This document shows, in pieces, positions 1-43,217 of a stretch of DNA of 43,217 bases. The DNA comes from Herpetosiphon giganteus (lineage in GTDB: Bacteria; Chloroflexota; Chloroflexia; Chloroflexales; Herpetosiphonaceae). The stretch lies in NCBI RefSeq assembly GCF_016907925.1, contig NZ_JAFBCZ010000043.1, positions 1 to 43,217 on the forward strand, given 5' to 3'. Position 1 is the first letter of the stretch. Every line of letters starts with the position of its first letter. A model generated the notes under the pieces. It was given only the letters and a program-made list of their open reading frames with translations. It did not search any database and was not told the origin of the DNA. A program made the position numbers and the translations under genes.

Positions 1-10
1 TGGGAGTCAT
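1..10 (-). CDS. possible first codons of a leftward gene (partial)
   Basis: Read on the minus strand, an ATG occupies 10..8 and is preceded by a purine-rich AAGGAAAGGA stretch five bases upstream, a good ribosome-binding site. A TATACT box (minus strand, 45-50) lies a plausible distance upstream. Only Met-Thr-Pro falls inside the window, so the product cannot be named. The competing reading is a very short plus-strand frame (9-68), which has no ribosome-binding site. Confidence 0.25.
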
Positions 11-70
11 GGTGGTCCTTTCCTTGGTCTGTTGCATTTCCAAGTATAGTCCACCTGGCTCTCGTTAATT

Positions 71-346
71 TTGCACCACTTTCGTTATACCACCAATAAT
101 TCTGTCGGAACCTTTGAAGAACGACGTAAACTGCTCGCTCAACATCTGCAGGAATATAGCAAGCTCTATGAGCATTTTAGCGCTCAATCATATCAAACAG
201 ACATCCAAAATCAACACTTAACAGCTCCTTGGGATTTTGTAAGTGCTTGGGTGGCTATTTTTCGCCAAAGCGATCTCTACCAACGGATGCAAACATTGCA
301 CATGCCGCTGCCTTTGCATTGGGTGCGGTTAACAGGAGAAGATTGA
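71..346 (+). CDS. hypothetical protein, 91 aa
   Basis: I do not recognise this protein. The frame opens after an in-frame TAG at 47-49, and the first usable start is TTG at 71, which has no convincing ribosome-binding site, so the start is uncertain. The sequence is rich in His, Tyr and Gln. It looks largely helical, with an EERRKLLAQHLQEYSKLYEHF segment near residues 16-36 and a conserved-looking PWDFVSAW stretch around residue 53. There is no signal peptide or membrane segment. Codon choice resembles the neighbouring genes, which favours real coding. The stop lies 3 bases before the lipoprotein gene at 350, whose ribosome-binding site (AGGAG) is inside this frame, so the two are probably co-transcribed. 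Confidence 0.5.
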   Translation: MHHFRYTTNNSVGTFEERRKLLAQHLQEYSKLYEHFSAQSYQTDIQNQHLTAPWDFVSAWVAIFRQSDLYQRMQTLHMPLPLHWVRLTGED

Positions 347-349
347 TCA

Positions 350-1630
350 ATGAAAAGGTTTTCAAGCAACAAGCTGTGCGCAATTATTGGAATTGTGGGG
401 ATGCTCGTGGGCTGCGCATCCAACCAAACAGCTCTTTCGAATGCCAGCAATAGTAGCCCGACCACCCAACCAACAGAGCGTATATACCCAACCGCTTGGC
501 CGACCTCAACTCCTTATATTCAAGCAACCAGCGCAACAGCAAAGCCAACAGCCTTGCCGAGCGACTGGCCGCTGCCACCAACCGCGCCAGTTTCAGTAAC
601 CGAATATGTCGATCTGCTGACCGATTTTGTCAATGCACAACCAAGCAATCGCGATCAATTAGGCGCGCTATTAACGGGATGGGCAGAACAAAGCCAATCA
701 ACCAACGCAGCTAAACTCATTGGCGAACAATATCGCACTGTTGATTTGAATAATGATGCCCAGGCCGAAATTTTGATTACGCTACCTGTTGGCTATCCAG
801 ATCTGCTCATCCTTTTAACTCTGGATGCGAATGGAGTTTATCAACCAAACTGGACATTATTAACTGATCAAGCCAATGGCTATCGGATTTGGCTGGTGCG
901 CGATCTAACGAATGATGGCATGCCAGAAATTGTTGTGCATACTACTGGATGTGGGGCACATACATGCTCCGAATCGATTAATATTGTGCAATGGCAAGCA
1001 GCGGAGTTTCATTCAATTTTAGATCTGAATGCAACCAATCCAACCATGAATTGGGCCGATCTCAACGCAGATGGCACGCTGGAATTAATCGTCAATCGCG
1101 GCAAAGTTGGCTCAGATGGCGCGGGCATTCAGCGCAAGCAGCTCGAAATCTATGCATGGGATGGGGCGCAATATCAAATAAATTCAATTACCCCCGACCC
1201 AATTGATTCGCAGCATCCCTATTGGCTGTTGCTTGATGGATTTAGTGCCTTGGCAAATGCTGATCGGGTGCTCGCTCAAACCTTATTCATTGCTGCGGCC
1301 AATGCTCAAGCACCATTCCCAGCAATTGGCATCGAGGGCAGCGAGCTTGAGTTGACTATCGCAATCGCCCGTTTTCAAGCGTTGTACACAGCTTTATTAG
1401 CGGGCGATGAGGCAACAGCCCAAACTTTTTATGCTCAAACCCAAAAAAGTGCTGCTGATGATAAACAATGGGCTTCTGCATTTATGTCAACTTATCAACA
1501 AATTACTGATCTACAAGCAGCCTGCGCGGCGGCACAGGCCCAAGTTGAAGAAAACCAATATTTGACTGGGTTTAGCTATCAGCATCGCGCTTTACCAATT
1601 CGCTCATTGCTTTGTGGGCGCTTACCTTAA
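350..1630 (+). CDS. lipoprotein with VCBS/FG-GAP-like repeats
   Basis: This is a predicted surface lipoprotein of 426 residues. Residues 1-21 form a lipoprotein signal ending in LVGC (lipobox), followed by a Ser/Thr/Pro-rich linker to about residue 75. Three acidic motifs, DLNNDAQAEI, DLTNDGMPEI and DLNADGTLEL, lie between about residues 125 and 240. They have the spacing of the calcium-binding loops in VCBS/FG-GAP repeats, which usually build a beta-propeller. The last 150 residues are Ala/Gln-rich and probably helical. The ATG at 350 has an AGGAG site overlapping the end of the preceding gene. Function is unknown; the propeller-like core suggests binding of a ligand or polymer outside the cell, which is inference only. 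Confidence 0.75.
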   Translation: MKRFSSNKLCAIIGIVGMLVGCASNQTALSNASNSSPTTQPTERIYPTAWPTSTPYIQATSATAKPTALPSDWPLPPTAPVSVTEYVDLLTDFVNAQPSNRDQLGALLTGWAEQSQSTNAAKLIGEQYRTVDLNNDAQAEILITLPVGYPDLLILLTLDANGVYQPNWTLLTDQANGYRIWLVRDLTNDGMPEIVVHTTGCGAHTCSESINIVQWQAAEFHSILDLNATNPTMNWADLNADGTLELIVNRGKVGSDGAGIQRKQLEIYAWDGAQYQINSITPDPIDSQHPYWLLLDGFSALANADRVLAQTLFIAAANAQAPFPAIGIEGSELELTIAIARFQALYTALLAGDEATAQTFYAQTQKSAADDKQWASAFMSTYQQITDLQAACAAAQAQVEENQYLTGFSYQHRALPIRSLLCGRLP

Positions 1631-1659
1631 ACTAAACTTCAGCAGATGAGAGGTGACAA

Positions 1660-2025
1660 ATGGGGTATCAAGTTCCAACCAATAAGCTACGGCTTTGGCC
1701 AATGATTGCACGGGTTGTTTGCGTTTTTACAGTGGTTAGTATTGCAAATTTGATCGTGCTACCGTATGAAATATATCATTATCGTGAAACTATCCAGCGA
1801 GGAACGAGTTTTAGTCACTATATTCAAATGGAACCTGAAAACCTATATCTTATTCCCTTTATGCTGCTTACTCTGCTCTTTCTGGTAGCAATTATTCAAG
1901 ATATTCGTCAAACCTTGCGGCGTAAGCAACCGCCTTGGACTTTGTACATTATTGGAGCTGTGATCATTGTACTTGGATTATGTGGTTATGGATTGTATGC
2001 TGTGCGATCTATTACACACGTTTAA
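1660..2025 (+). CDS. small membrane protein, three predicted helices
   Basis: I do not recognise this 121-residue protein. Three hydrophobic segments are visible: about residues 13-35, 62-80 and 96-115. Basic residues (IRQTLRRKQP) between helices 2 and 3 suggest that this loop faces the cytoplasm. The ATG at 1660 follows a GAGAGGTG ribosome-binding site, and the gene starts 29 bases after the lipoprotein gene, so it is probably the last gene of a three-gene unit. No catalytic motif is visible. Confidence 0.65.
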   Translation: MGYQVPTNKLRLWPMIARVVCVFTVVSIANLIVLPYEIYHYRETIQRGTSFSHYIQMEPENLYLIPFMLLTLLFLVAIIQDIRQTLRRKQPPWTLYIIGAVIIVLGLCGYGLYAVRSITHV

Positions 2026-2110
2026 CACTACGATTGATCCACAAAGAGTATAAAAGGAATGGACTATAGGCTAGATATATTGGTTCATTGGATTGGCAAT
2101 AAGGATTATT

Positions 2111-2238
2111 CCCTCACCCCCAACCCCGCTCCCACTCAACGCGGGCGAGGGGAGCACCAATGTTCACCACCAATCATGCAAAAACCACGGCGTTAAAGCC
2201 CCTCGCCCATCGGATGGGCGAGGGGTTGGGGTGAGGGG
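2111..2238. repeat. family A palindromic element, copy 1
   Basis: The ends are near-perfect inverted copies: CCCTCACCCCCAACCCC on the left and GGGGTTGGGGTGAGGG on the right. Inside lies a perfect 13-bp hairpin (2199-2225, CCCCTCGCCCATC and its complement). Related elements occur at 6067, 30985, 33582, 40422 and, rearranged, near 42846. The rest of the 2026-2374 gap holds only the heptamer array at 2319; no gene is visible there. Confidence 0.8.
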
Positions 2239-2318
2239 ATCAGGCGGTGGTTAACCTGATGTACCATTACAGCTATTAACTATCGGAACAATTGTTGTCA
2301 TTTCAACTCAATTTCCGA

Positions 2319-2367
2319 TAGCCAATAGCCTGTAGCCATATGCTCTATGCTCTCTGTTCTATGCTCT
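2319..2367. repeat. heptamer array (TAGCCNN then ATGCTCT)
   Basis: Seven consecutive 7-bp units read TAGCCAA, TAGCCTG, TAGCCAT, ATGCTCT, ATGCTCT, CTGTTCT, ATGCTCT. The unit sequence changes midway but the 7-bp phase is kept. The array runs up to the stop codon of the DUF2218 gene. Confidence 0.7.
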
Positions 2368-2374
2368 TCATCCT

Positions 2375-2668
2375 TCAATTGAGGGTTTCGGCTGCTTGCC
2401 ATTCGATTTTGAGCTTTTCGCGGAAGGCGAATTGTTCAAAATGTTCGTCCATGATGTGTTGGATGGCAGCGATGGCTTCGGGGGTTTCAGCGTTAATTAC
2501 AAACATTAGTTGCTCAGCTTCAGCGTGCATGGCACACGTGCCCATGGCAAAATAGGCCATGCCTTGCTGATCGTCGTATTCGACCTTGATTTTGTGGGCG
2601 TAGTGTTTGCACAGTTTTTTGATGTAGCTTGAGCCAAGTGCGGTTGGAATCGTTGCTTGTGATTGCAT
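2375..2668 (-). CDS. DUF2218 domain protein
   Basis: This 97-residue cytoplasmic protein matches the DUF2218 pattern throughout. It has an N-terminal SSYIKKLCKHYAHKI helix, a DDQQGMAYFAMGTCAMHA strand pair, and an acidic helix leading to HFEQFAFREKLKIEW at the C-terminus. The start chosen is the ATG at 2668, which has an AAGGAG site seven bases upstream; a longer frame beginning at 2764 runs through repeat DNA and is unlikely. Function is not established. The gene lies downstream of the siderophore transport genes on the same strand. From memory, genes of this family are often found near iron and siderophore loci, so an iron-linked role is a guess from context. Confidence 0.85.
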   Translation of the reverse strand: MQSQATIPTALGSSYIKKLCKHYAHKIKVEYDDQQGMAYFAMGTCAMHAEAEQLMFVINAETPEAIAAIQHIMDEHFEQFAFREKLKIEWQAAETLN

Positions 2669-2700
2669 GATATGCTCCTTAAAAAAATTGGTTGATTGAT

Positions 2701-2968
2701 CCACGAAGGACACGAAGATACACGAAGGCAAGTAAGGCTTTGGGATTTTGATGGTTGCCTTCATTGCACATGATTTTATTTAGCTGTGATGCAGGTTTGC
2801 CTCCCTTCCGTCCCTCCGCTGGAGGGAGACGCAGGGGGTTTTCATCCCCCTGCACCCCCTAATAGTTGTCTGTTGGATTGTTTTTAAGGTTTCTTCACCC
2901 TAACCTTCGTGCGCTTCGTGTGCTTCGTGGATCAAACCTTCGCGTTCTTCGTGTTCTTCGCGGTTCCT
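2701..2968. repeat. nonamer repeats (CACGAAGGA type) around a family B copy
   Basis: At 2701-2728 the plus strand reads CACGAAGGA, CACGAAGAT and related 9-bp units. At 2904-2968 the complementary form (CTTCGTGNN) recurs. The same 9-bp units appear near 31200, 32742, 33481, 37086 and 38785. Together with the family B element at 2803 they fill the 2669-3055 gap, in which no gene is visible. Confidence 0.6.
2803..2868 (+). repeat. family B hairpin element, copy 1
   Basis: The element carries the family core CTTCCGTCCC, GACGCAGGGGG, TTTTCATCCCCCTGC and CACCCCCTAATA. It contains a 7-bp stem CAGGGGG / CCCCCTG with a TTTTCAT loop. Other copies are at 6239, 6392, 6523 and, inverted, 38843. Confidence 0.75.
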
Positions 2969-3003
2969 CGTTGCTGCTCTGCGTCTCTGCGTTAAATCTA
3001 GCC

Positions 3004-3052
3004 CCTGAATCCTGACCCCTATGCTCTATGCTCTATGCTCTATGTTCTCCCT
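3004..3052. repeat. heptamer array at the end of the ABC ATPase gene
   Basis: Seven units in register read CCTGAAT, CCTGACC, CCTATGC, TCTATGC, TCTATGC, TCTATGT, TCTCCCT. The array stops three bases before the stop codon of the ATPase gene. I see no U-tract terminator for the transport operon here. Confidence 0.7.
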
Positions 3053-3055
3053 CTC

Positions 3056-3868
3056 TCATTCTTCTAATTTTTCGATGCTGCGTTGGACACCCACGATAAT
3101 TGGTGTTCCACTCACAGGATCGGGAATTAATCGGCAGTGAACGCCATAGAGTTGATGAATTAACTCGGGGGTAACGATGGTTTTAGGTGCGCCAGCAGCG
3201 ATGATCGTGCCAGTTCGCATGGCAATCAGATGATCGGCGTAGCGACAAGCACTGGCCAAATCGTGCACCACCATCACCACAGTTTTGCCCTCGGATGCTA
3301 ATTGGCGAATCAGTTCGAAAACTTCGATTTGATGACCAAGATCGAGCGCAGCGGTTGGCTCATCGAGCAGCAGCAATGGCGTAGCTTGAGCCAGCGCCAT
3401 GGCAATCCAAGCCCGTTGGCGTTGGCCACCAGAGAGCGTCGTCAGCGGACGATCGGCCATGCTGCTCAGATCGGCAGTGGCAATCGCCTCGACGACAGCC
3501 TGTTGATCATCTTTTGACCATTGGCGCAATAAACCAGTATGTGGATGGCGACCAAAACGCACTAAATCGGCAACAGTCATGCCATCGGGAGCAACCCCAT
3601 CTTGGGGCAGCAAGGCTAATGATTGGGCCATCTCACGCGGCGAAAGGCGGGCAATATCACGCCCATCAAGCAAAATCTGGCCCTGCTTAGCCGGATGCAA
3701 TTTAGCCAACCCTGCTAACAAGGTCGATTTGCCACAGCCATTTGGGCCGATAATTGCCGTAACTTGGCCATGAGGAATTTCAGTATTCAGCTGGTCGATA
3801 ATCGTTGTGCGTTGATAGCCCAAGACCAAATTTTGGGTTTGCAAAGCCGCTGGGGGAAAAACACTCAT
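3056..3868 (-). CDS. ferric-siderophore ABC transporter ATPase (FecE/FepC type)
   Basis: This is the cytoplasmic ATP-hydrolysing subunit of an iron-siderophore importer, 270 residues. All ABC motifs are visible: Walker A GPNGCGKST (41-49), Q-loop Gln89, signature LSGGQ (145-149), Walker B LLLLDEP (165-171) and H-loop His202. The LVRFGRHPH stretch after the Q-loop is typical of the FecE/FepC/FhuC subgroup. The start is placed at the ATG at 3868, which forms an ATGA overlap with the permease stop and has GAGAGG upstream; a start at 3904 would extend 36 bases into the permease gene. The overlap implies translational coupling with the two permeases. The partner binding protein is probably the one at 6730. 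Confidence 0.93.
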   Translation of the reverse strand: MSVFPPAALQTQNLVLGYQRTTIIDQLNTEIPHGQVTAIIGPNGCGKSTLLAGLAKLHPAKQGQILLDGRDIARLSPREMAQSLALLPQDGVAPDGMTVADLVRFGRHPHTGLLRQWSKDDQQAVVEAIATADLSSMADRPLTTLSGGQRQRAWIAMALAQATPLLLLDEPTAALDLGHQIEVFELIRQLASEGKTVVMVVHDLASACRYADHLIAMRTGTIIAAGAPKTIVTPELIHQLYGVHCRLIPDPVSGTPIIVGVQRSIEKLEE

Positions 3869-4968
3869 AATTGTTTGCCTCTCGGGGTTCGCAACAGGAA
3901 CCATAATAAGTATGGGCCGCCAACCAAGGCGGTTACGATGCCCACCGGAATTTCAGTTGGGCTGAACAAGGTGCGCCCAAGCAAATCGGCGAGCATGGTA
4001 AAACATGCACCAGCCAAGGCCGCTGGCACAATCGGCACGGTGCGCGGGCCAGCCAAACGCCGACCCAATTCGGGCGCTGCCAAGCCGATCATGCCAACTG
4101 GGCCAGCAACCGCAACTGCAAGCCCGGTCAGACTGCCAGCCAATACAATTGTAAAGAAGCGCAGGCGATTGACCCGCACGCCCAAACTTTGGGCCACCGC
4201 GTCGGGCAAGCGCACCAAATTCAGGCGTTTGCCCACAATCACGGCCAGCGGCAGCATCACTACCACGCCCCACGCCAGCAAGTTTACAAATACGCCCGAA
4301 CGATTATTCAGGCTGCCAACTGTCCAAGGAAAGGCGGTGTTAGCCGCATCGATGGGCGCTCGCGCGAGCATCAAGTTAGTGGCAGCGCCGCAGATTGAGC
4401 CTAAGCCAAGCCCGGTAATCAGGAAACGATAGCCACGCGTGCCGGCCCCGCCACTCAAGGCAAACGTCAATGAGAGCATCGTAATCGCGCCAGTTAATGC
4501 CATGGCCGAAGGGGCGAGGGTTGTGCTGACTGCCACGACCGAGGCAACCGCAAAGGCCGTTGCCGCATTATCGATCCCAATTGTATCGGGGTTGGCGAGG
4601 CGATTGCGGCTGAGCGTTTGCAACAAACAACCAGCCATGCCTAAGGCAGCGCCAGCCATCCCACCGCCCAAAACCCGCGTCAGGCGTAAATCGCGTACAA
4701 TAAAAATAGTTTTGGTTTCGCCTTGATTGAATAGTGCCGCCAAAGCCTCAAAGGGTGCAATTTTGACCGTGCCACTGCCAAGGCTCAGGCCAACCAAAAC
4801 AATTGTGGCCAGCAGCAACAGCAAACTCGCCAGCCACGCCCGCCGATCCAACAAGAGGCTGAAACGACCAAAGCGCAGCACCCACAAGCCTGCTGGCCGT
4901 CCATTGAATAGTATTGGTGCTGAAACATCGTGAGCAGCACTCGTTGAGGTCATTGAAAGTCGATCCAT
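3865..4968 (-). CDS. ferric-siderophore ABC permease (FecCD family), subunit 2
   Basis: This is an integral membrane subunit of the siderophore importer, 367 residues, close to the usual 330-350 plus an N-terminal cytoplasmic tail of about 45. Multiple hydrophobic helices begin at about residue 46. FecCD hallmarks include RDLRLTRVLGGGMAGAALGMAGCLLQTLSRNRLANPDTIGI near residues 90-130 and a GPVGMIGLAAPELGRRLAGP segment in the coupling region. The ATG at 4968 is preceded by AGGAGA six bases upstream, which itself overlaps the stop of the preceding permease gene. It probably forms a heterodimer with that permease. Confidence 0.92.
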   Translation of the reverse strand: MDRLSMTSTSAAHDVSAPILFNGRPAGLWVLRFGRFSLLLDRRAWLASLLLLLATIVLVGLSLGSGTVKIAPFEALAALFNQGETKTIFIVRDLRLTRVLGGGMAGAALGMAGCLLQTLSRNRLANPDTIGIDNAATAFAVASVVAVSTTLAPSAMALTGAITMLSLTFALSGGAGTRGYRFLITGLGLGSICGAATNLMLARAPIDAANTAFPWTVGSLNNRSGVFVNLLAWGVVVMLPLAVIVGKRLNLVRLPDAVAQSLGVRVNRLRFFTIVLAGSLTGLAVAVAGPVGMIGLAAPELGRRLAGPRTVPIVPAALAGACFTMLADLLGRTLFSPTEIPVGIVTALVGGPYLLWFLLRTPRGKQL

Positions 4969-4977
4969 GACGTTCTC

Positions 4978-5988
4978 CTAGAGTGCTGGTAAGCGTTGGC
5001 TACGCACAATCAAAACCAAAATTGGCGCACCAATCAGGGCTGAAATCACGCCCAGCGGGGTTTCAGTAGGTCGGGCGACAATCCGCGAAAGCACATCAGC
5101 CAGCAAAACAAAACTTGGGCCAAGCAATACCGCCACAATCAAGGCGCGCCGAATATCCGGCCCAACAATTGCCCGCGCGGCAATCGGCACAACCAGCCCA
5201 ACAAAGCCAATCGGGCCAGCCATAGCCGTGGCCGAACCAACTAATAAGGCTACACTAATCATCACGCCTGTTCGCACTAATTTTGGGCGTTGGCCAAGCC
5301 CGCTGGCAACTTTTTCGCCCAAAGCGAGCGCTGCCAATGGTCGCGCCAACAGCAAGGCAACCGCCAAACCCAATAATAATACAGGAATCGCAGGCTGGAT
5401 GCTGCTCAAGTTGCGACCAGCAATCGCGCCAATTGTCCAAAAGCGCACTTCATCGGCAGTTCGTTGATCGGTCAAAAGAATCACCGATGAAACTGCTGCC
5501 AACATACTGCTCAAGGCCGCGCCGGCGAGCACCAAACGAATTGGATCATCGCCAAGGCCGCTCATTCGGGCTACGCCTAAGGCTACGCTACAGCCAAGCA
5601 ACGCCCCAACAATTGCAATCCAAACTTGCAAATTATCGAGGCTTGCGCCAAGCGCAATTGAAATGACGACCGCTGTTGCTGAGCCAGCGCTTACGCCCAA
5701 CAAACCAGGTTCGGCCAAGGGATTGCGCGCCGCCGATTGCAAGAGCGCGCCAGCAGCGCCAAGCGCAACTCCGACAAAACAGCCAATAATTGTGCGTGGC
5801 ACACGTAAATCAAGCACAGTCATACGCGATTGATCATCGCCTGCGCCTTGGAGCACCGCCAACACTTGCGCAAAACCAATTGTGTTATCTGAGCCAACGC
5901 CGAGGCTCAATAAAACAACAATTGCCAGCAAGCCTAGGGCTGCCAGCACTCCAATGAGCATACGTCGCGAGAGAAAAGTCGTAGCCAT
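4978..5988 (-). CDS. ferric-siderophore ABC permease (FecCD family), subunit 1
   Basis: This is the first permease of the transport operon, 336 residues, the normal family length. The protein opens with a hydrophobic helix (about 10-30). It carries the family segments DLRVPRTIIGCFVGVALGAAGALLQ and NPLAEPGLLGVSAGSATAV (about 60-115) and a GPIGFVGLVVPIAAR coupling loop near residue 260. The ribosome-binding site is weak (GGGAAACTG). Upstream lies 741 bp of repeat DNA before the binding-protein gene, so either the messenger crosses the repeats or the transport genes have their own promoter, which I could not identify. Confidence 0.92.
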   Translation of the reverse strand: MATTFLSRRMLIGVLAALGLLAIVVLLSLGVGSDNTIGFAQVLAVLQGAGDDQSRMTVLDLRVPRTIIGCFVGVALGAAGALLQSAARNPLAEPGLLGVSAGSATAVVISIALGASLDNLQVWIAIVGALLGCSVALGVARMSGLGDDPIRLVLAGAALSSMLAAVSSVILLTDQRTADEVRFWTIGAIAGRNLSSIQPAIPVLLLGLAVALLLARPLAALALGEKVASGLGQRPKLVRTGVMISVALLVGSATAMAGPIGFVGLVVPIAARAIVGPDIRRALIVAVLLGPSFVLLADVLSRIVARPTETPLGVISALIGAPILVLIVRSQRLPAL

Positions 5989-6066
5989 GTATCAGTTTCC
6001 CAATTTAAATGGGGCAAGAAGAACATAGAGCATAGATGTACTGGTGCATTGTGTTAACGACGGTTG

Positions 6067-6171
6067 CCCCCTCACTCCCTAGCCCCCTCTCCCGTGGACG
6101 GGAGAGGGGGAACCACGAAAACAGTGCTCCCCTCGCCCGCGTTCAGTGGGAGAGGGGCTGGGGGTGAGGGC
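6067..6171. repeat. family A palindromic element, copy 2
   Basis: The left end CCCCCTCACTCCCTAGCCCC pairs with the right end GGGGCTGGGGGTGAGGG. An inner hairpin, CCCCCTCTCCCGT-GG-ACGGGAGAGGGGG (6083-6110), is perfect. It is the first of several repeats filling the 5989-6729 gap between the permease operon and the binding-protein gene. Confidence 0.8.
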
Positions 6172-6193
6172 ATGAATCTCGTTGGGAATCGCC

Positions 6194-6606
6194 GATCGAA
6201 CCGATCCCCAATCCCCAACAATCACATCTCCAGCAAAGGTTTTCCACCCTTCCGTCCCGCCAGCGGGAGACGCAGGGGGTTTTCATCCCCCTGCACCCCC
6301 TAATATTTACATTGAGGATTGTTGCTGTGCATCGCAATCCCCCAGCCTTCTCTTCTTCGCGTGCTTCGCGGTTTCGGCTCTCTAGTCTTTTATTTTCCAC
6401 CCTTCCGTCCCGCCAGCGGGAGACGCAGGGGGTTTTTATCCCCCTGCACCCCCTAATATTTACATCGAGGATTGTTATCGAACCGATCCCCAATCCCTAA
6501 CAATCACCATCTCCAGCAAGGGATTTTCCACCCTTCCGTCCCGCCAGCGGGAGACGCAGGGGGTTTTCATCCCCCTGCACCCCCTAATATTTACATTGAG
6601 GATTAT
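6194..6606. repeat. family B triplet inside a duplicated ~130-bp unit
   Basis: Three family B elements lie in the same orientation at about 6239-6322, 6392-6476 and 6523-6606. The first and third are each preceded by the same lead sequence (CGAACCGATCCCCAATCC, ending in CTCCAGCAA), so about 130 bp is directly repeated at 6194 and 6475. Each copy contains the hairpins CCCGC-CA-GCGGG and CAGGGGG-loop-CCCCCTG. No gene is supported; open frames here arise from the repeats. Confidence 0.8.
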
Positions 6607-6697
6607 TTTTGTTTAGCACAATCCCCAATATTTGTACCTTTTACGGTTTCTCGCTCCTGATCATCAACCTTCGTGTTCTCCGCTGTTCCTGTTCTCC

Positions 6698-6725
6698 TGA
6701 ACCCTAACCCCTAGCCCCTGATCCC
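6698..6725. repeat. heptamer array downstream of the binding-protein gene
   Basis: Four units in register read TGAACCC, TAACCCC, TAGCCCC, TGATCCC. The array abuts the stop codon of the binding-protein gene at 6730. Confidence 0.55.
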
Positions 6726-6729
6726 TTGC

Positions 6730-7806
6730 TTATTGTGCAGCAGGAACGTTGGCTACAATGTCGCTCAAAATGGCATCGGCGGCCAATGGGCCGAACGCGC
6801 TGCTCCAGAGTTGAGCATTGACAGCAACAACTTGCTTAGCTTTTTCGGCTTTCAATTGGCTGAATGCTGCTTGGCTGCGAGCGCCAGCCAAAGCGGTGTC
6901 GCCTTCGGCATTGAACGTGGCTACAAACAACCAATCGGTATCAACGGTTGCCAATTGTTCCAAGCTCAACACATCGGTGTGCGGTGCGTCGGTGCCCAAG
7001 TCGATTGAAACTTGGGGCAAGGTCAAGCCCAATTCTTCAATCAAAACAACGGCTGGCAACAAGCGACCCATCACCAATGGGCCTTGGGGCATCCAGCGAA
7101 TAACTGCGCCAGTTGTGCCTTCTTTGATTGCCAATTTGGTTTTGGCATCAGCAACTTTAACATCGAACGCTTTCAACCATGCTTCGAGTTCGCTGGTTTT
7201 GCCCAACGCTTCGGCATATTCGCCAGCTGCATCTTTCCAAGCGCCGATGCCGTTGGTTGGCACGATGGTTGGAGCAATTGCGCTCAATTTTTTGTAGGTT
7301 TCTTCGTCGATGCGGTTGTGGGTCAAAATCAAGTCGGGGGTTGCAGCAATCACTGCTTCGAAGTTGATTTCGCCAGGGTTGCCGACGATTGCAATTCCAG
7401 GCACTTTATCGGCGATGTATGGCGCAACGCCATCGCTCAAGCGTGAGCTAATGCCACCAACTGGGATGACACCCAAGGCCACAGCGGTATCCAACGCGCC
7501 TTCATCAAGCGTCACCAACCGAGCAGGAGTTGCTGGCACTTCGACCGTGCCATAGCGAGTTTCAATGCTGCGAGTGTCGCTAGCACTGGTTTCTGTAGTT
7601 GCTTCGGCGGTTGGCGCTTCGGTTGCAGCAGGAGCCTCGGTCGCAGCTGGGGCTTCGGTTGCTGCCGGAGCCGTAGTTGCCGCAGAAGCTTCGGTAGCCG
7701 CTGGGGCAGTGGTGGCGGTTGGAGCCGAGGTCGAGCCACAAGCAGCCAAGGTCACAAGCGCGAGTAAGGCCAATAACGAACGGAAACGAACTGAAAGGGA
7801 TGTCAT
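6730..7806 (-). CDS. siderophore-binding lipoprotein of ABC importer (FecB/FhuD type)
   Basis: This is the extracytoplasmic substrate-binding protein for iron-siderophore uptake, 358 residues. Residues 1-22 form a lipoprotein signal with lipobox LAAC (Cys23), so it is anchored on the outer face of the membrane. Residues 25-75 are a flexible Ala/Thr/Glu/Pro linker made of degenerate APAATE units. The binding domain then starts with TRYGTVEVPATPARLVTLDEG and contains the family pattern PDLILTHNRIDEETYKKLSAIAPTI. The ATG at 7806 has an AAGGA site nine bases upstream. It follows the NRPS gene by 29 bases, which places it in the biosynthetic operon and ties the importer to the siderophore made here. 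Confidence 0.92.
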   Translation of the reverse strand: MTSLSVRFRSLLALLALVTLAACGSTSAPTATTAPAATEASAATTAPAATEAPAATEAPAATEAPTAEATTETSASDTRSIETRYGTVEVPATPARLVTLDEGALDTAVALGVIPVGGISSRLSDGVAPYIADKVPGIAIVGNPGEINFEAVIAATPDLILTHNRIDEETYKKLSAIAPTIVPTNGIGAWKDAAGEYAEALGKTSELEAWLKAFDVKVADAKTKLAIKEGTTGAVIRWMPQGPLVMGRLLPAVVLIEELGLTLPQVSIDLGTDAPHTDVLSLEQLATVDTDWLFVATFNAEGDTALAGARSQAAFSQLKAEKAKQVVAVNAQLWSSAFGPLAADAILSDIVANVPAAQ

Positions 7807-7835
7807 TGGTGTAATTCCTTTGTATGCTAAAAATT

Positions 7836-10800
7836 TTAGCGAATACCAATACTAGTCTGGCGTAAATCGGGTGCGGGCAGTAAGCCCGTTCGAATACACC
7901 GCTCAAGATAGCCAAAGAAGCGCTCGCGGTCGATCACAGGCACGGCGATGCCATGCGCTGCCAGCGTTTGCAGCAAGCGTTTGTTTTCAATCGTACCAAT
8001 TGCGCTCGGCAGTTCCCCGCCATCAGCCTGGCGCTCAAAGAAAGTCAGCGTTGCCTGACTCATCGCATCGTCAGCGTTACGCAACGCTTGGTACCATTGC
8101 TCAACACTACACAATTGCACGGCATAGCCATAATCTGCCACCCAGCCCAAAAGTTGGGTAAAGCTCAGCGGCGCGTTGGGTGCAAGGTTATACACTCGCA
8201 CCCCGCGATGATTACGGCTCAATTGCACGATTGTTTGGGCAGCAAAATCAACTGGATTCCAGATTTCCTCGACAGGCAGGCTGGGCAACAAGCCACGTGG
8301 CACACCTGCTTGGACAATCCGCCAGAATAAATCATCTTGATTGACGAAATTGCTTTGAACTGGGCCAACAACGCGGCCCAAGCGATAGACCGCCACTGGC
8401 AAACCACGAGTGGCCGCTTGTTCGAGCAAGCGCTCGGCAACCCATTTGCTTTGGCTATAGCCATCGCGCAGGCCAGCATGCGCCGCCACAAAATCTTCGG
8501 GAACCCGATGGATCACCCTTTGCGGTGGCGAAACCGCCAAGGTTGAAACGTAATGCACCGGCGTGCAACGCACCGCTGCCAAGCGCACAATTTCGCTGGT
8601 CGCGTTGACGTTGACCGCCCGTAAGCTGCTATATTCGCGCACTACGCTGACGACTGCTGCATTGTGATAAATCAAATCGCAGCGGTCAATCAAGCCTTGC
8701 CATTGCTGATTATCAAGCCCAAATTGAGGCTTGGACAAATCGCCTTGCCAGGCTTCAACCCGCTCAGCAAGCTGGTCGGTTGTTAATTCGTAGTGATTCA
8801 AGCTGGCTCGCAAGCGCTCAAACGCCGCCGCGTTCGAATCAGCCCGCACCAAACAAATCACTTTGGCAATGGTTGTGCTCAGCAATTCGGCTAGCAAATG
8901 CGCGCCAACAAAGCCAGTTGCCCCAGTCAAGAGCACGGTTTGAATTGGTCGAGGTTGGGCGGCAAGTTGCTTGGGCACAATTTGCTCAGACAAGTTGGCA
9001 TCGCTCAAAAATTGCGGCGCTGCCACGCTTGCTTGCGCAAATTCAGGGTCGAGCGCTTGCGCCAAGCCAGCAATCGTGGGATAGCGGAAGATCAAGGCGG
9101 CGGTTACTTCGCGGCCCAAGGCCATGCCCAAGCGATTGGCAACCTGAATCGTCTGCAACGATTGGCCGCCCAACGCGAAGAAATCGGCCTCATCGTTTAA
9201 TTCAGTTTGGCCTAACACTTCGGCCCAAACTTGGCGAATTAATGCTGCGGTATCGTTGACAGCAACCGTGCTGATAACTGGCGCTGGAGCTATGGCCGCC
9301 ACAGCTTTACGATCAATCTTGCCTGCGCTGCTGCGCGGTAAGCGTTCGACAATGCTAATTGCTGCCGGAATGACCGCTGCTGGCAGATAGTTACTAGCAT
9401 GATTGCGCAATTCAGCCACACCCAAACTTGGATCGCTAACCACAACCGCCGCAAACAAACGCTTGCTAGCATTACCAAGCTGCTGTCCAATCACCGCAAC
9501 TTCGCGTACAGCCTCGTGACGCAAAAAGACCGATTCAATCTCGGCGGGCGTAACCCGCTGGCCGCTAATTTTGAATTCGTCGTCGCTACGGCCAACAAAC
9601 TGCAACTGACCAGCGAGCAAGCGCACCCGATCGCCAGTGCGATAGGCGCGTGGAGCGTTGGGCAATTGGCTCAACTTGCCAAAATTCAGCGCATCCAAAT
9701 CGGGGCGTTGATAGTAGCCCGTTGCCAAGCCATTGCCCAGCAAATACAAATCGCCAACATCGCCAGCAAAAATCGGTTGCTGGTCGCTGCCGAAAATCGC
9801 CGCTTGCACACCAGCCAACGGTTGGCCAATCGTAATTGGTTGGTCAGGGTCGCTCAATTCGGCGACGGTTGCGACCACGGTAGCCTCGGTCGGACCATAG
9901 GTGTTGAACAAACGCACGCTTGGCTCAACGACATTCAACCAGCCACGAACCCGCTCTGGCAGTGCTGCCTCGCCGCCGATAATCACCACCCGCAGGCAAT
10001 TGGGCAATTGCACCACGCCTTGGGCCACGCTATCAGCTAATTCATGCCAGAAAGCGGTCGGTAAATCGAGCACGCTAATCGCATGCTCTTGGCAAGCCGC
10101 CACAAAACGCTGCAACGATTCGAGCATGGCATCGTTGCGCAGCACCAAGGTTGCGCCTTGGCAAAGCGTCACGAAAATTTCCTCGACGCTAGCATCAAAA
10201 GCAAACGGGGCAAATTGCAGCACCCGATCAGCTTCATTAATCGCGTAGCGCTCAGCCGCCGCCTGCACAAAACCAGCCAAAGCTTGGTGGCTAATCACCA
10301 CGCCTTTTGGCTCACCAGTCGAGCCAGAGGTATACATGATGTAGGCAGGTTGGGCCAAATCGACCCGCGCCTCGAACCATGCATTCGATTTGCCAAGTTG
10401 CTCAACCAGCACCAAATTCGGCACATCAAAAGCTTGTTGGGCCAACACCAAAGTTGGTTGGGCTTGGGCGACGACACTCGCCAAGCGGCTTGCGGGCCAT
10501 TGTGGGTCAAGTGGCAGGTAGGCAGCGCCACAACAGAGCGTCGCCAACATAGCCACAATCGCCTCGCGGCTCCGGGGCAAGGCCACACCAACCACGCTGC
10601 CAGCAGTTACGCCACGCTGCACCAATTGCCCAGCCCACGCATGAACTTGGCTCGCCAACTCGGCATAACTCACTTGTTCGTTATCAGTCACCAAGGCCAA
10701 AGCATAGGGTTGCTGCTTGGCGTTGCTCAAAATTTGCTCAATCACGCTGGTCAGTGGCAAGCGCAATTCACCGCCATCAAGCACGATTGGCGCAGGCAAA

Positions 10801-12077
10801 ACTTGGTGCTCAGCTACGGTCTTGGTTGGTTCTGCCAACCAAGTATTCAATAATTGCTGAATCGCAGCAAAATGATAATCAAGCGCTGCTTGGCTGTAGC
10901 AAGCGGGATTGGCCTCAAGAGTCAGATACAGCTGATTGCCCCGCAAAATCACGTTGAAAGCCAAATCTTCGACTGGGCCAGCGGTGAGCGTGGTGCTCTG
11001 GGCTTGGCACTCGCCAAAATTCAGCGGGTGATCGAAGGGCATAATATTGACGACTGGGCCGAATAAACGCCGCCCAGCGCCGACAAAGCCCAAATCGCGG
11101 CGCAACTGCTCGTAGCGATAGCGGCCATGCTTGCGGAAGGCATTGCGTTCGGCTGCAACCACCGCAGTCAATTGGCCTAAATCGTGGTCGGCAGCAACGT
11201 TGAGGCACAATGGCACAATATTCATCGCCATACACGGCACGCGCAACGCCACCGAACCCAAACGGCTCATCAAGGGCATGCCCAAAACCACACTCTCGCT
11301 GTTATTCCAGCGGGCGAGATAGGCTGCCACCACCGCCATCAAGGCATCAGGCCACGTGCTGCGGCTTGGCTTGGCAATTGCGGTTAATTGTTCGATCAAA
11401 TCGCTGGCTAAGGCTGTGCTTAAACGAATGCTGCGCGGTTGCGATAAACCAGTTTGCTGGGTCAAGCTAATGATCTGCGGATTTGAGGCAAAGCGATTGA
11501 CCCAAAATTCGCGATCAAGCGTGGCCTGAATCGAGGCTTGATAGGCTTGATCTTCAGCAATGACTGGCGCTAATGCACCAAAACTTGGGCTTAGCGCAGC
11601 CTTGGTTTGCAGCGCCGAGTAAATTTCGGCAACCCGCTTGGTGAGCAAGGCAAAACTATAGCCATCTAAGGCGATGTGATGCGCCCGCAAATACCACCAG
11701 ACCTGATCATCGGCAATGTGGAAGATTGCGGTTTTGAACAATGGGCCGGTCACCATATCAACCACATTGCTCAAATCGGTCTGCATCCACGCCAAAGCTT
11801 GCGCTTCTGCATCTGGCTGAGCGCGCCAATCGTGCAACGCCAAATCAATTGGCTGTGGCTCAATCATGGCATATGGTTGCGCATCTTCAACGCCAAAACG
11901 CAAATGCAGGGTTTCGGCTTCGGCAAAGGCCTGCTGAATCGCCACAGTTAAATTGGCTAGCTCAACTGCGCCGCGCAAGCTCACATATTCGGCTGTGTTA
12001 TACAGCGGACTACTTGGATCAAGCTGTTGACCCAGCCAAATGCCTTGTTGCGCCGCCGATAGCGCCAGCTTAGCCAT
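7836..12077 (-). CDS. siderophore NRPS, C-A-T-reductase (MxcG type)
   Basis: This 1413-residue single-module synthetase probably joins two 2,3-dihydroxybenzoyl groups to one lysine and releases the product reductively. The domains in order are: condensation (1-430, active-site HHIALDG at 133-139); adenylation (440-930, YTSGSTGEPKG at 582-592); thiolation (LGGQS, Ser973); and terminal short-chain-type reductase (from 1047, GATGFVG at 1052-1058, catalytic YSQSK at 1207-1211). Aligning to GrsA by eye gives the specificity code D-A-E-D-I-G-T-V-V-K, with acidic residues at positions 239 and 278 that suit lysine. Size and domain order match myxobacterial MxcG of myxochelin synthesis. The start overlaps the isochorismatase stop by 8 bases and has GGAG seven bases upstream. 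A phosphopantetheinyl transferase must be supplied from elsewhere in the genome. Confidence 0.93.
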   Translation of the reverse strand: MAKLALSAAQQGIWLGQQLDPSSPLYNTAEYVSLRGAVELANLTVAIQQAFAEAETLHLRFGVEDAQPYAMIEPQPIDLALHDWRAQPDAEAQALAWMQTDLSNVVDMVTGPLFKTAIFHIADDQVWWYLRAHHIALDGYSFALLTKRVAEIYSALQTKAALSPSFGALAPVIAEDQAYQASIQATLDREFWVNRFASNPQIISLTQQTGLSQPRSIRLSTALASDLIEQLTAIAKPSRSTWPDALMAVVAAYLARWNNSESVVLGMPLMSRLGSVALRVPCMAMNIVPLCLNVAADHDLGQLTAVVAAERNAFRKHGRYRYEQLRRDLGFVGAGRRLFGPVVNIMPFDHPLNFGECQAQSTTLTAGPVEDLAFNVILRGNQLYLTLEANPACYSQAALDYHFAAIQQLLNTWLAEPTKTVAEHQVLPAPIVLDGGELRLPLTSVIEQILSNAKQQPYALALVTDNEQVSYAELASQVHAWAGQLVQRGVTAGSVVGVALPRSREAIVAMLATLCCGAAYLPLDPQWPASRLASVVAQAQPTLVLAQQAFDVPNLVLVEQLGKSNAWFEARVDLAQPAYIMYTSGSTGEPKGVVISHQALAGFVQAAAERYAINEADRVLQFAPFAFDASVEEIFVTLCQGATLVLRNDAMLESLQRFVAACQEHAISVLDLPTAFWHELADSVAQGVVQLPNCLRVVIIGGEAALPERVRGWLNVVEPSVRLFNTYGPTEATVVATVAELSDPDQPITIGQPLAGVQAAIFGSDQQPIFAGDVGDLYLLGNGLATGYYQRPDLDALNFGKLSQLPNAPRAYRTGDRVRLLAGQLQFVGRSDDEFKISGQRVTPAEIESVFLRHEAVREVAVIGQQLGNASKRLFAAVVVSDPSLGVAELRNHASNYLPAAVIPAAISIVERLPRSSAGKIDRKAVAAIAPAPVISTVAVNDTAALIRQVWAEVLGQTELNDEADFFALGGQSLQTIQVANRLGMALGREVTAALIFRYPTIAGLAQALDPEFAQASVAAPQFLSDANLSEQIVPKQLAAQPRPIQTVLLTGATGFVGAHLLAELLSTTIAKVICLVRADSNAAAFERLRASLNHYELTTDQLAERVEAWQGDLSKPQFGLDNQQWQGLIDRCDLIYHNAAVVSVVREYSSLRAVNVNATSEIVRLAAVRCTPVHYVSTLAVSPPQRVIHRVPEDFVAAHAGLRDGYSQSKWVAERLLEQAATRGLPVAVYRLGRVVGPVQSNFVNQDDLFWRIVQAGVPRGLLPSLPVEEIWNPVDFAAQTIVQLSRNHRGVRVYNLAPNAPLSFTQLLGWVADYGYAVQLCSVEQWYQALRNADDAMSQATLTFFERQADGGELPSAIGTIENKRLLQTLAAHGIAVPVIDRERFFGYLERCIRTGLLPAPDLRQTSIGIR

Positions 12078-12927
12078 GAGTTTGCTCCAGGTTTTGAGCG
12101 GCGAAACGGCGTTGCCACCATTCGGCTAAGGTTGGGGTTTCGGCCAATTCGGCAAAGCCAACTTCGTAGCCAGCAGCGCGCCAGCGCTCAGCCAAAGTCA
12201 TCAAGCGCACTGAATCCAAGCCCCAATCGAGCAAGTTATCATCAGCGCCGATGCTCTCAACATCATCAAGTAAATCGTGCAACTCGCTGCGCAACTGGTT
12301 GTAGCCCAATTCGCGTACCAATTGCTCGGTCGTCGTGACCACAGCGCAACGCCCAGCAGCATAGTGCAAGGCCATGCGATGCTCATCGAGGCTAAAATCG
12401 GCAACTGCATCGGCCACAAAAAATGGCTGAATATCTTGCATAAAGGCATCGCAGGCGGTCAGCAAACAGCCAAGGTGAGCATAAACCCCACACACAATCA
12501 GTTGATCGCGGCCAGCTTCACGCAACAATTCGCGTAATGGTGTGCGTTGAAATGCGCTATACCGCCATTTGGTAATCACCTGATCGCCAGCACGCGGCGC
12601 GAGTTGAGTGACAATCTCTGGTGGCGTGCCAGTGCTCAAGCCTTTGCCCCAGAACGTGCTCAACAAGCCGCGATCTTCGGGCGTTTGGTCGCCTGGTTGG
12701 GCTGAATAAAACACCGGAATGCCCAAGGCATGAGCTTGATCGCGCAAGGTTGCAATCGAACGCAAAACGCTGCTAATTGGCTCTGCGCCAGCAGGAAACG
12801 CATCGATAAAATAATTCTGCAAATCGTGAATCAACAAGGCGACGCGCTGCGGCTCGGCGGCCCAAGTGGCGCGGTTAGTTGGTAATTCAGTTGGAATTGC
12901 ATAGGCTGCAATTGATGGTAACGCCAT
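12070..12927 (-). CDS. bifunctional isochorismatase / aryl carrier protein (EntB/DhbB/MxcF type)
   Basis: The enzyme hydrolyses isochorismate to 2,3-dihydro-2,3-dihydroxybenzoate and carries activated DHB on its C-terminal carrier domain; 285 residues, the normal size. The hydrolase domain (about 1-210) shows the catalytic Asp35 (LIHDLQNYF), Lys120 (ITKWRYSAF) and the GVYAHLGC loop (147-154), where EntB-type enzymes have Gly in place of the usual Cys nucleophile. The carrier domain (about 215-280) has the phosphopantetheine site WGLDS, Ser239. The ATG at 12927 follows AAGGA by nine bases and starts 14 bases after the ligase gene. The end overlaps the NRPS start. Confidence 0.94.
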   Translation of the reverse strand: MALPSIAAYAIPTELPTNRATWAAEPQRVALLIHDLQNYFIDAFPAGAEPISSVLRSIATLRDQAHALGIPVFYSAQPGDQTPEDRGLLSTFWGKGLSTGTPPEIVTQLAPRAGDQVITKWRYSAFQRTPLRELLREAGRDQLIVCGVYAHLGCLLTACDAFMQDIQPFFVADAVADFSLDEHRMALHYAAGRCAVVTTTEQLVRELGYNQLRSELHDLLDDVESIGADDNLLDWGLDSVRLMTLAERWRAAGYEVGFAELAETPTLAEWWQRRFAAQNLEQTHG

Positions 12928-12941
12928 GGCTCTGTATCCTT

Positions 12942-14570
12942 CTAGGCTGGCACACGACCAGCACTTAATTGCTCACGTAACAGCCGTTTGTTGATCTTGC
13001 CAACGCCAGTTTTGGGCAAACTCGCCACGATTTCGACCCGATCTGGCAATTTGTAGTCGGCAAGTCCCCGGCTGCGCAAAAATTGCACCACCTCGCGGCG
13101 GTTGATAGTCGTGCCGTTGCTGACGATCACAGCACACGTGCGTTCGCCCAAGAAACGGTCGGGCAAGCCCACCAGTGCTACATCGTGAATCGCTGGATGA
13201 TTGAGCAAATGTTGCTCGATCTCTTCGGCAGCAACTTTTTCGCCGCCACGATTGATTTGATCTTTGGCGCGGCCTTCGACCGAGACATAGCCAGCAGCAT
13301 TCAAGCGAGCCAAATCGCCAGTGCGATAAAAGCCATCGCTGGTGAAGGCGCGTTGATTATGCTCAGCTGCTTGGTAGTAGCCGCGAATCGTGTAGGGGCC
13401 ACGGGTAATCAGGTGGCCAAGCTCACCAATTGGCAGATCGTTATCTTCATCATCGACGATCCGCACTTCGTCCAAGGGCGAAATTGGGCGGCCTTGAGTG
13501 AGGCAAATCAGCTCATTAGGATCATCAAGCCGCGTGTAATTGACCAAGCCCTCAGCCATGCCATAGACTTGCTGCAATTGGCAACCAAGCTCGGGCCGCA
13601 CGCGGCGGGCTGTATCGGCTCCAAATGGCGCACCACCAACCAAAATTTGCTTGAGGCTGGTCAATTCTGCTTGGCGTTTGGCCCCTGCATCGAGCCACAG
13701 CAAAGCCAGCGGCGGCACCATGCCGGTGATCGTTACGCCTTCGCGGGCAATCAGCGGAAAGGCCACATCGGGGCTTGGTTGCGGCGCAAGCACCACCGTG
13801 CCGCCCGCGGCCAAGGTTCCCAACGTGCCAGGCGAACTCATTGGAAAGTTGTGAGCCATCGGTAGCACGCACAAATAGACGCTGCTGGCATCCAGCTCGC
13901 AGATTTCAGCGCTGGCCCGCACCGAATACAAATAATCGTCGTGGGTGCGAGCAATCAATTTGGGCACGCCGGTGCTGCCGCCAGAAAGCTGAAACAAGGC
14001 CACCTCGGCGGGATCAAGCACGGGAAATTGGCGTGGCTCGGCATTAACATCCGCCAAAGCAGTAAACGGCCCAGCCTCGCCAACTACCAACACATGTTCC
14101 AGCCTTGGCGCAACCGCTTTGACCTCAGCAGCCAAATTGCGATAATCGAAACTACCAACTTTATCGGCAATCACATAGGCCACCGCCTCGCTGTGCTGGC
14201 AAAAATAGCCAATTTCGGCCAAGCGATGGGCTGGCAGCGCCATCAACGGAATTGCGCCAACTCGAAAGAGCGCAAAACAAACCACAAACCACTCAGCACA
14301 ATTGGGCAATTGCACAACCACCCGTTGTTTGGGTTGGATGCCAAGCTGTTGCAAGCCCGCCGCCAAGCGATCAACCCGTTGATCAAGCTCGCGATAGCTC
14401 CAACGACGTTCGCCACACACCACCGCAGTTGCCTCGCCAGAGCGTTGCGCCCACTCGCGGAGGGCCTCGCCAAACGTCTGACCAACCCAGTAGCCAGCCT
14501 TGCGATAGCGCTCAGCAAATTCGGCAGGCCATGCGGTCGTGCCAGCGAGGCCAAGCGTTTGCTCAGCCAT
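12942..14570 (-). CDS. 2,3-dihydroxybenzoate-AMP ligase (EntE/DhbE/MxcE type)
   Basis: This stand-alone adenylation enzyme activates 2,3-dihydroxybenzoate with ATP and transfers it to the aryl carrier domain of the neighbouring isochorismatase; 542 residues. Visible motifs are the P-loop SGGSTGVPK (196-204), [14 protein letters not shown] (whose Asn is the family residue that contacts the catechol hydroxyls), [23 protein letters not shown], and the C-terminal catalytic lysine in KTGVGK (Lys525). The ATG shares one base with the stop of the isochorismate synthase gene (TAATG), and GAGGTGG lies upstream, so translation is coupled. Confidence 0.94.
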
Positions 14571-15757
14571 TAGGCCACCTCGCCTTCGCTATCGAGGCCC
14601 ATCGCCAACAACATCGTGCGGAATTTCGCGCCAGTTTCGGCCAACTCGGCTTCAGGTGTTGAGCCAAGCACCACCCCAGCGCCAGCAAATAAACGCAACG
14701 ATTGATCCACAACTTCGGCGCAGCGAATCGTCACAATCCATTCGCCATCACCTTGGGCGTTGCACCAACCAACCATCCCCGTGAAAAAGCCACGATCAAA
14801 CGGCTCGATTTCGCGGATAGCGGCGCGGGCGGCCTCGGTAGGCGTGCCACACACCGCTGGAGTTGGGTGCAACGCCAATGCCAGACCTAAAGACGAAGGT
14901 GCATCAGCGTTTAATTCGCCAACCAAGGTCGTCGAAAGATGCCACATCGTCGCCGTAGAAATAACGGTTGGAGCTGGAACTTCGAGGCTCGTGCAGAAAG
15001 GCGCTAACGCCGCTGCCACAGCATCAACCACAACCTTGTGTTCGTGTAAATCTTTGGACGATACCAACAAGCCTGCCGCTCGGCGCGCATCTTCCTCAGG
15101 GTCGTTGCTGCGTGGAATCGAGCCAGCCAACGGATTAGCGATCACGTGATTGCCATTGCGCGCCAGCAACAACTCAGGGCTTGCCCCCACCAAAGCGCGG
15201 CGGGTTGGCAATGGCACGGCAAAGGTATAGCCAGTTTTGTTGTTGCGGGCTAGGCTTGCCAAAATCAAGTTGACATCAAGCGGCGCATCGGCGGTCAATT
15301 GCAACGAGCGCGAGAGCACAACTTTTTGCAAATCGCCAGCCTGCATTTTAGCCAAAGCTTGGGCTACGCCATGTTTGTAGTGCTCAGGGGCAGGCATTGG
15401 CTCGATGGTGCAATGCGGCAAGCGTTGGTTATGCCAATAGGGCTGAGTTTCGGCGTGCAACGGGCCAGCCCAAGCCACCCGCGATGGCAGCGCCAAATAG
15501 GCCGCAGCATCGGGAGCAAAAGGCAACGCGCCAACCACAACCGGATTAACTTCGCCGCTACGTTCAGCTCGTTGCAAGGCCTCGTGCACCCGTTGCTCAA
15601 TCTCAGTCAGCGAGGTTTGGCTAATCAAATCGACATAGCTTAATTGCGCCAACAAGGTATGGTTGGGCGAGGCAAAGAAAAAGGCCGATTCTGCTTGATA
15701 GTTGTCTAGCAATTGCCACGCCGATTCGCGTAGCCGTTCTTGTTCAAAACTGCTCAT
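14570..15757 (-). CDS. isochorismate synthase (EntC/DhbC/MxcD type)
   Basis: The enzyme converts chorismate to isochorismate, the branch step into DHB synthesis; 395 residues. The chorismate-binding fold is recognisable by [30 protein letters not shown], the [12 protein letters not shown] segment, the [15 protein letters not shown] stretch, and [27 protein letters not shown] near the C-terminus. Two ATGs are possible. At 15766 the AAGG touches the start codon, whereas the ATG at 15757 has AAGGA eight bases upstream, so the second is chosen. It lies 37 bases after the DAHP synthase gene and overlaps the ligase gene by one base. Confidence 0.93.
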
Positions 15758-15794
15758 GATCGTCATCCTTAATTGCTTGCTACTCGATGGCGGC

Positions 15795-16652
15795 TTAGTT
15801 CAGACCTACTTCGCGCGCCACTGGTTGGGCAGCTTGCTGATTGATTTTTTGCATCAAATCAGCAAAGTGTTCGTGGTTCAACGATTGCGGGCCATCAGAG
15901 CTAGCGTGATCAGGATCATGGTGGACTTCGATCATCAAGCCATCGCCACCAACCGCCAAGCCAGCCAAGGCCAAGGGTGCAACCAAATACCATTTGCCAG
16001 TGCCATGGCTTGGGTCAACGATCACCGGCAGGTGGCTGCGATGTTTGGCCATCGCCACGGCATTCAAATCAAGCGTGTTGCGGGTAGCATTTTCAAACGT
16101 CCGAATGCCACGCTCGCACAAAATCACGTTGGGATTGCCCGTTGCGAGCACATATTCAGCAGCCAGCAACCATTCTTCAATCGTGCCAGCAGGGCCACGT
16201 TTGACCATAACTGGGCGGCCAGTGCGGCCAGCAGCTTCAAGCAAAGCAAAATTTTGCATATTGCGAGCGCCAATTTGAATCACATCGGTGTATTCAGCCA
16301 CCAATTCGACATCGGCGGTATTGAGGGCTTCGGTGATAATCGGCAAGCCAGTTTCGGCGCGGGCTTTGGCCAAAATCTTCAAGCCTGCTTCGCCCAAGCC
16401 ACGGAAGGCATACGGTGAGGTGCGGGGCTTGAAAGCACCGCCACGCAGCATATGCGCGCCAGCTTCGGCCACAGCATAGGCCGTGTTCAACAATTGGCTT
16501 TCCGATTCGACCGAGCATGGGCCAGCCATTACAACTGGTTGACCGCCGCCAATCTTGACCGAGCCAAGATCGACAATTGTGGTTTGAGTGGCATCGCTGC
16601 GAGCAGCAAGGCGATACGGCGCGGGCTTGGTCGATGCGTTTGCATTGCTCAT
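15795..16652 (-). CDS. DAHP synthase, type I-beta, catalytic core only
   Basis: 3-Deoxy-D-arabino-heptulosonate-7-phosphate synthase condenses phosphoenolpyruvate and erythrose 4-phosphate, the first step of the shikimate pathway. The 285-residue product shows GPCSVES (44-50), [14 protein letters not shown] (70-83), [25 protein letters not shown], and [10 protein letters not shown] near the C-terminus. These place it in the type I-beta (KDO8P-synthase-like) group. Only about 30 residues precede the barrel, so it lacks the N-terminal ferredoxin-like or chorismate-mutase domain that gives feedback control in many relatives. The start is the ATG at 16652, preceded by AAGGA; a longer frame from 16832 overlaps the dehydrogenase gene and its extra 60 residues do not resemble a regulatory domain. 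Its place in the operon suggests dedicated chorismate supply for the siderophore. Confidence 0.92.
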
Positions 16653-16671
16653 GAGCAAAAGATCCTTGTAT

Positions 16672-17466
16672 TTAAGCATCAAGCGTTGCGCCACCATCAA
16701 TGCGCAAATCGTGCATGGTGATGTGGCGAGCACGCTCGGAGAGTAAAAAAACAACAGCGTTGGCAATATCGGCAGGCTCGGCAATCCGCCCAAGCGGAAT
16801 CCCCAAGCGAAATGTTTCCAATGAGCCAGCAATCACTCGTTGCGGGCCGGTTTCGTCGTGCCACAACATGCGTTGCATGGCGGTGTCGGTCGAGCCAGGT
16901 GAAACGACATTACAGCGAATCTTATGTTGCGCTAATTCAAGGCCCAAGCACATGGTAAAGGCGGTTGCGGCAGCTTTCGAGGCAGCGTAGGCTGCCATCT
17001 GCATGCGTGGCACGCCAGCGGCGTTCGAGCCAACCGTCACGATGCTGCCAGCCTGGCGCGGAACCATACGCCGAGCAACCGCCCGCGTCAGGTTGAACAC
17101 TCCAGTTGCATTGACATCAAGGCTGGTTGCCCAATCGTCGTCGCTTAATTCAACTACGGGAGCCATGCGCAAAATGCCAGCAACATTTACCAGCAGGCCA
17201 ATCGGCCCCGTCTGATTTTCGATAGCATCGACCATTGCTTCAACTGCTTGGGCATTGCGCACATCAATCACGCGCGGCGTGAGTTGGCCTGCGCCAAGCT
17301 CCAAGCGATCTTGCAATGTTTGTAAGCCAGCCGCTTGCACATCTAAAGCAACCACATGCACGCCATGGCGACATAATTCCTCGGCAACTGCGGCTCCAAT
17401 GCCTTGCGCAGCGCCAGTTACCAGTGCCACTTGGTTTTTCAGTTCGGGGTATTCTGAAAAATGCAC
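16672..17466 (-). CDS. 2,3-dihydro-2,3-dihydroxybenzoate dehydrogenase (EntA/DhbA/MxcC type)
   Basis: This NAD-dependent short-chain dehydrogenase oxidises 2,3-dihydro-2,3-dihydroxybenzoate to 2,3-dihydroxybenzoate; 264 residues. It shows TGAAQGIG (17-24), NVAG (94-97), and the Ser147, Tyr160 and Lys164 catalytic set (YAASK). [16 protein letters not shown] and [18 protein letters not shown] are typical of the EntA subgroup rather than general reductases. The start is a GTG at 17466 with GGGAG five bases upstream. It is the first gene of the biosynthetic operon, and the DAHP synthase gene starts 19 bases after its stop. Confidence 0.93.
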
Positions 17467-17577
17467 ACACGCTCCCTAACCGATCAGGCTTTGCCTGCAG
17501 TTTGAATGGCAACAACTGACGATGACAGTCGCTATTTTTAACCCATCTGTTGGGCAAAAATTAGGCTCGATCTATCA

Positions 17578-17609
17578 CCATTAATTGAATTATGTCATTA
17601 ACACAATTT
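17578..17609 (-). promoter_or_regulatory. AT-rich imperfect palindrome, possible operator upstream of the siderophore operon
   Basis: Read on the minus strand, AAATTGTGTTAATGACATAA continues into TTCAATTAATGG about 110 bases before the GTG start. It contains AATTG and CAATT arms and hexamers that loosely resemble Fur-box units (CATAAT, TAATGA). This is the most operator-like spot in the leader of what should be an iron-regulated operon, but the match is weak and I could not fix the promoter. Confidence 0.25.
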
Positions 17610-17684
17610 AGTCGGATATAACTGTTTTTATTCAAGGCGCAGTATACGCAACAGGCTGCTATTTGTCAAACGCAGATTAATAGC

Positions 17685-17835
17685 GGACAGGGATCAGGAT
17701 TCAAGGATCAGTTGGTGGGGCTAGGAATCGGGTTTTAAGCAGAACAAAGAGCATACCGTGAGGGATCAGGATTCAAGAGCTAGGGATCAGGTTTTGGAAA
17801 TAGGAGCCTTCGTGCTCTTCGTAGATCGTTTTATA
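17685..17835. repeat. degenerate heptamer repeats between divergent genes
   Basis: Runs in a 7-bp phase are visible: GGGATCA, GGATTCA, AGGATCA near 17690, and again GGGATCA, GGATTCA, AGAGCTA, GGGATCA near 17762. A CTTCGTGCT-type nonamer stretch follows near 17810. The 17467-17940 gap therefore holds a plausible regulatory zone next to the siderophore operon and repeats in the middle; no gene is seen. Confidence 0.5.
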
Positions 17836-17940
17836 GCATTCCTGGTCAAAAAAATGAGGCCGATCGCATCTAAATCACTATACTATAATCGCTATGAGAC
17901 AAATGCCATTTTTTAGAAACATTTAATCCAGCGAGGGTGT

Positions 17941-20025
17941 ATGGGCAAAGTCGCTTGGATCACGTCAATTGATCAAGTACGGAGCAAGATAGCTGCAATT
18001 AAATGGCAGCAATATCGCCTATCAGGCAGCATTTTTATTGCAGTCTTTATGCTTCGCTGCTACAAGTTGGCAGCGCAAAGCCTCTGGTTTGATGAACTGA
18101 GCACATGGTGGGCTGTTTCACAGATGAGTTGGCTTGCTGGGTTTAAGCAACTTTGGGTTCCTCAAGCAGGCTATCCTTTATATCAACTCTTGCTTAAAAT
18201 ATGGATCTCACTGCTTGGCGACAATGAATGGGCATTACGCAGTTTTTCTGCCCTATCAGGCACGGTTGCTGTCATGATTATCACTCAAATCGGGCACCGA
18301 TTAAGCTTATCACGTTCATTCGTTTTCGGTTTAGTTGTGGTTGCACCATTGCCTTTATGGTATGCCCAAGAAAGCACAGCGTATAGTTTATTCTTTTGTA
18401 GCGCAGCCCTACTTGTGTTAAGCCTTATGCGGCTACTTGAAACACCAACAGCGCTTAAACTTGCGCAATCGCTTGGCGCTGGCTTGATCTGCCTGAGTAG
18501 TCATCGGCTTGGTAGCCTGCTAGGTATTGGTTGTCTTGTAGCAGGGTTGCTACGCTGGAGTCAACTCAATCGATTGCAAGCATTCAATAGACCAACAAGC
18601 AGCTATTGGCTAAACGGCGCGATCGTTGGGCTTAGTTTTTGCACCATCGGATTAATCGGCTATGGAGTCAAAATCTTTAGATTTGATAATCCCTTGGTTA
18701 GCCAATCGCATCGCCAAGCCACCCTTATTGATGCCCTTGAAATGACCATCTGGAGCTTTTCTACTAATCAAAATCCAGGGGCGTTTTCATGGGTTTGGCT
18801 GTTGCCAAGCCTTGGGCTTTTGAGTTGGGGTTTTATCAAACTACTACTGGATTGTCGAAACCATTGGCAAGCACAAACCTTGCTCTGTTTGATAATCGTG
18901 CCACTTGGCTTATTTGCAATCCTATTAGGTTGGACAAAACTCTATGAACCACGCTATATGCTTGGCCTCTACCCACTATGGATTCTCATCCTCGCGTATC
19001 CCTCGGTTAATCATTCAAAAAAGCAAAATAACGCTTCAGCAGTGGCTTTGAGCCTGCTTCAACGGGTGCAAGCACGCCAAATGCGCCTGCTGTACTCTAG
19101 CCTTGCGCTTGGTGTAATCGGGGTTAATATAGTGATGTTAATTGCACCAAAAACCGGATTATGGAGTAATAATCCAGTCCGCGAACAATATCGCGAAGCG
19201 ATTGACTATCTAGCCCATCAAATCCATCAAGATGATATTTTTATGGTACATCCAGGGTATTTAGGCTTGGCTTGGTTTTATTATGCCCCAAGGCTTAGCC
19301 CTGATCCGCTACCGCATCCATTAACATTTACTGAATTTGACCACCATACAACAACTGCTGCCAACATTGATGGTTATTTGCAAACATTTGGTCAGCAACG
19401 GTCTTTTTTGTTGATTGGGCCATTCCACGCCCGCACCATCGATCCATCTACAAACGATCAAGCATATGGAACAGTTGGCAGCTTTTATCAATCAGTCAAT
19501 TATTCATGGCAACCCTGTGGCCAACGCGATTTCTTAGGGGTTGCGATTCTTTGTAGCATCCAACCAGCCAGCAATCCAACCAATAGCAGTCTAGCAAGCC
19601 ATTCTCCCGTAACCTTCGGCCACCAGATCGTGTTACACAACTACCAGATAAAACCATTTGCAGGCACATTCAAGGCTGGCGGAAGCGTCCCAATCACACT
19701 CTTTTGGCAGTATAGCCAAGCGTTCTCCGAGCCTCACCAGTTAACGTTAGCACTGCGCCGAGTTGGATCTAACGATTTACAGGCATTTGAATGGGGCCTA
19801 TTGGCTCCAGCCGAATCACACAATCAACGATTGCTTGATCGACGGACAATCACTTTGTCTGATTATCGAAATGGGCAGCCATTAACCGCAGGTCGCTATG
19901 AAATTGTATTAATGATTCAACAAGCAACTATTGCACCTAATCCGATCTGGCTTACAGCCCAAAATGCCAATGGAATCCCAACGAACCAAGTCATTCTCGC
20001 GACGATCGATGTGAGTAATCCGTGA
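17941..20025 (+). CDS. GT-C family integral-membrane glycosyltransferase (GT39/ArnT-like)
   Basis: This 694-residue polytopic membrane protein probably uses a lipid-linked sugar to glycosylate a surface substrate. The first helix is followed by LWFDELSTWW (48-57); its acidic pair Asp51-Glu52 in the first outer loop is the GT-C catalytic signature. PLWYAQESTAYSL (138-150) matches the YxQEARxYSL pattern of the PMT/ArnT group, although Ala-Arg is replaced by Ser-Thr. About ten hydrophobic helices reach residue 410, then a 280-residue soluble outer domain follows, with a late beta-rich portion (VPITLFWQYSQAF). The ATG at 17941 follows GAGGGTGT closely. The stop overlaps the next gene by four bases (GTGA). 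The substrate is unknown. Confidence 0.8.
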   Translation: MGKVAWITSIDQVRSKIAAIKWQQYRLSGSIFIAVFMLRCYKLAAQSLWFDELSTWWAVSQMSWLAGFKQLWVPQAGYPLYQLLLKIWISLLGDNEWALRSFSALSGTVAVMIITQIGHRLSLSRSFVFGLVVVAPLPLWYAQESTAYSLFFCSAALLVLSLMRLLETPTALKLAQSLGAGLICLSSHRLGSLLGIGCLVAGLLRWSQLNRLQAFNRPTSSYWLNGAIVGLSFCTIGLIGYGVKIFRFDNPLVSQSHRQATLIDALEMTIWSFSTNQNPGAFSWVWLLPSLGLLSWGFIKLLLDCRNHWQAQTLLCLIIVPLGLFAILLGWTKLYEPRYMLGLYPLWILILAYPSVNHSKKQNNASAVALSLLQRVQARQMRLLYSSLALGVIGVNIVMLIAPKTGLWSNNPVREQYREAIDYLAHQIHQDDIFMVHPGYLGLAWFYYAPRLSPDPLPHPLTFTEFDHHTTTAANIDGYLQTFGQQRSFLLIGPFHARTIDPSTNDQAYGTVGSFYQSVNYSWQPCGQRDFLGVAILCSIQPASNPTNSSLASHSPVTFGHQIVLHNYQIKPFAGTFKAGGSVPITLFWQYSQAFSEPHQLTLALRRVGSNDLQAFEWGLLAPAESHNQRLLDRRTITLSDYRNGQPLTAGRYEIVLMIQQATIAPNPIWLTAQNANGIPTNQVILATIDVSNP

Positions 20026-21359
20026 TCAGAAAGAAGCTAAGGATGAAAAAAGTTTTTGCTAGTCTTGGGATTATGCTGCTCCTCCTTGGTATGCAAGCAC
20101 GATTTTCAAGCATACAAACAGCGCCAGATCTACCAATGCAGGCATTCAAACAACCAAACTTCTGTCAGCCAGCAACGCCATCAACATGTGGTCAATTACG
20201 GATCGATGGTTCAGGATTCTATGATCAGTATGGCCCGTGGGTCATGCATGGGGTGCAGTTTTTCCTGCCGCAATATGGGATTAATGGACGAACATTTTGG
20301 GATGCTGAATACAACCAAGCAACCCAAAATAGTTCGCTTGATTATTGGCTTGGAAGAAGCCAACAAGCGCTGTATGCCAATTTGCTGCGAATTTTTGTTG
20401 ATTTACCAGTCGCTACGAGCCAGCAGGTGGTTACCCCAACGAGCTATGCGACACTCTACGATTTTGCCAGTCGGGCGAATGCTCGTGGCATGCGGTTGGG
20501 CATATCAATCCACAATAGCGATGAATGGATATTAACCAGCATCCAACAACAGTGGATTGAAGGCATGCTTTCCTATTTTTTAGAACGCGATAGCCTAGCT
20601 ATGGTGGCGTATATTAACCTTGATAATGAAATCAATAATTATTGCGATCCACAGCATCGACGTGATTGCCTCGCAAATCCAAATCAGGCATATCTTAATC
20701 AAGCCATCGATTGGATTCGCCAAACCAGAGCGCTAATCAAAGCGCGTACACCGCAAATGCTTATCACTGTTGGAATGTCGACCGAACTAACAGCAATAGC
20801 ACCCAAAGGTGGGGTTGCTAATTATTTTCTGCGCGATCAGCATAGTGTTAGTTTGGCAAGTTTGATCGATTTTTTAGCACCGCACAATTATGGTGGCCGC
20901 GGTATTGAATTACTCTCCAGCATTCGTGAGTACGGCTATCGTGGCCCGGTTGTGCTCGAAGAATATGGCTTTCCAACCGATCCCTTTCCTGGCAGTGTCC
21001 ATTGGACAGAAGGGCCTGCCATTTGTCGAATTAATCCACTGCTTGCAGCCTGCTTTGAAACCGCCCCCTTCTATGTCGAAACCAATCTCAATGCCTTGCG
21101 CCAAGCTGATTATGCAGGAGGAGTTGCTTGGATGCTTGCTGATATTCAAGAAAAGGAACTTCCAACTGCGTGTGATGGGCATTCAATTCCATCAGATTTA
21201 TGGACTGGATTGTTTGCGGTTGGCGGCCAGTATTGCAATGGCGGAACGCTGACACACGAATTTGGTCGGCCTAAAGCAACCGCAACGCGCGTCTGCTTTT
21301 ATCACATAAATAATCTTGAACTTTGTTTGCAGCATGGAGCGTTTACAATCCAACCTTAA
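20022..21359 (+). CDS. secreted glycoside hydrolase, clan GH-A (GH5-like)
   Basis: This 445-residue exported protein has a basic N-terminus and hydrophobic core (about 8-24), then a TIM-barrel hydrolase. LRIDGSGFYDQYGPWVMHGVQFF (from 59) is the usual first strand. LDNEINNY places the likely acid/base at Glu203, and PVVLEEYGFP places the likely nucleophile at Glu314; APHNYGG near 287 fits a substrate-site loop. Family assignment within clan GH-A is uncertain. The GTG start at 20022 overlaps the glycosyltransferase stop (GTGA). An ATG at 20043 would also leave an intact signal peptide, but AAGG touches it. Coupling suggests the hydrolase trims or remodels the glycan made with its neighbour. Confidence 0.78.
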   Translation: MIRKKLRMKKVFASLGIMLLLLGMQARFSSIQTAPDLPMQAFKQPNFCQPATPSTCGQLRIDGSGFYDQYGPWVMHGVQFFLPQYGINGRTFWDAEYNQATQNSSLDYWLGRSQQALYANLLRIFVDLPVATSQQVVTPTSYATLYDFASRANARGMRLGISIHNSDEWILTSIQQQWIEGMLSYFLERDSLAMVAYINLDNEINNYCDPQHRRDCLANPNQAYLNQAIDWIRQTRALIKARTPQMLITVGMSTELTAIAPKGGVANYFLRDQHSVSLASLIDFLAPHNYGGRGIELLSSIREYGYRGPVVLEEYGFPTDPFPGSVHWTEGPAICRINPLLAACFETAPFYVETNLNALRQADYAGGVAWMLADIQEKELPTACDGHSIPSDLWTGLFAVGGQYCNGGTLTHEFGRPKATATRVCFYHINNLELCLQHGAFTIQP

Positions 21360-23238
21360 AAGCCGCCCAATAGGGCAGAAGTGTACTAATCAAGGCCATA
21401 CTTGCAAACAACCCTATAAAAACACTCAGCCCAACCAAGCCTTGGCGGCGGAGATGTGGTGGGAGCAAGCTACCCAATCCCACCACCAATATGATCACTG
21501 ATGGAACAACCGCAACAAACGTATAACGCCCAAAACTCCAGATAAACGCCCCTTGAATCGGTTGTAAATGCACTCGCAGAAAGGCCATACTCCAGCCCAA
21601 CCCTACAGCCCAGCAACCCATCCACCAAGCCAAACGCTGGATCTGATCGCGATCGCTTGGAATTCGCCTAGCGAATTGATAGCTTTGGCGGATAGCGCCG
21701 GCTAAACCAAACCCAACCAATAAGCCAATTGCCGTAAACCAGCCTGCTGAAACACTGATTTCCCCCCAGCCAAAGATGCCCCAAAAGCCTTGAAATAGGG
21801 CTAGCCCTTGGCGTGGATAGACAGCCCTAATCCATTGTGGGTTAACCGCTTTTTCCATCATGCGATCAATATTTTGAGCATTAACATGGCGCGCCGTTAT
21901 CCCACTAATCGCGCTTGGCACACGCGGAATTAGCAACTCTGCATCGCTATTGCGTAAAAAGTTTTGCGGCACGCCTTGGTCAAGCAGGGCTTTTTCAAGC
22001 TCGCCATCAGGAATGCTATCGTCGCCCGGAGCATAGCCTACAATCAGCGCCAGCGAATCATAAAAGACGGTAGCTTGACTCAATGGCCCACTTAAGCGCA
22101 CAGCAAGATAGGTGGTATTGGTTGGGATGCGTGTCGTAATTGAGACATATTTCCACGTTGTTCCAAAATAGATGCTATCTTGCACGACCGTTTGGTTATA
22201 TTGGAGGGCTGGTGTAAAGCCGAGGATTTCCTCGCGATCAGTGCGCATCCAGCCACTCAACGTCAGCACTTGACCAGCAAGCTCTTTTCGTAAGAACGGC
22301 GCAATCTCTTGTTCGAGCATTGGGCCAGGCCCATCAACAGGCCGAGCAAGCTGAAAAGCAGCAGCCCCGCGCCGAACAATAGTTGTCGATTGCAGCTCAA
22401 AGCCTGGTTCTGAATTCGCTGCAACGCTTGTCCAAGCAGCTAATTTACTAGGCAGAACCCGACTTGCCCCATAGCAACTAAGCCCCAAACCAACCGCCAA
22501 CGCAGCCCCGATCCGCCAACGAGAGGGCGGCGGCAAACTCATCAGCCAGCCTAACGGCACAATCAGGGCAAATGGAACAAGCATTCGTTTAACATTCCAT
22601 GCTAACAGCATCAAACCAAGCCCAACCAACAGCCAGCGCCAACTTGGCCGTTGGGCAAAACGTAGGCTCGCCGCAAATAGCCAAACTGCCACCAGATTGG
22701 CCAAAACATCGCTATTAACGCTACTCATCGTATCAGCAAGGGCTGGGTTAAAGGCCAAACTAGCAAGGATTGCCCACCGAACTTCACTAGCAAGTTGCAG
22801 CATGGAAACAAGCCGAATACCGCTATAAAAAAAGAGGGTTGCCAACAGCACACTAAGCATGCGAACAGCGCGTAATTGATCAACCACCGGTTTTGATTGG
22901 AAGGGCTGCGTGAGAGTTGCTGCAAGCCAATAATAGAACGCAGGATGGGTTCGTTCATTAAAGCCAAGCGATAATTCAGGATCATCAAGCTCAAACGGTT
23001 CAAGCTCAGTCCGCGGCGAGGCAAAAAAGCCCTCTTCAAGCATTGAAGCAGCAATTGCCTGCCGCAGGCCACGATCGTGTACATCTAGACTCGGGATTTG
23101 GCCAAGCTCGCGAATAAGTGCTATATACTCAAAATGGGTTGGCTCGTCATAGTGTTGCCAGGGTGGAGCAAGAATCGCATAGAGTAATACATGCCCCACC
23201 CAAAGCAGCAACATGAGCGCATCGATGTATTTACGCAT
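21343..23238 (-). CDS. DUF2142-type polytopic membrane protein, putative glycosyltransferase
   Basis: This 631-residue membrane protein has about ten to twelve hydrophobic helices. APPWQHYDEPTHFEY (24-38) in the first outer loop and NERTHPAFYYWLAA near residue 95 match the DUF2142 family, whose acidic pair (Asp31-Glu32) and layout recall GT-C glycosyltransferases. A large soluble insert (about 265-470) lies outside. The start is at 23238 with a poor ribosome-binding site, but it follows the 48-residue gene by seven bases, so re-initiation is likely. The 3' end overlaps the convergent hydrolase gene by 17 bases, leaving no room for a terminator. Confidence 0.75.
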   Translation of the reverse strand: MRKYIDALMLLLWVGHVLLYAILAPPWQHYDEPTHFEYIALIRELGQIPSLDVHDRGLRQAIAASMLEEGFFASPRTELEPFELDDPELSLGFNERTHPAFYYWLAATLTQPFQSKPVVDQLRAVRMLSVLLATLFFYSGIRLVSMLQLASEVRWAILASLAFNPALADTMSSVNSDVLANLVAVWLFAASLRFAQRPSWRWLLVGLGLMLLAWNVKRMLVPFALIVPLGWLMSLPPPSRWRIGAALAVGLGLSCYGASRVLPSKLAAWTSVAANSEPGFELQSTTIVRRGAAAFQLARPVDGPGPMLEQEIAPFLRKELAGQVLTLSGWMRTDREEILGFTPALQYNQTVVQDSIYFGTTWKYVSITTRIPTNTTYLAVRLSGPLSQATVFYDSLALIVGYAPGDDSIPDGELEKALLDQGVPQNFLRNSDAELLIPRVPSAISGITARHVNAQNIDRMMEKAVNPQWIRAVYPRQGLALFQGFWGIFGWGEISVSAGWFTAIGLLVGFGLAGAIRQSYQFARRIPSDRDQIQRLAWWMGCWAVGLGWSMAFLRVHLQPIQGAFIWSFGRYTFVAVVPSVIILVVGLGSLLPPHLRRQGLVGLSVFIGLFASMALISTLLPYWAAFKVGL

Positions 23239-23245
23239 AGCCAGT

Positions 23246-23392
23246 TTATTTAAATGAGATTGGTAGATAGGCGTAATAGCGACTCAAAACTGGTTCAATT
23301 GGAGTGACGAAAAAAACAATTGCCACCAAGATCGTTACCATCAACAATGAAAACCACCAGCGCCGGACAAATCGATCAATAATTGCAGCCAT
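23246..23392 (-). CDS. 48-residue single-pass membrane protein
   Basis: This short gene has an ATG at 23392 preceded by a full AAGGAG six bases upstream. The peptide starts MAAIIDRFVRRWW, then has one hydrophobic helix (about 14-30), then PIEPVLSRYYAYLPISFK. Arg/Lys before the helix predicts an inside N-terminus. It lies 45 bases after the CAP-domain gene and 7 bases before the DUF2142 gene, all co-directional. I do not recognise it; it may be a small partner of the membrane glycosyltransferase-like protein. Confidence 0.75.
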   Translation of the reverse strand: MAAIIDRFVRRWWFSLLMVTILVAIVFFVTPIEPVLSRYYAYLPISFK

Positions 23393-23437
23393 AGATTCTC
23401 CTTGCAATACCACCATTCACGCAATCCAAAGTTAAGC

Positions 23438-24817
23438 CTAGCGGCGACTGGTTGTAAATGTCCAACGGCTATCGAACGGGATATTCTCATAGCTTCCAGT
23501 AACCTGCACCGTAATTCGGCTGTTTGCTGGCAACGGATTGGTCGGCAACAAAAGTACCCCTTTATGCCCAGCAGGCAGATCCGTGCTTGCAGAATGGGCA
23601 ATTTGAACTCCATTGCTCGTTTCAATTTTCGTGCTGCTGATAATTGGATTGTCCCCAAAGTAGCGCCAACTTAGGGTAATTGGATACTTGCTTGGCGGAA
23701 TAAAGCGCTCAGTATCAGCAGGATAGCGAATTGGCCAACCAGCGTACGTTTCATCTGCATCCATTGCGGTGCGTGAAAGCACATCAAGGCCTGCTGCCGA
23801 GGTTCCATTTTCAGCCCGATAGAAACCAAAGCCAAAAACCGGTGTTGTTGGGTAGAGCAACCACAGTCGATGCCCAGGTGAGGACATCCAACCCTCAACC
23901 GAATCAACTTCCGTCCAGCCTGCGCCACTGCCAAGCCAAGCGTTGCCATTGCTGCCACAAATTTGGCCAGCAGGCGAGGCCCATGGCAAACTTGGGTCTT
24001 GATCATGGGTCAGGTGACGATTTTCGGCCATATAGCGGGCATGCTGAAAACAATTGTCATTGAGCACCGTATCTTCGGCAACTGGCGCTAAACCTGCATT
24101 GGCCCGATAGAAATTGACAGCCTCAAGCCAGCCTTGGGGTTGAGGCGGCGGTGGCCCCAAAATTTCACTGCCGAGCAAGCCAAGCAAAACCTTAAATTGA
24201 TCAGCATTATTGGGATGCCACTCAAAACGAGCACGCTCAAACCACTGGGTCACTACCGTATCGCCACTGGCATTGGTTTCCATTTTTGGTTCAGTCAGTG
24301 GCAAGCCAAACAGTTGCAACGAGCGCTCATAGGCATTTAAGCCAGCAATGGTGAGACCATGGTTCTCCCAGTAGCTGCGAAAGCCCAGGCCTGCTTGTTG
24401 GTCGCAAAGATTATGCCCAGTTTGTTCAAACCATAAGCATCCATCACGTGGGCCTGCTTCACGGCCTTCGGCAAATGGGTCACGGCCAAGTTGCTGCAAG
24501 CGATCTTTGCCAAGCAGCCCCAGCAAAATCACATACGGCGTTCCTGCGTTCTCAGGATGCCATTCCAACCGATTGCGCTCAAACCATTGGGTAAGATACT
24601 GTTGGCCAGTATCAGCATTGGTTTCGTTATCAGCCCATGTAATTGGGTATCCAAACACCGCAAGTCCACCGTTGGTTTCCCAATAGGCGTTAAAACTTGC
24701 ATCAATACAATAGGCCGATTGTTCTGAGGGGAAGCATTGTTCCCGGGCAGCAACTGCCTGAATTGGCCACAAGCTTAAACTAAACAAGCAGATTAATCCC
24801 CAGCGTAGCTTCTGCAT
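23438..24817 (-). CDS. secreted CAP (SCP/PR1) domain protein with two wall-type repeats
   Basis: This 459-residue exported protein has a signal peptide (about 1-23, cleaved near AVAA). Two copies of an approximately 80-residue repeat follow (about 27-105 and 125-215), each with an F..YW start, GYPI or GLPL in the middle, QWFER.R.EWHP.NA, and a VLLGLLG end. A CAP domain (about 230-360) begins EAVNFYRANAGLAPV and includes the NRHLTHD and SSPGHRLWLL motifs. A beta-rich C-terminal domain with the ITLSWRYFGDNP pattern (about 375-459) resembles a Big-type fold. The AAGGAG site eight bases before the ATG is good. The same repeat occurs in the adjacent transpeptidase, suggesting a shared envelope target. 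The exact biochemical activity of bacterial CAP domains is usually unknown. Confidence 0.85.
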   Translation of the reverse strand: MQKLRWGLICLFSLSLWPIQAVAAREQCFPSEQSAYCIDASFNAYWETNGGLAVFGYPITWADNETNADTGQQYLTQWFERNRLEWHPENAGTPYVILLGLLGKDRLQQLGRDPFAEGREAGPRDGCLWFEQTGHNLCDQQAGLGFRSYWENHGLTIAGLNAYERSLQLFGLPLTEPKMETNASGDTVVTQWFERARFEWHPNNADQFKVLLGLLGSEILGPPPPQPQGWLEAVNFYRANAGLAPVAEDTVLNDNCFQHARYMAENRHLTHDQDPSLPWASPAGQICGSNGNAWLGSGAGWTEVDSVEGWMSSPGHRLWLLYPTTPVFGFGFYRAENGTSAAGLDVLSRTAMDADETYAGWPIRYPADTERFIPPSKYPITLSWRYFGDNPIISSTKIETSNGVQIAHSASTDLPAGHKGVLLLPTNPLPANSRITVQVTGSYENIPFDSRWTFTTSRR

Positions 24818-24848
24818 TATCTACTCCTTCTGATCAATCCATAACGAT

Positions 24849-25895
24849 TTATGGATCAACGATTACCGCTGTGCCAGTGCGATCAGTCCAGTTATAGAGC
24901 CATTCAGCTTCGGCTAAAGCAAGGTTGATACAGCCATGCGAGCGACGAGTGCCAAAATCTGCATGCCAATAGGTGCCATGAATCGCCCAATCGCGGTAGA
25001 AAAATTGGACAAATGGCACAGCGCTCGTATTCCACGATTCACCACGCTCGCTGCTTTGCATATCTTTTTCCCACCATTTTTGATACACCAGAAAGCTGCC
25101 ACTGACGGTCTCAAAGCCTGGTTTGCCAATCGCAATTGGGGCAGTCAAGACCTTCAAATCGGCTTCGTAGGCTTCAAGCGTATAGTTCGTCAACGAGACC
25201 TTGATCGTTTGGGGCCAAAGCTGAGGCGACCACGTAGGCACCGCTTGACGCTGTGGCACTGCGTCGAGCATCAGGCCATTGAGCTGAGCCACTTGGCGGC
25301 CAACCGCACTCGGAATAATTTCATATAACGGATCAAGATCGATCGCCTTAAGTTGCGCATAGGCTAGCCACAATGGTTTTAAGGCTTCTGGATGATATTC
25401 TAAGCGGCCTCGTTCAAACCATTGAACAAGCATTCCAGCTTCATTGGTTGGCTCTGCAATCGGATAGCCAAGGAATTGAAGCCCTGCAGAACGCTGCCAA
25501 AATTCGCGAAATTCACCCTGTAGCGTATGGCCAGTTTCAGGAATAGCGATCACACTTGGATCAGCGCTGACCGCAACCGGCGGCGTAGCCATGCCTAGCT
25601 CGCGACCTAAAAGCCCAAGCAATACCTGATTGTGCTCAGCATGAAATTCAAGCCGAGCGCGTTCAAAATATTGCACAGGGCGATTATGCTCAATAATTTG
25701 TTCCGTAATTGGATAGCCAAGCCGTGTTACTTGACCATGCGCACGCCAGTAGCTCAAGAATCCAAACTGATCATCAACATGATGGCCAGTTTGCGCAAAA
25801 TAAACAGCTTGAACTGATGGTTCCACCGCATAAGCCGAGCGATTAATCAAGAGCAGTGCGATCAGGAGCAGCAAACGAGGAATCAACAAGCGCAT
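24849..25895 (-). CDS. L,D-transpeptidase (YkuD) with two wall-type repeats
   Basis: This exported peptidoglycan-crosslinking or anchoring enzyme has 348 residues. After a signal peptide (1-23) come two repeats (about 29-105 and 119-185), each ending QYFERARLEFH or QWFERGRLEYHPE and with a GYPI core, like those of the neighbouring CAP protein. The YkuD catalytic domain (about 225-348) carries HGTYWHADFGTRRSHGC (306-322) with nucleophile Cys322. The ribosome-binding site is a perfect AGGAGG six bases before the ATG. The start follows the preceding gene by nine bases. The family usually forms 3-3 crosslinks or attaches proteins to the wall. The repeats may guide it to its substrate, which is inference. 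Confidence 0.9.
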   Translation of the reverse strand: MRLLIPRLLLLIALLLINRSAYAVEPSVQAVYFAQTGHHVDDQFGFLSYWRAHGQVTRLGYPITEQIIEHNRPVQYFERARLEFHAEHNQVLLGLLGRELGMATPPVAVSADPSVIAIPETGHTLQGEFREFWQRSAGLQFLGYPIAEPTNEAGMLVQWFERGRLEYHPEALKPLWLAYAQLKAIDLDPLYEIIPSAVGRQVAQLNGLMLDAVPQRQAVPTWSPQLWPQTIKVSLTNYTLEAYEADLKVLTAPIAIGKPGFETVSGSFLVYQKWWEKDMQSSERGESWNTSAVPFVQFFYRDWAIHGTYWHADFGTRRSHGCINLALAEAEWLYNWTDRTGTAVIVDP

Positions 25896-25904
25896 TGGAA
25901 CCTC

Positions 25905-27290
25905 CTATGGGCGTAGCATTCGTTGAAGTTCGTGATCATAAATCTGGCCCAATGGAATGAGGAAGGTGCCTTGCTGGGCATTCCAAGCGATCATAGCACG
26001 TTCTGTCAACACAATAATATAGCCATCAATCCCATTTTGATCAACACGTTGATTGGGAATGTTGCGCAGCACATACTGTTGCATCGTTGCTTGCGACAGC
26101 CAGATTTCTTGGGTCAAAACGTTGCCAAATACCGCAAGAAAATGTTGCTCAGAGCCAAAACTTGCAATAACCCACTCGCGAATACCATTAACCAAAACAG
26201 TCTTTTCCCATGGGCGAATGGTTCCGGTGGGCAAGATTCCTGCTGCTTCCAAATCGTAGCCCATCCGCGTGCCCAATAAAGCGAGGGTAATTGGCCCAGC
26301 CTCAACCCGTTCATAATGAACATAGGTTCCTGGTAAAACAACTTTGGTTAGCTGTTGATCGTGCCAGCGAAAGGGTTGGCCAAGCACTTCGCCCCATTGC
26401 AGATAGTCGCGGCCAAAGGCCTTGCGCGCAGCGTTCAAATACGGCCCGCCAAGCCGATTCGCCACATAGGGCGCGGTTCGGGTAGCAAATTGATACCGCT
26501 GATGATCAACGATGCTGCCCGCTTCAGCACTGACCACAATCACGCTATTAAACCCCCGCAACCAGTCTGCAAAGGTATCCAGCGTAAGCGCAAATGGATA
26601 ACCAACTAAACCATCAAGAATAATGACTTGCTGCGGCGTATTTGGGTCGACAAAGACTGCGACCTCGTGATAGGGATAGAGCATCGTAACGGTTTCATTG
26701 GTTTCGGGAACAACAATGTTCCGTGCATTGCGCCTATACTCACGGGGGGTAATCCAAGCATGGGCGAATGAAGCATGTGGATTTTTCAGCAGCTGATCAA
26801 CGATACTTTGGGCGAAACTATAATCACGCTGATCTGGTTCGGCCATGAGCAGCAGTGCGTTATAGCCAAGCGCTTGATAGACTCCAATAAAGGCAGCGGC
26901 GGCAGCACCAAGATTATCGATCGAGAAGCGCTGATCTGAGCCATTTGGGCCTTTTAAGGTATAAAAACCTTCATAATAATCGCGTGGGCTTTGGGAAATC
27001 ATGGTGCGTGCAGTCGCATAGGCTGCGTCACCAGCTCCCCCAATATTTTGAATGCCATTTCTGAGCGCAATAAAATCACAATTACTATCGTTGCCTTGCA
27101 ATCGAATATCATATGTTTGCTGCATTGCCGATGGCGCTATACCAGGTGGTTGAAAGGTCGGGCCATAAATCGCTTGGCGTTTCACAAGGCTCAGATCGTT
27201 CAATTGAGCGGAATCAGGTTGTGGTGTTGCAGAAATATTCATGGTAATGGCAAGCCAGCAGATCAAGAATGCAGAAAATCGCATGAACAT
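25905..27290 (-). CDS. secreted protein with a C39-like (papain-fold) candidate domain
   Basis: This 461-residue exported protein has a signal peptide at about 1-21. The central part resembles the C39_2 papain-like fold: NDSNCDFIALRNGIQNIG (Cys71 as nucleophile), PHASFAHAWITP, then YHEVAVFVDP (His208) and VIILDGLVGYPFALTLDTFADWLRGFNSVIVVS with candidate Asp215 or Asp226. The C-terminal 190 residues are beta-rich and include KVVLPGTYVHYERVEAGP and repeated W-containing strands. Catalytic competence is not proven by sequence alone. The ATG at 27290 has AGGAGG five bases upstream. It sits nine bases before the L,D-transpeptidase gene, so a role in processing envelope proteins in that operon is plausible. 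Confidence 0.7.
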   Translation of the reverse strand: MFMRFSAFLICWLAITMNISATPQPDSAQLNDLSLVKRQAIYGPTFQPPGIAPSAMQQTYDIRLQGNDSNCDFIALRNGIQNIGGAGDAAYATARTMISQSPRDYYEGFYTLKGPNGSDQRFSIDNLGAAAAAFIGVYQALGYNALLLMAEPDQRDYSFAQSIVDQLLKNPHASFAHAWITPREYRRNARNIVVPETNETVTMLYPYHEVAVFVDPNTPQQVIILDGLVGYPFALTLDTFADWLRGFNSVIVVSAEAGSIVDHQRYQFATRTAPYVANRLGGPYLNAARKAFGRDYLQWGEVLGQPFRWHDQQLTKVVLPGTYVHYERVEAGPITLALLGTRMGYDLEAAGILPTGTIRPWEKTVLVNGIREWVIASFGSEQHFLAVFGNVLTQEIWLSQATMQQYVLRNIPNQRVDQNGIDGYIIVLTERAMIAWNAQQGTFLIPLGQIYDHELQRMLRP

Positions 27291-27343
27291 TGCACCCTCC
27301 TAGCGTAGTGATTCCAAAGCTCAGATCAGCAATGGAGAGTAAT

Positions 27344-27391
27344 GCAGCACAGCGCTGAATCAAGCAGCAGCTACCTTCAGCACTGTGCTGC
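27344..27391. other. 16-bp inverted repeat between two cistrons
   Basis: The arms GCAGCACAGCGCTGAA (27344-27359) and TTCAGCACTGTGCTGC (27376-27391) pair with one exception, which becomes a G-U pair in the minus-strand transcript. No U-tract follows, so a classical terminator is unlikely. An mRNA-stabilising or processing hairpin between the CAP gene and the C39-like gene is possible. Confidence 0.7.
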
Positions 27392-27400
27392 GAGCACTAT

Positions 27401-28384
27401 TTACTGGCGAGCAAACACTTGAGTCCAATAGTGAAAATATGGGCCATTAGCACATGTGCCATCATCAAAGCAAATATTGCCTTGATCGTTGGCTTGATAG
27501 TAGTAGCCAATCCCGGTTTGGGTAAAGTTGCAGTTTAAAATATTGGCCCGATGACCAGGACTATTCATCCAACTATTAACAGCTGCCTGTGGAGAGTTAT
27601 TACCAGCAGCAATATTCTCTCCCCATCTCACCCAAGGATAGCCTTGAGCAGTGATCCGTTGAGGAACAGTTGAGCCATTCGAACCAGTATGGCTAAAGAA
27701 GTTGTTAATCGCCATATCTTGGCTATGCAGCCAAGCAGCAGTTCGCAAGCGCGAATCAACCGTGAGTGCGCCACAACCAGCTTGAGCACGCTCTTGATTG
27801 ACCAAGGTTAGTACTTGGGCCTCAAAATCAGCTGGATTTGGGGTTGCCGTCGGTGTACGGGTTGGCGTGCGGGTACTCGTCGCGGTTGCCGTCGGCGTGC
27901 TGGTTGGCGTGCGGGTACTCGTCGCGGTTGCCGTTGGCGGTAGGTTGGTCGCAGTTACCGTCGGCGTGCGGGTTGGCGTGCGGGTATTCGTCGCAGTTGC
28001 CGTTGGCGTGCTGGTTGGCGTGTTGGTATTCGTTGCAGTTGCCAAGGGTGTGCGAGTTGGCGTTTGGGTGTTGGTCGCGGTTGGCGTAGGGTAGACTGGT
28101 GGCTGCGAATAGCCCAAGGTAAGCGGTAGCCAAACTCCTGGTAGGACTGTGGCCGCAGGAATGATAAAGCCACCGTTCAAGGTATAGACCCCACCATTCA
28201 GCTGGCCTGCATCTGGTTGGCCGATGCTACCGCTGAGCGCATACGCCCCACCCTGCGCACTACCACCACCAGCATCGATCGAAAACCAACGCAGATCATA
28301 ATTGGATGGTGCGGCGCGCAAAGAACTATAGCCAAGCAGCATTACGCCAATCAAACAGCATTTAAGCCAATGTTTCCGTAGCAT
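27401..28384 (-). CDS. secreted CAP domain protein on a Thr/Pro stalk
   Basis: This 327-residue exported protein has a signal peptide at 1-25. An N-terminal segment with [16 protein letters not shown] and [10 protein letters not shown] motifs comes first. Next is a Thr/Pro/Ala stalk (about 100-190) made of 14-residue [14 protein letters not shown]-like units, then a CAP domain (about 195-327) starting [19 protein letters not shown] and ending in the CAP signature HYWTQVF. A frame from 28390 begins with GTG too near AAAGGA; the ATG at 28384 is eight bases from it and is preferred. It lies 20 bases after the Gly-rich repeat protein gene and 110 bases before the C39-like gene. The stalk probably holds the CAP domain away from the cell surface. 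Confidence 0.87.
27835..28090. repeat. 42-bp tandem repeat in the CAP protein stalk
   Basis: The DNA of the Thr/Pro stalk consists of about six imperfect 42-bp units (core GTTGGCGTGCGGGT on the plus strand). Near-identical adjacent units at 27860-27930 indicate recent duplication, so stalk length may vary between strains. The repeat creates long open frames on the other strand that are not genes. Confidence 0.75.
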
Positions 28385-28404
28385 AATCACAATCCTTTAC
28401 ATCA

Positions 28405-30249
28405 CTAACGGCGTTCCAATTTACGCTGGAGTTCTTGCTCCAATTCCTGTGCTGGTGCCGCCGGAATATCGATGGTAGGAATGCTTGGTGGGTTCTTGAT
28501 CGTGCTGCGATAGCGGGCATCAACTCCTTTGGCTGCTTGTGCAGAGCTTTCAGGAGCCAAATAGGTTCCTTGCTCGGTTAATGGCTTGGTTACTTCTACT
28601 TGCAGCGGGTTGGCAACCGCATAAGGATCATGGCGAATGCCAGTAACTTGCCATGAAACTTTACTGCCAGCGATGCCGCCAGCAATCGTAAATTGGTTTT
28701 GCTTAATTTCGGCAGCAATATATAAACCTGGGCCGGGGGCATTGAGTGCAGTAAGTTGATAGCGGAAATCGCCATTCAGCGCTTCAAACCAATCAGGCAG
28801 GTTAACCACAGCTTTGCCATCGCGGTCAAGCACGGCTACGCCATCATAAATGGTCTTCATTGCATCGCTTTCGACCGAAGCATGTTGCAAATATTGGTTT
28901 GCAGGATCAAGTGGGTGATCGATGCGGAAATTTTTAACCGCAGCATTAATTGCCCCAGTCACATTAACTGAGCCATAGAACATGCCAGCATAGCCACTTT
29001 GGCTGCTCCCAACAATCCCATTGCCACTAATCGCAATCCCTTCAACCCCGCTGCCAGTGCCTGACCCATTTTGCTGGCCCTTAACAGCGGGATTACTGCT
29101 ACCAGTAAAGCCCCAAATGCTCGGATAATTACCGCCGCTTACCCCTATAATTCCACTGCCATTTTCGCTTTGGCCCCAAACTCCAGTATTATCGGTGCTA
29201 AATCCACGCATACCGCCATTCGGGCCAAAACCTTGCACCCCTACTTCTACCCCACTCACACCATTAACTCCATAATTATTTGAGCTATATCCATAAACGC
29301 CATTGCCTGAGGTGCTAAAGCCAAAAATCCCATTACTTGAGCCACTTGAACCAGAAACCCCACTACTTGAGCTACTCGAACCATAAACTCCATTACCGGT
29401 GCTACTATTGCCAGAAACCCCAGTCCCTGAGCTTGTGTTGCCAACCACACCATAACCACTGGTACTTAACCCCCAAACGCCATAGGCACCTGTTCCACCA
29501 TTAGCAATCCCATGAATGCCATTACCACCAGCATGGGTTGATTCACCAACAACCCCATCATAGCCAGAGCTAAGGCCATGCACCCCAATCCCAGTGCCAT
29601 TGTTGCGGCCATAGACCGCACTAGCAGATGTTGAGCTTGAGCCGGTGGTGCCATAAACCCCGTAGGTTTCATTGCTTTGGCTTGTGCCTTCGCCATAAAC
29701 CCCACTTGTCGCCCCGTATCCTACTAAGCCATTGCCGGACGTGCCAAGATTACTCGCAGTAAAGATTGAATTAACTGGTTCGGCGCTACGCACAACCGCG
29801 CCTGGCTTGAGGCTCAATGCATAGGGCGCTGCTGTAATCTTCTGACGGGGATTAAGCGCGGTATAGCTGCCAGTACCTGCCGGGCAGCGAACAGCAATAC
29901 CCAGCCAGCGGTCACCACCAGTAAACGCTTCGCCAAAAGGGCCACTTACGCCAGCATCAAGCTCAACACTAAACCGACCCTTTTGCACATTCACATTCAA
30001 TGCTGTCTGGGTCGAGCCAAGCTGGCTGCCGCCACTGGCAACACTATAGAGACTAAATTGAAAATCACACACATTATTAATCGCAGTGCCACTGCTAACC
30101 AACTCGCCTTGATAGGTAAATGTGCCAGCATACAACGTGGATGGCCCCGCTGGATTATTCGCCGATTGAGCGGTTGTCTGTTGGGTCGTGATTCCACCAA
30201 GCACAAAAATAACGAAGCCAAGCACGCCATATCCAATCCTTGAACGCAT
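28405..30249 (-). CDS. secreted Gly-rich repeat protein (beta-helix-like)
   Basis: This 614-residue exported protein has a signal peptide at about 1-28. The N-terminal domain (about 35-150) has the pattern TFTYQGELVSSGT, FQFSLYS, GRFSVELD, RWLGIAVR, and PRQKITAAPYAL, seen in many bacterial surface proteins. The middle (about 170-420) is built of some 20 short units of the type GxGVxGxSsxG or GVYGxS, suggesting a repetitive beta-solenoid. The C-terminal domain begins KNFRIDHPLDPANQYLQHAS and includes WFEALNGDFRYQLTAL, a conserved module in secreted proteins of unknown role; the last residues are a Glu/Arg helix. The ATG at 30249 has a perfect AGGAGG six bases upstream; a frame from 30276 is not preferred. 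It is likely an extracellular structural component. Confidence 0.85.
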   Translation of the reverse strand: MRSRIGYGVLGFVIFVLGGITTQQTTAQSANNPAGPSTLYAGTFTYQGELVSSGTAINNVCDFQFSLYSVASGGSQLGSTQTALNVNVQKGRFSVELDAGVSGPFGEAFTGGDRWLGIAVRCPAGTGSYTALNPRQKITAAPYALSLKPGAVVRSAEPVNSIFTASNLGTSGNGLVGYGATSGVYGEGTSQSNETYGVYGTTGSSSTSASAVYGRNNGTGIGVHGLSSGYDGVVGESTHAGGNGIHGIANGGTGAYGVWGLSTSGYGVVGNTSSGTGVSGNSSTGNGVYGSSSSSSGVSGSSGSSNGIFGFSTSGNGVYGYSSNNYGVNGVSGVEVGVQGFGPNGGMRGFSTDNTGVWGQSENGSGIIGVSGGNYPSIWGFTGSSNPAVKGQQNGSGTGSGVEGIAISGNGIVGSSQSGYAGMFYGSVNVTGAINAAVKNFRIDHPLDPANQYLQHASVESDAMKTIYDGVAVLDRDGKAVVNLPDWFEALNGDFRYQLTALNAPGPGLYIAAEIKQNQFTIAGGIAGSKVSWQVTGIRHDPYAVANPLQVEVTKPLTEQGTYLAPESSAQAAKGVDARYRSTIKNPPSIPTIDIPAAPAQELEQELQRKLERR

Positions 30250-30315
30250 AGCGACCTCCTCATGGTGTAGAATCATTGATGCACGAGAACCTTCCCCACT
30301 CAGATCTCACTCTAA

Positions 30316-30618
30316 TTAGGCGCAGCCAGCACCGGAAATAGTGCTATTGCCACTAACCGAGACTGTCGAGTAACTTCCAGCTACGCCTGAATACACCACC
30401 GTTGACATTCCACCACCAAGGTTTATATATTTAATAACAGGGCTAGCCGCCAAGCGATTGAATGTCACTTGCACGCTGCCGCTCCCACCAAGACTAACCC
30501 AAGCGCCATTGCCACATGAGGCGTAAATATTGGCACTGCCTGCGGCCCAAGTTGTGGTAGGCAGCATAGCTAAAACCAATAAACCTAAGCCAACCAATCG
30601 AATCAAACTGCTTTTCAT
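30316..30618 (-). CDS. small secreted protein, about 100 aa
   Basis: I do not recognise this protein. It has a signal peptide (about 1-25, cleavage near TWA-AG). The mature part of about 75 residues is rich in Gly, Ser and Val, beta-strand-like, with two Cys that could form a disulfide (ASCGNG and the C-terminal GAGCA). AGGAGG lies one base before an ATG at 30621 and four bases before the ATG at 30618; the second is preferred. It is the first gene of the co-directional secreted-protein run and lies 66 bases before the Gly-rich repeat protein, so it may be a structural subunit. Confidence 0.7.
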   Translation of the reverse strand: MKSSLIRLVGLGLLVLAMLPTTTWAAGSANIYASCGNGAWVSLGGSGSVQVTFNRLAASPVIKYINLGGGMSTVVYSGVAGSYSTVSVSGNSTISGAGCA

Positions 30619-30854
30619 CATTCCTCCTAGAACAATAACCAAAGTTTCATAGCTAATATGATGCGAAAGGCTTAGATTTTTTCAGTCGATACATAGCTTA
30701 AATATAGTGCGCCTGTCTGGACCGACTATAACAAAATAGGCCTCGATGGCATAGGCACAATCCATGGGGAGCTTAACACTCTTCATGAGGGGCTTTGGCT
30801 GATTAAAAAGACTTGATAGCTTTTTCAAGCAGGTTTATAAAAATTTGGTGAAAG

Positions 30855-30938
30855 GGGGTCGGGAGTCAGGAGTCGGAGGTCAGGGGTCAGGGGTCAGGGG
30901 TCAGGAGTCGGAGGTCAGGGGTCGGGGGTCAGGGGTCA
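30855..30938. repeat. heptamer array, 12 units of GGGGTCA type
   Basis: Twelve units in register alternate among GGGGTCA, GGGGTCG, GGAGTCA, GGAGTCG and GAGGTCA. Shorter runs of the same unit occur at 38751-38771 and, complemented, near 39043-39067. The 30619-31292 gap also holds a family A element and 9-bp repeats; the promoter of the secreted-protein operon should lie in 30619-30850 but I could not fix it. Confidence 0.85.
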
Positions 30939-30984
30939 GGCTATTGGCTATGTGTACTGGTTCATAGCATTAACAACCGCCTGC

Positions 30985-31112
30985 TCCCCTCACCCCAACC
31001 CCGCTCCCGTGGCGCGGGCGCGGGGCTTTAATGTCATGGTTTTTGTGCAATGTATCGGTAAAACGGGGACTCCCCTCGCCCGCGTTTAGTGGGAGCGGGA
31101 CTAGGGATTGGG
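30985..31112. repeat. family A palindromic element, copy 3
   Basis: The element starts CCCCTCACCCCAACCCCGC and ends AGCGGGACTAGGGATTGGGC; the right end is more diverged than in other copies. The inner blocks GCTCCCGTGGCGCGGGCGC and CTCCCCTCGCCCGCG match the family. Confidence 0.7.
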
Positions 31113-31135
31113 CTATAGTCTGATGGCTATAGGCT

Positions 31136-31280
31136 ATCGGGGATTTGTTGAAATGGCAATGGTCTGATAGCCCAAAGCCTAGAGCCAAAAGCCACATCCC
31201 CTTCGCGCGCTTCGCGTCCTTCGCGGTTTCGTCGCTTCGTGCTCTTCGTGGATCATGGATTGTGATCCACGAAGAACTCT
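31136..31280. repeat. heptamer (AGCCNNN) and nonamer (CTTCGNGNN) repeats
   Basis: At about 31165-31195 the units AGCCCAA, AGCCTAG, AGCCAAA, AGCCACA stay in a 7-bp phase. At 31200-31250 9-bp CTTCGCGNN and CTTCGTGNN units follow. The segment lies just downstream of the aldo/keto reductase gene. Confidence 0.55.
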
Positions 31281-31292
31281 AACCCCCAAGCT

Positions 31293-32279
31293 CTACCAAC
31301 GCTCATGCACCAACGGACGAATGAGGCGTTCGTAAATCGCCTGCGCCTCGGCCATCGTCGCTGCATCAAGCGGCGCAAGCGCGGCAGCATCGGCGTTGGC
31401 ACGCATTTGGGCTGGCGTTTTGGCCCCAGGAATCGCCGTCGTCACTGCATCGAACATTAAAATCCAGCGTAAGGCAAATTGGGCCATGCTGGCATCGATT
31501 GGCACTAAAGTGCGTAATTCCTCGACCGCTTGCAAACCAGTCGCATAATCCACGCCCGCAAAGGTTTCGCCTTGGTCGAAGGCTTCGCCATGGCGATTGT
31601 AATTGCGATGATCGTTGGCCTCGAAATTGGTAGCTGCCGTAATTTTGCCCGATAATAAGCCGCTGGCCAACGGCACCCGCGCCAAAATGCCAACTCGCTT
31701 GGCTTGCGCCGCAGCAAAAAACTGATCAATCGGCTTGTGGCGAAACAGATTGAAAATAATTTGCACGCTTTGCACATTGGGAAATTCAATTGCTGTCAGC
31801 GCTTCGTCAACTCGCTCGACGCTTACGCCGTAGTAGCGCACTTTACCAGCTCGCACCAAATCATCAAGCACTTCAAAAACTTCGGGCATGGCATAAACTT
31901 CACTTGGCGGGCAGTGGAGTTGCAGCAAATCTAGCGCTTCTGTATTGAGATTGTGCAAACTGCGTTCAACAAAGGCGGTTAAATTTTCGCGATTGTAGCC
32001 AGCAGCCGTATGCGGGTTCAAGCGTCGCCCAGCTTTGGTTGCCACAATAATCTCGCCTGGGCGTTCGCGCAGCACTTGGGCAATGAGGCGCTCAGAGTGG
32101 CCATCGCCATACACATCGGCGGTATCAATAAAATTCACGCCTGCATCAATGGCCGCATGAATCGTCGCCAGCGAGGTGGCATCGTCGGTTTTGCCCCACG
32201 CATCGCCGCCAATCGCCCACGCCCCAAAGCCGATCGATGAAATCTTCCAGCCAGTTCGGCCTAGTTCTCGATAATCCAT
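31293..32279 (-). CDS. aldo/keto reductase
   Basis: This cytoplasmic NADPH-dependent oxidoreductase has 328 residues and the (beta/alpha)8 AKR fold. The catalytic tetrad is visible: Asp52 (IDTADVYG), Tyr57, Lys82 (ATKAG) and His122 (LQLHCPP). The start MDYRELGRTGWKISSIGFG is typical of the YghZ/Tas-like AKR group. The ATG at 32279 follows GAGGAG by six bases; a longer frame from 32324 would overlap the neighbouring gene and is rejected. The substrate cannot be deduced. It is 34 bases downstream of the small membrane-anchored protein gene and probably co-transcribed. Confidence 0.9.
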   Translation of the reverse strand: MDYRELGRTGWKISSIGFGAWAIGGDAWGKTDDATSLATIHAAIDAGVNFIDTADVYGDGHSERLIAQVLRERPGEIIVATKAGRRLNPHTAAGYNRENLTAFVERSLHNLNTEALDLLQLHCPPSEVYAMPEVFEVLDDLVRAGKVRYYGVSVERVDEALTAIEFPNVQSVQIIFNLFRHKPIDQFFAAAQAKRVGILARVPLASGLLSGKITAATNFEANDHRNYNRHGEAFDQGETFAGVDYATGLQAVEELRTLVPIDASMAQFALRWILMFDAVTTAIPGAKTPAQMRANADAAALAPLDAATMAEAQAIYERLIRPLVHERW

Positions 32280-32313
32280 AGAAACTCCTCGAATTGCTAG
32301 GTGTAGCTCGTGA

Positions 32314-32676
32314 TTATTGCTCAATTCGTTGCAGCAGGTGGGTTTGCATTACGCCTTGCTGGTTCAACATGACTAAGCTCAGCTGCTCGGCACTCAAGGC
32401 ATAGGTCGCGGTTTGTTGCTTGCCATCAGCGCTGGTTAAGCGCAATTCGGTCGCACTCAACACGTCGTAGCGCAGCGGCTCGCTCGCTAAGCCAGTGACC
32501 ATGCCATCGGACTGAAACTCCACTACTTGGCTGGCCATTTGCCAACGCCCTTGCACCGTCGGCGCATCATTGGCAAATAAATGCCACACGCCCCAAATGA
32601 GCAAGCCAAGCACGACCAACGTCAAAACACTATAAATTGTGCGAATCGAACGCACTCGCGGCGCTAAAATTGTCAT
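32314..32676 (-). CDS. small membrane-anchored protein, 120 aa
   Basis: This has one N-terminal hydrophobic helix (about 14-35, TIYSVLTLVVLGLLIWGVWHLF), then a beta-rich outer domain of about 80 residues. GRWQMASQVVEFQSDGMVTG, YDVLSATELRLTSADGKQQTATYAL and LSLVMLNQQGVMQTHLLQRI are the visible strands. The pattern resembles small lipocalin-like lipid or ligand-binding barrels, but this is only a resemblance. The ATG at 32676 has GAGGT upstream; a frame from 32799 runs through repeat DNA and is rejected. Confidence 0.75.
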   Translation of the reverse strand: MTILAPRVRSIRTIYSVLTLVVLGLLIWGVWHLFANDAPTVQGRWQMASQVVEFQSDGMVTGLASEPLRYDVLSATELRLTSADGKQQTATYALSAEQLSLVMLNQQGVMQTHLLQRIEQ

Positions 32677-32741
32677 ACTGACCTCGAAGTTAATCCGCTG
32701 CCATTTTAGCAGCAAGTTGCGGTTCATGATCCAGCAATTGA

Positions 32742-32834
32742 TCCACGAAGGACACGAAGCCACACGAAGCACGGAAACCGCGAAGGGCGCGAAGAACACG
32801 AAGGACGTTTTTTAGCCACAGATTGACACAGATT
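32742..32834 (+). repeat. 93-bp direct repeat, left copy
   Basis: This copy matches 33481-33573 over its full 93-bp length with about ten differences. It starts with 9-bp CACGAAGNN units, passes GGAAACCGCGAAGGGCGCGA and ends GCCACAGATTGACACAGATT. The two copies flank the lipoprotein gene at 32966. The remaining 130 bases up to that gene hold a GTTCT-TGCT-AGAAC palindrome near 32928-32941. Confidence 0.85.
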
Positions 32835-32965
32835 ATTATTTTTCATCGCCCATAGCCCACAGCTCATCGCCCCCGATTACTTATTAATTCACTTTAGCGG
32901 CTTGGAACAAATACTTTAGCCTGCACGTTCTTGCTAGAACTAGGCTAGCTTACAAGGAGCAATCG

Positions 32966-33460
32966 ATGAGTAGATTTGGATGGATATTGATTTTAATCCT
33001 AACGTCTGGATGCAGCATTAACGCAGCGAGTAATGCTCCAACACCGATTCCAACCCACACCGCAACCGTCTCTTCCGACTGGATTAGTATTAATATGATC
33101 GGTTATGAGCTAACGTGCTTGAATGATCCAACAGTATCGATTCAAACCGCTGATGGTTGGAAACAGGTAGAATATTTTATTATGCAACCTCATTATCTTG
33201 ATGGTCAATTTGAATGGGTTGCCGCAATGTGCGATTATGTTGTATGCAACCGAATATCTGAACAGAGCATTCGTTTACCGCTCTATGAGTACATTGGCCA
33301 GCGTTCATACTTGCTTGATCGTGAAGGCGCAATCCATATGATTCCAGCCTACAAGACAGTTCTCCCGCCTCAAACCCTTAGCTTGAGCGGAAGCTATTTT
33401 CTTGACCAAGATTGTACCCAACAGCAAACTTATAGCACAACTATCGATCTCTCAAAGTAA
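32966..33460 (+). CDS. small lipoprotein, 164 aa
   Basis: I do not recognise the family. The signal peptide ends in a TSGC lipobox at about residues 13-16, so the protein is lipid-anchored outside. A short Thr/Pro linker leads to a beta-rich domain with several aromatics (WKQVEYFIMQPHYLDGQFEWV) and five Cys residues after the lipobox, so disulfides are possible. The AAGGAG site seven bases before the ATG is good. The gene stands alone between two 93-bp direct repeats and is a plausible gain/loss cassette. Confidence 0.75.
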   Translation: MSRFGWILILILTSGCSINAASNAPTPIPTHTATVSSDWISINMIGYELTCLNDPTVSIQTADGWKQVEYFIMQPHYLDGQFEWVAAMCDYVVCNRISEQSIRLPLYEYIGQRSYLLDREGAIHMIPAYKTVLPPQTLSLSGSYFLDQDCTQQQTYSTTIDLSK

Positions 33461-33480
33461 ATACGATCCTTAATTAATAA

Positions 33481-33573
33481 TCTACGAAGGATACGAAGCC
33501 ACACGAAGAACGGAAACCGCGAAGGGCGCGAAGAGTGCGAAGGACGTTTTTTCGCCACAGATTGGTACAGATT
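33481..33573 (+). repeat. 93-bp direct repeat, right copy
   Basis: This is the partner of 32742-32834 in the same orientation. It begins 20 bases after the lipoprotein stop codon. It forms part of the repeat-filled 33461-33982 gap. Confidence 0.85.
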
Positions 33574-33581
33574 GGATTGAT

Positions 33582-33688
33582 CCCCTCACCCCCTAGCCCT
33601 CTCTCGCGCCCGCGAGGCGAGGGGGAACCGCGCGGTTAGTGCTCCCCCTCTCCCGCGTTCAGTGGGAGCAGGGCTGGGGGTGAGGGAA
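33582..33688. repeat. family A palindromic element, copy 4
   Basis: The left end CCCCTCACCCCCTAGCCC pairs with the right end GGGCTGGGGGTGAGGG. The inner blocks CTCTCGCGCCCGCGAGGCGAG and CTCCCCCTCTCCCGCGTTCA are shared with copies 2 and 6. Confidence 0.8.
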
Positions 33689-33786
33689 TGAACCTGCTAG
33701 CCCAAAGCCTCATCTGCTCTTCACCGCTGCGGTAACATTTCCTGATCCCTATTTGTGCCCTTCGTGCTCTTCGTGGTTAAGACAGC

Positions 33787-33911
33787 TTTTTGCCTTTTGC
33801 CTTTTGCCTTTTGCCTTTTGCCTTTTGCTTTTTGCCTTTTGCTTTTTGCCTTTTGCTTTTTGCCTTTTGCCTTCTGACTTCTGACTTCTGACTTTGCTCT
33901 ATGCTCTATGT
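33787..33911 (+). repeat. heptamer array (TTTTGCC, TTCTGAC, TATGCTC) before the R-M gene
   Basis: About twelve T-rich units (TTTTGCC, or 6+8-bp pairs that keep a 14-bp sum) fill 33787-33871. Three TTCTGAC units (33872-33892) and TTTGCTC, TATGCTC, TATGTTC (to 33911) continue in a near-7-bp phase. A further TTTTTGCC follows at 33914 and overlaps the predicted -35 region of the restriction-modification gene. Confidence 0.88.
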
Positions 33912-33916
33912 TCTTT

Positions 33917-33945
33917 TTGCCTTCTCCATGCTTCTCGCGTACAAT
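33917..33945 (+). promoter_or_regulatory. candidate promoter of the R-M gene
   Basis: TTGCCT (33917-33922) and TACAAT (33940-33945) are separated by 17 bp, a sigma-70-like arrangement 38 bases before the start codon. The -35 hexamer is part of the last TTTTTGCC repeat-like unit. Confidence 0.45.
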
Positions 33946-33982
33946 AGTGCTACTTTTTCCGCTGTGTGTGAGGGTAGAACCA

Positions 33983-36900
33983 ATGCTGTCGATTAAGCCG
34001 AATCATAAGGCGGTGCGCGAATATTATGCCAGTTTGCGCAGTTTGGCCGAGGCCCGTGCCCAACACGAGGGCGCAGTTGCTCCGGCCTTTGCGGCTTTGC
34101 TCCGCGCTTGCGCTAGCCAGATGGGCTGGACATTGGTCGAACAGTATTCAATCCGCTTGAAAAAAAACTCGATTCGCACCGACGGCGCGTTGCTCGATAG
34201 TTTTACCCTGATTCGCGGTGTGTGGGAAGCCAAAGATAGTAGCGACGATTTGGCCACCGAGGTGCGCAAAAAGTTCGCCGCTGGCTATCCCGCCGATAAT
34301 ATTCTGTTTCAGGCTCCGCAACGGATTATCCTCTGGCAAGACCAACGCCAAGTGCTCGATGTGGATATTAGTCAGCCTGAGGCCTTGATCGATGCGCTGC
34401 TGCTGTTTTTCAATTATCAACCACCCCAATATCTGCAATGGGATCACGCGGTGGTCGAGTTTCGCGAGCGCGTGCCCGAATTGGCCCAAGGCGTGTTGCG
34501 CCTGATCGAACGCGAAATTAACGAGAAGAATCAGCGTTTTATCGCTGCCCTCGATCGCTTTATGGCCTTGGTGCGCGAGGCCATCAATCCCAATATTTCA
34601 ATCTCGGCGGTCGAGGAGATGTTGATTCAGCACTTGTTGACTGAACGCATTTTTCGCAAGGTGTTTAATAATCCCGATTTTGTCAATCGCAATGTGATTG
34701 CCCGCGAAATTGAAACGGTGATTCAGGCATTAACTTCGCGTTCGTTCAATCGTAACGATTTTCTGCGCGAACTCGACCGTTTTTATGGCGCAATCGAAAC
34801 AACCGCCGCCACGATTGAGAATTTTAGCCATAAGCAAGATTTCTTGAACACGGTTTACGAGAATTTCTTCCAAGGTTTTTCGATTAAGGTTGCCGATACT
34901 CACGGCATTGTCTACACGCCGCAGCCGATTGTCGATTTTATGGTGCGCTCGGTCGAGGAATTGTTGCGCCGCGAATTCAATACCTCGCTCGGCAACCCCG
35001 GCGTGCATGTGCTCGACCCGTTTGTCGGCACTGGCAACTTTTTGCTGCGCGTGATGCACGAAATTCCGCTGACGAAGTTGCGCCAAAAATATGCCGACGA
35101 ATTGCACTGCAACGAGGTGATGTTGCTGCCCTACTACATCGCGTCGATGAATATTGAGCATTTGTATTATGAATTGACCAAAAGTTACGCCGAATTCAAT
35201 GGCATTTGTTTGGTCGATACCTTTGAATTGGCCCAAGTTGGCGCAGGCCAGCAATTGGGCATGTTTGTGGCCGAAAACACCGAGCGCGTGCTGAAACAGC
35301 AACAACAAGATATTTTTGTGATTATCGGCAATCCGCCCTACAATGCTCGCCAAGTTAACGAGAATGATAATAATAAAAATCGCAAGTATGAAATTATCGA
35401 TCAGCGCGTTGCCATGACCTATAGCCGCGATTCACAAGCAACCAACAAAAATGCCTTATCAGATCCCTATGTCAAAGCTTTTCGCTGGGCTGCTGATCGG
35501 ATAACCCGTAATGGTGATGAGGGTATTGTCGCCTTTGTCACCAATGGCAGTTTTATTGATGATTTATCGTTTGATGGAATGCGCAAACATTTGGCTCAAG
35601 ATTTTGATGCAATTTATGTGCTAGATCTTGGCGGCAATGTACGCAAAAACCCTAAACTTTCTGGCACAACCCACAATGTTTTTGGAATTCAAGTTGGGGT
35701 CAGTATTATCTTTTTGATAAAAAAACGTGGCTCAAGTAAAGCAACCAATGCAACAATCTGGTATGCGCGAACTGGCGAAATGTGGAAAAAACAAGAGAAA
35801 TTTGATTTGCTCAATCAATCGGAAACTATCTCGAAGATTGAATGGAAAGAAATAAAACCAAATCAAGGACATACATGGCTTACAACAGATCTTCAAGATG
35901 ATTTTGATACGTTTCTTCCAATGGGAAACAAAGATTCAAAACAAGGAAATAATAATTCTGCAATCTTTACAATGTATAGTAGAGGATTGGAAACAGCTCG
36001 TGACAGTTGGACATACAATTTTCATCGATCTGAATTAGAACAAAATATTCGAAAAACTATTGATTCTTACAATAGTGAGCGAATACGCTGGCTAACCAGA
36101 AGTAATAGAAATATTGAACTTGATACATTTTTAATAAATGACGAGAAGTTAATTAAGTGGAGTAGTAGCCTTAAAAGCTATTTACAACAAAATAAGCCAA
36201 TTATTTTTAATCAAAATCATATTAGGAATGCTATTTACCGGCCATTTTCAAAACAATATACTTACTTTGATGACAATCTCAACCATCGTAGAGGTCGTTT
36301 TCAGTATATCATTCCTAATGCTAGCACGATAGAAAATCGCGTGATCTGCGTTGTTAATGAAGCGCAAATTCCATTCTCAGCTCAAATGACGAATGTGATT
36401 CCTTGTTTGCACTATGGCGGGCGGCAAACCCAATGCTTCCCATATTATGTCTACGACGAAGATGGCAGCAACCAGCGCGAAAACATCAGCGATTGGGCGC
36501 TAGCGCACTTCCGCAGCCAGCTTGGCGAGCAAAGCATCAGCAAATGGGACATCTTTTATTATGTTTATGGGCTGCTGCATGCGCCGCAATATCGCGAACG
36601 CTACGCCGCCAATTTGCGCCGCGAACTGCCGCGGATCCCAATTGTGGGCTTGGCCGATTTTCAGGCCTTTGCCAAAGCTGGGCGCGAGCTAGCCGAGCTA
36701 CACATCAACTACGAAAGCCAGCCAGAATACCCATTGCAATGGCTCGAAAACCGCGACGAGCCGCTGAATTGGCGGGTTGAAAGCATGAAACTCAGCAAAG
36801 ATCGCACGAGTTTGCGCTACAATAATTTTCTGAGCTTGGCTGGCATTCCGGCCCAAGCCTTCGAATACAAGCTGGGCAATCGCTCGGCCCTTGATTGGGT

Positions 36901-37075
36901 GATTGACCAATATCGAGTTAGCACCGATGCGCGCTCTGGCATTAGCAACGATCCCAATCGCCACGACGATCCCGAGTATATTGTGCGCCTGATTGGCAAA
37001 ATTATCACCGTCAGCCTAGAAACCGTGAAGATTGTGGCCGAGCTGAGCAGCAAGAGCATAGAGCAAGGAACATAG
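33983..37075 (+). CDS. single-chain restriction-modification enzyme (type IIG-like, N6-adenine methylase)
   Basis: This 1030-residue cytoplasmic enzyme is predicted to cut and methylate DNA with one polypeptide. The N-terminal domain (about 1-150) has a PD-(D/E)XK-like nuclease signature (Asp72 with Glu82-Ala-Lys84). A helical linker (150-300) follows. The methylase core has VLDPFVGTGNF (343-353, SAM-binding) and IIGNPPYN (448-454, catalytic NPPY of N6-adenine enzymes). The rest includes the target-recognition region (about 560-800) and a conserved C-terminal segment. Unlike type ISP enzymes such as LlaGI, no helicase motifs lie between nuclease and methylase. The start is the ATG at 33983 with GAGGG upstream; a frame from 33908 begins in the repeat array. 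DNA at about 35360-36400 is much more AT-rich than either side. The last codons are formed by heptamer repeats (37053-37080). Confidence 0.87.
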   Translation: MLSIKPNHKAVREYYASLRSLAEARAQHEGAVAPAFAALLRACASQMGWTLVEQYSIRLKKNSIRTDGALLDSFTLIRGVWEAKDSSDDLATEVRKKFAAGYPADNILFQAPQRIILWQDQRQVLDVDISQPEALIDALLLFFNYQPPQYLQWDHAVVEFRERVPELAQGVLRLIEREINEKNQRFIAALDRFMALVREAINPNISISAVEEMLIQHLLTERIFRKVFNNPDFVNRNVIAREIETVIQALTSRSFNRNDFLRELDRFYGAIETTAATIENFSHKQDFLNTVYENFFQGFSIKVADTHGIVYTPQPIVDFMVRSVEELLRREFNTSLGNPGVHVLDPFVGTGNFLLRVMHEIPLTKLRQKYADELHCNEVMLLPYYIASMNIEHLYYELTKSYAEFNGICLVDTFELAQVGAGQQLGMFVAENTERVLKQQQQDIFVIIGNPPYNARQVNENDNNKNRKYEIIDQRVAMTYSRDSQATNKNALSDPYVKAFRWAADRITRNGDEGIVAFVTNGSFIDDLSFDGMRKHLAQDFDAIYVLDLGGNVRKNPKLSGTTHNVFGIQVGVSIIFLIKKRGSSKATNATIWYARTGEMWKKQEKFDLLNQSETISKIEWKEIKPNQGHTWLTTDLQDDFDTFLPMGNKDSKQGNNNSAIFTMYSRGLETARDSWTYNFHRSELEQNIRKTIDSYNSERIRWLTRSNRNIELDTFLINDEKLIKWSSSLKSYLQQNKPIIFNQNHIRNAIYRPFSKQYTYFDDNLNHRRGRFQYIIPNASTIENRVICVVNEAQIPFSAQMTNVIPCLHYGGRQTQCFPYYVYDEDGSNQRENISDWALAHFRSQLGEQSISKWDIFYYVYGLLHAPQYRERYAANLRRELPRIPIVGLADFQAFAKAGRELAELHINYESQPEYPLQWLENRDEPLNWRVESMKLSKDRTSLRYNNFLSLAGIPAQAFEYKLGNRSALDWVIDQYRVSTDARSGISNDPNRHDDPEYIVRLIGKIITVSLETVKIVAELSSKSIEQGT

Positions 37076-37085
37076 AGCTTTTTTA

Positions 37086-37272
37086 ACCACGAAGGACACG
37101 AAGGGCACGAAGGGCACGAATGTTGATTTTATGGTACGAAAGGATTGCTTGGCAATGTAGGCAATTGCTCACCCCATCTTCCTTATCTACCTTCCTTCGC
37201 GTTCTTCGCGTGCTTCGCGGTTTCCGTGCTTCGCGTTCTTGGCAGTTTTGGCCTTCGTGCTCTTCGTGGATC
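37086..37272. repeat. nonamer repeats (CACGAAGGN / CTTCGTGNN)
   Basis: At 37086-37120 four 9-bp units CACGAAGGA, CACGAAGGG, CACGAAGGG, CACGAATG follow the R-M gene. At 37193-37272 the complementary CTTCGCGNN and CTTCGTGNN units occur. Their inverted arrangement around 37120-37190 could form a long imperfect hairpin between the two genes. Confidence 0.6.
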
Positions 37273-37302
37273 GGTACATTGATCCCACATAAAGGAATAA
37301 TA

Positions 37303-38745
37303 ATGACCCGTCAAATACCGCGCCAGCTTGAAGCGTATCGCGATTTACTGAATGAAACCGAACTCAACCAACTGCTTGAGAGCATGAATCAGCCCTTGCC
37401 GAGTGGTTTGCGCGTCAACCCGCTCAAGGCCGATGCGGCTAGCCCCAAAGCGTGGCAACAAGCCTATGGCTGGCAGCTTGAACAAGTGCCGTTCTGCCCA
37501 ACTGGCTGGCAGCTTGGCAACGAAGCCAGCAACTTAAGCCGCACGGTCGAGCATCAAATGGGCCATTACTACATTCAAGATGCAGCTTCGATGTTGCCCG
37601 TCGAGCTATTTGAATTTAAGCCCGATGCTGAGCCAAGCGTGCTCGACATGACTGCTGCGCCTGGTGGCAAAACCACCCATCTCATCTCGCAGCTTGGTGA
37701 TCGCGGGCTAGTGGTGGCCAACGATAGCAATTTGCAACGCATTTCCGGCCTCAAGGGCAATCTGCAACGTTGGGGCAGCACCTCGGCGGTCATCACCAAC
37801 CAACCAGGCGAGCGCATGGGCCGTTGGCTGCCAGAGCAATTTGATTATGTCTTGTTGGATGCGCCATGTAGTGGCGAGGCCCTGCGCACCAGCGAACGCC
37901 ACACCAGCCGCTTAGTTTCGAGCCACGAACGCAACACCCTGCAACAACGCCAAATTAAATTGCTCGAAAGTGCGCTGCAAGCGGCTCGCCCCAACGGCCA
38001 AGTGGTCTACTCAACCTGTAGCCTTGCCCCCGAGGAAGATGAGGCCGTGCTTGATGCGCTGCTCAAGCGCTACCCTGAGCAAATCGAAATTCGGCCAATT
38101 CCGCAGCGCGTGCCAATTCACGCCCCGGGCTTATTGGCGGCAGGCGCGCAAGCATACGCTGAAGAGGTTAGCAAAGCCTTGCGCCTCTGGCCGCATCTTT
38201 ATAATACGGCGGGCTTTTTCGCAGCGCTGATTGTCAAGCGCGATCAGATTGCCACGCCAAGCCTCGAGCGCCCGCAACAGACGCTTGCCAAAGCTGGCTA
38301 CAAAGCCGTGACCAATGACGAGCAACAGCAGATTATCAGCAGCTTACAGAATTATGGCTTCAATTTGCCCGCGCTCCTAGCCAGCCAAGGCCTCAGTTTA
38401 TGGCGCAATGGCAAGAGCATTCAGGCGATTCCTGAGCGCTGGCTGAGCAATTTCGAGCATTTCCCGTTTGTCAGTGCAGGCATTCACATTGGCAAACTAT
38501 CGCGCCATGGCTTTCAGCCAGCCCACGATTTGGCCTCACGCTATGCAGCCCAATTCAGCCAGCAGCGCCTCACAATCAGCGATCAGCAGATCGACGAATG
38601 GTTGGCACGCCGCGATTTGCCAATTAAACAGCGGGCATATCCTGATGGCAGCATCGTGGTAGTCGAAGATCAACAGCAACGCTACCTTGGTTTAGGCCAA
38701 ATCAACGCCAACATCCTAGAAAATTTGCTGCCGCATTGGCAATAA
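37303..38745 (+). CDS. rRNA (cytosine-C5) methyltransferase, RsmF-like
   Basis: This SAM-dependent m5C methyltransferase of the NOP2/Sun (RsmB/RsmF) family probably acts on 16S rRNA; 480 residues. An N-terminal RNA-binding part includes LPSGLRVNPLK (32-42). The SAM site is DMTAAPGGKTTHL with APGGK at 119-123. The two catalytic cysteines are Cys189 (DAPCSG) and Cys239 (STCSLAPEED). The C-terminal 170 residues resemble the PUA-like tail of RsmF, with FPFVSAGIHIGKLSRHGFQPAHDLA. The ATG at 37303 has AAAGGA upstream; a frame from 37120 runs through repeats and is rejected. Confidence 0.9.
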   Translation: MTRQIPRQLEAYRDLLNETELNQLLESMNQPLPSGLRVNPLKADAASPKAWQQAYGWQLEQVPFCPTGWQLGNEASNLSRTVEHQMGHYYIQDAASMLPVELFEFKPDAEPSVLDMTAAPGGKTTHLISQLGDRGLVVANDSNLQRISGLKGNLQRWGSTSAVITNQPGERMGRWLPEQFDYVLLDAPCSGEALRTSERHTSRLVSSHERNTLQQRQIKLLESALQAARPNGQVVYSTCSLAPEEDEAVLDALLKRYPEQIEIRPIPQRVPIHAPGLLAAGAQAYAEEVSKALRLWPHLYNTAGFFAALIVKRDQIATPSLERPQQTLAKAGYKAVTNDEQQQIISSLQNYGFNLPALLASQGLSLWRNGKSIQAIPERWLSNFEHFPFVSAGIHIGKLSRHGFQPAHDLASRYAAQFSQQRLTISDQQIDEWLARRDLPIKQRAYPDGSIVVVEDQQQRYLGLGQINANILENLLPHWQ

Positions 38746-38750
38746 ATAGA

Positions 38751-39067
38751 GGGGTCAGGGGTCAGGGGTCAGCAATCCCGAAACCGCAAAGGACGCGAAG
38801 ATCACGAAGCGTGGCTAAAAGAAGCAATAATCACAATCCACAACATCCATATTAGGGGTGCAGGGGATGAAAACCCCTGCGTCTCCCGCCTTGAGGCGGG
38901 ACGGAAGGGTGGTGAACGAGGAGTGAGGGGCCAACAATTCTAAACCGCAAAGGACGCGAAGAGCACGCAGGGGAGAAGGCGCTTGGCTATCAGCCAATCA
39001 TCGGGGTTGGCAACAGAGGGTAGCACACCACAGGATACTGATCCCCAGCCCCTGACCCCCGACCCCT
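38751..39067. repeat. mixed repeats with inverted family B copy
   Basis: Three GGGGTCA units (38751-38771) follow the methyltransferase stop codon. A family B element in inverted orientation spans about 38843-38912 (TATTAGGGGTGCAGGGG to CCTTGAGGCGGGACGGAAGGG). Nonamer CGCGAAGNN units flank it near 38790 and 38955, and TGACCCC-type heptamers complete the gap at 39043-39067. No gene is visible between 38746 and 39130. Confidence 0.7.
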
Positions 39068-39072
39068 CGTAC

Positions 39073-39107
39073 AAAAACCCCCGCGCCCACTTAATGCAGG
39101 CGCAGGG
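39073..39107 (-). terminator. rho-independent terminator of the SCP2-like gene
   Basis: On the minus strand CCCTGCGCC pairs with GGCGCGGGG (one G-U pair) around an 11-base loop, followed by TTTTT. It lies 24 bases after the stop codon. Confidence 0.75.
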
Positions 39108-39130
39108 TTGAAGTTAACAAACAGAACTAC

Positions 39131-39571
39131 TTACTTTTTGCTAACAACTAACTCAGGCCGCCCCATTTCCTTCAAGAGCCGTGGATACATCTCATACATT
39201 GGAGTAACTGCTGGCAGCAGCTTGATAATTTTGGGAATCGGGCCTTTGGCCACAATTTGGCGGCGAGTCAGGGCAGCCATCAAATTGATTGTGCCATGCC
39301 AAAATTGGTGAGCAATATCGGCCTTCATCGACATCACAACATCGGGCTTCAACCCAGCAACTTCACCCCAAACCACATCGAAAAATGCACCCTCTTGGGT
39401 TGGCTGACGATCAGCCAAAATGCTCACAATCCCTGCGGGATCGTCGTAGCGATACTGAATTGAGAGGCCAGATTGCTTGATTTTGGGCGCAATTTCAGGA
39501 TCGCACTTGGCTTCATCATACAACGCACCAAGATACTTGATCAGTTCTTCTGAATCTTTGAATACCGACAT
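39131..39571 (-). CDS. SCP2 sterol-transfer family protein
   Basis: This 146-residue cytoplasmic protein resembles the SCP2 lipid-binding family: IQYRYDDPAGIVSI, then DVVWGEVAGLKPDVVMSMKADIAHQFWHGTINLMAALTRRQI, then GPIPKIIKLLPAVTPMYEMYPRLLKEMG at the C-terminus. The family folds as a lipid-binding pocket; the ligand here is unknown. The ATG follows AGGAG by nine bases. It is monocistronic, with its own terminator. Confidence 0.82.
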   Translation of the reverse strand: MSVFKDSEELIKYLGALYDEAKCDPEIAPKIKQSGLSIQYRYDDPAGIVSILADRQPTQEGAFFDVVWGEVAGLKPDVVMSMKADIAHQFWHGTINLMAALTRRQIVAKGPIPKIIKLLPAVTPMYEMYPRLLKEMGRPELVVSKK

Positions 39572-39721
39572 GGGTGATGCTCCTCACGTATACAGGCGGT
39601 TCGGAGACGTGACGAGGGGAAAGTGCTTCGTCGCGCTTTTTGGCGATTATAAAGGCCATGCTGCACTTGCGTCAAGCCCAATTCAAGCACACTCTGCATC
39701 TATTGGGTTGAGCATTTAACC

Positions 39722-39752
39722 AAAAGCCGCCGATCAAGCATGATCGACGGCT
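39722..39752 (-). terminator. rho-independent terminator of the DinB-like gene
   Basis: On the minus strand AGCCGTCGATCA pairs with TGATCGGCGGCT (one mismatch that can be G-U) around a four-base loop, followed by TTTT. It lies 31 bases after the stop codon of the DinB-like gene. Confidence 0.75.
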
Positions 39753-39783
39753 AGCTTCATTAGATCATAATTTTGCAGCGTAT

Positions 39784-40320
39784 TTAGCTGGTTTCAATGC
39801 CATGCGCACGCTCGAAGGCAATCCGTAGGCCACCAATTTGGCTACGATGTTCTGCTTCGTGCTGGCATAAATGGTGCAACACCCATTCTGGGGTCACGAT
39901 ATAACGCTCAAGTTCGCGTGGCCGCAGAAATTCGGCCAAACTCATCTCGTTAAAGGTTTCTAACAACAATTCACGAATTTTTGCGAGGCGGGCGCTATGG
40001 TGGGCAATAGTTTCGCCAAAGACTGGGGTCAAGAGGCCTTGCTTCGTCCGATGCGGGTGAGGCAACAGGCTGGAGGCTGGCTCGGGATAGGCATCCAGCC
40101 CAAGCACTTCGTCGTACAGCCAATCTGCTTCAATCAAGGCAACATGATAGAGCACGCTGCCAATCGTGCTATCGCAATGGGGTGGCTGCCAATCGATCAT
40201 GGCTTCGCTCAATTGGGCAATTTCTTCGTTCGTTCGTCGCCGTGCATCTTCCAGCGCCCAAAGCCAGACACCGATTTCTGCAACAGGGTGAGCATGGTCA
40301 ACAATTTTTTGTTCGCGCAA
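39784..40320 (-). CDS. DinB-like metal-dependent four-helix protein
   Basis: This 178-residue protein has the DinB/YfiT layout: a four-helix bundle with three metal-binding histidines, here the His in SVLYHVALIEADWLYDEV (near residue 75) and the pair in HHLCQHEAEHRSQIGGLR near residues 150-165. Such proteins are often thiol-dependent transferases or stress-induced, but the role of this one is unknown. A long frame from 40623 includes repeat-derived sequence. The start chosen is the TTG at 40320 because AAGGAG lies seven bases upstream. Confidence 0.83.
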   Translation of the reverse strand: MREQKIVDHAHPVAEIGVWLWALEDARRRTNEEIAQLSEAMIDWQPPHCDSTIGSVLYHVALIEADWLYDEVLGLDAYPEPASSLLPHPHRTKQGLLTPVFGETIAHHSARLAKIRELLLETFNEMSLAEFLRPRELERYIVTPEWVLHHLCQHEAEHRSQIGGLRIAFERAHGIETS

Positions 40321-40421
40321 AGGCGTTCTCCTTAAGTAAGAATCTCCTGAAGTATGCCCAATAATCGCCAACTTTACCTCATTCTTAAGCACGATCAATC
40401 GCCGTGCATTGATTATGCATG

Positions 40422-40554
40422 CCCTCACCCCAACCCCTCTCCCATGCGCGGGTGAGGGGCTTTTCATGGTGTGGTTCTTGGATAATTCTTTGGGAAACAA
40501 GGTTGGCTCCCCCTCACCCGCGTTTTCGTGGGCGAGGGGGCTGGGGGGTGAGGG
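40422..40554. repeat. family A palindromic element, copy 5
   Basis: The left end CCCTCACCCCAACCCCTCTC and right end GGGGGCTGGGGGGTGAGGG are inverted copies. The middle carries GTGCGCGGGTGAGGGGC-like and CCCCCTCACCCGCG blocks. It lies between the DinB-like gene and the TetR promoter; the rest of the 40321-40746 gap holds that promoter and its operators. Confidence 0.8.
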
Positions 40555-40650
40555 AATGTGCCAAACCACCACCAATTCAAACCTACCCTTGAAAGGCTGG
40601 GGAGTGAGGGAACCCTCAACCATTGCGCATCCACAATGAACAACGTAGGC

Positions 40651-40713
40651 TTGACAGAACCGGAGTGATGCTCCATCATGACTTATCGGTCATAAATTAT
40701 GACTATCAAGTCA
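40651..40713 (+). promoter_or_regulatory. promoter and palindromic operators of the TetR-P450 unit
   Basis: A consensus -35 TTGACA (40651-40656) is followed at 17 bp by a weak -10, CATCAT (40674-40679). Three overlapping palindromes with TGAC/GTCA arms follow: ATGAC-6-GTCAT (40678-40693), the perfect GTCATAAATTATGAC (40689-40703) and TGACT-4-AGTCA (40700-40713). They are the expected site for autoregulation by the TetR protein encoded immediately downstream. Confidence 0.7.
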
Positions 40714-40746
40714 ATAAATATGAATCCTAAGTTCAAGGACATGCAA

Positions 40747-41394
40747 ATGGAGCAAAAAACCCCAGCAACGCCGCTGCCAATGCGTTCGCTCCGCGAGCGC
40801 CAACGGGAAGAACGAGCAGCCTTAATTCTGGAGGTTGCCCAGCAACTTTTCAGCGAAAAAGGCTATGTCGAGGCCTCGATCGATGAAATTGCCGCCCGCA
40901 CTGGGATTGCCAAAGGCACAGTGTATTTACACTTTGCTAGCAAAGAAGAGCTGGTGGTGGCGCTTTTTGAACAACAATTCAATCAATTTTTGCGCCAAAT
41001 TGAACAAGTATTTGCTGAAACGTTGCCAGCACGGGTGCGGCTCGAACATTTGCTGCTCGATGTCTACACCCGCATTCAAGCCCAAGGCAACCAAGTGCTG
41101 CTTGATCTCAATCCGCGGCTTGGCTTAACCACCAACGTCATCAATAAACGCCCAGACTTGGCGGCCTATAGTGCCAAAGCTATGGAATTGATCACCGCCT
41201 TGATGGCTGAAGGTCAAGCCAACGCTGAATTTGATCCATCAATCCCGACTGCAGTGCTGGTCGCGACGCTGGTCAATATGCTTGCACCCAATAGCTATGA
41301 ACGCCTGCTTGCCAATGGCCAAATTAGCCCAGCAGAGTTGGCGGGCTATCTGAGTCGCTCGTTTTTCCCTAATCTTGCGAGTGCGCAAGCCTAA
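40747..41394 (+). CDS. TetR/AcrR family transcriptional regulator
   Basis: This dimeric repressor has 215 residues. An N-terminal helix-turn-helix (about 20-66) contains ILEVAQQLFSEKGYVEASIDEIAARTGIAKGTVYLHFASKEEL, the classic TetR pattern. The C-terminal helical domain for ligand and dimerisation ends in LVNMLAPNSYERLL. Several in-frame ATGs exist; the one at 40747 is chosen because AAGGA lies seven bases upstream, while starts at 40699 or 40720 would place the start inside the operators. It is followed 29 bases later by the P450 gene, so the two form one unit, probably repressed by this protein through the palindromes upstream. Confidence 0.9.
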   Translation: MEQKTPATPLPMRSLRERQREERAALILEVAQQLFSEKGYVEASIDEIAARTGIAKGTVYLHFASKEELVVALFEQQFNQFLRQIEQVFAETLPARVRLEHLLLDVYTRIQAQGNQVLLDLNPRLGLTTNVINKRPDLAAYSAKAMELITALMAEGQANAEFDPSIPTAVLVATLVNMLAPNSYERLLANGQISPAELAGYLSRSFFPNLASAQA

Positions 41395-41423
41395 ATCATT
41401 GCAGCAATCGAAGGAGTTTTTCT

Positions 41424-42788
41424 ATGCCAACCGCCGTTCGTTCGGTTCCGCATCGGCGTAGCCGTTTGGCGCTCGATATTGCGCTTGAGGTCAAACGCCA
41501 AGGGACACTGCAATTTTTTGAATCAACATGGCGACGCTATGGCGATCTTGCCCATCTGCAACTTGGCTCGCAAGATATGTTTTTAATTGTGCACCCTGAT
41601 CATGTTAAGCGCGTGCTGGTTGAGCAACGCGACACCTATTCGAAAAAAGCCAGCTATGAAGGTGTGCGCAAACTCTTATTGGGCGATGGCTTGGTGGCAA
41701 GCACTGGCAGCTTGTGGCGGCGGCAGCGCAAACTAATGGCTCCGTTTTTCACACCCCGCTCAATCGAAACCTATTTGCCAATTATGGTTGATGATGGGGT
41801 TTGGTTTCGCGAGCGCTGGACAGCAGCCGCCAAACAGGGCCAGCCGCTCGATATTTTGACCGAAATGTCGGTGCTGACGGCATCGATTATTCTCAAAAGT
41901 ATGTTTAGCCTCGAAGCCGATGAAACAATTGCGTGGGTCAAGCATGCCGTCGAAACCATGATTGGTTTTGCTTCAATCCGCCAAATGAACCCGTTGCATG
42001 CGCCACTCTGGATGCCAACACCCAAAAATCGCGCCTACTTGGAGGCTCGCAAACGAGTTCACGATTATATTCAGGGCATCATCGTTGAGCGCCAACGCCA
42101 AGCACCAGAGCACTGGCCCAACGATTTGCTCACCCGCATGATGCAAGCCCGCGATGAAGAAACCGGCGAGCCAATGTCAACAATCTTGTTGCGCGATGAA
42201 GCAATTACGGTCTTTTTCGCAGGCCACGAAACCACTGCCCGCACATTGTCGTTCCTGTGGTATGCCTTGGCCAATAATCCCGCGGTTGCTGAGCGCATGC
42301 AGGCCGAAATTGATAGCGTGCTTGGCGATAATCCACCAACGCTGGAGCTGCTCAAGCAATTGCCCTACACCTTGCAAGTTATCAAAGAAACCTTGCGGCT
42401 CTATCCTGCTGCGCCGATGTATGCCCGCGATGCAGTTGCAACCGATGAATTTGCTGGCATCAAGGTGCCGATTGGTTCACGAATGACCGTCATGCCCTAT
42501 CTGACCCATCGCCATCCCGATTTCTGGGATGATCCGCTGCGCTTTGACCCTGATCGTTGGTTGCCAGAGCGCGAAGCTCAGCGCCATCCCTTTGCGTATC
42601 ATCCATTCGCCGCAGGCCAACGGATTTGCATCGGCAATAATTTCTCGTTATTTGAATCGCATGTGATTGTAGCCATGCTGGCCCGCCATTTTGCCTTGCG
42701 CAACGTCCCTGGCCACAGCCCCCAAATTTGGATGGACGGCACGCTCGGCTCACGCAATGGCTTGCCAATGTTCATCACCCAACGCTAG
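41424..42788 (+). CDS. cytochrome P450
   Basis: This haem-thiolate monooxygenase of 454 residues shows the C-helix WRRQRK (99-104), the I-helix oxygen-activation motif AGHETT (266-271), ExxR as ETLR (322-325), the PDRW segment, and the haem ligand loop FAAGQRICIG with Cys402. The sequence resembles the soluble CYP102/CYP110-like fatty-acid-hydroxylase grade, but the substrate cannot be assigned. No ferredoxin or reductase gene is adjacent. AAGGAG seven bases before the ATG is a strong ribosome-binding site. Its pairing with the TetR gene suggests induction by a hydrophobic ligand, which is inference. Confidence 0.93.
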   Translation: MPTAVRSVPHRRSRLALDIALEVKRQGTLQFFESTWRRYGDLAHLQLGSQDMFLIVHPDHVKRVLVEQRDTYSKKASYEGVRKLLLGDGLVASTGSLWRRQRKLMAPFFTPRSIETYLPIMVDDGVWFRERWTAAAKQGQPLDILTEMSVLTASIILKSMFSLEADETIAWVKHAVETMIGFASIRQMNPLHAPLWMPTPKNRAYLEARKRVHDYIQGIIVERQRQAPEHWPNDLLTRMMQARDEETGEPMSTILLRDEAITVFFAGHETTARTLSFLWYALANNPAVAERMQAEIDSVLGDNPPTLELLKQLPYTLQVIKETLRLYPAAPMYARDAVATDEFAGIKVPIGSRMTVMPYLTHRHPDFWDDPLRFDPDRWLPEREAQRHPFAYHPFAAGQRICIGNNFSLFESHVIVAMLARHFALRNVPGHSPQIWMDGTLGSRNGLPMFITQR

Positions 42789-42807
42789 AATGCTGGGGTT
42801 TCGGGAT

Positions 42808-43125
42808 GGGAGAGTGATTTGGACTACAAGGGTCGGTTGTTAAGATCCCCTCACCCCAATCCCTCTCCCGTGCGCGGGCGAGGAGCTTTTTGAATGGCGG
42901 TTTTATCAATGATGGTCGGTTCTCCAATCGTGCTCCCCCTCGCCCGCGTTCAAATGATGGTCGGTTCTCCAATCGTGCTCCCCTCGCCCGGGTTCAGCGG
43001 TTTTATCCATGATGGTCGGTTCTCCAATCGTGCTCCCCCTCGCCCACGTTCAGTGGGAGAGTGATTTGGACTACAAGGGTCGGTTGTTAAGATCCCCTCA
43101 CCCCAACCCCTCTCCCGTGCGCGGG
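42808..43125. repeat. nested direct repeats with family A fragments
   Basis: A 71-bp unit (GGGAGAGTGATTTGGACTAC onward, ending in a family A left arm) occurs at 42808-42878 and 43055-43125 with one difference seen. Between them, a 30-bp unit (ATGATGGTCGGTTCTCCAAT onward) occurs three times, at 42909, 42954 and 43009. Open frames here come from the repeats. Confidence 0.85.
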
Positions 43126-43217
43126 TTTAAGGGCGGACAGGTTGAGGAATAGCTATCAATAGATGTTAGGCCATTTCCAAGCCCAGTCGTCTGCCCCGCA
43201 TCACCGTCGTTGCCCAG
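43126..43217. other. end of window, no supported gene
   Basis: Short frames cross the window edge on both strands, but none has a start signal or recognisable motif inside the window. With the repeats just before it, the whole 42789-43217 stretch contains no gene I can support. Confidence 0.4.

Follow-up and report, generated by a model that had tools for sequence, protein, structure and literature searches.

The closest known counterpart of the module that marks the locus analysed here is the LGFP repeat (PF08310), which in the C-terminal domain of the Corynebacterium glutamicum mycoloyltransferase MytA (PDB 6sx4/6swz) forms a run of five units of about 54 residues, and the portion of PMC11299179 available to us describes MytA LGFP domains as interacting with cell-wall components in pull-downs. 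The module in Herpetosiphon giganteus likewise has a G-x-P core and is an add-on to secreted enzymes, but its repeats are longer (73-96 residues) and paired, carry a conserved Q-x-F-E-R-x-R-x-E-x-H motif, lie mostly under the Pfam cut-off and belong to another phylum, the Chloroflexota. The other known systems are enzymatic. YkuD L,D-transpeptidases (PF03734) share the catalytic domain and SHGC motif of one protein of the locus, g5, which differs from them in its N-terminal twin LGFP-like module; CAP, or YkwD-like, proteins (PF00188) are matched over the cut-off by both g3 and g6, the former having in addition a Thr/Pro stalk and the latter a twin LGFP-like module; and the C39-like and PCAT peptidase domains, with the papain-fold phytochelatin synthase Alr0975, resemble g4 in having Q, C, H and D in that order and in being its top structural neighbours, whereas g4 has no Pfam match, is a secreted protein of 461 aa and continues for some 200 further C-terminal residues with no assigned fold.

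Chloroflexota have no LPS outer membrane and an ornithine-type wall, and our literature search found little on how they hold proteins on that wall. The features of the window, the whole stretch of 43,217 nucleotides that was analysed, are as follows.

17684-31280, no strand: accessory island of 13.6 kb between conserved flanks (from flank alignments), containing g1-g8 and n1-n2
30316-30618, minus strand: g1, small secreted protein, 100 aa, unassigned to a family (ribosome site AGGAGG)
28405-30249, minus strand: g2, 614 aa, secreted and rich in Gly/Ser, with repeats of 10-residue period; N- and C-terminal parts unnamed
27401-28384, minus strand: g3, 327 aa, CAP protein with a stalk rich in Thr/Pro (PF00188, 87 bits, cut-off 21.1)
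27344-27391, minus strand: hairpin in the g3-g4 gap, 16-base arms, 94% complementary
25905-27290, minus strand: g4, candidate secreted C39-like (papain-fold) cysteine peptidase (invariant residues, structural neighbours)
24849-25895, minus strand: g5, L,D-transpeptidase bearing a twin LGFP-like module at its N terminus (PF03734, 76.3 bits, cut-off 23.4)
25335-25814, minus strand: twin LGFP-like module of g5, aa 28-187 (repeat HMM 78.5 + 78.4 bits; PF08310 21.5 bits, cut-off 22)
24858-25211, minus strand: YkuD catalytic domain of g5 (PF03734)
23438-24817, minus strand: g6, CAP protein bearing a twin LGFP-like module at its N terminus (PF00188, 60.1 bits, cut-off 21.1)
24158-24748, minus strand: twin LGFP-like module of g6, aa 24-220 (repeat HMM 111 + 114 bits; AlphaFold2 model)
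23246-23392, minus strand: g7, single-pass membrane protein, 48 aa, part of another cassette (relative in genome G020)
21343-23238, minus strand: g8, polytopic membrane protein, distantly DUF2142-like, part of the other cassette (PF09913, 12.1 bits, under the cut-off of 30.1)
20022-21359, plus strand: n1, glycoside-hydrolase-like secreted protein whose gene converges on g8 (weak Pfam GH53 match, 11.9 bits)
17941-20025, plus strand: n2, PMT-type (GT-C-like) membrane protein (PF13231, 21.8 bits, cut-off 26.1)

The twin module was modelled with AlphaFold2 on the g6 sequence (pLDDT 92.9, pTM 0.87), using a 15-row alignment (A4) from which the transpeptidase repeats L041 and L043 (20-30 bits) and eight single-repeat viral proteins had been left out. 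VIA-align gave the MytA LGFP domain as the best PDB match, two MytA entries reaching Z values of 6.2 and 5.9, below the secure fold level of 8 and for the first repeat alone, and the next unrelated structure scoring 3.0; a module repeat and the MytA domain superimposed with an rmsd of 2.2 Å over 66 residues at 20% identity. MytA surfaced only upon realigning the Foldseek candidates: Foldseek alone found nothing in the PDB at E <= 0.001 and did not have MytA in its top 50, and a profile-based sequence search of the PDB with the module returned nothing significant. A viral library gave two matches at E < 0.001, one of them Lysin A of Gordonia phage Fosterous. With PF08310 itself (cut-off 22 bits), one of the 10 modules scanned singly, out of 22, passed at 24.2 bits, and none of the 22 full-length proteins did; matches up to E 1 were found in eight of the 22 modules, g5 lying just under the cut-off as listed and g6 giving no match up to that limit. 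Both repeats of all 22 modules keep the G-x-P core without exception (columns 41/43 and 167/169 of the alignment), usually in the form [FL]-G-[YLF]-P. On the model and its MytA resemblance, the twin module of g5 and g6 is probably of a wall-binding type.

According to the repeat HMM, at least 22 proteins encoded by the genome have this module, with two repeats in each. Eight of the 20 lying outside the window have a Pfam domain over the cut-off, namely YkuD, S8, GH5 (two), CAP, 5'-nucleotidase, VanW and sortase. The module profile matched 97 of 251 Chloroflexota genomes, that of H. giganteus included, a count for which 13 candidates were scored per genome and which may include partial modules. 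All eight single-repeat viral proteins carry the repeat after enzyme domains and are amidases of endolysin type; the two twin-module viral proteins that were scanned showed no lysis domain. As judged from these profile matches, relatives of the module appear to be widespread in Chloroflexota and to occur also on viral lysis enzymes. Our search of the open-access literature found no treatment of LGFP together with Chloroflexota, and LGFP with Chloroflexi only in one hot-spring phage survey, which mentions LGFP a single time. A probable wall-binding module of this frequency would offer a handle on the Chloroflexota surface proteome, and the repeat-bearing viral amidases suggest ready-made binding probes.

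The earlier note on this DNA had labelled g5 an L,D-transpeptidase and g3 and g6 CAP proteins, and Pfam bore out all three labels; its descriptions of g1, g2 and g7 also matched what we found. We identify g5 as an L,D-transpeptidase from its PF03734 domain, which has the SHGC motif at residues 319-322; it is an additional copy beside the C30 enzyme, counterparts of which are present in all six Herpetosiphon genomes. For g1 no Pfam or NCBIfam family came over the cut-off. The repeats of g2 consist of G-[VILA]-x-G tetrads frequently spaced by 10 residues, and partial relatives of this protein were found at E <= 1e-10 in 15 of 31 genomes, that of H. giganteus included.

The reading of g4 as C39-like and a possible protease stood in part. 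Residues Q65, C71, H208 and D226, in the order oxyanion Gln, Cys, His, Asp, are invariant in all seven homologues, and we take them to correspond to the C39 catalytic residues. The top structural neighbours of the model are C39-type domains, the model having a pLDDT of 51.9, with values below 50 around C71. No Pfam or NCBIfam family, C39 included, matched g4 up to E 1, and a PDB search by sequence profile gave nothing significant. The residue set and the modelled, probably papain-like fold make g4 a probable C39-like cysteine peptidase. Its structural neighbours include some toxins or effectors.

The earlier note had looked to conserved synteny in Chloroflexota, and this was not what we found: g1-g6 recur in one of five congeners, and g4 occurs in four of 60 genomes, that of H. 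giganteus included. In a 301-genome Chloroflexota sample g4 was found in two Herpetosiphon genomes alone, a count that gives no estimate of its distribution, since G015 and G055, positive in the 60-genome search, presumably lie outside that sample. In four of seven loci (three of six lineages when the two Herpetosiphon are counted once) the g4 gene has a transpeptidase gene immediately downstream, and the neighbourhood is missing in the other three loci; outside the Herpetosiphon loci the recurring element is the g4-transpeptidase pair alone, without g1-g3. The transpeptidases next to g4 genes group together with a support of 0.845 in an unrooted tree of seven sequences.

Across the congeners the left flank of the island aligns at 88-93% and the right flank at 81-93%. 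In four of the five other Herpetosiphon genomes (G001-G004) these flanks are only 0.14-2.4 kb apart and the g1-g6 block is absent at the site. The fifth, H. llansteffanensis, has the island with a different left part; g1-g6 are present in the same order at 85-93% identity (g1 86%, g2 91%, g6 93%), and g7-g8 were not found. The g1-g6 block is a patchily distributed accessory block, presumably gained or kept as an island. A mobile-element origin of the island was considered and rejected on a tRNA search of the window and two collection searches, with g4 against plasmids and with the g6 module against phages, all of which came back empty. One of the four congeners without the block at this site is probably H. 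aurantiacus, a species that the part of PMC3368417 available to us describes as a gliding organism with a sheath, albeit a disputed one, and it is therefore unlikely that the block is needed for gliding or the sheath.

As the earlier note had claimed, g1-g8 form a row of eight co-directional genes on the minus strand, from 30618 down to 21343. With the best supported starts (30249 for g2, behind AGGAGG, and 28384 for g3), the sequence gives gaps of 66, 20, 110, 9, 31, 45 and 7 bases from g1 to g8, so that six of the seven are under 70 as described, the exception being g3-g4. The AGGAGG-type ribosome sites were confirmed upstream of g1, g2, g4 and g5, with the variants AAGGAG at g6 and g7 and AAAGGA at g3; no clear site was visible upstream of g8. 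A promoter and terminator scan gave no more sites than shuffled sequence. The hairpin in the 110-base gap has a folding z of -3.8, the best of 500 shuffles being equally stable, and H. llansteffanensis has a hairpin of different sequence at the equivalent place (z = -4.8); the feature is possibly a terminator or processing site. The tie of g1-g3 to g4-g6 is one of neighbourhood in these two sister species alone, with the hairpin between.

The last two genes belong elsewhere. With the convergent pair n1-n2 they make up a cassette of four genes, which is found again in rearranged form in G020, a genome of the same taxonomic order: g7 has a 45% match over 44 aa (E 2.8e-7) beside relatives of n2, n1 and g8, the remaining genomes of the 60-genome search giving nothing else below 0.002; the g8 relative is at 42%, that of n1 at 55% and convergent with it, and that of n2 at 32% and in a single frame with the relative of n1. 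From these matches g7-g8 with n1-n2 appear to form a separate membrane/glycan cassette, downstream of g1-g6 in the same direction. The DUF2142 label given to g8 did not hold, its score being under the Pfam cut-off.

We consider it rather likely that g1-g6 are an accessory, wall-anchored block of secreted, wall-associated proteins that remodels the envelope, with g7-g8 standing apart beside n1-n2. The twin repeats would hold g5 and g6 on peptidoglycan or its glycopolymer; g5 would introduce L,D bonds into peptidoglycan of the ornithine type, either as cross-links or as links to a secreted partner; g4 would cleave a secreted peptide or protein at the same place; and the CAP proteins g3 and g6, with the repeat protein g2, would act at the surface, so that the wall of this lineage would be remodelled or decorated. 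A more specific arrangement, to which we give little credence, is a sortase-like display by two enzymes, in which g4 would trim a partner (g1, g2 or g3), the wall-parked g5 would join it to the ornithine-type peptidoglycan, and the twin repeat would be a general Chloroflexota surface anchor.

The main competitor, which has a minor though real chance of being right, is that g1-g3 form one wall-protein unit and g4-g6 another, the two being unrelated, separate in their roles and together in the island by chance. The hairpin-bearing gap, conserved in place with differing sequences, and the recurrence of the g4-transpeptidase pair without g1-g3 outside Herpetosiphon speak for such a division, but the order of g1-g6 is identical in both species that have them, and the promoter scan found sites no more often than in shuffles. 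That the block is instead a set of secreted wolf-pack weapons, g4 being the killing peptidase and g5 and g6 protecting or modifying walls, seems unlikely. Herpetosiphon is a wolf-pack predator for which secreted hydrolases are thought important, with hydrolase gene sets differing among species (PMC6210107, in the part available), and the patchiness of the island and the toxins or effectors among the g4 neighbours would suit this; the twin module, however, is also found on a sortase, a VanW protein and a 5'-nucleotidase, and no gene resembling an immunity gene was noticed in passing. The original proposal, one operon of all eight genes for the assembly and attachment of an extracellular structure such as a sheath, fibre or gliding coat, draws on the tight co-directional spacing, the 10-residue repeats of g2 and the combination of a transpeptidase with probable wall-binding modules. 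It now looks improbable, being weakened by the strong g3-g4 hairpin in both species, by the absence of g7-g8 from the sister species and their grouping with n1-n2 in G020, and by the lack of the block at the site in four of five congeners. What survives of it within the remodelling block that we favour is a set of secreted, wall-associated proteins, indicated by the modules on g5 and g6, the g5 transpeptidase and the peptidase features of g4; a sheath, fibre or gliding coat found no support.

Compared with H. llansteffanensis, g1-g6 have dN/dS values of 0.10-0.21 (0.15 for g1), which indicates purifying selection. The value for the AKR was 0.058.

The row of eight minus-strand genes that the earlier note had described was confirmed, running from 30618 to 21343 on contig 43 of a 6.16-Mb genome, with intergenic gaps from g1 to g8, between best-supported starts and stops, of 66, 20, 110, 9, 31, 45 and 7 bases. 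Pfam upheld the labels CAP (g3 and g6) and YkuD L,D-transpeptidase (g5), and gave no family above cut-off for g1 (small, secreted), g2 (Gly/Ser-rich repeat), g4 (C39-like peptidase candidate) or g7 (48-residue membrane protein); the polytopic membrane protein g8, previously assigned to DUF2142, scored 12.1 bits, far under the cut-off of 30.1.

DNA comparison with five Herpetosiphon congeners defined an island at 17,683-31,281, containing the following features.

17941-21359, plus strand: n2 (PMT-type membrane protein) and n1 (glycoside-hydrolase-like secreted protein), convergent with g8
21343-23392, minus strand: g8 and g7, with n1 and g8 overlapping by 17 bases
27344-27391, between the minus-strand genes g3 and g4: hairpin occupying much of the gap

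In four congeners (G001-G004) both island flanks lie 0.14 to 2.4 kb from each other, and the stretches taken at the site held none of the island genes. The island of the fifth, H. llansteffanensis CA052B, is common to the window only over 23,429-30,919, that is, g1-g6 and about 300 bases upstream; the likeness ends 9 bases past the g6 stop codon, beyond which H. llansteffanensis has an SNF2-type helicase gene (read from the sequence) and other genes. The eight genes do not form one conserved unit: this island keeps g1-g6, and g7-g8 go with n1-n2. A tree of 9 kb of flank placed the window and H. llansteffanensis as sisters (support 1.0), so that a single gain, or losses in the other congeners, would fit. 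Between these two, dN/dS was 0.15, 0.21, 0.20, 0.19, 0.12 and 0.10 for g1 to g6, respectively, compared with 0.058 for a flanking aldo-keto-reductase-like gene (name read from the sequence).

The second grouping is a four-gene membrane/glycan cassette of n2-n1, g8 and g7, which recurs in another genome from this order, G020. There, relatives of g7 (45% identity over 44 residues), n2 (32%), n1 (55%) and g8 (41%) all lie inside 5.2 kb, and n2 and n1 share one frame and converge with g8, as in the window; the g7 relative differs in lying on the opposite side of n2. This co-occurrence, together with the lack of any further g7 match below E 0.002 in the 60 genomes searched (own included), groups g7-g8 with n1-n2. 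Relatives of g8 alone are commoner (35 of the 60), and in genome G016 one occurs with neither n1 nor n2 nearby.

Within g1-g6, the same g3-g4 gap of H. llansteffanensis also holds a hairpin, of other sequence. Both folded more stably than shuffles (z -3.8 in the window, where the best of 500 shuffles was as stable, and z -4.8 in H. llansteffanensis), and neither hairpin has a clear T run. Retention of a hairpin despite sequence change points to a role at the RNA level, for example in termination or processing, and its position may hint at separate or unequal expression of g1-g3 and g4-g6.

Few genomes have a g4 relative: 4 of the 60 searched, counting the window's own. A scan of the named genome collection, with two peptide patterns only, gave six loci, three of them in genomes already among those four. 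Q65, C71, H208 and D226 are common to seven g4 sequences. Although the g4 model is poor (pLDDT 51.9), a C39-type domain came first both by Foldseek and by realignment, closely followed by phytochelatin synthase and other papain-fold enzymes, with unrelated folds mixed into the Foldseek list. As for g4 and the TRANSPEPTIDASE, the gene directly downstream of g4 encodes an L,D-transpeptidase bearing LGFP-like repeats in four of seven loci (window, L039, L041 and L043; repeats weak in the last two), and does not in L040, L042 and L044. The linked transpeptidases group together in an unrooted tree (n=7, support 0.845), and the link may thus be one inherited event. The L043 contig is filed as Candidatus Gracilibacteria, and the pair was otherwise seen here only in Chloroflexota; its MAG label may be wrong. 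At L044:8596-10086, a second C39-like protein (read from sequence) is divergent from the g4 homologue, with overlapping reading frames.

The twin LGFP-like module of g5 and g6 gave an AlphaFold2 model from a 15-row alignment (pLDDT 92.9, pTM 0.87). Among realigned Foldseek candidates, the C-terminal domain of the C. glutamicum mycoloyltransferase MytA came first at Z 6.2 and 5.9 (next 3.0), although the tool warns that values below 8, this pair included, can reflect merely a common arrangement. Given this gap, 20% identity to MytA LGFP with a shared G-x-P core, and scores close to threshold against PF08310, we take the module to be a probable distant relative of LGFP that falls outside the Pfam family. 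According to PMC11299179, MytA provides the sole reported experimental structure that includes an LGFP domain, and pull-downs showed its LGFP domains to interact with peptidoglycan-arabinogalactan.

The twin repeats would hold g5 and g6 on the wall, the best-supported step of the proposal; g5 would form L,D bonds there and g4 would cut a secreted substrate, both reactions being assumed from family. In this group, L-ornithine replaces diaminopimelate in the peptidoglycan, and an LPS outer membrane is lacking (PMC3368417 and PMC6210107). A sheath or gliding role is unsupported, because the block is missing at this site in four of five congeners; a species-specific coat could still be its role. 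The locus of the earlier note is real and modestly novel, its boundary having been drawn too wide and its function read too specifically.

The module reaches far past this locus, and the wider interest rests there: its profile matched 97 of 251 genomes of the phylum at E <= 1e-8. A viral structure library gave two matches at E < 0.001, one a Gordonia phage lysin A. Independently of this, viral contigs scanned with the module gave 16 loci. Twin modules occur in eight, some of which may be bacterial or prophage contigs; two of these proteins were scanned, and no lysis domain was found. The other eight (L068-L075) encode endolysin-type amidases with one repeat, C-terminal or nearly so (about 60 residues follow it in L071 and L072). 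All eight match PHROG endolysins and have an amidase domain (in L069 slightly under the Pfam cut-off), some with a glucosaminidase domain in addition, and the repeat follows the enzyme domains, at the usual site of the endolysin wall-binding part. In a mycobacteriophage paper (PMC3314691), LGFP is described as unusual in endolysins and is labelled 'Cell wall binding?'.

With g6 as query, six Herpetosiphon genomes gave 31-36 matches each, most of those listed aligning to its first 230 residues. From the regions of listed matches, the window's own genome has at least 22 module proteins (20 besides g5 and g6). All 22 have a 73-96-residue repeat in duplicate, and in their alignment one G, one P, one Q and one E are invariant in both copies. 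Outside the window, eight of the 20 carry a Pfam domain above cut-off (YkuD, subtilase, GH5 twice, CAP, 5'-nucleotidase, VanW and sortase), two a sub-cut-off domain (Excalibur and lamin tail), and ten none at E <= 0.01. At L050:5516-11676, three tandem paralogues of 636-650 residues carry the twin module N-terminally, have no Pfam domain at E <= 0.01 and lie close to a GH5-like protein with the module at its C-terminus. The sortase (L057:3096-4160) has the twin module at its N-terminus, so that one protein may combine anchoring by sortase with anchoring by the repeat.
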